DNA of 64,000 nucleotides from Paramacrobiotus metropolitanus (Eukaryota; Tardigrada; Eutardigrada; Parachela; Macrobiotidae), in contig NW_026570234.1 of NCBI RefSeq assembly GCF_019649055.1, positions 558,001 through 622,000 on the forward strand, given 5' to 3'. The position numbers and the translations under genes are program-made. The notes beneath the pieces are model-generated. The model ran no database searches. It saw only the letters and a program-made list of their open reading frames with translations, and was not told the DNA's origin. Below are positions 1 to 64,000 of the stretch, one piece after another (positions within the stretch are counted from its first letter, which is position 1; each line of letters opens with the position of its first letter).

Positions 1-2855
1 CTGAACCATTTCCGCGAAATTCTGCAGATCGGAAATCGAAGGGAAATAAACCGAAATTTGTAGGAGACAGCGCGTTAGTCTCGGACAGGGCCGGATTTTC
101 AGTACAAAAACTGGTGTGAAAATTCCAAAAATGCCAGGGAAACACTGGATACGGGGATATGAGTGGCCAGCTGATCTCTGTTTGCGTCCAGCTGTCAGAT
201 ACTGTGCTCGGAGTAGGCTCCGTAGAAATTTCATCCGGGGGGCATTCTTTGAACAATTTCTGTAAATTACCTTCCTGAGTAAGTAAATTCCTGTTTTTGC
301 AATATCTGCAGTTTATCAAATCACGAACGCACAGGAAATCACAGCACTGTTACAATCACATCACAAACGCCATCGGTATTACGTGATCCGCGTTTGCCAT
401 TCTGGCTGGACTGGCCAGCAACTGTGGCGCTGTGGTGGGATGTCCTATTTCCGGGCTTTCCACATGCCGGTCATACAACGGAAGATTCATAGCAAAAATC
501 AATCCGCTGTTTGTAGCGCATTCTTGCAACCTTTTCACATGACTCTTAAAAAACAAACGAGATTCACAGTCAGTTGTTGCTTTAATTTTGAAGAACTATC
601 CAGTAACGGTTACTTAACAGACTTTAAAGGAAGCCGAACAGTGAGCAGTGCCGACATATTTAAACCCTCCAAAAGGGCTTCACACTCACTTCCACTTCCT
701 TCAGGAGTGTCAGCGGACTGTAAATCCTCTTTGCTGCTACCGGACTAACAGACGGTGACAGTTCAGCATATGCTTTTAAATAATTAACAACGGCGGAGAT
801 GCTTTGGATCTCGTATTGGCTCATGTTTGGACTTCGTCCTTTCAGCACAGCGGCGTATCGGCGCACGGCAAACCACAGCAAATCGCTGAAGAATGGATAC
901 CGTGTCGACTTCTTGACCTGAATTTGTCCAACTAAAATTAGTTTTTGCATTTTAATTAAATTTAATTCGTTTTTTGCTTGCCTTTAGCGTTTGCTCCAGT
1001 ATGGAAATGTCTATCTGCATTTCTCCATGTAGACTGTTAAGAAAATTTCCGCCAACAACAACAGAATCGTCCAACGTGTAAACAGCATGAATCCAGCCTT
1101 AAAAAAACATGCGCTACTGCACCAAATAGAACACCAATATATTATAAGATTATTTGTGCTTGTACAGAGTACATAAGATTCTAAAGCAGAATGTTTTTCT
1201 CTCAGTTCAAGAAAATTAATATTGCTTACCACTTGGCAACATTAGAGTATCGCCGGGTGATATTTCGATACGCTCGCATTCGTCCACTTCGTCGGCAAGA
1301 AATACAAGGTGTTGTCCAGAGCGTACCCATTGGGCGTACACGTTCCTGTTCTTTTCGGATGGTGGAATGACGAAAAAGATCTAAAACATAAACGAATACA
1401 CCATGTGCACACAAAACACATAATACAAGGAAAAAGAACAATATTATGGACTATGGCGTATAAATTAGTACAAAGTAGTACAAAATTTCGCTTGCATGCC
1501 TATCATATGGCTTATTAAACATCTACAAGAGCATTACCATTGCAATTTACCTTTTTGCCACTGAGGAGATGATACCAAACAGATGACCCACCAAAATCCT
1601 GTAAAAAAATAGATAATCTGAATTATTAATACGCAACAAACCAAATTCTTAAGTAATTTTACAATGTGAAAATCCGTAAAGCTGCCGGCTTTACTCATCA
1701 GAACATATTTCTGGGTTTTCGGATAAGAAAATGTATGATCCTGTTCTGAAGGGAGATCAGCTATCGGTGGCAGGAGATCACGTGGCCAAAGATTCGTGGC
1801 CCAATCTAGCTGACGAACCTGCCAATAACATCCAACGAATGTATTTCTACAAAAACCTGGCGGTCTCACAAATATTCTAACATGTCAATTGCGAACGGCA
1901 GAAATTATGGCGCTGCACAAAACATTGTCAACTATATCTACATGATGTGAACGTAAAAAATACCATGACCAATCAACGGTGATAAAATAAATATAATATG
2001 TACGGTCTTATGGCAATCGGCGGTGCAGTTGTTACAGTACCAGTAAAGGAGCGTCAATGAGATCGGTGAGGCGAGTATGGCTGACTTCCAGATCAATCAA
2101 ATTGTAGATCTTGGCCGAAATACGACCTCGAGGTAGAGAACGTTTTTCTCCACCGGTAAAGTATTCAACAAACTGACCAAGGGGCATCTGAATTCCTTCC
2201 TGCGAGGCGCAGTTGATCACCTCCACTCTACTCTTAAGACCTATCCAAAGTTATCCACAAAAATCAGTTAAGTATGCGACAAGATTATGTACGGTCTCAG
2301 CAGTTCTGACAACTTTTGGCAAATTCACAGCAACAAACCTGCAGCTTTTGCAACCACATCAGGAGTAAGGCCCTCTGGAATTCTGCAATGGAAAATTGCA
2401 AATAACCACGATGCCTTCTAGATAACCACGCAAAAATAACGATGCCGATTGCCGATCGTTGTATAGTCATACCTCATGCCAACTGGAGCACCGTTTGTGA
2501 ATACCAATGGCCAGGAAAATCCCTCTCGCAGAAGTTTATCCATTGTAAATTCTGAAAGAATATGCAGTGGCCAGTCACTACACCACATAAATTTGCATAC
2601 ATACTGTACTTCACAGAAGTATTGACAAAAGATAAATTATACGATAGATATTACTATTCTGTACTTACCTTGTGGAGAAATGTCCTTTATCATTGAATTT
2701 GTTGATTTTCGATCAAACCGCGGATCAAAAAGCCTTTCCAATACGGAATAACGAAAATATTCGTTCTCCACCAATAGAAGCGGATTTCCAGATTGCGATC
2801 CCGGGGGAACATTTCCGCTACAAACAAACTTCATCATCATAATATACACGGGCAT
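1..2855 (-). CDS. KDM2: KDM2/JHDM1-like JmjC histone lysine demethylase, 5' part (runs off the left edge)
   Basis: Predicted Fe(II)/2-oxoglutarate JmjC demethylase acting on histone H3 lysine in the nucleus. Exons on the minus strand lie at about 2855-2669, 2550-2480, 2385-2345, 2245-2037, 1827-1660, 1590-1550, 1385-1230, 1105-997, 913-690, 525-382 and 261-1. The JmjC domain shows TDFHIDFGG followed by SSVWYHLLSGKK, giving the iron-binding His and Asp, and GWIHAVYTLDDS, giving the second iron-binding His, so the site looks intact. Similarity to KDM2 (for example NLWPRDL, QKYVLMS, QWVRSGQ and a following YPFF...LLWF segment) is better than to PHF8/KDM7. The ATG at 2855 gives a 62-codon first exon that splices in phase, but an upstream exon is possible. 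One intron (about 996-914) appears to use a GC donor. The last exon stays open to base 1, so CXXC, PHD, F-box and LRR parts, if present, lie outside. Family is secure; exact ends are approximate. Confidence 0.85.
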
Positions 2856-4620
2856 GTTTGGGATTTAGCATCAAGTCTTCTTTACTTATTGTCAAGTTAT
2901 CAACCAGTGCATGCAGCAGCATCCGCTTGATTTGAGCAGTTAACACAAGCAGAACTGACCAGCGCCCAGCGGTCAAAACCTGATAGCGCTAGATGTAGTT
3001 ATACCCCACTGCCATTTTAAATCACTATACGATATTGATTCTGCTTTAAGTTATTTTGTAGATATCCGCGCCAGAAGAGTTGCGTAGGAGTTAGTAAATC
3101 GAAGCACTTTAACAAAATTTTGGTTGAAATGATCAAAAGCGCTTTTGTACCGAAAGCCAGTCAGGCACGATCACGTAGATTCAGTTGATGTAATGCCCGT
3201 TAACTTAACAAGCAGTGCTTCCAAAACTATTGTTTACATTTACGGCGTACTGCAGATGTCTGACTGGAGAATGAATTCACAAGTAAGTAAAACGCTACAG
3301 CATACGTGGAACACAAACCTTAGGTCGCTTTTTCAGCTTTGGACGTCGCGGCGGGAGGCGACTTTTCGTCTTGGAAACAGTAAAAAGACCCGATCTATCA
3401 GGCATTTTATGGATTTCTTACTTTAACTTTAAAGCATCCAGAAAAGGTCTCTAAGGAAATGTGTGCTCAAGCGCGAAACCACCTTGTCGCAGGAATAATG
3501 TACGACGGGAATTTCTGATGCTGATAAGCATGTGTGAATACAGGATCTGATGGAATACCAAGCCAGCCAAAAATGAAGGCATAATCAAAATGTCGACGAA
3601 GTCCACGTCTCATTAGGTTTACGCTACGGTAGCTCCGTATAGTATATCGCAGTTTGCCTACTGCCCCACTCCTCTCTAGTTCGGTTCCCTCGCCGCTGCG
3701 TCACATACTCAGAGAGAGAGAGACGCTTTTGTGTCCAGAAGCGAATTTGACAGGCTGTTTACTTTTCCACTGGTCAAGCCGCTTCCAGAGTGGAAGCCAC
3801 TTGTTCAACCCATCGAGATACAGTATGTGACTCATCGCACTGCTGTCCGGCAGTCGCCGGGCAGACGAGTGATAAACAAAATTTTTATCTACTGCATTAA
3901 TATTCTGTGCTAGCTATCAATAATGCGCTGCTTTCATGGATATTGTTTAACAGTTTTCGATTAGGGTCTTCGGTTACGGGCATTAAACGCTGAGAGTTTA
4001 AAATTCAAATATAACAAAAGTTTTCTTTAAATTTTGAAAACTGAAAAGTCAGTTTAAATAATACGGTAAAAACAGTGCTTTTATACGGTGCCTTTACCGT
4101 TTCGCTATAGCAGATTACTAGTAAACCCAATAACGCAGATCGAAGATTTGAATGTTCATTTTAAAATAAAGAATGTTAATAGGTGATCTTCCGTATTAAT
4201 AGTCCGTTTTTAATTTAAATCTATGGTAGCCGTTATTTTGGCCTGTCTCACAAAAAAATTTATTGAATTCCGTGGTGCGAAACCGGGTCGCTTTCACGAT
4301 GCAACAATGATGAACAAAAGTGTGTCGTTTCGGATGGTCGCCGTAACAATTGTCAAACATTACCAGAGTGAAAGAAAAGAAACCCCCTAACGAAGTTGAC
4401 ATCTTTAATTGCTTGTGTCATAATTAAGCAACTTCTCTATTCGAGCCTGCAGGAAGTGATCACTCTACAGTCACGTATATGTACGCAACGGTTGTTTTTT
4501 CAATAATCCTAATTCATTCTGCATCTGTCGAAGCGCGGTGTACATTAATCCACTACGAACAATAGATATACATAGTAATTTTTCGACTATATTTTTACAA
4601 TTGCTAGCAAAAGTGCAAAA
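2856..4620. other. Intergenic spacer between divergent KDM2-like and astacin-like genes
   Basis: This is presumably the shared 5' region of two genes transcribed away from each other. A short AG-rich simple repeat lies at about 3712-3722. Open frames of 60-93 codons occur (3145-3426, 3731-3913 on plus; 4196-4402 on minus), but none resembles a known protein or has a clear exon structure. I see no RNA gene. Confidence 0.5.
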
Positions 4621-7054
4621 ATGTTTGCTCAGAAAAATGTGCTGCTTATCTGTGTCAGTATATTTGCCTATTGTGGGATAACTGCTGCCGACAATTACGT
4701 GGATAAATCTTTGACGGGAAAGCTTTCCGTGCAAGTTGGTATAACTACTGCCATAGTACGAATGAAGCGAATTTAAAATAACAGACTTCAGTGATTCTAT
4801 GGTACTTCATAACAGATTAGTTATGGTCATTCTCGATTTGTCAGAACATTATAGGAGTGATTTAGTACTATTTAAATACGGTATTTTTAGCTCATAAGGG
4901 AGTTTAAATCTCTACACGGTCTACCGAATAATACACGTATACAAATTATACCGGCACGTATACACGTATACGTGCCGGCACGTATACACGTATACACGTA
5001 TTTATGCGCTCGTCCAGCTTACGCTGCATAAAGTTGTGTAAAGTGTATACTCGGTAGACCGTGTAGAGATTTAATGTACAATTAAATTTGGCATTTAATT
5101 ATGGTTAATTTACTTGAGCGGAAGTGATTCTTTTGTATTCTACTGGCGCTCATTGCTTAGCAACAGTCTTGTGGTGGGTTGTACTCCTGAAACGTGCATA
5201 CAGATTATTAAGTTATTCGAAGTTTCAGAACAGTTGCGGCTGCATCCTGAATTTATGTAGTTCTGGTTTGCATGGTTTTTTCTCCCGTTCCGCCCGCCCT
5301 ATGCGCGGAGGCTTTGTCATGCTAGCATCCCATGTGCAGTTTTGTTCATAATAAAGGGGAGGTTCGGCTTGCAAGGGATCGGTCTGATAGCCAGCACCCG
5401 CACACCTGATCGTGGGCATTCGGGGCTGCTATACAGAAAGGTTGAGCGCACGGGATGTGCCTCAATCACCGCTTCCCGCACAACCGGCATCTCAAAACGC
5501 CCAAACATGTCGCCGTCGCTGCCTTCGTACAATGAGCGAAAGAAAATTAAACTCCCTTATGAGCTAAAAATACCGTATTTAAATAGTACTAAATCACTAT
5601 AACGAGCGCGGTATGGAAACTGTTATTTTAGGTGATTCCAAACGGAAGTCTTCGCAAGATAGAGACATTTTTTGGCAGCCCCACAATATGGTTGAATGCA
5701 ACAGTGCCGGTTGCTTTTGCCGAGAATTTATCCGGTAAGTCATTTCTCTTTTTACAGTAAAGAACCGCACTAAAAGATTAACAAAACATTTGTAACGAAA
5801 CAAAAGCAAGAATGAAAAAGTGCGTGTACCAGTGCACGAAACTCTTTGTAAAGCGACGCTCACACAATTTCAGGCAACGAAACCAATGCACTCCTCGGGA
5901 AGCTGGAGTCCAAACCTGTCTCCGATTCCCAGTGAAGTCAAACGAAAAATTACACCTTGTTCACCAAAGGGCCGGCGTAAGTGCAAAATGAGCTCCGTTA
6001 GCCCAAAGGACGCTCAAATTACTCAATCGTTCTCGTTTACCCAGTATACTTATATTTATATATGTATTCCAGATGTGCTGCAAATGTCGGGATGCAAGGA
6101 AAGCGACAATATGTTTTCTTATCAAAAGGTACGTTTTACGTATATATATTATTTGTTCTGTTATAACAATACCCAATGCCTACAATAGAAGTACTGTCTA
6201 GTACTATCGTACTACAAGTACAAGTACACGACGTATCGATAGTTTTTGAACAACAACACACCAGGTACAACGCTGTTTTCAATATTAATAATATCATAAT
6301 AAATTTTTGTTATTTATCCATGCAGGCTGTTTCACGCCAGCTCGAGTAGCCCGACAACTAATGCACGTTCTAGGTAAGAACATCTGTGCTCTATGGTCTG
6401 GTTCGGTTTGAAATAATCTATGTTTCAAGAAAAAATTCTTTACAGTTATCTGTTTTCATCATTGTTCGTCAGTATCGATATAAGAAAAACGTAACGTACC
6501 CCAGAACATCGAAAGGAATATTTTACTGTACATTTTATTCTCTCTTAGGTGTATAGTTATAGCAGAGTACAGTATGCAATCTAATAATGCTTTGTAGGCT
6601 TTCACAGTGAGCTGAATCGCCCAGACCGGGACCAGTATATCGAGATCAACTGGCAAAACATTCGAACAGGTATAGTAGTAACCAAAACCAATTGGCCACG
6701 TAAAACGTTTTAAAAGTGCTTTTAATCAAAAAGCTGTGAGTTGAGTTACACAAAACAGCAGCCAGAACCAACATCGTTGCAGGGTTCGTGCGGAGCTTCT
6801 CGAAATATTTGCCGGAAGCATTCCTCACACTGGATTTTCCATTTGATTTTGAATCTGTCAGCCACTTCGATGGAAACAAATTCGCCAACGATCCTGATAC
6901 ATGGACCGTACGATCCAAAAGTGATCCCAACGAACATTTAGGCAGCTCCAATTCTTTTAGTGCATCAGACATGGCAAAGGTAAACAAAATTTACTGCCAG
7001 TCGCAGCTGGACAATTCAATATTTGGGCATTCGGGAATGAAAGCGGTCAGGTAA
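4621..7054 (+). CDS. Secreted astacin-family (M12A) protein with degenerate active site, probable pseudoprotease
   Basis: Seven exons (4621-4734, 5632-5734, 5874-5931, 6073-6128, 6326-6373, 6598-6669, 6783-7054) join in phase to a 240-residue protein. It opens with a signal peptide (MFAQKNVLLICVSIFAYCG). Astacin hallmarks follow in order: a WLNATVPVAF segment, a VGMQGKRQ segment, the zinc-site region, GFHSELNRPDRDQYIEINW, the Met-turn region (FESVSHF for the usual SVMHY) and a final SASDMAKVNKIYC. The zinc signature HExxHxxGFxHE reads RQLMHVLGFHSE: the first His ligand is Arg, the catalytic Glu is Gln and the third His ligand is Ser. No proteolysis is expected; a binding, decoy or regulatory role is inference. 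The donor of exon 3 (5932) is weak, so that junction is least certain. Intron 1 contains an inverted-repeat element. The gene ends 26 bp from the convergent DUS4L-like gene. Confidence 0.8.
4856..5598. mobile_element. Non-autonomous DNA transposon-like element with 52-bp terminal inverted repeats
   Basis: Bases 4856-4907 and 5547-5598 are perfect 52-bp inverted repeats, starting AGTGATTTAGTACTATTTAA when read inwards. The interior (about 640 bp) has no transposase-like frame, so this resembles a MITE or an internally deleted DNA transposon. No clear target-site duplication was found. It sits in intron 1 of the astacin-like gene, and identity between the arms suggests a recent insertion. A second, smaller inverted-repeat element lies inside it. 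Confidence 0.75.
4904..5074. mobile_element. Small nested MITE-like element flanked by TTAA
   Basis: Bases 4906-4927 and 5051-5072 form a perfect 22-bp inverted repeat (AAATCTCTACACGGTCTACC and its complement, plus two more bases), and both ends abut TTAA. A TTAA target is typical of piggyBac-type elements, so a piggyBac-related MITE is a reasonable guess. The centre (about 4935-5000) is packed with ACGTATAC units and near-palindromes around GTGCCGGCAC. There is no coding capacity. Confidence 0.6.
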
Positions 7055-7080
7055 TTCCATATTGTTCCATCTGTGCCGCT

Positions 7081-8758
7081 CTACTGGTCTGCAATTTTTC
7101 TGGATCGATGTGGAAATAATCCGTAATATACTGTACGACATCTTCTTTCTTCTGCAAATCGCTGAATCTGATTCGCTCAGATTTCGACAGTATTTTTTCC
7201 GTCATCCATATTAAATGATGGTGGAAAATGCGAAATGGACACGACGGATCTCTTTGATTAATCTGGAGCTAAACAAAAAATATTAATGTCACAGTAACTG
7301 TTATCAGTTCTAACACGGCAACCAAGAAAAATGCGCGTGAATTCGGTTCTGATGTACGAATTGTGGCTATGTTTTTAACATCGCGTTTCATGAGTTAAAC
7401 AAGCGATTTTAGCAACTTACCCAGTCTTCAACACATTCCACAGGTGTCACATCATAGCCAGAAAACAGAGCAGGATTAATCAAAACCCCGTTAGCCGACA
7501 TAACTCCATCAGCACCCGTTGCAGCCACACACCGATCAATATCTGCGTATGTTTTAATATCACCGTTAGCGAAAACGGGGATCCTGACGGCTTCTTTAGC
7601 AATCCGAATGGCATCCCAGTCTGCAGGCTCGTTTTTCTGCTTCAGTGTTCGTCCGTGAATGGTTATGAAAGAAACACCAGCCGCCTCGAGTTGCCGGCAT
7701 AAATCCACGGTTTTGCTTTGAAGCAAAAAGCTTCGAATAATTTTTTATTACGTGACAATTAATATTATTCACTAATACCGAAAATCTTTTCTACAAAACC
7801 TACGAGATATCCTCATTCACTCGAATCTTTATAGATTTCGTAAAACTAGTTTCCGGAACCCGGTTCCACAGCTGCCGCACCATATCTTGGATCAGTTCAG
7901 GTCGACTCAAAAGATATCCTCCAATCTTTTCTCCAATCGCCCACCTTAGAAATTATATCGTCAGCAACAAGGTTAACAACACAAATACCGGAAGGAGCTC
8001 ACTTCTGAGGGCATCCACAATTAACATCAATCCCGTCGCAAAGCCTATACGATAAATTTTACAAACAATCGAAATTCCTGGTGAAACTCACTGCACTATA
8101 ATCATTTGCTGAAAAAAACGAAATTAAATAATTTCCGCGCGCGTACCCAATTACATGTTCAGCTGCGTCCAAAAGAATTTCCGGTGAGCTAGCACCAAAC
8201 TGAACGATAAGCGGGAAATCATCTGTGAAAAAAGACATACTATGTGAACTTTACTACTATGCGAAAATTTCCGAAAACCGTACGGCGAAGACTGTCTACA
8301 CAAAACGATCGTTATTTTTTAAGACACACCGAGACACCACTCTCACTTTGATCAGTAGAAAAATCAGCATCGCGAGCCTTAGCAGACTTTCTGAAAGTAT
8401 CCGCAGTAATCATCGGGCTGAAAACCACGTCTGCCCCCCATTTTCGCATCAAATGTCGAAACTGCAATCTGAAAAATTGCGTATACGGTATGTCTCGAAA
8501 GATTTTCTGTGCCGTAACACAACCGGAAAACAAAAGTGTCTATCTAACAAGCAAAAGTGAAACTTCCGCACTGATCCCAAATACGATAATTTTTACAACG
8601 AAGCTCAAAAAAGCTGGTGTGGAAACTTGAAACTGATATGAAGAGCGGCCAGAAAATGCTGTGTTCACTTACTTGGAGTACCTCACCATGGGAGCGCAAA
8701 TCTTCAAAGGTTTCTTCTCGTCCAAAAGTTCCAGTACACCAGATCGTTTCATCCTCAT
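7081..8758 (-). CDS. DUS4L: tRNA-dihydrouridine synthase, DUS4L type
   Basis: FMN enzyme predicted to reduce uridine to dihydrouridine in the tRNA D-loop. Exons read: first exon 8758-8673 (KICAPMVRYSK), then about 8470-8350, 8224-8146, 8052-8006, 7946-7800, 7720-7420 and 7265-7081. Family hallmarks in order: APMVRYSK; FSPMITADTF then KARDADFSTDQ; FPLIVQFGAS; DGIDVNCGCPQKWA, with the catalytic Cys in NCGCPQ; TIHGRT; PVFANGDIK; ATGADGVMSANG; and a C-terminal HHHLIWMTEKIL segment. Length (about 300 residues) and order match DUS4L, so the gene looks complete. The ATG at 8758 is chosen because it begins the conserved N-terminal exon; an in-frame ATG two codons later is also possible. It is convergent with the astacin-like gene and divergent from the coiled-coil gene. 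Confidence 0.9.
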
Positions 8759-9252
8759 TTTATAGCACCACCGAAAGAACGAATGCAAATAACTGCTCTA
8801 GGAATTTAATGAAAGCAAAAGTTTGGCATTCGTACTCAGTGCGATTTCTAAATTTTTACAATTTTACCTAAAAATGGTACTGCGGATCGGGAAAAGATGT
8901 GTGCTCGGCGCTGTACGCTTGGGTTGTCGTTTCCCCTTTCCACGTTTTCAGCCAAACGGCATGCCATACACGGCGCTCAGTAATGATTGTCCTGCTGGCT
9001 ACTGGACTGTGGCGAATGTGAAAAACGTTTTTCGTGTTTCAGCTGTCTGTCAAAACTAGGTTTACTTCAGCTTTAACTTTTTTTTTCCCTGAATCGAAAA
9101 ACGTTTTTCGTGTTTCAGCTGTCTGTCAAAACTAGGTTTACTTCAGCTTTAACTTTTTTTTTCCCTGAATCGCATTTCCACTTTATTTTTTCGCATTGTT
9201 TTGAGTTGACTAACCACATTTTTTATTAAAAGCGTATCATTTGCGATTAAAA
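8759..9252. promoter_or_regulatory. Divergent promoter region between DUS4L-like and coiled-coil genes
   Basis: This 494-bp spacer separates two start codons pointing away from each other, so it probably holds both promoters. Its one distinct feature is a 76-bp tandem duplication, listed separately. No TATA box or other core element is clear enough to call. Confidence 0.5.
9020..9171. repeat. Perfect 76-bp direct tandem duplication
   Basis: Copies 9020-9095 and 9096-9171 are identical, each beginning GAAAAACGTTTTTCGTG, itself a short inverted repeat, and ending in a T9 run followed by CCCTGAATC. Absence of any difference points to a very recent duplication, or possibly an assembly artefact. 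It lies 80 bp upstream of the coiled-coil gene start and may alter promoter or 5' UTR sequence. Confidence 0.9.
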
Positions 9253-12200
9253 ATGCTGCAGATCGAACAGGATCGTGCTGAAACTGCCGAACAAGTTGCG
9301 GAGCAGTTCGACGTGGAACCTGTCGTAGCTGACATCATGCTAGCTGAGGTTGATCATCACCTGGTACAGCTTGAAAACTGGTACGAAAAGTGGCAAAAAC
9401 TCAAAGACCGAAAGGTATGCAGTGTCGGACTTAACTTGTAGACACAAATACTCGCCGTTTAAAGGACGGCACCAGCTGCGTTTTTCGGTTTGCAGGGAGC
9501 TGACCTTACTCGCGGTCAGCAGAAATATGCGGCCATGCTGCAGGAACTGGAGCGCTCAGAAGGTGAAAAACTGAAACTGGAAACGACACTGCACAATGAA
9601 ATCCATTACCGTGACCAGAGCGGGACAAGGTACCAAACCTTAAATTAAACTTCTTCCAAAGGCAACTGCTGCCTACGCGATCTGGTGCCCCGTCTGGTTA
9701 TTTATTATAGTGTTTAATAATCCTAGCCTTTCCCGTATTGTAGAATGGATAAAGTTCGTCAAAGACTGGATGTTCTCATCGAGGATGTGGATTGCCTGTC
9801 GGATGTTATTCAGCAGTGTAAGTGGCCAAAAACCCGGAGTGTGATGAGAGAGGACTGATAATCACTGTACTGTCTGTACACAGTACAAGTAAGCAAATTT
9901 TATGGTTATACATGATAAATCAGCTCAAGTTAGAGCGAACTAACGTCTATATAACTAATAATTTTTTCATTTGACATTATTCTAATTAACATGAGCTTAT
10001 CGCAAGAGACTGTAAGTCGCGTACGGAAATAAGGTTTGCAGGTACAGATAAAGTAATTTAACGAAATTTACTGCATGCCCTTGGATTAGTCCTATTCGTA
10101 CGTTGCTTAATATCCCTGTCCAGTTAACAACTCTTTCGTCCCTTCGGTTGTGTCTTGCTGTAGTGAAACATGAGTTACATTTAAATTATGCGATTGTATG
10201 TATTTAAATAATTTTCGTCCCATGTGCTTTTTTGAACCATTGTTTTGGATGTTTTCAATTCTGTGTGGTTCTGTTAGATGACCTAGGTAAAGAAGCGGTC
10301 GAAAAAAACAATGCCTCCCGTCAGGAAAAGCAAAAGGTTTGCTTTCAATTGTACTTGCATTTTTCCTGAATTTTTCATTATTTCTTGCAGTCATGTAGCC
10401 ATTATTTACATGGGTCATTACTTTTCAGCAACTACTGTTTTGGTACGAATCGGCAAAAAAAGATTTGGTCAAACTTGAAAAGCATCACAAAAATAAAGGT
10501 CAGTTTCACGCTCGACTTACTTGGCTTGTATCCTTTGTGGAGTTTTCGTTATTTTAGCCCGACAGAAAGAAGAAAGCCTCGTGAGTCTTGCAGCAGCGGA
10601 AGCGGATCTCAGGCTTGAAGTAGGCTATAACTTTCGCTCAGTCGTTGGCATTTTCCCATTCGATAAGGAAAAGTGCTTTAATTGTTCAGCTGGAGACTCG
10701 CCGGAATTTCCTATCCCGACTCGAAATGGATTTAGCACGGTTGAATGAAGAGCAGAAAAAACAAGAAAGTGACAACACCGACAAAGCAGATGACATCGGT
10801 AACCGCAGTTTTGTTTTGTGTTCGAAATAGGCTGAGCTAGGTTGAATCGGTTTGCAAAACACTTAGGGCAAGCAAAAAGCAGCCTTTTGGAACTGCAAGT
10901 CCAACTGGAATGCTGCAAATCGGCTCTCAGCCTTGCGGAAAAAGAAGCGGAGGGAATATCTGTACGACTTCCTTTTATCTTATTTTAGCTTCTTCCTCTG
11001 GTTAAGTGTTGCCGTGTATACTTGTTTGTAGTCGGAACTGCAAGAAACCAAAACGGTACTTCAGTTACGTCGTGTGGAATATGAACAGCAACTGTGCAAC
11101 TTGATGGCTAAAGAATCAAAGTTATCTGCTCTTCGATCCAACTGGGAAGAAACCATTTTGTCAAAGCAAAAAGTAGTTGAAGACTTAGAAACAGCTGGAA
11201 AGTCATGCCAGACCCGGTCAGTTTAGTTTTAGTAATTTGTTAGTAATTTTATTTTTAATTTTAAGATTAAACTGGCTTCCGTAAAGTTAAGGTAGCCGTA
11301 TATTTAATCCTGGATTATGCAGTGTTGAGAAATTGTCGACGTGATTTGTGTCCTTATTTTCAGTCTTGATGCTTGGGAAGTCGAAAGAGTTCGTTTAAAG
11401 GGAACTTTGGCTGAACTGCAGCTGGAATATGGTATAATACAAAAACTGTCGTTGTGGTTGCATTAATTTGATGCTCTCTCTATTTAGGCAAGAAGGATGT
11501 TCACATTGCGGAATTGAAAGACCAACTTCAACTGCTCCAAAATGCAAATGTAATCGCTACGCTACAGTCTGTATGGTGTAGAGAATCCTATAATGGAAAT
11601 CCGACAAGTTGATGTCATTTAAATTGCGGTATCTTAATTTGGGTTACGCGCGCTTTTACGATTTTAGGAAAATTTCCGTGAAAAACATTTAACTGCTCAA
11701 GATCAGTTACGTTGTATTGGAGATGCTCGTGATTCCTTTGAGAAAGCATCGCAGGAGAAAAAGAACGAAATTTTGGTACGTACCAGTTCCATAACATTTT
11801 TATGTCTGCATTTCTCGAATCACGCTAGATGCAGGAGTAAGGTAGACACGGGCGTTGTCTGCGTGCACGGGTGACCCCGGTCACCGATCAAGAATTAAGA
11901 ACATTTTAAGCAGCCATTCAGTTTGAAAATGTTTTAGCTCCGGCGGTGTTTCCGGTGCAAGCAGAGTCGACCTTTTTAATTTTAATAAACTATTGGCAGG
12001 AAACTGTGAGCAAAGAAAAATCACTTCTTGAAAGTGCGCGAAACAAGAAGGACTTTCTGGCGAAGTTATGCAGTCTGAAAAGGGAAGAAGTCAGTTCGTT
12101 GCAGGTACATATATCCTTGACACAAATACTTGAGTATCTGATGTCCACATTAACTTCCTCGCATTTTAAAGCAGACATTATGCTTTTTAATAACAAATTA

Positions 12201-13123
12201 TGTGTTATAGACTCGCGTCCAAGAACAGAATGCTGCAAACGAACTGGAACAGCAACGACTTTCCCAGCAGGAAATTACTACCATCATGTTGAGTCCGTAA
12301 GTCGTCCATTGCACACCTAGATTTCTCCTATACCGATAACGCCTTCGAATAAACCTTACTTTTGTAGTCCACCTACCCAGCAAGCAGAACAACCGGCACA
12401 AAGCAAACCGGGTCAACCAACATTTTTGCAACCACGTCCGCCTGCCGCGGGAAAAGTCATGCATCCACGACCCGGTCCAGTGGTGCCACGAAAGCGTGCC
12501 CTTTCTATGAGCAGCAACGAAAGCGAATATGTTGACCTCCCAGTAAGAAAATATTAATTCTAAGAATTTGGTGAAGTAATATTTTGAACTGAATGCGACT
12601 TTCACAATTTTGTTGCAGACTAGCGTCATTATGTCGGAGGATTCGGTTCGTGGAGATGATTCCCCAAAACGCATTCGCGAGGCAGCAAATACTGTAAATC
12701 GACTTGAGTATTTCAGCTCCCAATTGTTTACTGGCTTACATTTTATTAGATTACTATTATACTTTGCAAATTTAAGTATGCGGCAACGTACTTAAATTTG
12801 CCCCCATTTTTTAAATATATATGATTAATAAACAAAGAAGTAATATTATCCATTTGTATTGAGTAGGCCTTACCAAAACGGTTAAAGAACAAAATAATTA
12901 CTCATATGAATAAATCGGTTAGTTATTTCTTGAAATTTTTCTTTAGCAGGAATTCTACAGCGATCGCGCCACTGCAGCATCCTCAACCATGAAAGCTCGG
13001 ATGAACAGAAAGATCTCGGAAGAACTGAACAGGAAGGGTATGGCTCCGCCGAAAGTGCCCGCTCGTGGTCGGCGTGGTGGGTTGAATCGCGGTAATCGTC
13101 ATGGCCGTTTGGAATTTTTGTGA
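9253..13123 (+). CDS. Long coiled-coil protein with basic RG-rich tail, unrecognised
   Basis: Seventeen short exons can be chained in phase (9253-9414, about 9496-9630, 9744-9817, 10277-10337, 10430-10499, 10559-10619, 10690-10799, 10868-10970, 11031-11218, 11365-11432, 11489-11549, 11668-11775, 12001-12104, 12211-12298, 12368-12541, 12620-12695 and 12951-13123). The product is about 600 residues. Roughly the first 440 are heptad-like and rich in Glu, Lys, Gln and Leu with almost no Pro, meaning extended coiled coil. A Pro-rich linker follows (QPAQSKPGQPTFLQPRPPA), then a Ser/acidic stretch and a basic tail (PARGRRGGLNRGNRHGR). I do not recognise a family. Layout would suit a filament, centrosome, kinetochore or synaptonemal component, but no domain supports one. 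Splice sites are canonical, so a real gene is likely even though its function is unknown. Confidence 0.75.
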
Positions 13124-13718
13124 TTACTTTAATGGACTCTGTTCAGCAACTGCGACACTAAGCTTTCCCCAAGAAAAGTCCGTTAAAAGAAAACAGTTCC
13201 CAGACAAAGGTTGAACGTAGAATTCTGTTGCGTTACATTTTGTTCGGTTTCGTTGTACGTGATCAGATCGGTGTCGTGTTTTGTTGGCTTTTGGAGATTA
13301 TTGTTTGATTTGGTTACACGACGTGACGACGGTTAGTCGACTGGTTGCGGTGCCATATTCTTTCCAGAGTACTCCAATTTTGGGCATAAATCAGTTTTTG
13401 TTATTTTCGATGTGGTGTTTTGCTTTTTCTTTCTGTTATATTAAATGCAAGAAATTTTGAGAAAATCTTTGTGCTTCTATGTGATTTCCAATATCTGTTT
13501 GAAATTATTTCGATATTTACATGTATTTGAACAACTTTTTGTACCAAGTACAAAATCATAGGAACATAATATACGAATACCGGATACGAAGTACTTATCA
13601 CTTTCACAGATATCTTGTATGTGCACTTTGTTAAGTGACGCAATTTTTATTGAATGAATCTGTCAGTAACGAATTATTTTAAATTTTGAGGAATGTAATA
13701 GAATCTGGAAGTCTAGCC
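13124..13718. other. Convergent 3' spacer
   Basis: AT-rich sequence between the stop of the coiled-coil gene and the stop of the PAW-domain gene. It should hold both 3' UTRs. I see no gene in it. Confidence 0.5.
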
Positions 13719-14916
13719 TCAGCGGTTTTGCAGCTTGACCACAACTTCGAAAGGGCAATCGGTGTCCTTTAGGTCTTGTCTGAATAACTGAGCGTGCTGC
13801 CAAGCTTCGCTTCCACTTCCACCGTGCAGTTCCGCAACAACAGAGAAACTGTGAACACCTTGAAGATGTTTGATCTTTTGCTCTTCTCGTTGGTGCTTAT
13901 TGCTTGGGTTGATCTCCATTTTTGCTCCTTTATCGCTAATGAACGTGGCCTTGACACATCCGTTGTGATAGGTTTTGGTTGGAAACTTCAATTTCACCGT
14001 TTTCACTGAATAGCCTGCAACATTTTTTATATCTATATACCTACTGACACTTCAAAAATTGTAAAATATAAGTTGTAAATTGTAAAATATAAGTTCAAGC
14101 AGTATTTTAAAAACACAACAAAAAGACGGTTACGATATGTGACAGTAAAGTGTAGAGCTGAATTCTCACCGGTCCCAGAAACGTCAAATCGCCATTCAAT
14201 GCGAGCGCTATCACTATTCGGCACACGAGCAATGTAGGCCTTTTTCCAGTCATGTTCCACTTTATGAAACATATTACGTTCGTCATAAACACATGACCGC
14301 CATCCTGTAAAATTGTTTAAGTAAGCATTACCACTACTCATAAAGCAAACGATTCATGTGAACTGTAGCATACCGGAACTTTTTTTATCGTGAGTCGTGG
14401 ATCGCACATAATAATCGCCACTGGCACAGTATTGCACTTCCATTTTTTTATCGAACTTCCTCGGTCGAGGGTTTGAATATAAATCCATTTGCCACCGCCC
14501 TGCTGTTGGGCATAAGGGGGATTACTAGGATGTCCAGTGACAGGAAATCCATGCACACTCGCCACTGGAGCGCCGGGATAACCGGGCGGAAAAGTTCCGG
14601 GTGGCAGATGACTGTGAGCCGCGGGAAAGACCGGGGACACATTGACATGCGGCTGGGGCACACCCGTCGGATACCCGGGCGGTACTGCTCCGGCACCCGC
14701 ATGGGCAAACGGCTGGGCGCTGTGCGGAAGATATGGGCGTGGCACTGACACGGGAGGGACCGGTTGTGTCGGGGGATACAAGTTCGGATACATTGGTTGT
14801 GAAGCGGGATAACCGGCAGTTGGCATCGGAGGCCCCGGATACGGAGGCGGTGGCATGGAATGGTTCATAGTCGGATTGTAGGCCGGATTGTACGCTGGCG
14901 GACGATTGGGATCCAT
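13719..14916 (-). CDS. Proline-rich PAW-domain protein (PNGase C-terminal domain without the glycanase core)
   Basis: Four exons (14916-14559, 14502-14374, 14304-14170, 14014-13719) close exactly to 305 residues. The second splice is a 56-bp intron needed to move from the Pro-rich frame into the domain frame. Residues 1-120 are Pro/Gly/Tyr-rich low complexity (starting MDPNRPPAYNPAYNP, with PPAY and PPPY motifs that could bind WW or penta-EF-hand proteins). Residues about 130-305 match the PAW domain at the C terminus of peptide:N-glycanase NGLY1: a VQYCASGDYYVRS segment, FHKVEHDWKKAYIARV, IEWRFDVSG and AWQHAQLFRQDL, the last nearly identical to human. PAW binds high-mannose glycans in NGLY1. 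The transglutaminase-like catalytic core and PUB domain are absent, so the protein may be a lectin-like adaptor (inference). Confidence 0.82.
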
Positions 14917-16101
14917 CTTTTACCGAGGTGTGTATCGATGGTACCACAAAGTATAATTTAGTATCGTAATTAAATGTAAAGGGAGGTTCAAATATGACAA
15001 ATTAATAGCGTTTTAATGTCATGTAACACAAAATCTGTGACAACAGATTTTAAATTCACATTCACGGAAAACCAAATCAAGCGGTATGCTGATCGGTGGA
15101 ACTTTATAACCTTCGACACGACACCAGTGACTAATATTTATGCATCTGTCGTCCGAAAGAGGAATCGTCAAATGAAACACCGATAAGGTTATCGCTGTTT
15201 GATTAAGGCATGGACATTGGACACATTGCGTTCAATTCGCATTACGAACTCACAAAAAATACAAATAATGCAAACGATTAAAAAATAATTTTACAATATA
15301 CGTATGTACATGACACTGCTAGGGCCTTGGCTATGAATATTATTACATGTAAGTACTGTATCAATCAAACATATATCACATATTCGTATTAATGTATTCA
15401 TATCTATATTCATATCACATATTCATATTCACATATGCCGCGCCTAAAGTCGCACAACACAATGGTTGTGTATCTGATGCGCGATCCGGCTCAGAATTCT
15501 AATTATTAAGATATTACTTCCGGATCATGACCTAACATGGATCAACTGAGAAAAAACCATGTTAAATTGGATGGATATACAGATACTTCGCACACTACAG
15601 GAGTAGCCATACTTATCGTATAAGTACCAAACGGTACGCTTTGGTATGTTTGGATAATAGCATGTTTTATTCTTATAATCAGTTCAACATTTTGAAAATT
15701 TCACTATGGTTACTTACTGAATCTACCTGCAAAATTAAGAGTGTTTGCAATCCTGTCGAACACCAAAAAGGCAAGCTATTCGTTGCTCAGAAATCCTGAT
15801 TAACTTTGGAAATCACAACCATAAAAATGTTAATAGCGACCATCAATAACAAACACCACCATCTGCCTTAAAACAATGTTGGGATGTTACTTTTGATCAT
15901 TTGCTCCACTGTTGTAAAAATTATCAATTTTATTACTCGCAAAATGTCTATTGTGCGAATAATACCATAGTACAAGTAAAATGTAAACATTCACATTATC
16001 TACCTTAAGTGCTCAAAAAGGTGACAATTGTAAGGGAATTTAGTATTTTACGGTGCAAACCGTTTTCCGTACTCATTTATGAGCAGCGGCTTAGCTAGTC
16101 G
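14917..16101. other. Intergenic spacer, no gene seen
   Basis: AT-rich. It contains short direct repeats of CATATTCATAT type at about 15370-15435 and no open frame with recognisable content. It includes the upstream region of the PAW gene and the 3' flank of the fucosyltransferase gene. Confidence 0.5.
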
Positions 16102-17909
16102 CTAGTCATCCATAATAATTTCCTTTTGAGATGCCTTCTCGCTTTGGTTTTTCTTATAGTTCACTGTTGACTCCCGACATTGCCCAGCAAACCACCATTT
16201 ATTCATATTTTCATACGATTTACGAATCCGCTCTTTCGGTGGGCGGTGCAGGAGTTCGCATATTTTACAAAAACTGCTGCTCTCCCTGTTGGGAATTCCT
16301 GGCATATACCACAACGGATTTGGGGGATACTTCCATGCGAAATGTTTTAAATACGCCTCTTCATTCCGCATTAGATGGATTAGATATTCCGCCAACGCTT
16401 TGGGAGATGGATAATCCTCGACGTTTATCACCGCACCGGGAGGCAGAAGTTTTTTGTAGTCCGCGCCTCCGAGTACAATTGGTACGACGTCATTGTTGAG
16501 AGCGCGATACAGCTTCTCGGTGGCATAGCCTTTGCAGATGCTGAAACACGCAGCAATTCTGGCACATCAAACTTTACAACATAGTATTAGATATATTTAC
16601 CTGTTTTCAAATGACAAATAGAACTTAAAATGCTTGATCAGATCTTCCGAATCGCAGCCATTGGCGCCATGCTTATGTCGGCATGGATCGGGCTGATCAC
16701 ATTTGCCTAATTTGTCGATGCTGACATATTTTCCCAGTTCAGCAGCATAATCCTCCCGCTTACTGGCCGTGTCGCAATGGGATACCAGCCACAGGATGTC
16801 ACGCTTGGAGGCATACCACAGTGGGTCGGTTAAGCGGGATTGATTAAAATGACGAGGCGTGTATCCTCCTGAAAATCAGCAGTCTATAATTTAAGACAGC
16901 CAATTTTTTGTTATAAATGCAAATATAGATACAATACTTTATGGATACGTATACGTACTATTATCGCATCTGTATTGTACATTGTAGATTTGTAGTTAGC
17001 ATGATTACATTAATATACAATATAAATATTATAACAAATAAGTATTACAAAAATTACTTTTTGATTTTATCACAACCAATAATCCGTATATTCATACAGT
17101 GCATAAATCAGTTTCTGAAACTATACTCACCTAAACTGTGTATACTTTATTTTAATACGCTCACAAAGTCACAATCAGTTGTCATGCATGTTATCATTAA
17201 AATGATAGTCCGTTAATGATACTGCACCTGTGGCTGTATATAAAAATGTTATTTTGAAAGGTTTATGTAAAACTGACTACTAGCTTTCACATCTCCGCAT
17301 GTGCCTTTATTGAAGCGGGATCAACTGTAGAAAATTACCGGTGTATAAATCGGAGTATATGTCGGAGTCCAACCGATACGACATGGTCAGATTGAAGAAA
17401 CCCGGATGATTATCCCAAGCGCGATAATTCATCAGCTTCTTCGTCGTATCAGGTGATTCGTCCAAATGAAAAATATAGTACACAGACCGATTCCTGGCGG
17501 ACTGATGGGGTAAGTCCCGGGTTAAAATCGGGCATGTAAAGATGATCGCACTGGCTTGCTTCCGCTCATTGCGATTCGTGACGGCGAGACACCGGCTTTC
17601 TGGACAGTTCTTGAACCAGCCGGGCTGATTGTGCTGGTCATACGCCAGCTGTTCGCTGTTCCACTTTGTCCAAATTAGCATTTTTTTGTACGCACCGCCG
17701 GTGTTTGTGGAACTCTCGGCTATCATGTTCTGCGATGAAGCAGAATCGTTTTCACTTCCGTATCGAAAAACCTTGTCATAGTAGTAACGCTGATCAAACA
17801 ACAAAGTCACGCTGTCAATTAGACGCGAGTGTGGAATCACGGTGTAAATGCAGAGAAAACTTAGCAGTCCCATAAGAACAAAATACGTATGCCGTTTTTC
17901 TGGCTCCAT
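16102..17909 (-). CDS. Alpha-1,3-fucosyltransferase, GT10 family
   Basis: Golgi type II membrane enzyme predicted to move fucose from GDP-fucose to N-acetylglucosamine or the N-glycan core. Three exons (17909-17339, 16868-16601, 16540-16102) close exactly to 425 residues. A short cytoplasmic tail MEPEKRHT is followed by one membrane anchor (about residues 9-25), then a stem and catalytic domain. Diagnostic segments: ILTRDLPHQSARNRSVYYIF, FNLTMSYRLDSDI, a KRDILWLVSHCDTASKR region and the GDP-fucose binding motif YLSFENSICKGYATEKLYRA then VPIVLGGADY. All are standard for GT10, and length is normal. Core alpha-1,3 versus Lewis-type specificity cannot be told from sequence alone. Intron 1 is about 470 bp and AT-rich, with no gene. 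Confidence 0.9.
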
Positions 17910-19229
17910 TGGAGTTTCGCTGTCCGTAGTCAGCCATCAGTGGGAAGGTAAATAAACATTTACGTACAAGTACAGTTAAATGCTAAGCAGTTCGAAACTA
18001 TGAAGATTTTAAAGTGTGATGTGAATTTTTCATCAACCATATTGTTCATTGATGATCTCTGAGCAAAACGTTGGTCACAGTCTCACAGACAATGCGCGGA
18101 ATATAATCTTCAGCTACCGGTCAGACGCTCGCAGGTTTATACGAAGGTCATGAACTATCACTTGCCTTGAGGCATACGAAAGGTTCGTATCGCAGATACT
18201 GTATTGTAGACTTAACGAATGTCTGCGTACTGAAACATTTGAGTAGTACTTTCATTTGAAACAAAATGCTCGCGGCTTCCACAGACAAATTTTATTTGCT
18301 TTAAAAAACAAAATAAAACGTAAAAGGCTAAATATGAACAGCAATGAACAACAGCGCACTTAAATACGGGTTAAATACGTGACACACCATACCAGCTAAA
18401 ACAACTTCAGGATTAGAATTTCGGCAACAGTTGGTCAGTTTGAAATCTAAAGCATTCAACGAAGACGGCAAAATACACAGCATATTGCATAAGCCGTTAC
18501 AAGCAGTTTATTTAAGTATAACAACGTAAATGATATATCGTCTGTAAAATATAAAACGAAAAAAAACTGTCTGCTGAATAAAGTAAGAACTTTGGTAAAA
18601 CAGTGAAAAATCCTAAAATCATTTGGTAAAAACCAACTGACGGCCATCAGTCTCTCTCTCTCCACGTTTTGATGTGCAAAAAATTGTCCAACATTCTGCT
18701 TGGCCCAGTATTCATTCTCAAACATATATGGCACACACTCAAAAACTGGAAGCTTGGAACTGAGCCATTCAGTTATGGGATTTCTGACTATCCCGCAGCA
18801 CTGTAGGTATATTAATAACAAAAGGTTGCGTATGAATACTTCCGCCGGCACAGTTGAGCATCCGGGTCGCCATAAGGAAAGATAATGGAAAATTATGGAT
18901 ATATGTTGTGAGATAATTGTAATATAAGTAATCCTGCAAAAAAAAGAGCAACATACTAAGTTTTGGTTGCGTAGATCAGTCCATTTAATTTAATTAAGTA
19001 CATATACAGTACTTGCATTATTAGTACAATATATATCAATCAGATCGTAACATTTTATGTACCGCATATATATGATTTAAGAAATTGTTAGACGTTCTCA
19101 GTTGGCAGCTGCAGTATGCTTCAGCTGTCAGTGGTAGCATAACGATAACGCACAATTAACAAACAAGCAATATGAGCGCAATACTCACTTGCTAAATATC
19201 GGAGCATACATAATTTAATCGATCGCTGA
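17910..19229. other. Spacer upstream of the fucosyltransferase gene
   Basis: It contains a minus-strand open frame of 131 codons (18851-18456) that I cannot match to any family and that lacks supporting splice sites or a convincing start. The segment EWLSSKLPVFECVPYMFENE within it looks less random than its surroundings, so a lost or undiscovered exon is possible. The rest is AT-rich with no feature. Confidence 0.4.
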
Positions 19230-22200
19230 TTAAAACATGCGACCATTGGAGTCTTTGGGCTTTTTTAATTGTACTTTCATACGCTTTTGTCCCATTTGGT
19301 AATTATTGAGAGCGGAAAGTGCGGCCTGAGCATTTGCGGAACTGTCATACCCACAAACCTGCAACCGAAACGGAGCACCGTTATAAATTTCAAGGAAGAC
19401 TGTTAACTCAAAAATAACAATAAGTTTGGCAGTTATTATTGTAAGTGCCAATATGCTCTAAAATTGGAGATAAGCAGCACCACCCAAGAACGCAAACGAA
19501 CTCTGACTCAACACAGATCTGTATTAGAAAATGATCCGCATTTGCTCCACAAGAATATTAGTGAGTATGTAGCTTCATGTCTTATGTAAATGGTATAAAC
19601 GTTTCCTAAAACAATATTTTACGTTTAAAATGTTTTGCATACGCAAACAAGGTAACAGCAAATTGTATTGTACGAGCTCGTATTAAATGCGTAGCTGATT
19701 TGTAGGATAGTTATACCCGGTTGTGCCGGCGAAGAGTTAAGAGTTGGCCAAAATGAAACCGATGAATAAGTAATAATGATGAGCAGTATAAAATGAAAGT
19801 AAATCATCTGCTTTAAAAGAGGCTAGAGTGTTTATAGCTGTGGATATAAAAGGTTTATTTGGTGTAGGAAGTGTGCAAAATCAAGTCAACTTGAAGAGAG
19901 AAGCATGTGTAGAGACTGATCGGGTTAAACATTGGGGTTTTCCACATCCACCACCCGATGATAGCATGAGAGAAGCGGCGATCGTGGAAAACGAACCCAA
20001 CTGCGGCTTTTAACGCATCAGGCCGCAAAATATCGACGGCATGCTGAAAAAACCAATAAGACCGGCGTCAATTTTCACCTGAATTAATCAGTGACGTCAT
20101 CGGGTTATGCAGTGTACTATTTCCGGCCACATTGTGCCCGTTCATGTGGCCATAAGAGCTCCCGGAAGAGAAAGAGCCTACAACAACACACAGACACATA
20201 CCATCACAGCAACCACGAACACAACGCGCGCGCATCTGCGGCCAGCCAATTAAACAGGTACAAATACCAAACAGAAACGATGACAGCACCAAGCTGCTCA
20301 CTACTACAATACAATTGGCGTGTAAAGGGCATCCCCATCGTCAGCGTAAGGCCGAGCGAAGGTAGAAGAAAAATCATTCCGAACAGCGTGCAATTTGGAA
20401 AAGAGTAGGTGCAAAAGGTGACTACTACGTGACTGTACGAAGAAAGGTCATTCCAGAATACTCTGCACTTCTAATTACGCTGTACAGGTACATCTGCAAA
20501 TGTCATGTTGAATATATAAGTAAGTAATTCTTACCGTTAGCATCGCCATGTCCGGAGTATAAACTGATACCCTGATACTGATTCAGCGAATGCGGAAAAC
20601 TTTGGTTCATATTATCCCCACTGTGCATCGTATTTCCACCTTCAAAAGAAACCCAATATAATATCGACAACGACGATGGCTACAATAATTAGATAAAAGA
20701 CGGATACGAATCTGGTTGCCGAAATCCACGTTTTATATACAGAACACGTTGCGACATCACAAGGGAGATGCAAACAAGTCCACGAAAATAGTCGAGACCA
20801 CAAAAAAACATAGAACAAACAAACAAACAAACAATACCAGATACACCACACTCTTTCCGTTTCTTCTGCAGCACGTGACCGCGCGCGACGGAACTTTCGA
20901 CGGAGTCCCGTGATGATCTACCTGGGGCAAACTGATGGGCCGCTTGGGCTTGCAGCGCCAGTGCATCGAGCGACGGCATACTTCCGGGTAGGCTGGCGTT
21001 ACTGAAACTGTTGCCGGACAGATGACTGAGCGGATTGCTCAGGTTCTGACTGCCGCCCACGGTGCCCATGGATGTCGTGCCCAAGCTGTTGAACTGCGAA
21101 CCCGCGGCGGCTGCGCTCAGCACCGGGTTAACGAAGGGGCTGGAGTTCAGTGAATTCATTCCCATGAGTGCCGCTTGCTGCAAACATTTCACTTGCATTA
21201 GATCAGTAGAACTTTTTTGCTTGAATGACTTCCTTGTTCCCAGTCGAGGAGCTAATTTATCGTGACCGTAAACTTTGAAGCTTAATGAAATTATTATCTT
21301 AATACTACGAGTAGCAACTTTGAAGTTTGCATATATTTGGACTAGCTAAAGAAAATTTCTTCAACTAAGTAAAGAGAGATCTTGAACTGGTTTTGCAACC
21401 CTTTTATGTCGTTAGAGGATACGATAGTCCATTTTCGGGTATATCGATCAGGAAGAGTAAAGTTGAGCACAAAGGCGAAATAATTGCATGTTCATAGTGT
21501 CCGTCTTGGTTACCTGAGCGTACGCATTGGCGGAGGCGTTGAGGAGCAAAGGATTCAGTAAACTATTCAGTCCCATGTGGCTTGCCATTTGTTGCATGCG
21601 TCGAACTTGGCGTTCTTTTTCCGTATCAGCAATTTTGACCACCAGGCTCGACGATGCTCCAGGCATTGTTTGTGCTCCGTGTAAGGCGGAAATTGCTGAC
21701 TGTGCTTCAGCAGGAGTGGAGAATTTGACAAAGGCACAGCCTGTTAATGACAGAAATTAATTTTATCGTGCGAACGCCGACCATCCAAGATTATTAATTT
21801 GGTCCAAGAGGCTTAGCAATTTACGACTGTATGCTCTTATATTTCAAATCCTTTGCTGTTGTCACCACTTTTATTTTGTATCGTATGGTCATGTAAAGAT
21901 CGAGTCAGCCGGTGACACATTACTGATACAGTATATTGCTGTACTTCGCACGTCCAGGATTCACATATATTCGGTAGTAAGGATGATTTGTTCGTGCGAA
22001 AGATAATCAATGAATAAATTAATTAATTTTGTATATAGCTACATTACCACAAATCAGCATAGTTTATATGCTGATCCAAGCAATCGTAAATTCTTTAATG
22101 CTGGTAATACGACAAATACTGCGGACAGCTGACCTATATCGTTTGATTCGCCATATCAGCAATTCGTCAAATCGCATCGTATTCCGTACAAACAGTAATC

Positions 22201-25200
22201 GTATCCCCCTAACGGGAGGATTTTTATTTACAGTAACATTTTACCGGCCGTAATGGAAGTCGATCACTAAAGTCAGTTTGGGGTCAAGCAAAGCCCAGCA
22301 GCGCGCCTGAGCACAATGGGCACTTTACCTCGACTAGATCCTTCGTTATTGCGCAGCACCGTACACTCCTCGATGTTTCCGTATGGCTCAAATAATTTAC
22401 GAACATCCTCTTCCGTCTGCTGTTTTCCCAGCATGCCCACAAAGAGCTTTCGATCCTCTGCAAAATAATAACGGTCAACAATTCATCCTATCCATTATGC
22501 ATCACTCTAACCGCTAATCAAAATTGTCGCACGGTGTGTATATGTAAGATGTGGTATAGAATATGCGAAGCGTTTTCGTTGCGCATGCAGGTAAACTTAC
22601 CGGCTCGGGATTCACTATCCGCCGGCTTCACTTGAATTGGTCGTGTCATCTACAAAAAGGTGTATGTATGTATACAGCACATTCGTTATGTTGGCTCTGT
22701 TAGCCATTCGTGCTTCAAAACGTTTTGATCAATTTATTTTGGCAATGTTAGCCCTTTCTCAATTCCGTCTGACGGCTTTACTGTAATTACGAGTTTGCTT
22801 TGCAGTTGCCTGGCATGTAAGGACAATCTGAATAATGTGTATAACAGCGGTAAATGTACCGTTCATTTAATAACACACATAAGTGGCGTGTGCGTTACTG
22901 ATTACGCAAATGCCGACGATGAAAAATATTTATAAACTACCCAAAGGACTGTGCATGGTAGACCCGCTACAACACCACTTCAAAGACACCAAAACATAGA
23001 ATTTCACTAGGTAAATATACGAAAGGATGCAGTCCAAATAAGCAGTGTCTAAAGTACTTGGAAAATACTCTGAACCTGATTTCAAACATATAAGAATTGT
23101 TTTCGTTGCGGTTACAGGCGCGTGTCGACATGTTGATCATAAAATATTGCACTTATTATGTGTTTGTGCGCATAAGCACTTATTCTAGAAGCGATATATA
23201 GCAGTAAGCATGCATTACGATTGCCCTATGCACTTTACAGTAATTAGGGACTTATATTTTGTAACTGCAACACAGTTTGCGCAGATGCAATGTGCAGATA
23301 TGTAGATGTTTTTCGTATGGCGAAGCAATCCATTTCCCTGTCATTTCGCCAGGGCAAGATTAGCAAAAGAAAAATCTCCTGAGTACCATGGTCAGCCGGT
23401 TTGATGTACACTATAAGAACGTTGGATGCGTGTCTGGTCTCATACAAAATAACGCCGCATTCATGAGGATTGTCAAATATTGATACTGTTGTAATCTCCA
23501 AAGACCGTCGTTATGCCATGGAATTGTATACGTAACTTAACTACTTGCCCGGATAACGACCCTAGGCAATCACTTGGGAATGGCTGCTGAATTTTCCTGG
23601 ACAACAAAAACTCTTGCGCTACAAAATTCAGATAGAATTTTTATCTGCGCGCCGTTTATGCGCTTTTAAACTAAACCTGTTCAATTTATTCGAAATTATG
23701 GGGCGGATCCGTCTAAACCTAATTAACCGAGCTTCTGTCAGGACAAGATCGAGTCCCTGAATTAAATTCTGAGTCGCCAAAATAAATATAAAGTCCTATG
23801 CAAATGATTATACGCGAGATGTTCGATGTGGTAACCTTTCATGCTACGTTTAGTTTCATTGTTGTTCCTCCTGGTTGTCGCCTTGCACATTGCTGGAAAT
23901 TAGTCACAACGTGGAATTTCTGGACTTTTTTGTTGCATGGATGTTCGCCAGTAATGAGAGTTCACACTATGCGCAACGGAAATGCGATAAATTGACCAGC
24001 CAACTCAATCTTGTTCACAGTATTTGATATTTCAGAAATCATCTGAATCGGGGCGTCAAATGGAAAGCTTTGTTTAAGTACCCATCCATCGTAGCAGAAG
24101 AACCTCGTCCATTTTGCTGTTTGTAAGTGCGCATATGCATACCGAAGATCGGTTAAAATCCGGGAATATATGTATATCAGCCGGCGATGATCGAACTCTA
24201 GCCAACAGGAATAAGCGTATCATCTTGCATCATCTGGCCCCGGCTGTCGCACCCCAATGACAACACTCCTCATTTGCATTCACATCTATCTCATTCAGGC
24301 TTTTATTCCCTATCATCCATCTTGTCCTTTTTGTTAGTATTGGTTTATCCAGTTGGCAAACGCGTTCACTTCCCCGATATTACAACTTGTCTGGTATATA
24401 CACGCTCGCGCTATATAGGCACTCAGAATACGGGTATATAGCTCTATATAACGCGGTGCATAAAGATCTGTTCCGACTCCGTTAAGCCACATCTCACCAT
24501 CATGCCAGTACTTTTCATGCAAGCCAAATGATCCACAGAGAAAACGACTGACTTCCGGTTCACTAAGCAAATTACTAGCTTTGAATACAATGCTTTTTAC
24601 GATCGAGGCCTCCCGAATTCCGTCGGTAACATTTACCACGCTGACCATAAAACCCAACCGACTGGCATTTACCCTGTTACGCACCGTATGACTGTACTTG
24701 TACAATGGATGTGTGCAATATATCGCATGCAGCCGCACTTTTGTCCTTATGTGCTCTAATTCCGCCATGTATTCTAAAAGCGCTTAGTTCGCTTAAATTA
24801 AAAGAGCCAGAACCGCAACGTTAGAAAGAAAAAGGAACCTACACGGCATTGATTAGGCTCACCTTCCTTTTCCGTGTATCACAATGCGATACAGTTAAGT
24901 GCAATCCCAAAATGGTTTAACAAACCGAAGATAAAAGCCCAAATACACGAGCATTTTTGCTTTTGGTATAGTCTTCTTTAAGAATTATGGGCGAATGTGA
25001 ATGCTGTAGTAAGAAAACAACTCTACAAGGTTTTTGGTTCATGATAGTAAAACGTAATAGTGATTTTAAATGCAAAGGTTTTTTATGTATTCAAAGCTGT
25101 ATCTCTGGACAAGAGTAGAAACAGGCAGAACAAACTGGTAGAATATTTTCCTACCGCGTGATTTACTAAAACAATTTCAAACCTGCTATACTAGTACATA

Positions 25201-28200
25201 GTTTGAGGAGTCATGCCCTGATAACAGATTTGAAATCTGTATATTCCATTATATTTATTGAGTTGAGTTAAGCATACTTCTCTCTGTTTGACCGGCAAAC
25301 TACGACGTTCCTGGTTTAACCAAGATGGTTAAAGGAACATAATGCATAACTCACACGGTTTTCCACCCATTCTTACAAGTCGAGGACAGTTTTACTGGAA
25401 AGTTAGTACTCAAGCAAGCTTTACACAACTTTTTTTAGCCTTAAAAACTCAAAAATGTGTTACAAAATAAACTTCACAATTATTATGAAGAACTTACCCC
25501 AGGAAGGGTTTTTTGTTGATGAAGGGTGTTCTGACATCTGATAGCACTTTCGCGGTCACAGTATGTAAGGAATGCGCAACCTGTAAAAGTTCAAAAATAA
25601 AGATGCAGGAAAAGGAACATTTGTAATCAAAGAAGGCAGCGACAGGAAATTCTAGAAGTACTTAGGACCATGCCTTTTTACTTAGTGCAGTGTTTATGTT
25701 TTTGTACTGTACGTTTTGAGCATGACAAGCTGTAGTAACCCTAGCTGGACCTATACAATATATTTTCCCAGAATACTGTAATTACGTTTTCATTTGGTGC
25801 AATTTATAGCATTTCTTACCCGAAATTAAATTATGAATATAAGACAATCTTTCACATTTTTTATTTCTTTTGTCGCAATTATAATTTTTTTTCAAAATAG
25901 TAGTAAAATTAGAATGCGCCAGAAACATTGGTGGAAATGTGGATACCACAAATTATGCACGGTGTCCAAACGCAACTACAGTACAAATAAAAGATTCAAA
26001 ATGGAGGTGTTTTACTGCACGCTTAAGAGCGTACTATACTACATTGCATGGGTTGCATTTATATTATCTATACGTACATGCTAAGTATGTCAATTGCCGA
26101 GTGTTTTGTGAAGTTTTTGTGAAGTTTTTACTGGAGGGTAAGGAAAAACAATCCGCAAGTTTATTGTTATGTGAATGACGAACTACGAACCATTGTACGT
26201 TTTCAATGTACAGATATGGCACAAAAGTATAGCGCACATGCGCAACAGCGAAAGCTTTGTGACTTGATTTCGTAAAACCAGCTTCGGATTAATGATCTAC
26301 TTTCGTCAAACTAAAAAGATAATTAAAATAATCTATCCTAGATCCATTTCTCAACTTAGAGTTTTGCGAGACCTGACATCCCTAAACAAATTCAAATACA
26401 GAAGATCTAGATACTGACACTTCAATGTAGAGGGATCTGACATTAATTAAAGCGTGTGAAATTTCAATTCATATAATTTATATAGTCCCATGTATCATAA
26501 AATTATACAGTATTATTCGACTGTGGGAACAGCTTATTCACCAAATTTGAACAATTTTTCTCGTACAAAATTTTGCCTTATACCAGAAGTTCAGAACCGT
26601 GTTATATATAGCTACATCTAGTGCATTCGTCATCCGGCGATCGTTATAACAACATATATAGTCGCCTTCGATCCACTGCATTGACCGGCGATTACTCAGC
26701 GCTGTGACACAAAGATATTTTATTTTTCACGTCGCCTGTGCTTCTCATTCTCGGTGCATTTGTGAAAACCGGATTATCGTTTAATAATGTCACCCGTACA
26801 GCTGCATTCTTATGACATGAATAGTCTCGAACGGAAGAAAATAAAGACAACTCTAAAACCGTGCCTTAGCGCCACTACTTATAACATGACCGAATGGAAA
26901 GTTATGAGACGATTGGGTATATGCTGGCTCTGGCGACTGTTTGCTTGCCTGCTTTACTTAAGCAAGCTCCAACGCAACTATTACATCGACATATCCCAAA
27001 GTGCACTCCGCGCTTTCCGGTATGCAAAGTAAGAGAGCCGGAGCCCCGATTGACATGGAAAAGAGCGAGAAAAGAATAAAACTGCCCCATACACAGCTGA
27101 GTGAGAATGTGCTTCAAGTTTGCCTGATCGGGAATGTGTATAAAGTTTTCCCATCAAATCTAAACCAGCCTATCCATAAACACCGGCATTCTTTCCGCCG
27201 TCGTTCTCAAGCACATTTAGCAATCAAATATGCAACGCACGGACAGGCGACAATTGCTATCCTTATCGCCCAGGGTTGCCCATATAACACATCATGCAGA
27301 GCAGGGAATAAAGACGGGATTTTTATAATGCATGCAACCGACGCAGCCGCACAGTACAGCTCGTATCTGTTGCCGTATATATGCTGATGGATAAAGCGGA
27401 CATTTCAGGACAATTTAAAGCTTTAAACTATCTGCATCAACGCAGACAGTATCAGCTGCGATGAATGATTTCTGTCTGCACAACTGTGCGGTCCGGTCTC
27501 ATCCTATTGGAGGCTGTATGAATGCTCTACGGTTACATCGGGTCAATAATTGTCTTGCGCGACAAAGGCCGACTAGCTGGCACTGGTCAGTTGGGGTAAA
27601 CAGACCGTCCTAATTTAGCCCGCTCTTACGATCAGACAGATGGTCACTGCCTGTACTGGTCAAGCTTCATTCTAAAACCATAGTAAACAACGGTCCAACA
27701 ATTTTCTAGGTCAGCTTTAACTGAGAACGTCACCGGACGCGCACATTTTCTAAGATATTTTTCATTTTAGATACGCTATTCTGAGTAAAACAGAAGACTG
27801 AGCAAACCGCTGCAAACGCAGAAGTTATACAGCAAGCCATGGCAAAACTATTTTGCCACACAACTGTAGTTATACAAGGTTCTTAAAATGATATTCATAA
27901 AAACAAAATTTTTTGTTGGCAACAATGATATACTGTAGCTGCTAGCATGGCACATTGTAAAGGATGTAGTTTTATAAAATAAATATTTCGAAAAATTACC
28001 ATTTGCTAGAGTGTTGTGTGCTTTAAGAGTGATGCCGGTTGATGATGTGGACGCATTGCACAAATAAGCATGTTAATACGCATAATATACTAACCAGCCA
28101 AACGGCATTCCACTTGAAACTAATATTGCAACACACAAGTTCTAAAACAAAATTGCAAGAGAACGAACTCGTGCAAACTATGCACTTTTCCACGGTAGCG

Positions 28201-29301
28201 AGCGCTATCATAACACGCGTTTCGCAATCGTTATCTATACATTTCCAAACGCGCGAAGCTGGCGACTGTCTGTTGCATGCAGCATGCTGATTAAATTGTG
28301 CAATCTGTGAGCGGCCTACCGGCACGCTCCAACACGAAAGACTTCGATCTTTTAACCAACTCCACCAAAAGAGAAAAATCGCTCACATCTCCGGATACAC
28401 CATAGGCATTAAAGTTTTCCAAAACAAAAGGAAAAGCTTTACAAATGCGAAGCCTTGGTAAAATAAATTCATTCGTCCCTGTGTAAAATTTCATCTGTCC
28501 GTTAATAAGTAATGAAGCGTGATACGAGTACATTTCGGTCTTTTTCTGAGCCTTTTTAAGTCAATGACGTATTAAAGCATCAACGTATGTGAAAACTAGG
28601 GATATAAATAACACCTACACATTTTTCTTCGGTTTAAAATCTCCGAAAATGAACGAATTTTCATGCTTTTATTTAAGGGACTAGACCGTTAAGGGACACC
28701 GGCAAATACTGTAGGCAGCGTGGAACCCAGCTCCTCCATTAGCAGTGCAACCCATGCGGAACGTTCTCATTTACTGCTGGAATTAGTGCATTATTTTGAG
28801 TGTGATAATCACTAACAGGCTATTTTCTTATGCTGTTTTACAGCCAAGGCTTAAACATATTCTTAAGACAACCCCGCAAACGTTTTTACAGCGTAAACAT
28901 TAAATACGCAAAAGTTGTCAAAATCCATAAAGTAAGTTAATCTTACCATATATATTAAGGTGTAATACTTGTAAATGTGTACCTTTGTGTACTCCAGTAT
29001 ACTTGTCTTTAAGCACAATGAGTTCGTGTATTTTTCCAAACTGTTCAAAAAGAGGCTTGAGATCTTTTTCCATTAAATGCCGGGGAATTTGGCCGACGAA
29101 CAATTTGATGGCATCGCTGTCTTTAGGCATGTTTATTATTTTGTTGCCATTAAAGCCGTTGGATACATCGGTTATACTCTGTATATGGTTGGATGTTGGT
29201 CCAGGGGAAGAAGAACCCGATGCAGAATTGGAGGATGTATTCGGATTAGTCGGAGAGGGATCCAAGCCAAGACCGTTAACCGTTGCCGTTGCCATCTTCA
29301 T
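19230..29301 (-). CDS. CELF/Bruno-like RNA-binding protein with three RRMs
   Basis: Regulator of splicing, translation and mRNA stability through GU-rich elements. Ten exons (29301-28983, 25580-25498, 22649-22601, 22457-22329, 21740-21514, 21177-20922, 20639-20535, 20177-20079, 19605-19513, 19399-19230) close exactly to 509 residues, the usual CELF length. RRM1 (about residues 60-145) has [17 protein letters not shown] and [12 protein letters not shown]2 (about 152-235) has [17 protein letters not shown] and GCAFVKFST, followed by [17 protein letters not shown] long Ser/Asn/Gly/Ala-rich divergent linker follows. RRM3 (about 423-509) is recognisable from [16 protein letters not shown] and [14 protein letters not shown], but its RNP1 reads FRLQVCGY where CELF proteins have KCFGFVSY. 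The donor of exon 9 (GTTGAG) is weak. Introns 1 and 2 are 3.4 and 2.8 kb, far larger than elsewhere here. Confidence 0.88.
24334..24768 (-). CDS. Uncharacterised 144-codon open frame inside CELF intron 2
   Basis: This uninterrupted frame starts at an ATG ([18 protein letters not shown]) and is one of the longest single frames in any non-exonic stretch here. A second open stretch of about 68 codons without an ATG follows downstream (about 24205-23990, including [20 protein letters not shown]), and an 85-codon frame lies at 23501-23244. I recognise no domain. It could be a nested gene, a decayed one or chance. Confidence 0.25.
   Translation of the reverse strand: MAELEHIRTKVRLHAIYCTHPLYKYSHTVRNRVNASRLGFMVSVVNVTDGIREASIVKSIVFKASNLLSEPEVSRFLCGSFGLHEKYWHDGEMWLNGVGTDLYAPRYIELYTRILSAYIARACIYQTSCNIGEVNAFANWINQY
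26787..27387 (+). other. Possible antisense transcript unit inside CELF intron 1
   Basis: Overlapping plus-strand frames of 81, 61 and 128 codons lie here. One (26894-27029) encodes [20 protein letters not shown], which is signal-peptide-like, and stops being needed at a good donor (AAAGTAAGAG, about 27028). None resembles a known protein. This is weak evidence for a small nested gene on the opposite strand; chance is equally likely. Confidence 0.15.
28291..28533 (-). other. Unassigned open frame in CELF intron 1
   Basis: An 80-codon minus-strand frame ([20 protein letters not shown], then [17 protein letters not shown]) with coding-like composition and a GTAGGC donor-like site after LERAG. 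It has no recognisable domain. It may be an exon of a nested gene or an alternative CELF exon, and support is weak. Confidence 0.2.
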
Positions 29302-32300
29302 TCAAAATTGTATGGAATATAATTCACACACAGGAAATAACCACGCTACAGACACAATAATTGACGGTATATGGGTGAGTATTTCGTCGCCGTGTTTCAC
29401 TTGTCAAATATATTTTCCTGATATTTTCTGATAAGGTATTGATGTAACAAGATGACGCTCTTTCGTTATGCGATGGTTGACACACGGATATTATAATTAT
29501 ATGACTGGATGCCGGATGGTGTGCCTCTTGAATATACTGGTATATCGACAACAAATTAAAATACGGGAATATAACATACAGAACACTCCAAGCGATAACT
29601 GGAAATGTACAATTTAATACACAGTAATAAACTGTTCTGATATGTAACGATGTAGGGATACGATAATATGCAACAACCAACAACAGGAAGCGCAGCAAAG
29701 CAGCCGGGAAAAAAACTACTCAACGAAGCCACACACTACTAACACGCACAACGCAAATTTGACGAAATTATAAGGAAAAACGCGTTTTTCCTATAATTCG
29801 CACAAATTTTTGTTATATCTACCACAGGACACGAGCACTGACTCAAACCGACAAAGCCTCAAACCAAAGCTCAAGTATAAAATGTGTGGCACTACATGGC
29901 ACAGAATACGAAGTGAAATGTGTTTCATGTCAGTAGTTTCTCCAGCAAACGCCGCCATCGAGTCGGCAAAATTGTGTGCGATTGGTACAGTACAGTACAT
30001 GGATATATCAATGTGCGTAGCTGTACTACTATTCGTTTTGCTGAAACAGACCAGTTCGTATGAAACATCTGGACGAGTGATAAGGCGGTACTTGAAATAC
30101 TTGTGCAATCATTTTAAATTCTATCGAGCATGCATATGGTAGGCTGTTGCGGCACATGCGTCGCATGATTTCGACCGAGGATGTATCGAACGTTGTGCGG
30201 CTTTTTAATTTTATACAGCATCAATTTTGACTTTAGAATTAGGTTGTCATGCATAACATTATGTCCCAAATCATAATTATTATTGACAACTGTAAACTGG
30301 ATGGCGAATAATTAAATCCTTTGATGAAGCTTACAATTCATTGTGAATTTACGTTACCATTGCATAGTTAACTGCGCACGTCTGTTAGCATTTTTATTTG
30401 CACTTCCTTATGCTTTCGAAGGAGTTCCAAAGTCTATTTATTAGGGAACTGAAACATAGTACAGCAGGTTTCTAATAATTTACATTAGGATATTTAGATG
30501 CGCAAAAGAATTGATGCAATTTGATATGTTTCGTAATTCAGCGGCAACCAACCTGTATAATTGTAACTTCAGTACAGCATTATGTACTGGTACAGATACT
30601 TTTACAACGACTTACTGAATTATACATTTACAGTATAAGGTATAAGGAAGTAACTGTTCGTCATTAAAAACTCCGTTCCACGTACCTCGTCAATTAAACT
30701 GCGGCATCCGGTCGCTAAATTTCAAACCCAGTACAAAATAGTTTTAATTAATAATTATTTATTTTATATAATTTAATTTTTAGTTTTAAAATTTAACTAT
30801 TGCACGAGTTTTACCAACTTTAACCATTGGACAGCTGTTAGGTTTTTATCAGGCAGCCGGTTTCGACGCTTTGCATATTACCGGTTTACCGCATGGGATA
30901 AATTGTGTGGCACTTCTAAACGTTCTGCACCATTTGGGTTGCTATTACCAGCCATCTTCAGCCCCAAACCAATCCCAAACGATGAAAAAGCACATCCGGT
31001 GTGACGCAGTGTTCTTCTACATAGAACTGCAAGGGAACGCAAGCGCATGCACTACCCAGTAGCTATTTCCAATGTTGCATACTTGGAACGCTAAAAGTTT
31101 TATGGTTGCAGTGCAGGAGGCATCGCTCTTTTTGAAATTACATATGTTGAACCATTACTTAGTTTAACATAATTTAAGTGATTTGCTTACAAGTTAGTTG
31201 CGTAACAGAGCAAAAAGTGTTTTTTGAAAGAAACATTCTGTTCCCAAATCGTCAAGCAGTAACAGCTGGACCAAAGTATATTTATATTATATCTTTTCTG
31301 TGGTTTTTAGCTTTTAATGAACAATTCGATATAGTGCATTGAAGATATTAACCTTTAGTCAGTACAACAAACAGAGGACGCATTATTTTCACCAAATTAA
31401 TTAATCAGAAAGCACGCTGCACGTTGGCTGGCCTGCGAGTATCTATTCGACTGATTAATTTTTAAGAGTAGTGTAGCCTGTGGTGCTAACGCTCTACAGA
31501 CGGTATAATACGCTAGAATAAGCGATTAATTTCATGTCAGTCGGCTTTAAATTCCCCGTGGTTATGGATTTGCTCTAACAGCATATGAATGAGTTTACAA
31601 TATATCCGTATCACACTTTGAATATATGAGCACCATCTGGCAGCCATCGGACATAATTAGAAAATGCTCATATCTCCGCACCCGCATTAAGCTATTTATA
31701 CACACTTTACGGGTGAAAACTTCAATGTCCTTCCTTATTTCGTAGCACCGCAGTGTTGGAGCCGTACGTGTGCGATACTTCAGCTAACTTGCATATTCAA
31801 ATATTTTCAATTTTCAGCATCCGGAATTTTACTTATTCATTTATGCAATAATCTGCATCCATCTAGGTGAAATTACGTAATTTGTAATGCTAAAATGTGT
31901 ATGAAAACATGTCTAATCTGAAATAATACCTAGTATGCACTTAGCATTGGCCATTTGCAATACATGTACAGTGCAGCACGTGCGTGTTCATCTTCGCCCA
32001 TCATTACATCAATTATTATAGACAGATTTTGATTCTCACGTTTATTGCGGATGTTTCTGGTAAAGAACCAGCAAGTCTCTCATAGTTTAAACAAAATTTT
32101 AAACCAATCAAGCTTATAATTGGAGTGGTTGCTCTGCCGAATTCGCAATCATGGTGTTGCAAATACCGTACATACGAAGCCGGTTGCATGTTACGAATGG
32201 TAGCTTCGCTGGCAAAGAATTAAATTCAATTAATACAAAAATATTAACACCTAAAGTAGTATTAATTATAAAATTATATCGCATGTTATCTTTCGCGATG

Positions 32301-33206
32301 ATCAACCGGCAATTCGAAAGGCAACCTTAAAGTAACCTTAAATACGTTCCATCCCTGACTGCTGTTTGCGATCTCATCTGTCACCTTTTAACGTACGGAA
32401 TAAAACGGCCCCACGTACAGTGAGTGCCTCGTGAACTGTAGTACTTCTGATCTATGAAAACCATTCGACGTTTTTAGATTGTAAGCGCTAATTACAATAT
32501 TCGCAAGAGATGCAGGGGTTAAGCAGATGCGCAAGTCTGGCGCAAAGCATACCCATTCATTCCTCAGATCCAGCGCGTGTGCTCTGATTAGCCCGCTTGA
32601 TGAGTGCTACTGGGTCAGGTTTGTTGATCAACCTGGCAGGCTGTCTTCCGCTATCAGAATTTTACTTTTCTAGACGGTTGATCACGGTCATTGTCCGAAG
32701 GCTGAGCTTTTGTTTCAGGGACAACGACCGCAGAACATATTACTTGCATCATCCAGCAATTATCCTGGAACAACCAGCAGCTGCTCAAGACGTGTCCAGT
32801 TATACAAACAATACTGATAGCACGTTAATTAGCTAGATTAGTGAGGCGCTTTACGTAACAAAACGCGTGCAGGGCACTGACTTATCGCTTCGCATAAGGT
32901 AAGCACCGATTACGGGCATCTCTCGCATTCTTTGTTTTATCGGTTTATTAAAATTTTTTTAAATAATAAAAGTGACAGGACATATTCAAATTACCAATGC
33001 GTAAAAAAGCTTCCGTTAAAATCTTAAAATAAATCTTTGAAAAGCAATTTTCGGGCTAAAAAAACACTATAAAATAACGCGTACGGAACGGTAAGACGGG
33101 GCGGTAAATCAAAAAGGTACTTAAAGACAGATTCCAGCAATATGAGAATGCAAGTAACAATACTGGGCGTGGCAGAAAATTAATTTGGAATATTTCTTGG
33201 AAATTC
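29302..33206. other. Long spacer upstream of CELF, no confident gene
   Basis: It probably contains CELF 5' UTR exons and promoter. Antisense-overlapping frames at 29791-30142 (105 and 110 codons on opposite strands) and one at 32597-32836 have no family resemblance. Bases 30850-30965 carry a possible retroelement-end signature, noted separately. The remainder is AT-rich. Confidence 0.45.
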
Positions 33207-36200
33207 CTAACATTTCTCTATTTCCTTTTCCGCATATCCAATTTCTCGCATTGCCTTCTGGATGGGCTCGTAAACATCAGGATCTTCAATAGTTACCGGT
33301 ACCTGTTACAGCACCAGTAAACTTGACAGTCGCTAATCAGAATAAATACTGTACAAAAACTCGTAAAATCTGGATATTGAATAATTTCAAGATTTTTTAT
33401 GGAGTTAAGCGAACTGCAATACAAGTTGACTTACTTTCACGGGGCGATCTTCAGCTAAGCAGATGAGGCTGGGCCGAGCAATTTTACCCGATTTTGTTTT
33501 CGGTAATTTCGGAACAACACACGCGCTCTTAAAGGAGGCTATCGGTCCGATGTCATCGCGCACGGATTTGATTATCTCTTTAACAATATCACTGCCTTTT
33601 TTATCGCATGCTGAAAATACAGTAAGGTGCTCTTGTTATGAACCCTATCGGACTATGCGCAGCCAGTAACGAGTAACGTACCAGATTTGACCACAAGTAA
33701 ACCCACGGGAACTTGACCCTTTAGTTTATCCTTCACTCCAATTACGGCACAGTCGGTAACGTCCGGATGTCGCAGAATTGCCTGAAAGCGCCAGTTCATG
33801 CAGAATGCAACCTGATACAGCGGATCTGTTGTACCGCAAATAAGCGGTGTTAAATGAATACTTCTTCGATTGCAGATGTCGAAATTCGCACTCCCGAAAC
33901 GTTGATGATATCTATAAAAGCAATCACAAAATCTCTCCACTTTTACGGATTTGGCAATTCTGAAAAAATTAAAATTACCATCCATTCGGGATGCGACCGT
34001 CACGTATCCATCTTCGTCGACACTTCCCTATATTCATAACAGAAACGACAGAAAAATCAGTTCCACCACATTTTCTACGCAATTGACAGCATTGAAAACA
34101 AGGATGCCGACGGGCAGTTTTTGATATTGAACCAGCCTCCAGCAGAAAATAAAACAGTTAAGCAGTGCAGAGTACTTACCGCATCCATTGTATCGTAATA
34201 GCCCTGAAAATATTCCGTTACTTGATAGCCCTCAACACAACCCACACCGAGAAAAGCTAACCGGGTAACGTTCAAAATACGTTTTCTTGAATCCCTCGTC
34301 ATTCTCCCATAAACTGGAAAACGTTCCCGGTGGTAACGGCAATCTATTCAACCATGCACCGTTCTCCACACAGATGTACTGATAACAAAGCAATAGGTTC
34401 AAAGGGTAAGTGGTGGACTCATCTTACTTGACTGCAATCCGACCAGTCTGGCCAACCTTCGCTTCTTTTCCGGTTTCAGAGTCCAAAATTCTAACTGGAC
34501 AGTAAAATATTATTCAGCTTTTTACAAATCACGTGAGCTGGTTTAGATCGAGTTTACTAAGTAATATCCCGCATACAAGTCAGTTCACAAAACTACAAAA
34601 ATCTGGAACGTTATGCAAAATTATTAGTTATTATTACCATCGTAGCCCGGTACAGCATGGCCGGATGAATGCGGCGGAGGATCGAGATTCGAACCCAACC
34701 CACTGCACGTCGATGTTATCGGCCATCCAGTCTCTGGAAATGTACGAATCTGGACATATAGTTCAAATTTTCATTGAATATTCGTCGGAAGTCCTGCTAT
34801 GAAAGGACAGGCTAAGCCCGTGACTACAAGCCTCACATACCAGTTTGCCACCAGTTATCCAGAACTGCAGCTTTGAACGTTTCTTTCGTCCAAGCCTTGG
34901 TTCCTTCATCACAGTGCTCTCCCGCAACGTAGAGTAACTTCAAACTAAAACGTACCGACACTGACAGTCATTAGATTACCCACGCTACTGTACTTATATG
35001 CACGTTTGCAAATTATTTAAGCTTGTCGAAGAAACAATTTGCATTTCAACTATGAGCTGTCGAATATTTTTTCAAAAATGTCACATCCAAAACCAGAAGC
35101 TACCTTTTGATGTCATGCTTCTGGCCAAATTTTCCCTCGGGATCCTGCAGAAAAGTAAAATTGGGATACAGTTTATATGTCAGCAAGATTCAGCTCCAAG
35201 CCTACCACTTGTCGAAGCGCTCTCATAGCGGTGGGAGTGGTGAACATTCCCTTAACTTTATAGCGCTCAATTAGTCTAAAATAGCTGCTACCATCCGGTG
35301 TATCGGTGACCTTTCCCTATAATCCGAAATCAGTAGTGGTACAACTAATAAGATCAAGTAGTAAGAACAAATAAGCATCCTATTACTTCGTAGATAACGG
35401 ACGGGTTACCGTGCAGCAGCGGAGCGTAACAGATATATGAATGGCCCACAACCCAGCCAAAATCACTCGCCGACCACCAAGTCTCTCCCGGTTTCATTCC
35501 GTAGACATTGTACATTGACCAATTTAGTGCTACCGCGTAGCCTCCTGCTGGACGTACCACGGCCTAAATCACCAAAATCGCTAAGAAAACTCCGTGAGTA
35601 ACCATTTTTTATTTTTTTTACCGACGGGCCGGGTTTGCTGACTGCATGCTTACAATAATTATAAGCTTTGAAAGATACTGTGAAACTGGCCAAAAAAAGA
35701 AACAATGTCTAACAACAGTACCACATTCCGCAGAAGCTACGATACTAATCTGTGCCCCAGAATTCACACCTTACCTTAGGTGTTCCTGTTGTGCCACTTG
35801 TATAGAGAATGTACAGCGGATCCATGGCGTCGATCGGCACGCAGTCAACACTCTTCCCCGCCGCAACTGCTTCATGCCAATCGGAATCACGACCGCTGGT
35901 CCACGAACTGCGAGACTGAAGAGAACTGCACTGAAGATTCTTACGACTGTGGATAAAAACTGTCCAATATAGATACACACCATTTCCGGACGCTGGAACA
36001 CGACAACGTGCTTTGGCTTGTTAGTTGCTGTATCAATGGCATCGTCAACAATCTTCTTGTAGTCCACTTCACGGCCTCTTTCAATGCCATGGGACCCGCA
36101 GATCACTGCTACTGCCTACAACAGCACAAAAAGTCTGAACACAGACTGATGTCTTTATTTGTGTATGTTTATGTGTACACTTGTACTGTAAAATGTATGT

Positions 36201-37782
36201 ATTTGAGCACCCAACCTAAAAGTCTGGAGTAAGAGGCTTTTAATGAACTTTACCCAATAATAAAGGTTAGGGTTAGTTAGCGTTGCATCAGGACTTCGTA
36301 GTAGTATTTCATGCTTCATATGTACTCAAATAAGTGGTAAATTTGGAAAAATTAAGATATGCAAATTTTCAAGCTAATCGTAGTTCCCTCCATGGCATGC
36401 TTTGGAAAACAAAGTTTTTACCTTGGCATGAGAAATTCTGGTGGCCAATTCTTTGGCGGCAAAACCTCCAAAAACCACGGAATGAATTGCACCGATTCTA
36501 GCACATGCTAACATCGCCGTCACGGCTTGTGGAATCATCGGCATGTAAATTATGACGCGATCGCCCTTTTTGACTCCGAGATTCGACAAATGGGCTGCGA
36601 AAGCTTTTACCTGCACAGGACGCAAGGTAATCATCCTACTAATTTTAAGTACAGTACCGTCACTGTTGACACATATTTTACAATCATTCAAGCAGATTAA
36701 GTAATTTTCGTCACTGCTCGCATTGGTATACCTCTCTTAAAATTTCGTCGTACGTCAGGGAACATCTTGAATTTGTTACCGGACTTTCGTGATGCAGAAT
36801 GATCTCGCCTCCTCGACCCTCATCACAGTGCCGATCCAGTGCATTATAGCAGACATTAATTTTCCATCCGGAAAACCTGCACAGTGTCAACTTCACACAT
36901 TACTTGTACACAAGATAAAAATTTAATAATGTGAAGTATTTCAATGGTTTTGTACTCGTTTGTGTTGTGTACACGTACTCGTATATACCTTATTCACATT
37001 CATAAACAAAGTAACAATCCAGTCTCCTAACCATTATGTTGTGGTACTTTAAGTAAACTTGCAGTTACTATCATGTTTGCAAAATTTAGAGCGAGCACAA
37101 ATGAGTAGGCCGTTTTCGAGAATTGTACAGTAGAGTGCCCAAACCAAAAATCAAAATTTTGTAAAAACCGAAATGATTTCCGGTAAATTCTCATGGTTAG
37201 GCATTTGCAGCACTTGTACTTTACTACAACGTACTGTACTGCCGATGTTCGTGTCGCAACTAACAATAAGCGACCACTGCCAGAAGAGCAAGCTCTGAGC
37301 GGAAAAGATTACCAGTCTAGTGATATGCAAAGCGTAATCTTTTAACTGTAAGTTTCAAACCCGCTTAACTTTGTACAAAATCCCAAAAAAAATTTGCATG
37401 GCAAGCGTTAGCGGGTTACGTATAGTCGCTAAGTCGCATACCATTTAGCAAACGGAGAATCTGTGTCATCTAAAACTTTGTCCTTCTTCTCATCCCACAC
37501 CAGTGCAGACGCCAGGTCTTTCCAGTATTCCTCTCGTCTGGATAGAGATTTCAGGTAAGTTTTAAGGTAGATGTCTTCCTCGCTGGTCGTTGCATCACTC
37601 TTTGCAATTTCTGCATTGCGAACATTCGCTTTCACATCTGTATTTCGATGACGAACCTGGCGATAATGAGTTTCTGCGATCAGCTGTTTTCCAGCTGACT
37701 GTGAACAGAATGACAGACATAAAACAGCACGGTTAAGCTTTGTCGTCGAGGCTGGCTTTAGTGCGCGATGGAACATCAACAT
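33207..37782 (-). CDS. ACSS3: Short-chain acyl-CoA synthetase, ACSS3 type
   Basis: ANL-superfamily ligase that makes propionyl- or acetyl-CoA from the acid, ATP and CoA, in mitochondria for ACSS3. About fourteen exons. The N terminus ([20 protein letters not shown]) is basic and hydroxyl-rich, as in a mitochondrial presequence. In order: [76 protein letters not shown]; the AMP-binding motif [70 protein letters not shown]; and the C-terminal catalytic Lys in [14 protein letters not shown]. The segments track human ACSS3 from end to end, so the gene appears complete and active. An ATG at 37776 is an alternative start. Exon edges were read from motifs and are approximate. The 5' end faces a truncated LINE. 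Confidence 0.9.
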
Positions 37783-40330
37783 TTTCTAGTCCTTTTATCA
37801 ACAAATACGGTGAAAAGTGACGATTTATGGTAAAACGTGCAGCTTTGCAGCCCAGTGTCCGGGTTGCCGTTTACAACTCTTGAAATTATGTAGTTAGGAA
37901 CAAAATATCATAATCGCGAAACTGCCAACAACACCGAGAGAAACAGACCAACATCTGCCTGGTTTGAGACTTGCCGCTGCTGTAGCTTACAATTAGTACA
38001 CATAACACATAGGCTGGTGACACTTGACACAGCCACTGCACATTATTATTATTATTATTATTATTTCTTCGTGGAGCAGGTAGCCCATTTCCGGCTAGGG
38101 TGACATACTAGCATGGGATTTTAAACCTGGCCAAACAGCAACTGCATAGAGAAAATTCCCAGCACGCTTAAACAAAATTTACACTACACAACGCATGTTT
38201 AAACGCATCAACCGATCGAACACTAAAAATATCAGAAGAATTAGAATCCACGAAAAATTTCCACATTTTATTTAGCTTCCAAGCCAAGGTTGTTTCGCCG
38301 ACTTTTTTCTTTGCTTTCGCCTTGATTATGGTCCGATTCCCTTTCCGAAGATTGTACGGTTTCACTTCCTCTTTAAATTCCACCATCTCGCTGATGTACT
38401 GTGGCACATGGAATTTTTCCGGGTGCTTGATTTTGTACAACCACATCGCTTCGTTTTGTCTCCATCTGGTGAACAGAGGAAGGATCCCGTGCTTGGTCAT
38501 GAACAATTCCGTGGATATTCCAGAGTAGTTTGCAGCCGCTCGCAGGCCGCTACGATGCATGGCGGCCAGTTTTTCCCGCAAGCGCACAGATGCCCCGTTC
38601 CACACTGTAGAACAGTAGTCCAGATGAGACTGGACAAGGCATAGAAAAGCGCAATGCGTTGGGATGTTGGCAGGCCGATTTTCACACGATTTAACAGTGA
38701 TATACCGTACCGAACACTCTTTTGGACCTTTTTAACATGGTCAGTCCAACTGAGATGTTCATCCAGTATCACTCCAAGGTGTTTCACTGACTTTTCTGGT
38801 TGCAACTGATGACCGTTCAGCGACGCAGTGAAAAATAAGTACAAAATATCTGTATTTACTAGTATACTATATAGATAGAAGTACGATATAGTTTTATTCA
38901 GTGTGAAACTTTTACGAGTTTATAAGCCGATCGCCTCTCAGTAGCGACATCGGCCTCGGCATGCATACGTACTTATTCTTCAAAATCTGCACCAAAATTT
39001 GTAAAACAAGCATCAAACGATCGCGGTCTGTATTGTACTAGTGTTGGTTATTTTGTTAACATATACAATTCATTTCTTTTTTCTTCTGCAGATTATTGCA
39101 TAATAGTCTTAGTTTAGCAAGATTTTGGTTTTGGATAAAAACAATGCTATTATCCGTAATAAATGTTTTATATGTGCTCATTACCACCATACTACTTGTA
39201 TAAGAAGCCCCTCTTCTATAATTATGTGCTACCAACACCAAGTCGTGATTGGTGATAACAAAAGCACTAAGGTAAATTTTTAGGCTAAACTGTCCGATAA
39301 AAAATTTTTTTGCAACAAAACTTTTTTTAAGATCGGCGGTACGAAGCAGTCAGAGGTTTTCTGTAAAAGTAAAGTACTGTACTGTACTTGTTGTATCTTT
39401 GTTTCTTGAATGATTATACAGCCTCAGCCGACTCCGGAAATAGGCGGCCTAATCCCACAGAATATTTCGTCTAATTTGGTCGATTCTGGTACTGTCCCGT
39501 GACACAGGCAGCGTTTCCCGCAATAAAAATTTAATTAAGTTCGTGCAGTATTCAAAATTTATTGTGAGTGGTACTGTGGTGCTAACTTCTGCACGATTGG
39601 TTTACGACTTTACGGGGACTTCAGCAGGCGGCACAGCGTACTGTACCCTGGACCGATGGTTGATTTATTAATTAATGACTAACGTACTGTATAATAAATC
39701 TTATCGTGCGGGGTAATTAACTTTCAGAGTATTAAGTAAATTAATTAAGTACTTTAAAGCGGGTCACCGGCACTTCTGCGATTGCACGTAGCAACATACA
39801 GGTGTATTGTACTTGACTTCCGGTATCGGTTTGAAAGCTATTAGTCACTCCATGACTTCATTCATTGCACCGTCAGAATCTCGGTTTTCAGCTCCCATCA
39901 GCCTTTCACGCTTACAGCACGTGGCACAATACCGTAGTACGAGTACAAGTGGACTATATGGTGCCGTATGATGTCAGAGCGGTGATATCATTTCTGAACC
40001 ACCCCTTAAACTACAAGTAGAAACGCCGGTATATAAATAATATAGATATAACCAAGGCATTTTGAGTTGCCTTTATTTTTGTAAATTTTACTACGGTACT
40101 GTATTTTTTCATTCTGATTTCAGTATTTTCACTGTTTTTGTGATCTGAGCTGTACCGTATAAGCCTGTGATAAACTAGGGTAGTATTAGGCGAGCGCAAT
40201 AAATTAAATTAAGGATCTCAAATCTCATTGTCAGTCCAGATTTTCTGATCTGTTGTGTACTGTGATCGTTGGTTGTCTACGGTAGTACAGATATTTCTGA
40301 GCTTCTTATAATTTAATAACTGCTGCCAAA
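37783..40330. other. Spacer between divergent ACSS3-like and LENG9-like genes, containing a LINE fragment
   Basis: It holds the truncated LINE at 38041-38850. The remaining sequence (38850-40330) is AT-rich with several GTAC-containing palindromes, for example around 39373-39390, and no convincing gene. The promoters of both flanking genes must lie here. Confidence 0.5.
38041..38850 (-). mobile_element. 5'-truncated LINE (Jockey/I/R1-like non-LTR retrotransposon), C-terminal reverse transcriptase remnant
   Basis: The minus strand encodes the region downstream of the reverse transcriptase core: KSVKHLGVILDEHLSWTDHV, then KKVQKSVRYGISLLNRVKIG, continuing after a frame change with HLDYCSTVWNGASVRL, HRSGLRAAANYSGIS and FTRWRQNEAMWLYKIKHPEK. 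This pattern is standard for Jockey/I/R1-type LINEs. One single-base frameshift at about 38630 divides the frame, and the 5' portion is missing beyond about 38850. The 3' end has an untranslated tail ending in a TAA-type trinucleotide run (38043-38066 on plus, TTA units), typical of I-like elements. Dead copy. Confidence 0.85.
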
Positions 40331-42381
40331 ATGGATGTGAAAGCCGAATTTGAGGCTCTGCGACAGTCTCCATCGGACGGTAATAAACCAGTAATCAAAG
40401 TCATGGAGAATCAAGGGGACTATAAATTCATCGTATCTGTCCTTCCAAACAAGGGATTTCCTGTGAAGATTCAGTTCTTTCTACACGGTATGTCGACATT
40501 TCTTTGGTTTTTATAGCCGTGAGATTCTGTACTCGCACAGATGTCCGATAATCAATTAATTATACACCGTGTACAACATTTCTGTAGAAGTACTCGAGCT
40601 CGTTAGTGACATGAGATTGGTGGATAGTTGTTGAAACTTTTGTGCTATAAAATTGGTCTTGAGATAATGAATATCTGCGTTTTTTGGAACAGACAACTAC
40701 CCAGATTTATTGCCGGACATATTTGTAAAGCGTAACGATTCCACTTCCGCTTCCAATATCTTGCCGGACAACCTTTGCGATAACCTGCGTACCGTGTTAC
40801 TTGAAGTTGCCAATGAGTGTAAAGGAACTCCTATGTTGAAAAAATTAGCCAACAAAGCAGAGGAATTTCTCCAGTCCAATACCGAAATTGTAACAAATTC
40901 CGAAAAGTTGTTACCACTCCCCTCGACGAATGCGAAATCCGAAAAAAGCAAAACCGCCAGACCTGTTAATACGACTGTCACCACAGAAGATCTCGAAACA
41001 CCGGAAAAGAAAAAATTGCGAACAGCAGAGGATGTCATTTCCAGGATTTTATGGGATGACAAACTGGATACAACATGCTTTACCGTTGGATACAATGACC
41101 GGTTTGCCGGCTTAGTGGAAGAAAAATTCAATGCCTTCTGCTGGGATCAGCCGATCAATGCCGTTGACAACGACACACTGGCCATTCCGCAGCATCGTAT
41201 CCAGTATTTTAAGTACAAACAGGTCAAAGTGTGGGATAAAAATGAAAGACTGGACTTGATTTTTGGATCATCCGGCCATAAGGGATCGATTTATGACATG
41301 ATCGCGGAATTTGAGACAGCGGTGAATAATGCCGGAAACGAAGATACAATCGTTGCAGGAGGTACGGCATGTATTTTAGATACAGTATATTTATAAAAAT
41401 ATAGATAATACAGTACTTATTGTACAATGTGCGCAGTTACTAATTTAATTACGGTACGTGTACTTTGTATCGATAACATTTGGGAGTGATGTATAAGGGT
41501 TTTTAAATTAGTATAAACTAAACACTTACCGTAGATTGATGTACTCGTAACTGCTTAATAACTAATCTGTCATTCATGATGCTAAAAAAATTTGAAAATC
41601 GAAAAAGCAGACAAACGTTAACACTATCGGTTAGACAATGTATACGTGTTCATCTTCTAGACTTCTAGTTAATTATCTTGTTTTTACAGGTGATGCATCC
41701 GAAAAAAAGAAGCCTGACTTGAGCGATGACGATCTGGAATTCGATGACAACTTGGAGGAATCAACCGAAAAGAAATATCCAAATGTGAACCGTCCGAATT
41801 TCTTTGTGGCAGTCCGAATGACCGATCCAGAAATCCTGGCTAAAGCCCAAGAAGTTTCCGATCATATTGCCGGAATGGAGCCAAACTTTAAAATCTGCTG
41901 TTTGCCGGTGAAATGCCTGCACATTACTCTAGCTACGCTGCGGTTGAATGGTTTGTCCGATATCACCCATGCGGTGTCGGTCCTGCGCAACATGCGCGGA
42001 AAATTACGTGAAGCATTTCCGGAGCCGATTGAGTTGGACATTGCCAATCTGGATACTTTTTATCAGAATGTTCTCTTTGCAAAGATAAAAGATAACGCCA
42101 CATTCATGGAGTTTGCCGACAACGTTCGAAGTGGACTGCAGCGAGGCGCTGTCAGAATTGTGGATAATCATAGTTTCATTCCACACATGACGCTCATGAA
42201 AATTACCAGACCAGTCCAGCGTCAATTTTCTCACAGCAGACGTATTGATCCCAGTGTCTACATCAGATTTAAAGATGCCGTTTTTGGGAAGCAGATTGTT
42301 AAAGATATTTATTTGTGTCCTATCGGAGTAGATCGAAGGGAAGATGGTTTTTATCAGACTGTGATGGAAATGGATTTTTAA
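40331..42381 (+). CDS. RWD + MJ1316 (DUF504) + 2H phosphoesterase protein, LENG9-like
   Basis: Three exons (40331-40487, 40693-41361, 41690-42381) close exactly to 505 residues. Residues about 1-95 look like an RWD domain (EFEALRQSP, then YKFIVSVLPNKGFPVKIQFF and NYPDLLPDIFV). Residues about 165-250 are an MJ1316/DUF504 domain (AEDVISRILWDDKLD, VGYNDRF, IPQHRIQYFKYKQVKVWDK), which is proposed to recognise cyclic phosphate RNA ends. Residues about 305-505 are an AKAP7/LENG9-type 2H phosphoesterase with both catalytic motifs intact (CLHITLATLRL near 350 and FIPHMTLMKI near 441), so activity on 2',5' or 2',3'-cyclic phosphodiester bonds is plausible. The combination suggests RNA end repair or turnover, possibly linked to damage or antiviral RNA processing (inference). 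Human LENG9 carries the last two domains. Confidence 0.88.
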
Positions 42382-43175
42382 ATTTTTGAGTGCGTGCTAT
42401 CTGTACTTACCATGGTTAGGACAGCACAATAATTACTGCATGGGACGCGAACATGTACCATTGCTCATTTTTCAGACTTAATCGTCAGTCATGCCTAGTG
42501 CCTACGAACGCGAATGTTAATATGCTATTATTATGACGAAAGGAAGCTCGCAAGATGCTAAAATGTTCATTGTCAGTTGTGAAAAAAATTAAAAGAAAAG
42601 ACGGTGCCCAGTGCTTTCTAGGTTGTATCGTACAATCCACAGTTATCGCCTTTAAATTTTAATACAATGTATTTATTTTTAATACGGAATGCCGTACAAA
42701 AACAGTACGAAGTACTTACTTTAAAAACATGACCTTGCCAGCGTACTGTGTAGTGTAGTACTTACTGTACCACAGTACGAGTAGACAAAACTTCAACATC
42801 TGCGCCTCGCGCTCGCATTGTACGTACGATTGTTTTGTACGGTATTAAATACATACGTACTTGTAGTACTTCAATACTTGCTCATTAATCATTTGCTCTG
42901 TTTCTTCCTGCTTCCACTTCCAAGATGCAAATAATGCGGACTGCATGCGGAGTGCGTATTTGCTTTATCAACCAGCGATAAAAATCTCCGCTCACCAGTC
43001 AGAACAATTCACAGACTCCGGCCGCAGAAATCTCTTTTTATGGCCATGCACGAAGGAAAGTTCAGTTTGTGGGGTTCAACTTTGTGCCTTTGTGGGATAT
43101 TAGTTGTACTGTAACCGTAACCTGGGCCCTTTTACAATCCAAAATTATATTGTTTAACTGCCGATTTTGATTAAA
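42382..43175. other. Spacer, promoter region of secreted repeat protein
   Basis: It contains an unusual cluster of GTAC-containing short palindromes (about 42690-42880). No gene is seen. Confidence 0.5.
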
Positions 43176-45166
43176 ATGGATCACAGAAGTTTTTGGTATA
43201 TCGTCTGCGTTGCCATCATATCTTTTGTCCACTTTGGTGCGAGCGCGCCAGGTAGGAATAAAACAATACTACGTTCTAAATCTGGAATTGGATATGTTGC
43301 GCGCTTCGGCTGCACTTCGGGTGTGATGTCCAAGACTAATTAATTTAAAACTGTATCAATCTGGATGCATGTAGCAGTAGACAGCTTAAACCCGAATGGG
43401 AATGGAAAACGGCATGGAATGAAGTTGCATGGTTTTGGGCATAAGTACTATTGCGTCAAGCAAAGGTTAACCATAAGATCTTAAGGAAAATACCACTTTT
43501 TGCATGCGAAAAGTGGTTCGCTGTAACCTTGGTCCTTGAGAGTAGAGGCGCCTGCTTTCACCTGCTAAAACTAATAAGTTTTTACAAAAACTTTCAAGGA
43601 AATTTGAACAGCAATTTCATCTTGTTTGCAGTGTATTTGTATGATCCTCAGTCATCCCAGCCATATGCATCCAGCATCTACATCGACGCCGATCCCGTCT
43701 ATTCATTTGATGCACAGCCCAGTCAACCAGTCGCAACAGGTCAACAACCCTCTGGCCCCGGAGTCGCTCTGACGGCTGGATCGGCATCCTTCGCTCAGAA
43801 TCCCGGATGGCAGGGCGACCAGATGATGATGCCTCCGTCGTTAGGTGGACCGTACGATTTGGATCCCGCCGATTACCCGCCGTTTGGCCCATCCAGTGGC
43901 TACCCGACTGGCGCTGGTCCAGGGCAGCAGATTCCTTCCGGGTCTGGTGGCGCCGTTGCTTTTGTCCAGCACAACGCACAACCGTCTAGTCTGCAGTATG
44001 GTACGGTATCGATTAATATTTGCACAGTTCGTGTGGTTATCTTGCAGTTTTGGAATTTCTTATTATTAAGTTGTTATGCCTGAAAATATGTGGAAGGGTA
44101 AGATATATTTTCTCGATGATTAGTTGCAGTTTAATACAGTTTCGATTATTTTTCAATTTATTTTTTTAACTTTCAGTTTTATGGATTATTTTTTAAATGA
44201 ACATTATCAGATACTTAGATAAATGCGAACACCTGACTTACATACGTAATTAGTGTCTTTCAACGTTTCTTGACTTCGAAAGCATTTGGATCATAAGATT
44301 TTCGTTTATATGGATTACGACTCACTGTTTTACAATTTACAGCTGGCCCGGCATTCCTTAGCTACGATGTACGGCAGCCTTATATCCACGCCGGAAATGT
44401 TGATTTCTCCAAGCTTCCGATCGCTTTACCTAAACTGACCAATTCTGCCACGGGAACGCTCATTAACACAGGAAGTGCTGATAAGGGTCAACTGAGCGCA
44501 TCCGGAAAGACGAACACTAATACTGGTATCCACATTAACCGCTTTATTTCGCAAAAGTAACCAATAAACACTGTGGAATAAACTTACGGGAGGCAGTAAT
44601 ATGCAGAATTCATTATAATTAGGAATTATCTTCTCGGAAAACATATGGGGAATAAGAATATGTGGGCTGATGTTTTGTTTTTAGGTCCTATGGGAGCTTT
44701 AAGTACCGGCTCTGGGACAATTTCCGGTCAAGGTCTCGGTTTATCTGCCACTCAGGTCAACAGTGGTCAGGCCGGCACCGGAATAGCGCCGGCAGGACCG
44801 AATGCCCCGTTAAGTGGCAGCTCCAGCAATAACTTTGTTAACAGCCTGCAAGCTGAAAAAGGACGCGTTCTTGGTGATTCCAACACGGTTTCACGGACAG
44901 GTAAAAGTTATGGTAATCGTATTGCAGGCTTCCAGTATGGTTTGTGATGCAGTTTATACGGCAGCAATGTAAAATGTGAACGTTAGACTGACCATTCTCG
45001 CCGTTGTTTAGGTGCTAATGGGAACGCGTTTGGTTCGTCAAGCGGAAACGCATTCGGTACTGGTCAGGGATTGCAGTTGACCCAGGTTGCCAATTCAGAT
45101 AGTGAAGGGTCCGGAGTAGGTGCACCAGGACCACAACCGTATATGGCGCGGAGAGCTTGGAATTAA
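43176..45166 (+). CDS. Secreted Gly/Ser/Pro-rich low-complexity protein
   Basis: Five exons (43176-43251, 43632-44000, 44343-44525, 44685-44900, 45012-45166), all joined in phase 1, close exactly to 332 residues. A clear signal peptide (MDHRSFWYIVCVAIISFVHF, cleavage near GASAP) leads into Pro/Gln/Ser/Tyr-rich sequence, then a KLPIALPKLTNSATGTLINT segment, then Gly/Ser/Asn-rich sequence. No cysteine pattern or known domain is visible. Exons 4 and 5 contain a related motif (GQGLGLSATQVNSGQAGTG versus GQGLQLTQVANSDSEGSG), consistent with exon duplication helped by the uniform phase. Composition suggests an extracellular-matrix, cuticle, silk- or mucus-like component, possibly lineage specific. 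I do not recognise a family. Confidence 0.8.
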
Positions 45167-45889
45167 AAGAGCGTTCGTTCCTCGGTAAATTCTCTTTAGC
45201 CTGCTGGGCGAGGTGTTTTTCAACCGTTTGTTTATACTATTATTAATGTGATACCGTGCGGGCGATGAAACTGATGCTGTGGTGCCGTTAACTAGTCAGT
45301 TTTGGCTGCTTTTAAGTAATTACCGCCGTTTATTGTGCTAAATTGATTAAAGTTTGCGCGACTGAAGGATGCTACAGATGCTACCACCAGCGTGTTATCA
45401 CGGATTAACACAGTTTTGCTACCGGTATAATTATTAGCCAACATCGATACCCATCGATACTTCAAGAGTTCAAGTATACCTAACACCGATAGCTGACAAG
45501 AATTAAGGGACATGGCAGATCCGGTGACTGTGTTCGCAACAGCTTCCGAAAATTGCCCCAAAGTTTTTAACGATTGTGTTTTTTAATGCAGATGTGTGCT
45601 GTGCACTGCACTCAAAAATAAATCGAAGCACCAGATTATATTGGTTTTTGCTTATTAAACCCAAGATAATTTATCGTTAATCAAGATCACAGTACAGTAT
45701 TTTATTCGGAAATGTTACAATAGCTTGCATCCGCATTGCGGGTGGCGGTGCTGTTTCTGTGTTTGTTGACGTTTTGCGGTTCCAGATTGGTCATAAATAA
45801 AAATCAGTAACAATCAAAAATTCTCGTTTTAGAACATTTGACTATTTGTAACAATTACGGAGTTATGATAGGGTTTTAAGCGGCTCTCC
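45167..45889. other. Spacer with 3' UTR of secreted protein and upstream region of NBAS-like gene
   Basis: It holds a polyadenylation signal at 45617-45622. A minus-strand frame of 89 codons (45561-45292) has no recognisable content. Nothing else is seen. Confidence 0.5.
45617..45622 (+). terminator. Polyadenylation signal AATAAA of the secreted repeat gene
   Basis: A canonical AATAAA lies about 450 bp after the stop codon, in an otherwise ordinary 3' flank. Assignment to this gene is by position only. Confidence 0.45.
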
Positions 45890-48800
45890 ATGGAGTATCA
45901 AGAGCAGAATGGAATATTGTATGAAGTAGTTGTTTCAGCAGAGTGGCCAAGCCATCTCCAGGTAAGGATGCCAACAGATCTTCTAGGCAGACTGATTAAT
46001 CGCTGCTGAAATTGTTGATTTTAAAGAATATAAAATTCTGAAGCTCGGGTAAGTTTCAGACGCAGAAATTGGTTAATAGTTGTGAGTTCCTCAAAGCTCC
46101 CTTCAGAGTTTACGCTTTGCCATCTGTAGATCTGATGTTTCGATGTTTAACACGTTGCTTTCTTTTTGCAGGCAGCAGACAGTGATGCGTCCAAGGATGC
46201 CGAAAAATCGGAGAAACCCAATGGCTGGAGTGTAGTTTTACTTCGTAAGTTATTGCTATAACATTTAATATATTACTTTAACTATGAGATATTCAAAACT
46301 CGATACCGTTTGTATGATCTGCGACATGTTTAGAGTTCTGAGCTGGTTTGATAAATATTAAAAAGCATCGGCTGTTTGCATTTAGGGCCGTTGTTGTGGT
46401 TCTTATCGTGGATTTCGTGGTGGTTATGGGAATTTGTTGGGCGGTATTCTGTTCCGGAAAATTTTATGCATTTATGGCGTGCACAGATTCCTTGGAAAAT
46501 CGCCGTTGTTCGGTCAGCGCTGACATTTGACGATTGTTGCGGGACGGGTCTCATTTACTTGCATGTAATTGTAGTTCGGAACACAGCGACAAACCAGACA
46601 ATCCCACTTACGCTGCCATTGTTAAATCTACAAACCTGGAAGTCCGTCGATTCAGTGATGAATTCGTCAAAGCCGTGGAAGAAATTCGCAGTATGCTACA
46701 CTGATAAATTTTGCATTCGATTGAAGTTTAAATGTACATTTTAAGAAATCCACTATCTTTGGAATAATTTTTGTAAAGAGTACGATTTATCTGACGGTTG
46801 GGTTACTTAATTTTTCCGATGTTTTTTTTGCGAAAAAAAGTTGAATTTTGTTGAATTCACTTCACTCTCGTTTTATAAATTAACTTTTTTAGTTAGCGGC
46901 GATTCGTATCCATATTTACGCAAAATTGCCTGGAGCCCAGATGGAAAGTTCGTGGCCCTGGTTCAGTCAGATGGGAAGTTGACGATATTTGACCGCAGCA
47001 GCGGGAAATCTTGTCAACAATTTGCTTCGAAGCCAGTAAGTTCTCCGCAGAATTTCTCCGTAGATCTTTCACCGTTGGATAAGCAGCTTCAGTATGAAGA
47101 ACTTAAAATTTACAACAGTGGGCCATCGCTGGACAACTGATAAGACTGCGCATCGTCTCGGAAATCTTATGGACAAATCCATTTACTTCGGAAGAGTAAG
47201 CGTTTCAAAAACTTCCGTGCCTGAATAAAATCCTTTATCAAATACGCAAATTTACATGTGTTAGTGCGCATGGATTGGTGCTGACGCTGCTAAACGGCTC
47301 GATGCGACTGTATGGAATTAGGTTGGTTATCCTCGCATTTTCGAATAGTTTTATATTGTGCTTATCTTGCTGAGACCTGTTTTTATTTGCAGTCATGATG
47401 GAAAGATTTGCGAACGATCCACAATAAAGACAAGATCGCGAAAAACGTTTTTATCCAAATGCATTTGTGCGGCAGCGTACGCAAGGAAAAGTGATCTCGT
47501 AGTTACCGCCTCCAGCATTAACCAGGCAGTTGACGAAGATCTGGATGTATCATGGAAAGCTGGCCTTGTGCTTTGGCGTATGGTCAACGAGGTTCCATTC
47601 CTGGTTCCCGCTCCTAAAACCGATACATCCCAGGTGCACACGTGACGTTTTCTAAACGTTCGACGAATTAGTATAGTTATCCATGGATTTTTGTTGGTAC
47701 AAGGCTGTGTATTGTACTAAAAATGTAAGGGGTTAGCAATTTTTAAAAAAAATTAAGTGACAAAGTGTTATTTGTTACGCTTTCCAACCGCGGTAAGTTA
47801 AGGTTGTGCTTAAGAGGGTACGATTGAGTTGCGAATTATTTCTCATCGTCTTTTTTCAGTGGCTGTGTTACCTGTGTATATGATTATTTTACGTTAACAG
47901 GCGCGGAATTCAGCAGTTTTATATTCCAAATTTGTGCGAGCTCGAGATGGTGTTATAAAAATGGCATTGAATCAATCAGAGGATGCTCTGGTCACCCTTT
48001 TTGCTTCTGGATGCGTAGCAGTCTGGGCATTCCCCAGTTTGCGCTTGCGAAGATTATGGATGGCTGAGGACATGCCAAAATATACCGCTCCATCGTCCAA
48101 TACAAAACTGAGATTGAAAAAGGAAAGTTTTTCTCTGATCAAGGACTTGTCATCCTTTCCTACGGATGTCGAATGGTGGTCTGATAGTGTGATCATTCTG
48201 TGCCAAGCGAACGGAGCCGTATCGTTGCAAGATATAACTGGACGAGAATTATTCAACATTACTCATGGATCATTTGAACGGTTTCGTCCTGGTTGTAAAA
48301 TTTCATGCAGCTTTTCAGACACTTTTCTTGTTCTAGAGGTGAGTCGCCTACCTTTGGTCCGTTGCAAATTATTTCGAAATGTGGCTGGACATGCGAAAGT
48401 TTGGACACACACCTGCATCAGCTTTTTTCAGCCCGTGTTTATTAAATTTTATTTAGCATTTCGATTGAATAAAATACTGTTGTAGATAGATCCTTTATGT
48501 TGTCCTGTTTTTAGGAGGAAAGCAGTGGGAAACCGTGGGATGGATCTGATAGTTTGGATGGAGAAATATCTGTACTTAATACCTCCGATCTCAGTGATGA
48601 TTCAGAAGATATGCGGTCGATTTTATCAGAAACCTTAGCCTCTCTGGGGTTCGAAGAGCCTGTGCCTATCACAAAGCCAAAGAAGACTGTCTCCGCTTAC
48701 CGCTTGAATTGCTTCCAGACGGCTTCTCCTCTTGAAATGTTCAACAGAAAACTTGGGAATGAGGAATATGGTGAACTCAAAATTTCCATCGATTCTGTGA

Positions 48801-51800
48801 TTATCTAAGATATATATGGCTATAAATCTGTTCTGTAATTTTGTGCAGAGGAAGCACTGGTTATCGCGCAGCGGTTTGGACTGGATTCTAATTTGGTCTA
48901 TCAGAAGCGGTGGTTAAAAAGCCCTGTTACGAAGGAGGCCATTTCGGATTACTTGGTACAGAACAAAAACTGCTAGTTCGCAACTTACAGTTATTGTAAT
49001 TCCGATTAGGACTGTTTCTCGTTTAATGCTTGAAACTAATAATATTGCTCAATCTTCAGTGGTTCTATTCAGGTTCCTGTTTTATCGTAATTAGGTGAAA
49101 ATTTCAAACCCTTTCTGGGTATTGCGAGAATGCCTGGATCGTGTACCATCTGATCCAGATGTCGTGCGGGACTTGTTGAATGTTGGACTGCGGCTGACTA
49201 GTTTGTCCAACATCCTTGCGCTGCACCCTGAATGCTGTCCAGAAATTGTGTCAGCAGCCGCGCCGGTTTTGAAGAAATCTCGCTCGGCAAAAGCGAGGGT
49301 GAATTACGACATTGATTGTTCGCCGGAAAAAGTCGACATTTCGAAGTAAATTCTTATCCCTGATTCACATTATATTATTGTGGTCTACCATTTTTCTTGC
49401 GTATTAAAATTGATACGTAAATCACAGCTAACATTCTGTTCCGTTGTAGGCTTCATCCGGAACAGATTTCCATGATTGGTCACCGACGTCAGCTGTTGCG
49501 TTATATTGACATGCTAACAGTGTACGAAGAGATCCTGGGTGGTGGCGAGAAAGCTTTGCGGTATTTCTTAGCGACGGAATACAAAGAAATCAGGAGAGGT
49601 TCCTTTCTGGAATTGGCGTTGCACTATGCACAAAACTGTAAACCCGAAGAACTGCATACGTTGCGATTTCTGCGGTCTGATGAGTTGTTACCTTTCTGGT
49701 TGGATATTCTGTCGAATTTTCCGGAAACGTTTTCGCCAGAGAAATACCAGTTTCTTATTCCATCGACATTGTGAGTTAATGTGTTCCTTTTATATCCTTA
49801 TATCTAGCAAAAAACCGTTAACTTTTTGAAGTTCAGTTTTTGCTTACAGAAGCGGCGAAATTTTAAATCTTCCGGATAAAAATCGTCGGCCGCCGGATTG
49901 GAGCGAACAAGAGCCATTCAGTTCCGTTAATGATCAGGGAACCTTGGAGTATAACGAGAATCTCAGCAGAATGCATGGAGCTTTGCTGTATAAAGGAGAT
50001 TTCACACCACAACAACTTGGGGAGTGGCTGCGTACTCGGACCTTGGAGATCGAATCGCGGACCGGTCTGGTTGAGAATTCCCAACAGATGATTAAAATCG
50101 CTACGGCAAAAGGACTTCAGGTGCGTGTTGAAGTGTTATTTTGATGGCGACTATCATCCGGTGCATTTGAAGTTAATTCTCTTTAGGATTTTGCCACGCT
50201 TCGCAACGATTTCGAAACTTTGATTTCGCTAGTGTACGGCGCTCAGCTGCACGATATGACCTTTGAAAAACTGAAAATCTTGTCCGATGAACAAGTTTTG
50301 CGGCTGTTTGATAAAGTAAGTATGGTTAGAACAGTAAGTGGAGACCTAAATAGTAAAAATTAAAAACATACAGTATTTGAAGTTATACAGCTGTCATTGC
50401 CGTTACAGTGTGAATTGGTTTCTTTTCCATCTGTGTTACGATTGCACATCCTGCCATTTTTGAAACGATGTGAACTGAAGCGGTCAGGCGATCCTCTACG
50501 CCTTCTGCGGGATTATTTGGTCGAGATTTCATCGGCTCCGAATACTTTGGACAAATGCCTGAAAATTTTTCAGCAGTCGCTACCAAATGCAAGTTTCCAT
50601 TGGCGAGCAGTTATAGTTCTGAAGCTTGAATAACTCGTATGATGTTGTCCATTCTCCCACGATGCAGTTTCTTAATTTTTCGTGATACCATGTGAATTTT
50701 AATATTTTTTCAAATGCCCTACAGATGCCCGATCCTATCATTTCATCGGCAACTGCGTGTGTTCAGTTAGCAGTCGACTGTATTTATGCAAATTCGCGCC
50801 TGGACCAACTGGAACAAATGAAAGCCATATTGGAATGCTTGCCCAGTCAGGTCGAACAGGGCGGTAAAGGAGATGCGATAGATCCTGCATTTGAACAAGC
50901 ATCGGAACTGGAGGAATTTATTCGGTGAGTACTCGTATGTTTAGAAATGGCAGTATCTTATTCGTTTTGACTGTTATTAAGTGACAGGTATGTCAATGCA
51001 CATACGTACGTGCTTCTGACAGCACTGTATTGAATCCTCCTGTTTTGCAGCTGCATCGAGTTTTTCAGCCAGTTCGGTATTCAGCTAGGAGTGCGCAGTC
51101 TCCGAGAAATTAAGCACAACGAAGCGATGCTTTTGGACTTTCTCTCGCATTTTTTGAAAGTCACTACTCAGAAGTCGCCCGGTTTCAGTGAAAATGAATG
51201 GCGGAACATTTTTTCGCAGTACTCAAGAATTTGTACACGGTTGTTTCCTATGGGAAAAAAGGATATGATCATCGAAGTACGTGAAATGCTTGCTGGGTTT
51301 TCTAACGATAGCTGCTTTTGCGAAAGTGCATAACGGTTTTCTTGTTTTAACTGTGTTAAGGTGAAAATTTACGTTCATTCAGAATGCTCTTTATGCTTAT
51401 CTGCTGTAATTATTTTATTACAGCTATTCGCCGGAGCGTTATTGAGATCCGGAAAAGTTCCGTGTATTAAATTGGGTACAAAATTTTTGACCCTTCCCAG
51501 CGCACCAGCAGCTATGCCATTAAAATCCATAGACTCTGAGACATGGGTTGTCTCGGAACATCTGAGCCAAGTTAAAAGTATAGCACTGCTTGTAACGGTT
51601 GGCAAAGAATATTTCAACAATTCTGACAACTGGAAAGATCCTCGTCTGCAGCATGCGCGACGCTGTTTTGAACTCATCCAGGAAGTGTCCGAAGACGCCA
51701 GGCGGGAACTGAAGTTAATCGCTGCCTTGGATTTACTGCATATGTGCGGTGTCGATGCCGAGCCGCTAGATCTACGAACCAATCCCGATCGGTTTCGTTT

Positions 51801-53253
51801 TGTCCAGCAAGTACTGAATGTGAACAATACTATCTACAAGTATGTTGACCGGGTAATGGAACTAACCGATGCTCTGGAAATTAAAGAAAAAGCCAGGATA
51901 GTTGAAATGGTTGCTGGAAAAGCTTTTGACCGGAACGAGTACGCCTTTTGCCGAGATTTGTGCGAAAGACTGATGGACGAAAAACGAGAAAGCTCTTGGG
52001 AAATCTGCTTGAAGCTGGCCACTGTTGATGAATTTCCCGATACAGATTTCAAAAAAGATCTTTTTATTTTTGCTGTTGCATCTTGCCCGGCTGACAGGTT
52101 GTCCGAAGTTATGGAAAAGAAAAATCAGTTTGAAATGATGAAATTAAAGTCTGGACTTGCAGAATTTAATCCATCGGATGTGCCGCTTGATTGGATCGAT
52201 CCAATTGCGAAGCTACCGATTGATCCCTGTTGGATAGATTCCGGAATGGAAATGAAGTCTACATCGGTGGAGGAAATGTTCGTAAAGCTAAAAGGGCTAT
52301 CGACATCGATCGATTATTTGACTCAAGAAAATTTGATGAACGATGAAATTGTTGAGGTGAATCATTTTATTATCAGCTTGGTAATGGAAGTTGTAAAGTT
52401 TGATGTTTCGCTGAGTCTGCAACTGTTGGGATTCTTGAGAAGAAAAACCGGCGCGGAAGAATTTTTCGATATGGTTCCAGAAACAGCTTCTGTGACGCAT
52501 CTCGCTGCTTATTTCTACGCGTTGGAATCACAGTTGTCGTTTTCCGATGTCGGTATTCGGACACTGTTGCAAACGCATTTGAATGATGTAATAAAATCAT
52601 GTAAGTTCCTGAAAATTGTAAAGAGGTTTGTTGATTTCTGTGTGTTTTGTAGCTAGCTGACTAAAAAAACTAATTTGCATTGTGTTTTAGCTCCCAGTGC
52701 TGACAAAAATTTGGAATATGTCATGGAACTGCAAGCCGGTTACCGGAAGTATTTGTCTAAATTACAGCCGTCCACACCACAGACGAAATCGGCGTGCAAG
52801 GAAATGAGGAGGACCAGAGGTTCAGCAGCTATACAGTCTGCCTCCAAGTCCAGCAGTGCTAGTGCGAATGTAGCCGTGACTTTGAAAGGAGTAGATGAAG
52901 TAAAGTTCCGCAGCGATTCGGAGTATCGTACGAAGTCTATTTTGCGCTCCGCTGCCAGTAAGGACCCGGTCGCGGTCAAGAATGCTCTAAAATTGGCGGC
53001 TGAACATGGAATTGCGAGTTGGGAAGTCGTAGCTTCCTTTGTCAAGTTTTTATACACGCAGAGTGATTTAACGGCAGAGACGATTAACGTATTGGTCCAA
53101 GAAAATGGCGATTTGATGGCACATGTGAAAGAAAACCGACAGGACTTCATCAAATTTTCGGGACAACATATCCAGCCATTGATGGCTAATGCTGATATAT
53201 CGATTCTGGAGTCATATTACGATTTTCTGGAAAGTATTAAGAAAATGCGATGA
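45890..53253 (+). CDS. NBAS: NBAS homologue (WD40-like N terminus + Sec39 domain)
   Basis: NBAS is a subunit of the NRZ/Dsl1 tether for Golgi-to-ER vesicles and is linked to nonsense-mediated decay. About eighteen exons were read. The N terminus NGILYEVVVSAEWPS matches the ILYDLLVNTEW segment of human NBAS. WD-like segments follow (YLRKIAWSPDGKFVALVQSD; VLTLLNGSMRLYGI; IKMALNQSEDALVTLFASG; DVEWWSDSVIILCQANGAVS). Sec39-type helical repeats follow (VLRECLDRVPSDPDVVRDLL; LLRYIDMLTVYEEILGGGEK; LDILSNFPETFSPEKYQFLI; QHARRCFELIQEVSED). The largest exon spans about 51424-52603. The stop at 53253 falls where human NBAS still has roughly 500 residues to go. By my tally the protein has about 1,600-1,700 residues against 2,371 in human. 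Exon edges in 46250-47330 are approximate. Confidence 0.85.
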
Positions 53254-53881
53254 GGTGATGCTTTGTTAAGGACATTGGCGCAATGGAGGTGGAATTAAGT
53301 TTGGATAATGAAGTTTTAGAAATTTTATGTCGTTGCTCATTTTTCTAGCGAAAGAGGTTAATATAAATGTTCGTTTGGAATACAGTTTATTATTTGCGCT
53401 TGTTGACAATTTTGGTTGGATTTCGCAAACATGAATGTCGTTAGGCTCGGTACCGGAAAACTGCCGGTAGTGTACCAGCAGTAATTAAAGGAATGACGAA
53501 TACATTTCGTCCCTGACATTGATGTTTTTTATGACACCTAGCAAAACTATTTCCCACCAGACAGATGCCGTATACAGGCTTAAAAAGATCATACACTACT
53601 CTCTGTCAAGGTAAAATATTGACACATGAAAAATAATCCATTGGCCAGCACATGAACAGCTTAAGCTAGTTCGACAGATCATGCAAACAAGCAAATATTA
53701 TTTCGTGCGGCTGAATTTGCCGCAAACGCTTGCCATGAAGTAGCCCACCGGTTACAACTTACACAGATCCAGAGGCTTTCGCAAATAAAACAGACGGTAA
53801 GTAAATGTGCTGTCATGGAAGCGGACAACAAGTTCTGTATTTTTATGAGCGCCTTCTGAAATTCTAACAACCATCTTAAAA
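53254..53881. other. Spacer between NBAS-like and Ly6 genes
   Basis: This short AT-rich stretch should contain the NBAS 3' UTR and the Ly6 promoter. No feature beyond random open frames is seen. Confidence 0.5.
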
Positions 53882-54835
53882 ATGGCTTTGGTGATTCTCT
53901 TCCAGATTACGACAGTCTTATTATATGCTACCAGATCAGGTAAGTGATTGCAAGATTATGAACACAAAGATACTAACAGTAAGGGCTTGTACTTCCTGCA
54001 CCTGTAAAGTCTGAGAATTTTAAGCGTATTTTATGGTATGCTGTTCCAGTTTCGCTGAGCCATGGCCAGGCCATGTATAAATTAAAGTCTAGCACCGTAT
54101 CAGAAAGTACTGGTACATTATACTATGAATTGCATGCCACATACTTCTCACTTGCAAATTTATTAACTAATAACATTATAACCATTACAATTTGGTTCTA
54201 GCTGGAGCAATTTCTTGTTATATCTGCGATTACACTGCCGCAGATACTTGCGAATACGAATCGGAATATCGATTAGTCGACTGTTCTGAATTTTGGGCCG
54301 ATAGCAGGTATTGCTTGACCTTTAACGGGACCAGGAAATCAGTAGCACGGGACACCGACAAAGTGACAATCTCTACAGGTAGTGAAATAATATTCGTAAA
54401 ATACAGGATGGTTTCGCAAAACTTCAATTCAACGTTGCGCAGTTTGTCCTACGATATTCGGTATTGTTACTTTTTTAGAAATAGAGAGTATAAATGAGCC
54501 AACGTAAAAATGAGCCGGTAAATTCGAAAACGCAGGTAAATACAGACTATTATACAGTATGTAAAGTTGTAAACTGTACAGGACTACATCGAGCGTGTCA
54601 GCGGGAAGCGGATGTGGAGATTTATGGACTTTACGATGTGGAGCCGGGCTGCCGAACGCTTCATGTACTGAACCAGAACAGTAGTCTGTACAGCAATTTT
54701 TTCTATGATGGAAGTTTATGTCTTTGCGAAGAAGATGGATGCAACAGCGGTTCAAAAATGTTTGGCGGTTATCTTTCAAATTTTATCTGGTCGACTGCAT
54801 TACTGGCTTATTTATCAGCCTTTGCACGCCTGTGA
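53882..54835 (+). CDS. Ly6/three-finger (Quiver/Sleepless-like) GPI-anchored protein
   Basis: Three exons (53882-53939, 54202-54378, 54558-54835) close exactly to 170 residues. Signal peptide MALVILFQITTVLLYATRS is followed by a typical first finger (AISCYICDYTAADTCE), further cysteines including YCLTFNG and VCKVVNCTG, and the closing LCLCEEDGCNSG with the Cys-Asn hallmark of the fold. A hydrophobic tail (YLSNFIWSTALLAYLSAFAR) fits a GPI-anchor signal. Arthropod relatives of this type modulate potassium channels or nicotinic receptors or act in septate junctions; which applies here is unknown. Exon 3 start was chosen at 54558 because it alone keeps phase; earlier in-frame codons (54494 onward) would need a different acceptor. 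Confidence 0.85.
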
Positions 54836-55395
54836 ATTCTATTGCGCCCATAATTTCTAACAGAAATAAATCAGCTACAATCTTACAAGTAACTGAAGCA
54901 AGTAGACCCTTCTCTACCCTATAGAAGTATGATAGGTGTTTCGAATTAACGAGCGCTCACAGTTTACATAAATTCGCGTTCGTCTGAGATTCTCCTTCAG
55001 CTGTCAGATACCGCACTTTGCACATGTGAGAACCCTGAAGTATAATTCACATTTCTTGTTTTTTTAAAAGCGCTTGCAGATCTTTCTAACATTTTCATGA
55101 TAAATTTAGTTTAAAGTACCATCTTGAGGCCGGACTCTTCTTCTTCCCGGTTATTAATACTGAATGTTCTGATAATTATATATGGATCTTTTGCTCATAT
55201 AAACGCAGGATATACGAACTTTATTCACATTCGGAATGTCACACCAGTCCCTGCTAAAATAATACCGACAGAAATATTGCTTTTAATCCGAAAAATCAAA
55301 TGTGCAAAATGAAGAATTGTTAAAGGAAAAGTAAAAAATTAAAACCTGCATCAGAACAAAACGAACGGATCAAACATGTATCGGATTGTTATTAT
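54836..55395. other. Convergent spacer between Ly6 and LST2-like genes
   Basis: It includes the Ly6 polyadenylation signal and the LST2 3' flank. A plus-strand frame of 62 codons (55124-55312) begins with TTG and contains a hydrophobic stretch, but lacks an ATG and any family match. Confidence 0.45.
54865..54870 (+). terminator. Polyadenylation signal AATAAA of the Ly6 gene
   Basis: A canonical AATAAA begins 30 bp after the Ly6 stop codon, an ordinary position for a short 3' UTR. Confidence 0.55.
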
Positions 55396-58300
55396 TCATC
55401 CGGTAGAGGCAGGAGAATTATCAGCGCCGCCAACGACTATCCCGACATTACCACCCCCGGTAGGGGCGGCGACAGCTGACGTTGATGCCGGCGATGTGTG
55501 ACCAACTTCCCGATCCCCGGGATACGGCGTCAGGCAGAACAACATGCAATGGTTGCAAACACGGACTGGACTATTAATTCCGTAATGAGGAAGTGGGACG
55601 GTATTTGAGCTGCACTGATTACAAAATATCTGCAATCACCGAGTAATTTAAAAAAAAATTCACATTGGGAAAACGATACTGCATCACCGCACACTATTAA
55701 ACCAAATGAATTATTGTTAGCAACAGTCAAGCTATTACTACCACCATAATCTAATCGCGTTACTTAACAAAAAAATTATATGAACACAAAACTAAATAAA
55801 ATACCTAAAAAGATTCAAAAATATGCTCTGTATAAAACAAATAACTACAATTCCGTAACCAACCGAGCTAGCTATAGGAGCGAAGATCGATTAGAAAATT
55901 AATGCGTTGTCGTTACCTTGCCGCAGTTGCGGCAGTGATGCCGGCGACGGACCAACGTAAAAGGCGAATCACAGGCTGTACAAGTGGCCGATTCCCTGTC
56001 AGGCACCCACGATGGAGGTTCTATTAATATCCCATTTAGCACATCCACACATAAACGAACAACAATATTGCACCGATCACTTACCTTTTGCATTTCCTGG
56101 TCGACTAGCATCCGCGTTGGAGACCAGTAAATTCTGTCGGTAATGCGAGGCTGAATGATCAGATGAGCTTGCCGGCTGTTCTTTTGCCGGTGGAGGTTCC
56201 GGTACATCTCCAGAGTGCATATCGAATACACATTTCAATATGGAACGTAAATCACTTGCGTAATTCTGGTGCAACTGGTCCGCCACACCTGCAAATGGGA
56301 TAAGCTAACGTTTTCCATAATAATATGTAAATGCCATAAAAATATATAAAATGCCACATAAACCAAACGCACACAAAAAACCACAAACATAAACAACAGT
56401 AATTTTAACAACTTTTTTCTCATCAGTATTTCCAAATATCACTGGAATTATTTCTAGAAAAGTTATTACTGAGGCATCGATGGCGGATGCCTAGACGGTG
56501 GAGGTTTGTTCATTAACTTGTTACAATAATAGTAACAATAGGCATTCAAATTCTTTCAGACTGCGTAAACTTTATCAAATTACCGCAACTGCATACTTTT
56601 CGCAACAACACCAACACCATACCCGATATGCAAACATAGAGTCGCTGAATCAGATCCGCACTGCTACGGAATTTTGTACGCATTTCGTAATGCGCTGCCA
56701 TTTCCATCTGTTGCAACATGAGTGCCAACTCCTCGTCATTCAGATTGGCGCTTCTATAACAAACGGCACAACATTTTTCCGCAAGGATCCCAATCAGCCA
56801 TGAAATCCGACATCGACTTACGGTTCTTCAAGTCGCGAAGTGCGCGCGGTATCGGGCAATGTGAAAGTCGGCACAGATGAACCCTTGGCTAAAGATGGCA
56901 AGGAGCGGCATAATTTCTCTACATAATCATGCATCACAGGAATATCATAGTCCTGAATATCACATTCATCCTCTGGAGATTCTTTCATTATCGTCGATGG
57001 CTCTTCCGCGCGGCAAAGGCACTTCTCCAGCGTGTAGAGTTCGGTACGGTTTAGGGTAACCAAAAGCTCCCTGGCAAAACGAACATGCGGTGAAAAAGTT
57101 AAACATTCAATACACAAAAACATAAATTTGATTCACTTCAAACTTCAGTTATTAGTATTCTGCATTTACCAGTTATTTTCTTTATGAAAAATAAACTGGT
57201 TGGAAATTTATAGCGTAAATTTTAAAATTTGAAGAATGAGACCAGACCAGCTCTTTCGTAATTTCATCGAAAGTAAAACACAATTTCAGAAGACCCGTGC
57301 AAACAAAGTATACAGCCGGTCAGCAACCAACGATACGCGTACGACCCACAAACTCTTGGTCCACCAACTGGCAAAACTCTTACTTGATTCTCGAGAGTAA
57401 CCGCAAAAAATGTCGAAACATTTCAGGCACTTGAAGAGGTTCTTGATCGATTTTTAGCGGACCATCTGGGTAAATCAAAAGACCGGCAACAATAGCCAGA
57501 CGTGGAATGGTAAACATGAGAGCCGGATCACAGCTCTCGATCATATCCACGCTGATGAATTTCAAGCGAATGGCGCTGCATACAACAACAGTCACGATGT
57601 AAAGATAAGCACCGAAGGTTAATGCATCGTCTCACATCTGCACCAGTTCCTCGACCAGCCAATGTACTCTTACCGTAAAGCGGTTTCCGAAAAGAGAACG
57701 ATAATATCTTGATGCAAGGCGTATTCTTTAGCACTTTTCACAGGAACCATCGCACTGACGTAACTATAAAAAACCAATGTTACATGTGACAAATTTATGC
57801 TAACCCCTAAATTATTCTTGATACTCATAATTCATATTTCATTCTATAATTTTAACTTTAAACTTTTTTGTCACAATGCGACATCACTGTATTCACACAG
57901 TGCAAAATTGTGGCAACGTGAATTTTTACCTACAGAATTACCGTTGTTATAATATATCGCGCAGCACAACCGGCATGCAAAAGATAAGCGTTTTTATGCA
58001 GTAATAAATTCATTCAATCTACCGCATCCACACACGCGGATGTCGTAGAATTTCTTCATGGAAAAACGATATTCATTCGGTATCAATTTATCAGCTGATT
58101 TACCTAATAATAAGCTGCACCAAACGTACACATTCTTAACGTTTAATTTTAATAAGCAAAGTTCTGTTGGTTTTAACGCTCGTAAAGAGTTTATTAATGT
58201 TTTTTCTTTGCAAACAAATCGTACAACACCGAAAATCTAAAGTAGCTATTCATAGTAATTCCTACTTTATATCATCAGCAGTCGTGATCAAAACGCGAAC

Positions 58301-60040
58301 AGCCATGCTAAAATTCGACGCAACATTAGTATGCGAACGCCTACGTACAACACCCATTTGCATTCTGATGCTCCATTAACTGTCTCAACCTATGCATTTC
58401 GAACGTCTTCACATTTTCAAAACTCACAATGATTTGCACTAGCGAAACATACAATTAATGTTCGAACCACAAAAGCGCAGCAATAGTGGAAGGATCGTCC
58501 GATCATGAGCAAGCGTGATCCGCCGTTTCTAACGAAATTACAAATTAGCCACGGGCAGTGCTTTCTTTAATTACCCCAGCCAATTCACCGATAAACCAGT
58601 CAATCCAGGTTTATAACATTAAAACAAAGTTAGCAGGGCCCTAAACGATTATCACAGTCCAAGCCGTTTTTATAAATCTGCCAGCGTGCGACCCCCGTCG
58701 ACAACAATGGCCCCCTCTTACCTAAGCTCAAATTCCGCAAACATATGATCGAAGACACGTAGCATGTCGATAATCCTCTCGGTGTAGTTGCACGGATCAC
58801 GTAAGCATTGTTCACGCAGGGCCACACGTAAGGCATCCAGTTGTCGGGTAACCGCTCGCGCCAGTGGCCGCATGGCGGCGCTTTCGATTTCCCGGTTGAG
58901 GATGTTGGAGCCGGCGGAAAGGCACTAAAGAGAAAAAAAATGCCGATTAAGCACCATCAGTGGAATAATTTGAGAGCGCTTCCTGTGTATTTTCTAACGT
59001 GAATGCGAAATCAGTGCCAAAAACATCAAGCACCCGGTAGCAAATAGTGTCGTCTATTTGCACAATGTTACAAACACTATATGTTTTAACATTCATCAAA
59101 AAGCGTCGGCCATGCAACTACTCTACTGCGCTAAATTGGTCCAAGGTTGACAAGGAAAGTGCAACATCGACAGGAAAGGAATGCTCACTCGAACAAAGAC
59201 GCGGGTAAACCGTTTGAGTTAGCATAAATCTAGTTAAAACAAGGAAACTCTATGGATAAACAATATTAACTTCTCAAGGAAGAATCGCCTACCAAAGTTT
59301 CGAACAAGAGAAAAACTATCGGTACACCACAGATTTTGGCAGATAAATAATAACTCTATCGGTGAAAAAATCTTAGACATAATCTCGAAAAACTGCAAGG
59401 TTAAAAAAAACTACCCATAAACTCAGATTCAAACACCAGCCACAAATTTCCATGGAAGGCTTGCCATAAGTGTGAACCGTGCTCTAGTTCTAAGATTTAC
59501 AGCCATTCACTCATGAGCAAGATTTATAAAAAAAATTGACTACCACTTATTCGAATTTCGATCCACTCCTTGGTTATACAATACCGTATATTGAACAGTA
59601 CTGGGAAATCTTAGCAATCCTCAATTCGAGTACTGACTTACCTCAGCACCAAACCATAACTGTCCAGACAGACTTTCGTGAACCACATCATCAGGGAATT
59701 TGACGCGATAATCCCGGGGAGCGCGCAGATGCGGTGGTACAGCATGGGAAACGACGCTCTCCAGCAACTGCAGCACTTTATCCTGATAACTCCGCAGCTT
59801 CGCTACCAACGCTGTACAGCGTTCCGGCTCCTTTCGTCCATCAAAACTATCCAATTCACTGGCCACCGAGTTCAGCTCTTGGTCGGCAGCATAAAACTTG
59901 GACAGGAGCGAGTCATCGCTCGTCTGCAATAAAAAGCCCATGAAAATCTCTAAGAATCCTCCTTGGAGATGCGAACAGAGAGGAATTCCTACCTTCGGCT
60001 GATAGAACCATTTTTTCACAGAATAATACGCTGAATGCAT
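55396..60040 (-). CDS. LST2: LST2/ZFYVE28-like FYVE-domain protein
   Basis: Endosomal negative regulator of EGF-receptor signalling in worm (lst-2) and human (ZFYVE28). It is assembled from about ten exons. The N-terminal conserved domain reads KKWFYQPK, then [98 protein letters not shown] and [19 protein letters not shown], all close to ZFYVE28. A short variable middle carries acidic and Pro-rich stretches ([15 protein letters not shown]). The C-terminal FYVE zinc finger has [34 protein letters not shown] and VRVCNHC, so the RRHHCR phosphoinositide-binding motif is intact. The middle is much shorter than in human. The ATG at 60040 starts the conserved exon. Regulation by monoubiquitination is known for the family but not visible here. 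Confidence 0.9.
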
Positions 60041-61241
60041 TTTTCATTAAACCAGCCAGTCATCAGATCAATTTTAGTCGACTAAAGACACTTGGGACTT
60101 TCGCACAAGGTCAGGCAAGATTGGCAAATCAGCTCGCTAATGAATGGCAAGCGAAATCGTACCCTGCGGAATTGGTCAAAACTCAAAATCACTGACTTTA
60201 TCACGCGATCTCTGTCGTCATCCGAGATAATTAGACGGAATCATAAATTAAGCATAGCCAAATGATGAAGCAGAATACAGTGATGGGCTTCCAAATAAAG
60301 TTCAGGGAAGTTTCGCGATAAGACTACGTTTAGGAAGTCCAAAGATCGGGCTCGTAAGCATGCACTCACTTGTAAGTTCTGGCAGACCCACAAACTGAAA
60401 ACACTAGACATGTGCGCTGTGCAGTCTGTCTTGAAGGCGCATCCAAGCTCGATGAGGTATTGTTGTCGAAGCGAGAAATAAAACTGAGAAAACAGAACGT
60501 AGAATACTCAGGTGAATTGTTGAATTACTACAAGTTCGTCTTATCAACTTTTTATCATTTTTGTTGCACGCAAACCAGTCATGCAGCCGTGACTGAAACA
60601 CTAGCACGAACATGTGGGTACGTCGTACAGCGCAGTAAACAACCGATGCGCTTTGAATCGTATGAACGGACAAACAGTGGGCGTTGCCAAAACATCCAGC
60701 CTTTGTGCGCTTTGTTGTGCAAATGTCCAGTCGTTTGGTCATTACGTAAACCGTTTCGCTCGATTTGATTTTGCACCACTCGAAGTGTTATGTGGCGAAA
60801 TTAAAAGAAAATTCATTATGTTCTAATAATTTAAACATTTACAAAAGTTAAAGTACTGTAACACGGCCAGCAAAATGAACATTACAGCACCGTATGTTTC
60901 TAGTCTTCTACGTTCTACGTACAGTATGTCGATGGTCGCCATTAGCGTGCTCTAATTTCGCTTTAACACGAGCACACGACTGCTTGGACAGAGATGTCTA
61001 CAGTTTTCCCATTTATTTTTTCTCACTAATTAGAAGTCGCTACTCAATAAAAAAATTCAAGAGATTTCTTCTCGCTTCTGACGTTCATTTAACATAAGAG
61101 ATTAAAATCATGTATACAGCATATTAAAACGTTGAAAACGTAGTTTGTCGTCAAGAGTTGAATATCAACTTATAAAAGCAAAAAACTGGAGAAACCCTCC
61201 TTTTTGACCATCACAAACTCTTTACGTACACATTCACGGAG
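60041..61241. other. Spacer upstream of LST2-like gene
   Basis: Overlapping frames of 66-118 codons on both strands at about 60404-60780 have no family resemblance and look like chance. The sequence should include the LST2 promoter and the 3' flank of the NPF/bMERB gene. Confidence 0.45.
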
Positions 61242-63084
61242 TTATTTTGTGCCCACACCAAGAAGCTTCTTAATTTTGAACTTGCGTTTCTTTTTCATTT
61301 TCTTTGTTGGTTTGTTGGTCAATGTTTGACCTGGATCTTCATCGTCCTCTTCGTATTCCAGCTCTTCTCGGCGTTTAACATTTTCCACCAGATCTTTCAA
61401 CAACTGCTCTTCTCGGGCTTGATGTGCATCCGTCCGTCGATCGACTGGCATTTCAATAAGCTGTCGCAGTTCTGCCTGAATAAGACGGTGTTCCGCGTTC
61501 AGCTCTTCCAACAATTCCATCACGCGGTTCTCGTCAGCTGAATCCACAGCACCAGTATCGGTGTGTTCAATCTCACGATCATTGGAGCTTTTTGTCAGAG
61601 TCGGACGTTTTATGAAAACTGGACTGGCACCAGCGGATGAATCTCCGGATTTCGGTGGTTGAAATCTGGCTGACGTGATCGACATACCGTTCAATGATGA
61701 TTCCAGCGAGCGCTCCAAATCAGAATTCTTCAACCAAAAAATAATGTTGCAGAGATAAGCAGTTTTCAAGAAATGCGATTGAGAAAAATCGCAAGTTCAG
61801 TATAAACGAATATCAAACAAGCTGCAAAGTAATCAAAATCCTGCTATCGTTACAATAATTTAAGTGAATGGCGACGAGAGTGCGATGAATGCCTTCGTTC
61901 ACCACACACAAAAAACATCCATGAATCACTACTTTATCACATTATCAGACCATACGTAATCTTGTAAAATAATAAACACTGATAAGCTCTACTTGTTCCA
62001 TGACAGTTCAGCAAAACGTTTTCGTCGTGCAAAATAATAAAAGCGTACCCAGCTAAAAAATTTGCAAAACAACGCTGTGCCCATATTTTCTAATGGGAGC
62101 CCGACAAAAAATCTCCCATTAGAAAATTAACTGACTGGAACTGACAAGAACGCCAGAAACATCCGCCGCTTTTACTAACGACAAAATTGTGACAACACTC
62201 GGCGACATTGGCCCGATATATTTAACTTGCAATTTTCGGCTTACGCTCAGATTCGGGGAAACATCCTTTTTAGCTCCCACGGGAGGGGGAGGAGCTGGCT
62301 TTTTTGTTTTTCGCATACTTCCGCAGGTCGGCGTGTTACCGTTTATCGTTGGAGCCACATTCGCCGGAGCGATTCTCGACATGTCGTTGTCTTTGCGGGG
62401 AACAGGTGGGGCTTGTCTTTTCTTAGGCGTAGTGGCCGCACTGGCACTAGCGCCGCTCGTTTGAGATTCCAAACTGAGGCTGGATGCGGAGCGAGGAGTT
62501 CCGGCGCTGGTATCCTGTACTGATAAACCCGAAGAGGATCGCGGTGGGCCGTTCGCAGTGGCATCGATCATCGATATCCTGCGCGGTGCAGGTACTGGAG
62601 GTTTGAGCCGCGATGGCGAACCTGCTGAGCCCCGCCGTATTGAAGCATTATCATCGGATGGGACACCTAGGGCAAGGGATTTCCTGGGAGTTGGATTCGG
62701 CACGGGTGAGGCATTTCTGGAGGTCTTGAGTGGGAACGAGTGCGGAACAATCGTCTCCTCGTCTTCATCGTCACTCGACCCAAAAGGATTTGTGCTGGGT
62801 TTGGCGTTTGGTTTCGCGCCTTCCTCGTCCGAACCGAACGGATTTAAATCTCCCGGATATTCTGCAGAAATTATATGGAATGGGTTAAGTCTGCCAACGC
62901 AGCCAGCTGTTGTGCGACAACTACAACATCCTTAACAGGCACTGGCCCTTGATTGCAAAATCAGGCAAAACGTTGGGGCAGTGAACACTTCAGTTAATCC
63001 AATCGTTTTGGCTAATAAAAAATATAGCTTCAATTATAAAGCATAGTAATTACCTTTCTCTTCGTGATCAGTAGACTCTGACAT
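61242..63084 (-). CDS. Minimal NPF-motif / bMERB-type protein (MICAL-L/EHBP1-like)
   Basis: Three exons (63084-63054, 62861-62227, 61727-61242) close exactly to 383 residues. Two NPF motifs in acidic context (LNPFGSDEEG and TNPFGSSDDEDEE, within the first 45 residues) are ligands for EHD-protein EH domains. A Pro-rich middle (SRLKPPVPAPRR; KKRQAPPVPRKDN; KKPAPPPPVGAKK) offers SH3-binding sites. The C terminus has a coiled segment resembling the second half of a bMERB/DUF3585 Rab-binding domain (IQAELRQLIEMP, then HQAREEQLLKDLVENVKRRE) and a very basic tail (KKMKKKRKFKIKKLLGVGTK). The calponin-homology and LIM domains of MICAL-L1 and the C2/CH domains of EHBP1 are absent, as is the first bMERB helix. 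Role in recycling endosomes is inferred from the motifs. Family assignment is moderate. Confidence 0.7.
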
Positions 63085-64000
63085 GTGGATTGAGAAATTT
63101 TAATCAGATCTGGGAATGGGATCCTGTGGAATCTCGAGATTTTCGACTGATGGGAGAAAGGACAAGGTAAGAGGGGGAAAGGAGCTTTTGCGGTTTCAAA
63201 CGATTCAAAAACAGTAGCACTTGAAGTACCGAGACCTTATCACAATCAAAAACAGACCAAGACTAGCTACTTCTAGATCCCAAATGAAGTTTAAAACCTA
63301 TTTGGATAAGTTTTGAAATACCCTCATAAAAAGTTCTAATAAGTATGTACAGGACGTTACGTGATCGATAGCAAGATTGCTCAATCATGAAAAAATTGCA
63401 GACTGCGACTTCCGCCTGTATTGTTGTCCAGCATGTGTACCGTTTGACAGTCTGTTAGCGGTCGGTTTTGGACTCGGTCGGTCTAAATGCAGCGTAGCTT
63501 TGATACCTGAGTTCGGCGATCGGTCGGCTCAGCTCCGGCCGATAAACCAGAATGCGAAACTTTTTGGGCCATGTTGATAAACATGACCATCCATTTCATA
63601 CCGGACTTCAGTACGACTGTACGAGTAGGATTTATCAAAACATTTCAACTATCTCCTCAAAAGTGGAAGATTTGCCATTTGCGTTTCCTTGTTGCATTTT
63701 ATAAAAGGGATAACTTCGGGATAGGTGCTTTGATTTCCTGGGTTCCGAAGCCGATGTAGTACATTGATTTGCCAGATCACGTTAACGTTTGCCATCTCGT
63801 TTTTTTGTGGCACGGCATCCGTCGTGTTTGTACTGCTGTTAAACTTCCATCCACAACCACAAGCAAGAATAATATATTCGCTTGCTTTTTTGACTTACTG
63901 CTGGTGTGGCTTTGTTTTTGCCGAAAATGTGCTCTTCAAGCTGTGTCGAGTTTGGATGGATTTCATTATTTTGTCGTTGTTGCTGTTAATTTACGGTGCT
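63085..64000. other. Right-edge sequence, no confident gene
   Basis: This is presumably the promoter of the NPF/bMERB gene. Open frames at 63377-63577 and 63571-63759 on plus have no known resemblance. An exon of a gene lying beyond the window cannot be excluded. Confidence 0.4.

Follow-up and report, generated by a model that had tools for sequence, protein, structure and literature searches.

The gene at positions 4621-7054, on the + strand of the 64,000-nucleotide stretch of Paramacrobiotus metropolitanus DNA analysed here (the window), comprises seven exons with GT/AG ends and encodes an astacin-family product in which the zinc site is largely dismantled. It raises the question of whether such a protein is a pseudoenzyme kept for a function other than catalysis, as the initial annotation had proposed, or a former protease in decay.

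Gene structure and its two assembled copies

Exon 1 (4621-4738, + strand, as are all exons of this gene) contains the start codon and encodes a signal-peptide-like N-terminus (MFAQKNVLLICVSIFAYCGITAA...) and the start of a pro-segment, ending in phase 1; its end at 4738 was taken from another assembled copy of this locus, in which the frame is open. The N-terminus is hydrophobic (nine-residue mean of up to 3.28, at residues 7-15), as would be expected of the signal peptide previously proposed. Intron 1 harbors a transposable element (4856-5598) with 58-nt terminal inverted repeats, which is present in both copies of the locus and parts of which match other contigs (52 matches including both copies; 69-100% identity). 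Exon 2 (5632-5734) encodes further pro-segment and the beginning of the astacin domain, while exon 3 (5874-5976) encodes the early domain with the first disulfide cysteine.

The zinc motif region is encoded from exon 4 (6073-6128; CAANVGMQGKRQYVFLSK) onward. Exon 5 (6326-6373; GCFTPARVARQLMHVLG) has Arg (6352-6354) at the site of the first zinc histidine and Gln (6355-6357) at that of the catalytic Glu, with the second histidine kept (6364-6366). In exon 6 (6598-6669; GFHSELNRPDRDQYIEINWQNIRT) Ser (6606-6608) occupies the site of the third histidine and the family Glu (6609-6611) is retained; a phase-1 intron follows position 6669, as in several relatives. Exon 7 (6783-7054) encodes the C-terminal subdomain and the stop codon, and includes SVSHF (6854-6868) and the last disulfide cysteine. 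Read in splice-consistent frames, exons 4 to 7 give CAANVGMQGKRQYVFLSKG-CFTPARVARQLMHVLG-FHSELNRPDRDQYIEINWQNIRT-GFVRSF...DFESVSHFDG...KIYC, the motif region running across the junctions as CAANVGMQGKRQYVFLSKG, CFTPARVARQLMHVLG and FHSELNRPDRDQYIEINW. The junctions 6128/6326 and 6373/6598, on which the earlier reading of the motif depended, are both in phase and bounded by GT/AG. An alternative frame of exon 4 (VLQMSGCKES) was rejected for its phase mismatch with both neighbouring exons; the CAANVGMQGKRQYVFLSKG frame suits exon 5 and the family.

The genome searched comprises 169.8 Mb in 533 contigs, the window being located on contig C14, and the locus is assembled twice, with the second copy at the start of contig C176 (window 3434-13418 against L039; 90-98% identity by block). 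Over the gene, the two copies differ by no substitution in 768 aligned exon bases and by three in 1663 intron bases. Exons 4 to 7 are identical, while exons 2 and 3 differ in length. The C176 copy has an open frame of 261 codons in seven exons, with GT/AG at every intron, and contributes the domain's N-terminal half, including TCLRF, which completes the set of four cysteines. In the window copy, by contrast, the frame is disturbed in exon 2 and exon 3 is broken: if exon 1 is ended at 4728 or 4734, translation meets a TGA in exon 3 (5933-5935) as its first stop, this being the frame that leads properly into exon 4, and with the end at 4738 the motif falls out of frame and the first stop lies at 6608-6610. 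The window copy is thus open with none of these three exon-1 ends (4728, 4734 and 4738), nor was an open homologous frame seen by eye among the alternative exon 3 donors and acceptors considered, a non-exhaustive selection. The earlier statement that no stop interrupts 240 codons therefore applies to the C176 copy, with its 261 codons, and fails for the window copy.

Length differences between the two contigs occur in both directions along the locus. The neighbouring gene encodes a tRNA-dihydrouridine synthase (Dus; e-value: 5.8e-28), and one of its exons reads through in the window but has a broken frame in C176. As this is the opposite of the pattern in the astacin gene, the frame breaks in the window copy are read as probable assembly errors or consensus noise.

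The astacin domain and its zinc site

The spliced C176 protein matches the Pfam astacin profile PF01400 over positions 2-189 of 189 (e-value: 4.1e-42; Bitscore: 144.5; cut-off: 22.5), a score which excludes a chance match. Astacin was the only Pfam domain found in this protein at e-values up to 0.1, and NCBIfam returned a single bacterial astacin model at 82.5 bits, against a cut-off of 300. Matches to PDB structures begin at an e-value of 3.3e-27 despite the lost site.

The zinc motif reads RQLMHVLGFHSE here, against HExxHxxGxxHE in active astacins, and in the PDB alignment to meprin beta HEFLHALGFWHE pairs with RQLMHVLGFHSE and SVMHY with SVSHF. RQLMHVLGFHS is identical in the window and C176 copies and departs from the HExxHxxGxxH of an active astacin by replacement of the first histidine with Arg, the catalytic Glu with Gln and the third histidine with Ser; the second histidine is unchanged. 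The spliced reading thus bears out the loss of two of the three zinc histidines and the catalytic Glu on which the initial annotation was built. Its description of the Met-turn region as maintained was wrong, as both copies carry SVSHF at 6854-6868 in place of SxMHY (SIMHY in the motif definition), Met being replaced by Ser and the zinc-binding Tyr by Phe. Within the segment given there as PxDRDxYIxINW, RPDRD is present, and the region pairs with HEFLHALGFWHEQSRSDRD of meprin beta in the PDB alignment. SELNRPDRD furthermore preserves the family-specific Glu and the ExxRxDRD signature after the site of the third histidine.

Astacin has disulfides C42-C198 and C64-C84, as described, together with the motif definitions, in the available part of a review of the family (PMC9848320). 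The four corresponding cysteines are all present in the C176 protein sequence (TCLRF, ACAAN, GCF and IYC), and the two bonds themselves are predicted. With two zinc histidines, the catalytic Glu, the Met-turn Met and the zinc Tyr gone, the predicted gene product is, as judged from its sequence, a pseudoenzyme.

Sibling astacins in the genome

Sibling astacins were sampled at 150 places out of 164 Astacin profile matches and a further 22 from a protein search, with 40 of 137 surrounding regions examined. This sample, which is biased to high-scoring canonical members and may contain allelic doubles, yielded 83 distinct domain fragments, including a few exons of the window gene, and with the C176 domain added comprises 84 rows. 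The column of the first histidine is visible in 66 of the 84, one of which is the window gene; it is the sole exception to a histidine kept in 65/66 rows. All three zinc histidines are present in each of the 65 other motif-bearing exons sampled, so that within the sample the window gene alone has lost any. The catalytic Glu column is more variable across the same 66 rows (E 54, L 8, V 1, M 1, G 1 and Q 1, the last being the window gene). Intact HExxH siblings, whose presence in the genome was a suggested check on the initial annotation, are plentiful, with Glu in 54 of the 65 sampled, while 11/65 lack the catalytic Glu with the three histidines intact.

In a 64-row tree, changes between Glu and other letters take four steps, whether the motif columns are included or dropped. 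Seven Glu-to-Leu rows (L038, L047 (6732), L057, L065, L066 (6499), L077 (4413) and L079 (732)) form one clade (100/96; 99/96 without motif columns), to which two fragments too short for the tree (L055 (7393) and L079 (4789)) are also assigned; the clade is marked by HLVLH and similar motifs, and the two fragments read HLVLH and HMVLH, the latter having Met. The zinc Tyr is also lost in three members of the clade. Like the window gene, these proteins lack the catalytic Glu and otherwise retain the astacin domain, but they keep all three zinc histidines and represent a separate loss on the tree. The least saturated pair in the clade has a dN/dS of 0.115 at a dS of 1.17. Among six Glu-bearing control pairs, two gave 0.136 and 0.187 at dS values of 0.57 and 0.56, three gave 0.054-0.104 at dS 1.5-3.2 and one was saturated. 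The existence of this Glu-less clade, with the low dN/dS of its least saturated pair, suggests that the genome retains dead astacins.

Beyond this clade, altered Glu positions were also observed in L036 and L062 (HVVMH and HGFLH). Toward its C-terminus, L079 has a stretch similar to leucine-rich repeats (Toll-like receptor 13; e-value: 1.6e-6), with Pfam LRR_8 below its cut-off; no such repeats were found in the other clade members scanned (L057 and L038), and in a Glu-bearing sibling on L066 they scored below the cut-off. A HELLH-group astacin in L074 (+ strand, ~5000-5350) has an in-frame stop directly after the Met-turn and is either a broken paralogue or a sequence error.

The 64-row tree places the window gene among 13 rows which share a phase-1 intron (96/91; 96/90 with motif columns dropped). 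Its last intron lies in phase 1 after NIRT, and a phase-1 GT donor is found at or near the same place in 10/13 of the relatives' fragments (L022, L044 (twice), L050, L051, L052, L062, L063 (twice) and L075), being absent from L049, L074 and one L063 fragment. When the long rows L062, L075 and L076 are omitted, the nearest rows change and no starred set includes the window gene, and an AU test on its placement without these rows was non-decisive (p = 0.439). As the placement shifts without these three rows, the parent group is unsure, and the shared intron can serve only as a hint to it.

Retention or decay

We favor, with a probability of about 0.6, the interpretation that the gene encodes a secreted, disulfide-bonded astacin-fold pseudoprotease with a short pro-segment, devoid of catalysis and zinc, which is kept for binding; its secretion, its fold, the absence of zinc and its retention by selection are each presumed from the features described above. 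The ancestor would have been an active astacin from the large family in the same genome. One copy of the gene encodes, in an open frame, a signal-like N-terminus, a pro-segment and an astacin domain. From the known chemistry of astacins, as given in the available part of PMC9848320, a domain without the first and third histidines and the Tyr would not hold the catalytic zinc, and one without the Glu would have no general base. The retained cysteines and structural motif would keep the secreted domain folded, and the folded domain, acting as decoy or partner, might then bind what its active siblings cleave or what inhibits them; both binding partner and role are guesses.

Retention is supported because the C176 copy is open, with GT/AG at its introns and all four cysteines, and because drift would almost surely have introduced stops. 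The latter was assessed by a simulation of free evolution at seven divergences with 4000 runs, scoring how often the five site codons (15 bases) would gain 8 or more changes while the gene stayed free of stops, where 8 is a hand-counted minimum and the five codons were chosen post hoc. The joint chance was at most ~3e-5, with 3.2e-5 obtained at 0.3 changes per site and 3.5e-5 at 0.5 changes per site, the latter from a single stop-free run in 4000; at 0.8 changes per site, 0/4000 runs were stop-free. The simulation omits indels and splice sites, and counting either would lower the joint chance. This result argues for retention, but for no particular function. As such, the retained pseudoenzyme of the initial annotation stands on the open C176 frame, the kept cysteines and the drift test, and is weakened by the broken frame of the window copy in exons 2 and 3, which had been overlooked. 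Also counted for the favored interpretation are the Pfam and PDB matches despite the lost site, the kept family Glu and RPDRD, the Glu-less sibling clade, and the over-representation, discussed below, of the changes to Arg and Gln in other substituted HExxH proteins.

The chief competing explanation, which we consider unlikely but take seriously, is a young pseudogene or segregating null allele, in which the loss of catalysis was followed by a decay still in progress and further advanced in the window copy than in the C176 copy. It would account for the early stops and altered exon lengths seen in the window copy (exons 2 and 3), and the transposon in intron 1 would suit it. In an alignment of 50 paralogue rows, 26 columns reach 90% conservation or more; the window gene keeps 18 of these, and that three of the eight lost are metal ligands speaks for retention, whereas the five other losses and its rank as the least conserved of 51 rows (the next least keeps 20/23) speak against it. 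In each of the three trees built, no row has a longer end branch, which is the outcome expected under relaxed constraint. Synonymous differences reached saturation in every one of the seven comparisons of the window gene with paralogues, which precludes a dN/dS estimate for it. Against decay stand the open C176 copy with GT/AG throughout, the drift chance of at most ~3e-5, and the two-way length differences with a Dus exon broken only in C176, a pattern which resembles consensus noise.

The losses beyond the zinc site would also suit an altered role, and the protein could be a structural or matrix component, for example of cuticle or eggshell, unrelated to proteolysis or to the siblings. The retained fold-holding cysteines agree with such a role, but no second domain accompanies the astacin domain in the Pfam search at e-values up to 0.1, and we regard this explanation as improbable. 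The motif region still has two histidines (6364-6366 and 6603-6605), and an active metallopeptidase with a site rebuilt from the retained histidine and the adjacent histidine of GFHSE might be envisaged; this is scarcely credible, as the first histidine, Glu, Met and Tyr are all absent and the second leftover histidine lies one residue off the ligand position in the PDB alignment. Sequence errors are probably present at the locus, but that the motif loss itself is an artefact of exon choice or sequence error is highly improbable, given exons 4 to 7 that are the same in both assembled copies, GT/AG at their junctions and a gapless alignment to meprin beta from the motif onward.

The window gene might be placed in a wider scheme, which we advance tentatively and judge to have the odds against it. 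Dead astacins would form a standing set beside the active ones, arising through four separate losses of Glu on the tree of the genes sampled. From one of these losses a clade would have spread that retained its zinc histidines, with the window gene as the extreme case in which the metal was also given up. As secreted decoys or partners, these proteins would together tune a large extracellular protease repertoire.

Relation to known inactive peptidases

With the astacin family (MEROPS M12A; PF01400), which includes crayfish astacin, the meprins and BMP1/tolloid, the window gene shares the whole catalytic domain, the four cysteines, the family Glu, RxDRD, a signal-like N-terminus and a pro-segment. 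It differs from active astacins in lacking two of the three zinc histidines, the catalytic Glu, the Met-turn Met and the zinc Tyr.

Inactive M12 proteins are known among the ADAMs, with unc-71 and ADAM2, 7, 11, 18, 22, 23, 29 and 32 tabulated in the available part of PMC11266112 (Table 2). As described there, these proteins resemble the window gene in having a metzincin domain with a substituted HExxHxxGxxH, such as QSIGHLLGLEHD in unc-71, and in being kept as non-enzymes, but they belong to another M12 subfamily, carry disintegrin and further domains, and in the tabled rows retain the Met-turn Met. Among proteins with a substituted HExxH, changes of the first histidine to Arg and of Glu to Gln or Leu are over-represented, and decoy or accessory roles are expected for the ADAM cases, according to the available part of PMC3650047. 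The first two of these favored changes, shared with substituted-HExxH zincins such as CLCA, are those of the window gene, and the third is that of the Glu-less sibling clade. The zincins concerned are of other families, section 6 of the same partial source naming reprolysins, ADAMs, CLCA, BSP, M2 and M54 but not astacins.

The portion of PMC11266112 at hand discusses M12 pseudopeptidases for the ADAM branch and mentions "astacin" once, within a list of metzincins, and the word "inactive" does not occur in the corresponding portion of the astacin review PMC9848320. No inactive astacin was found in titles and abstract beginnings among the literature matches listed, a weak negative. Inactive M12 proteins are thus already known as a kind from the ADAMs, at least as covered by that part of PMC11266112, and the window gene adds an astacin member. 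Of the two, the Glu-less clade may be a better lead than the window gene. Together with this clade, an unambiguous pseudoprotease of the astacin family would provide, within one genome, a natural series from enzyme through probable metal-binding non-enzyme to metal-free fold, and would make the purpose of each part of the site testable.

Other features of the window

A search of the window against Rfam gave no matches at gathering scores. Adjacent open frames on the + strand (40671-42378) encode MJ1316, RWD and AKAP7 2'-5' RNA ligase-like domains, and perhaps constitute one gene of an RNA-end processing type. On the - strand, exons encoding the N-terminal and C-terminal domains of a family 10 fucosyltransferase are located at 16105-17936.
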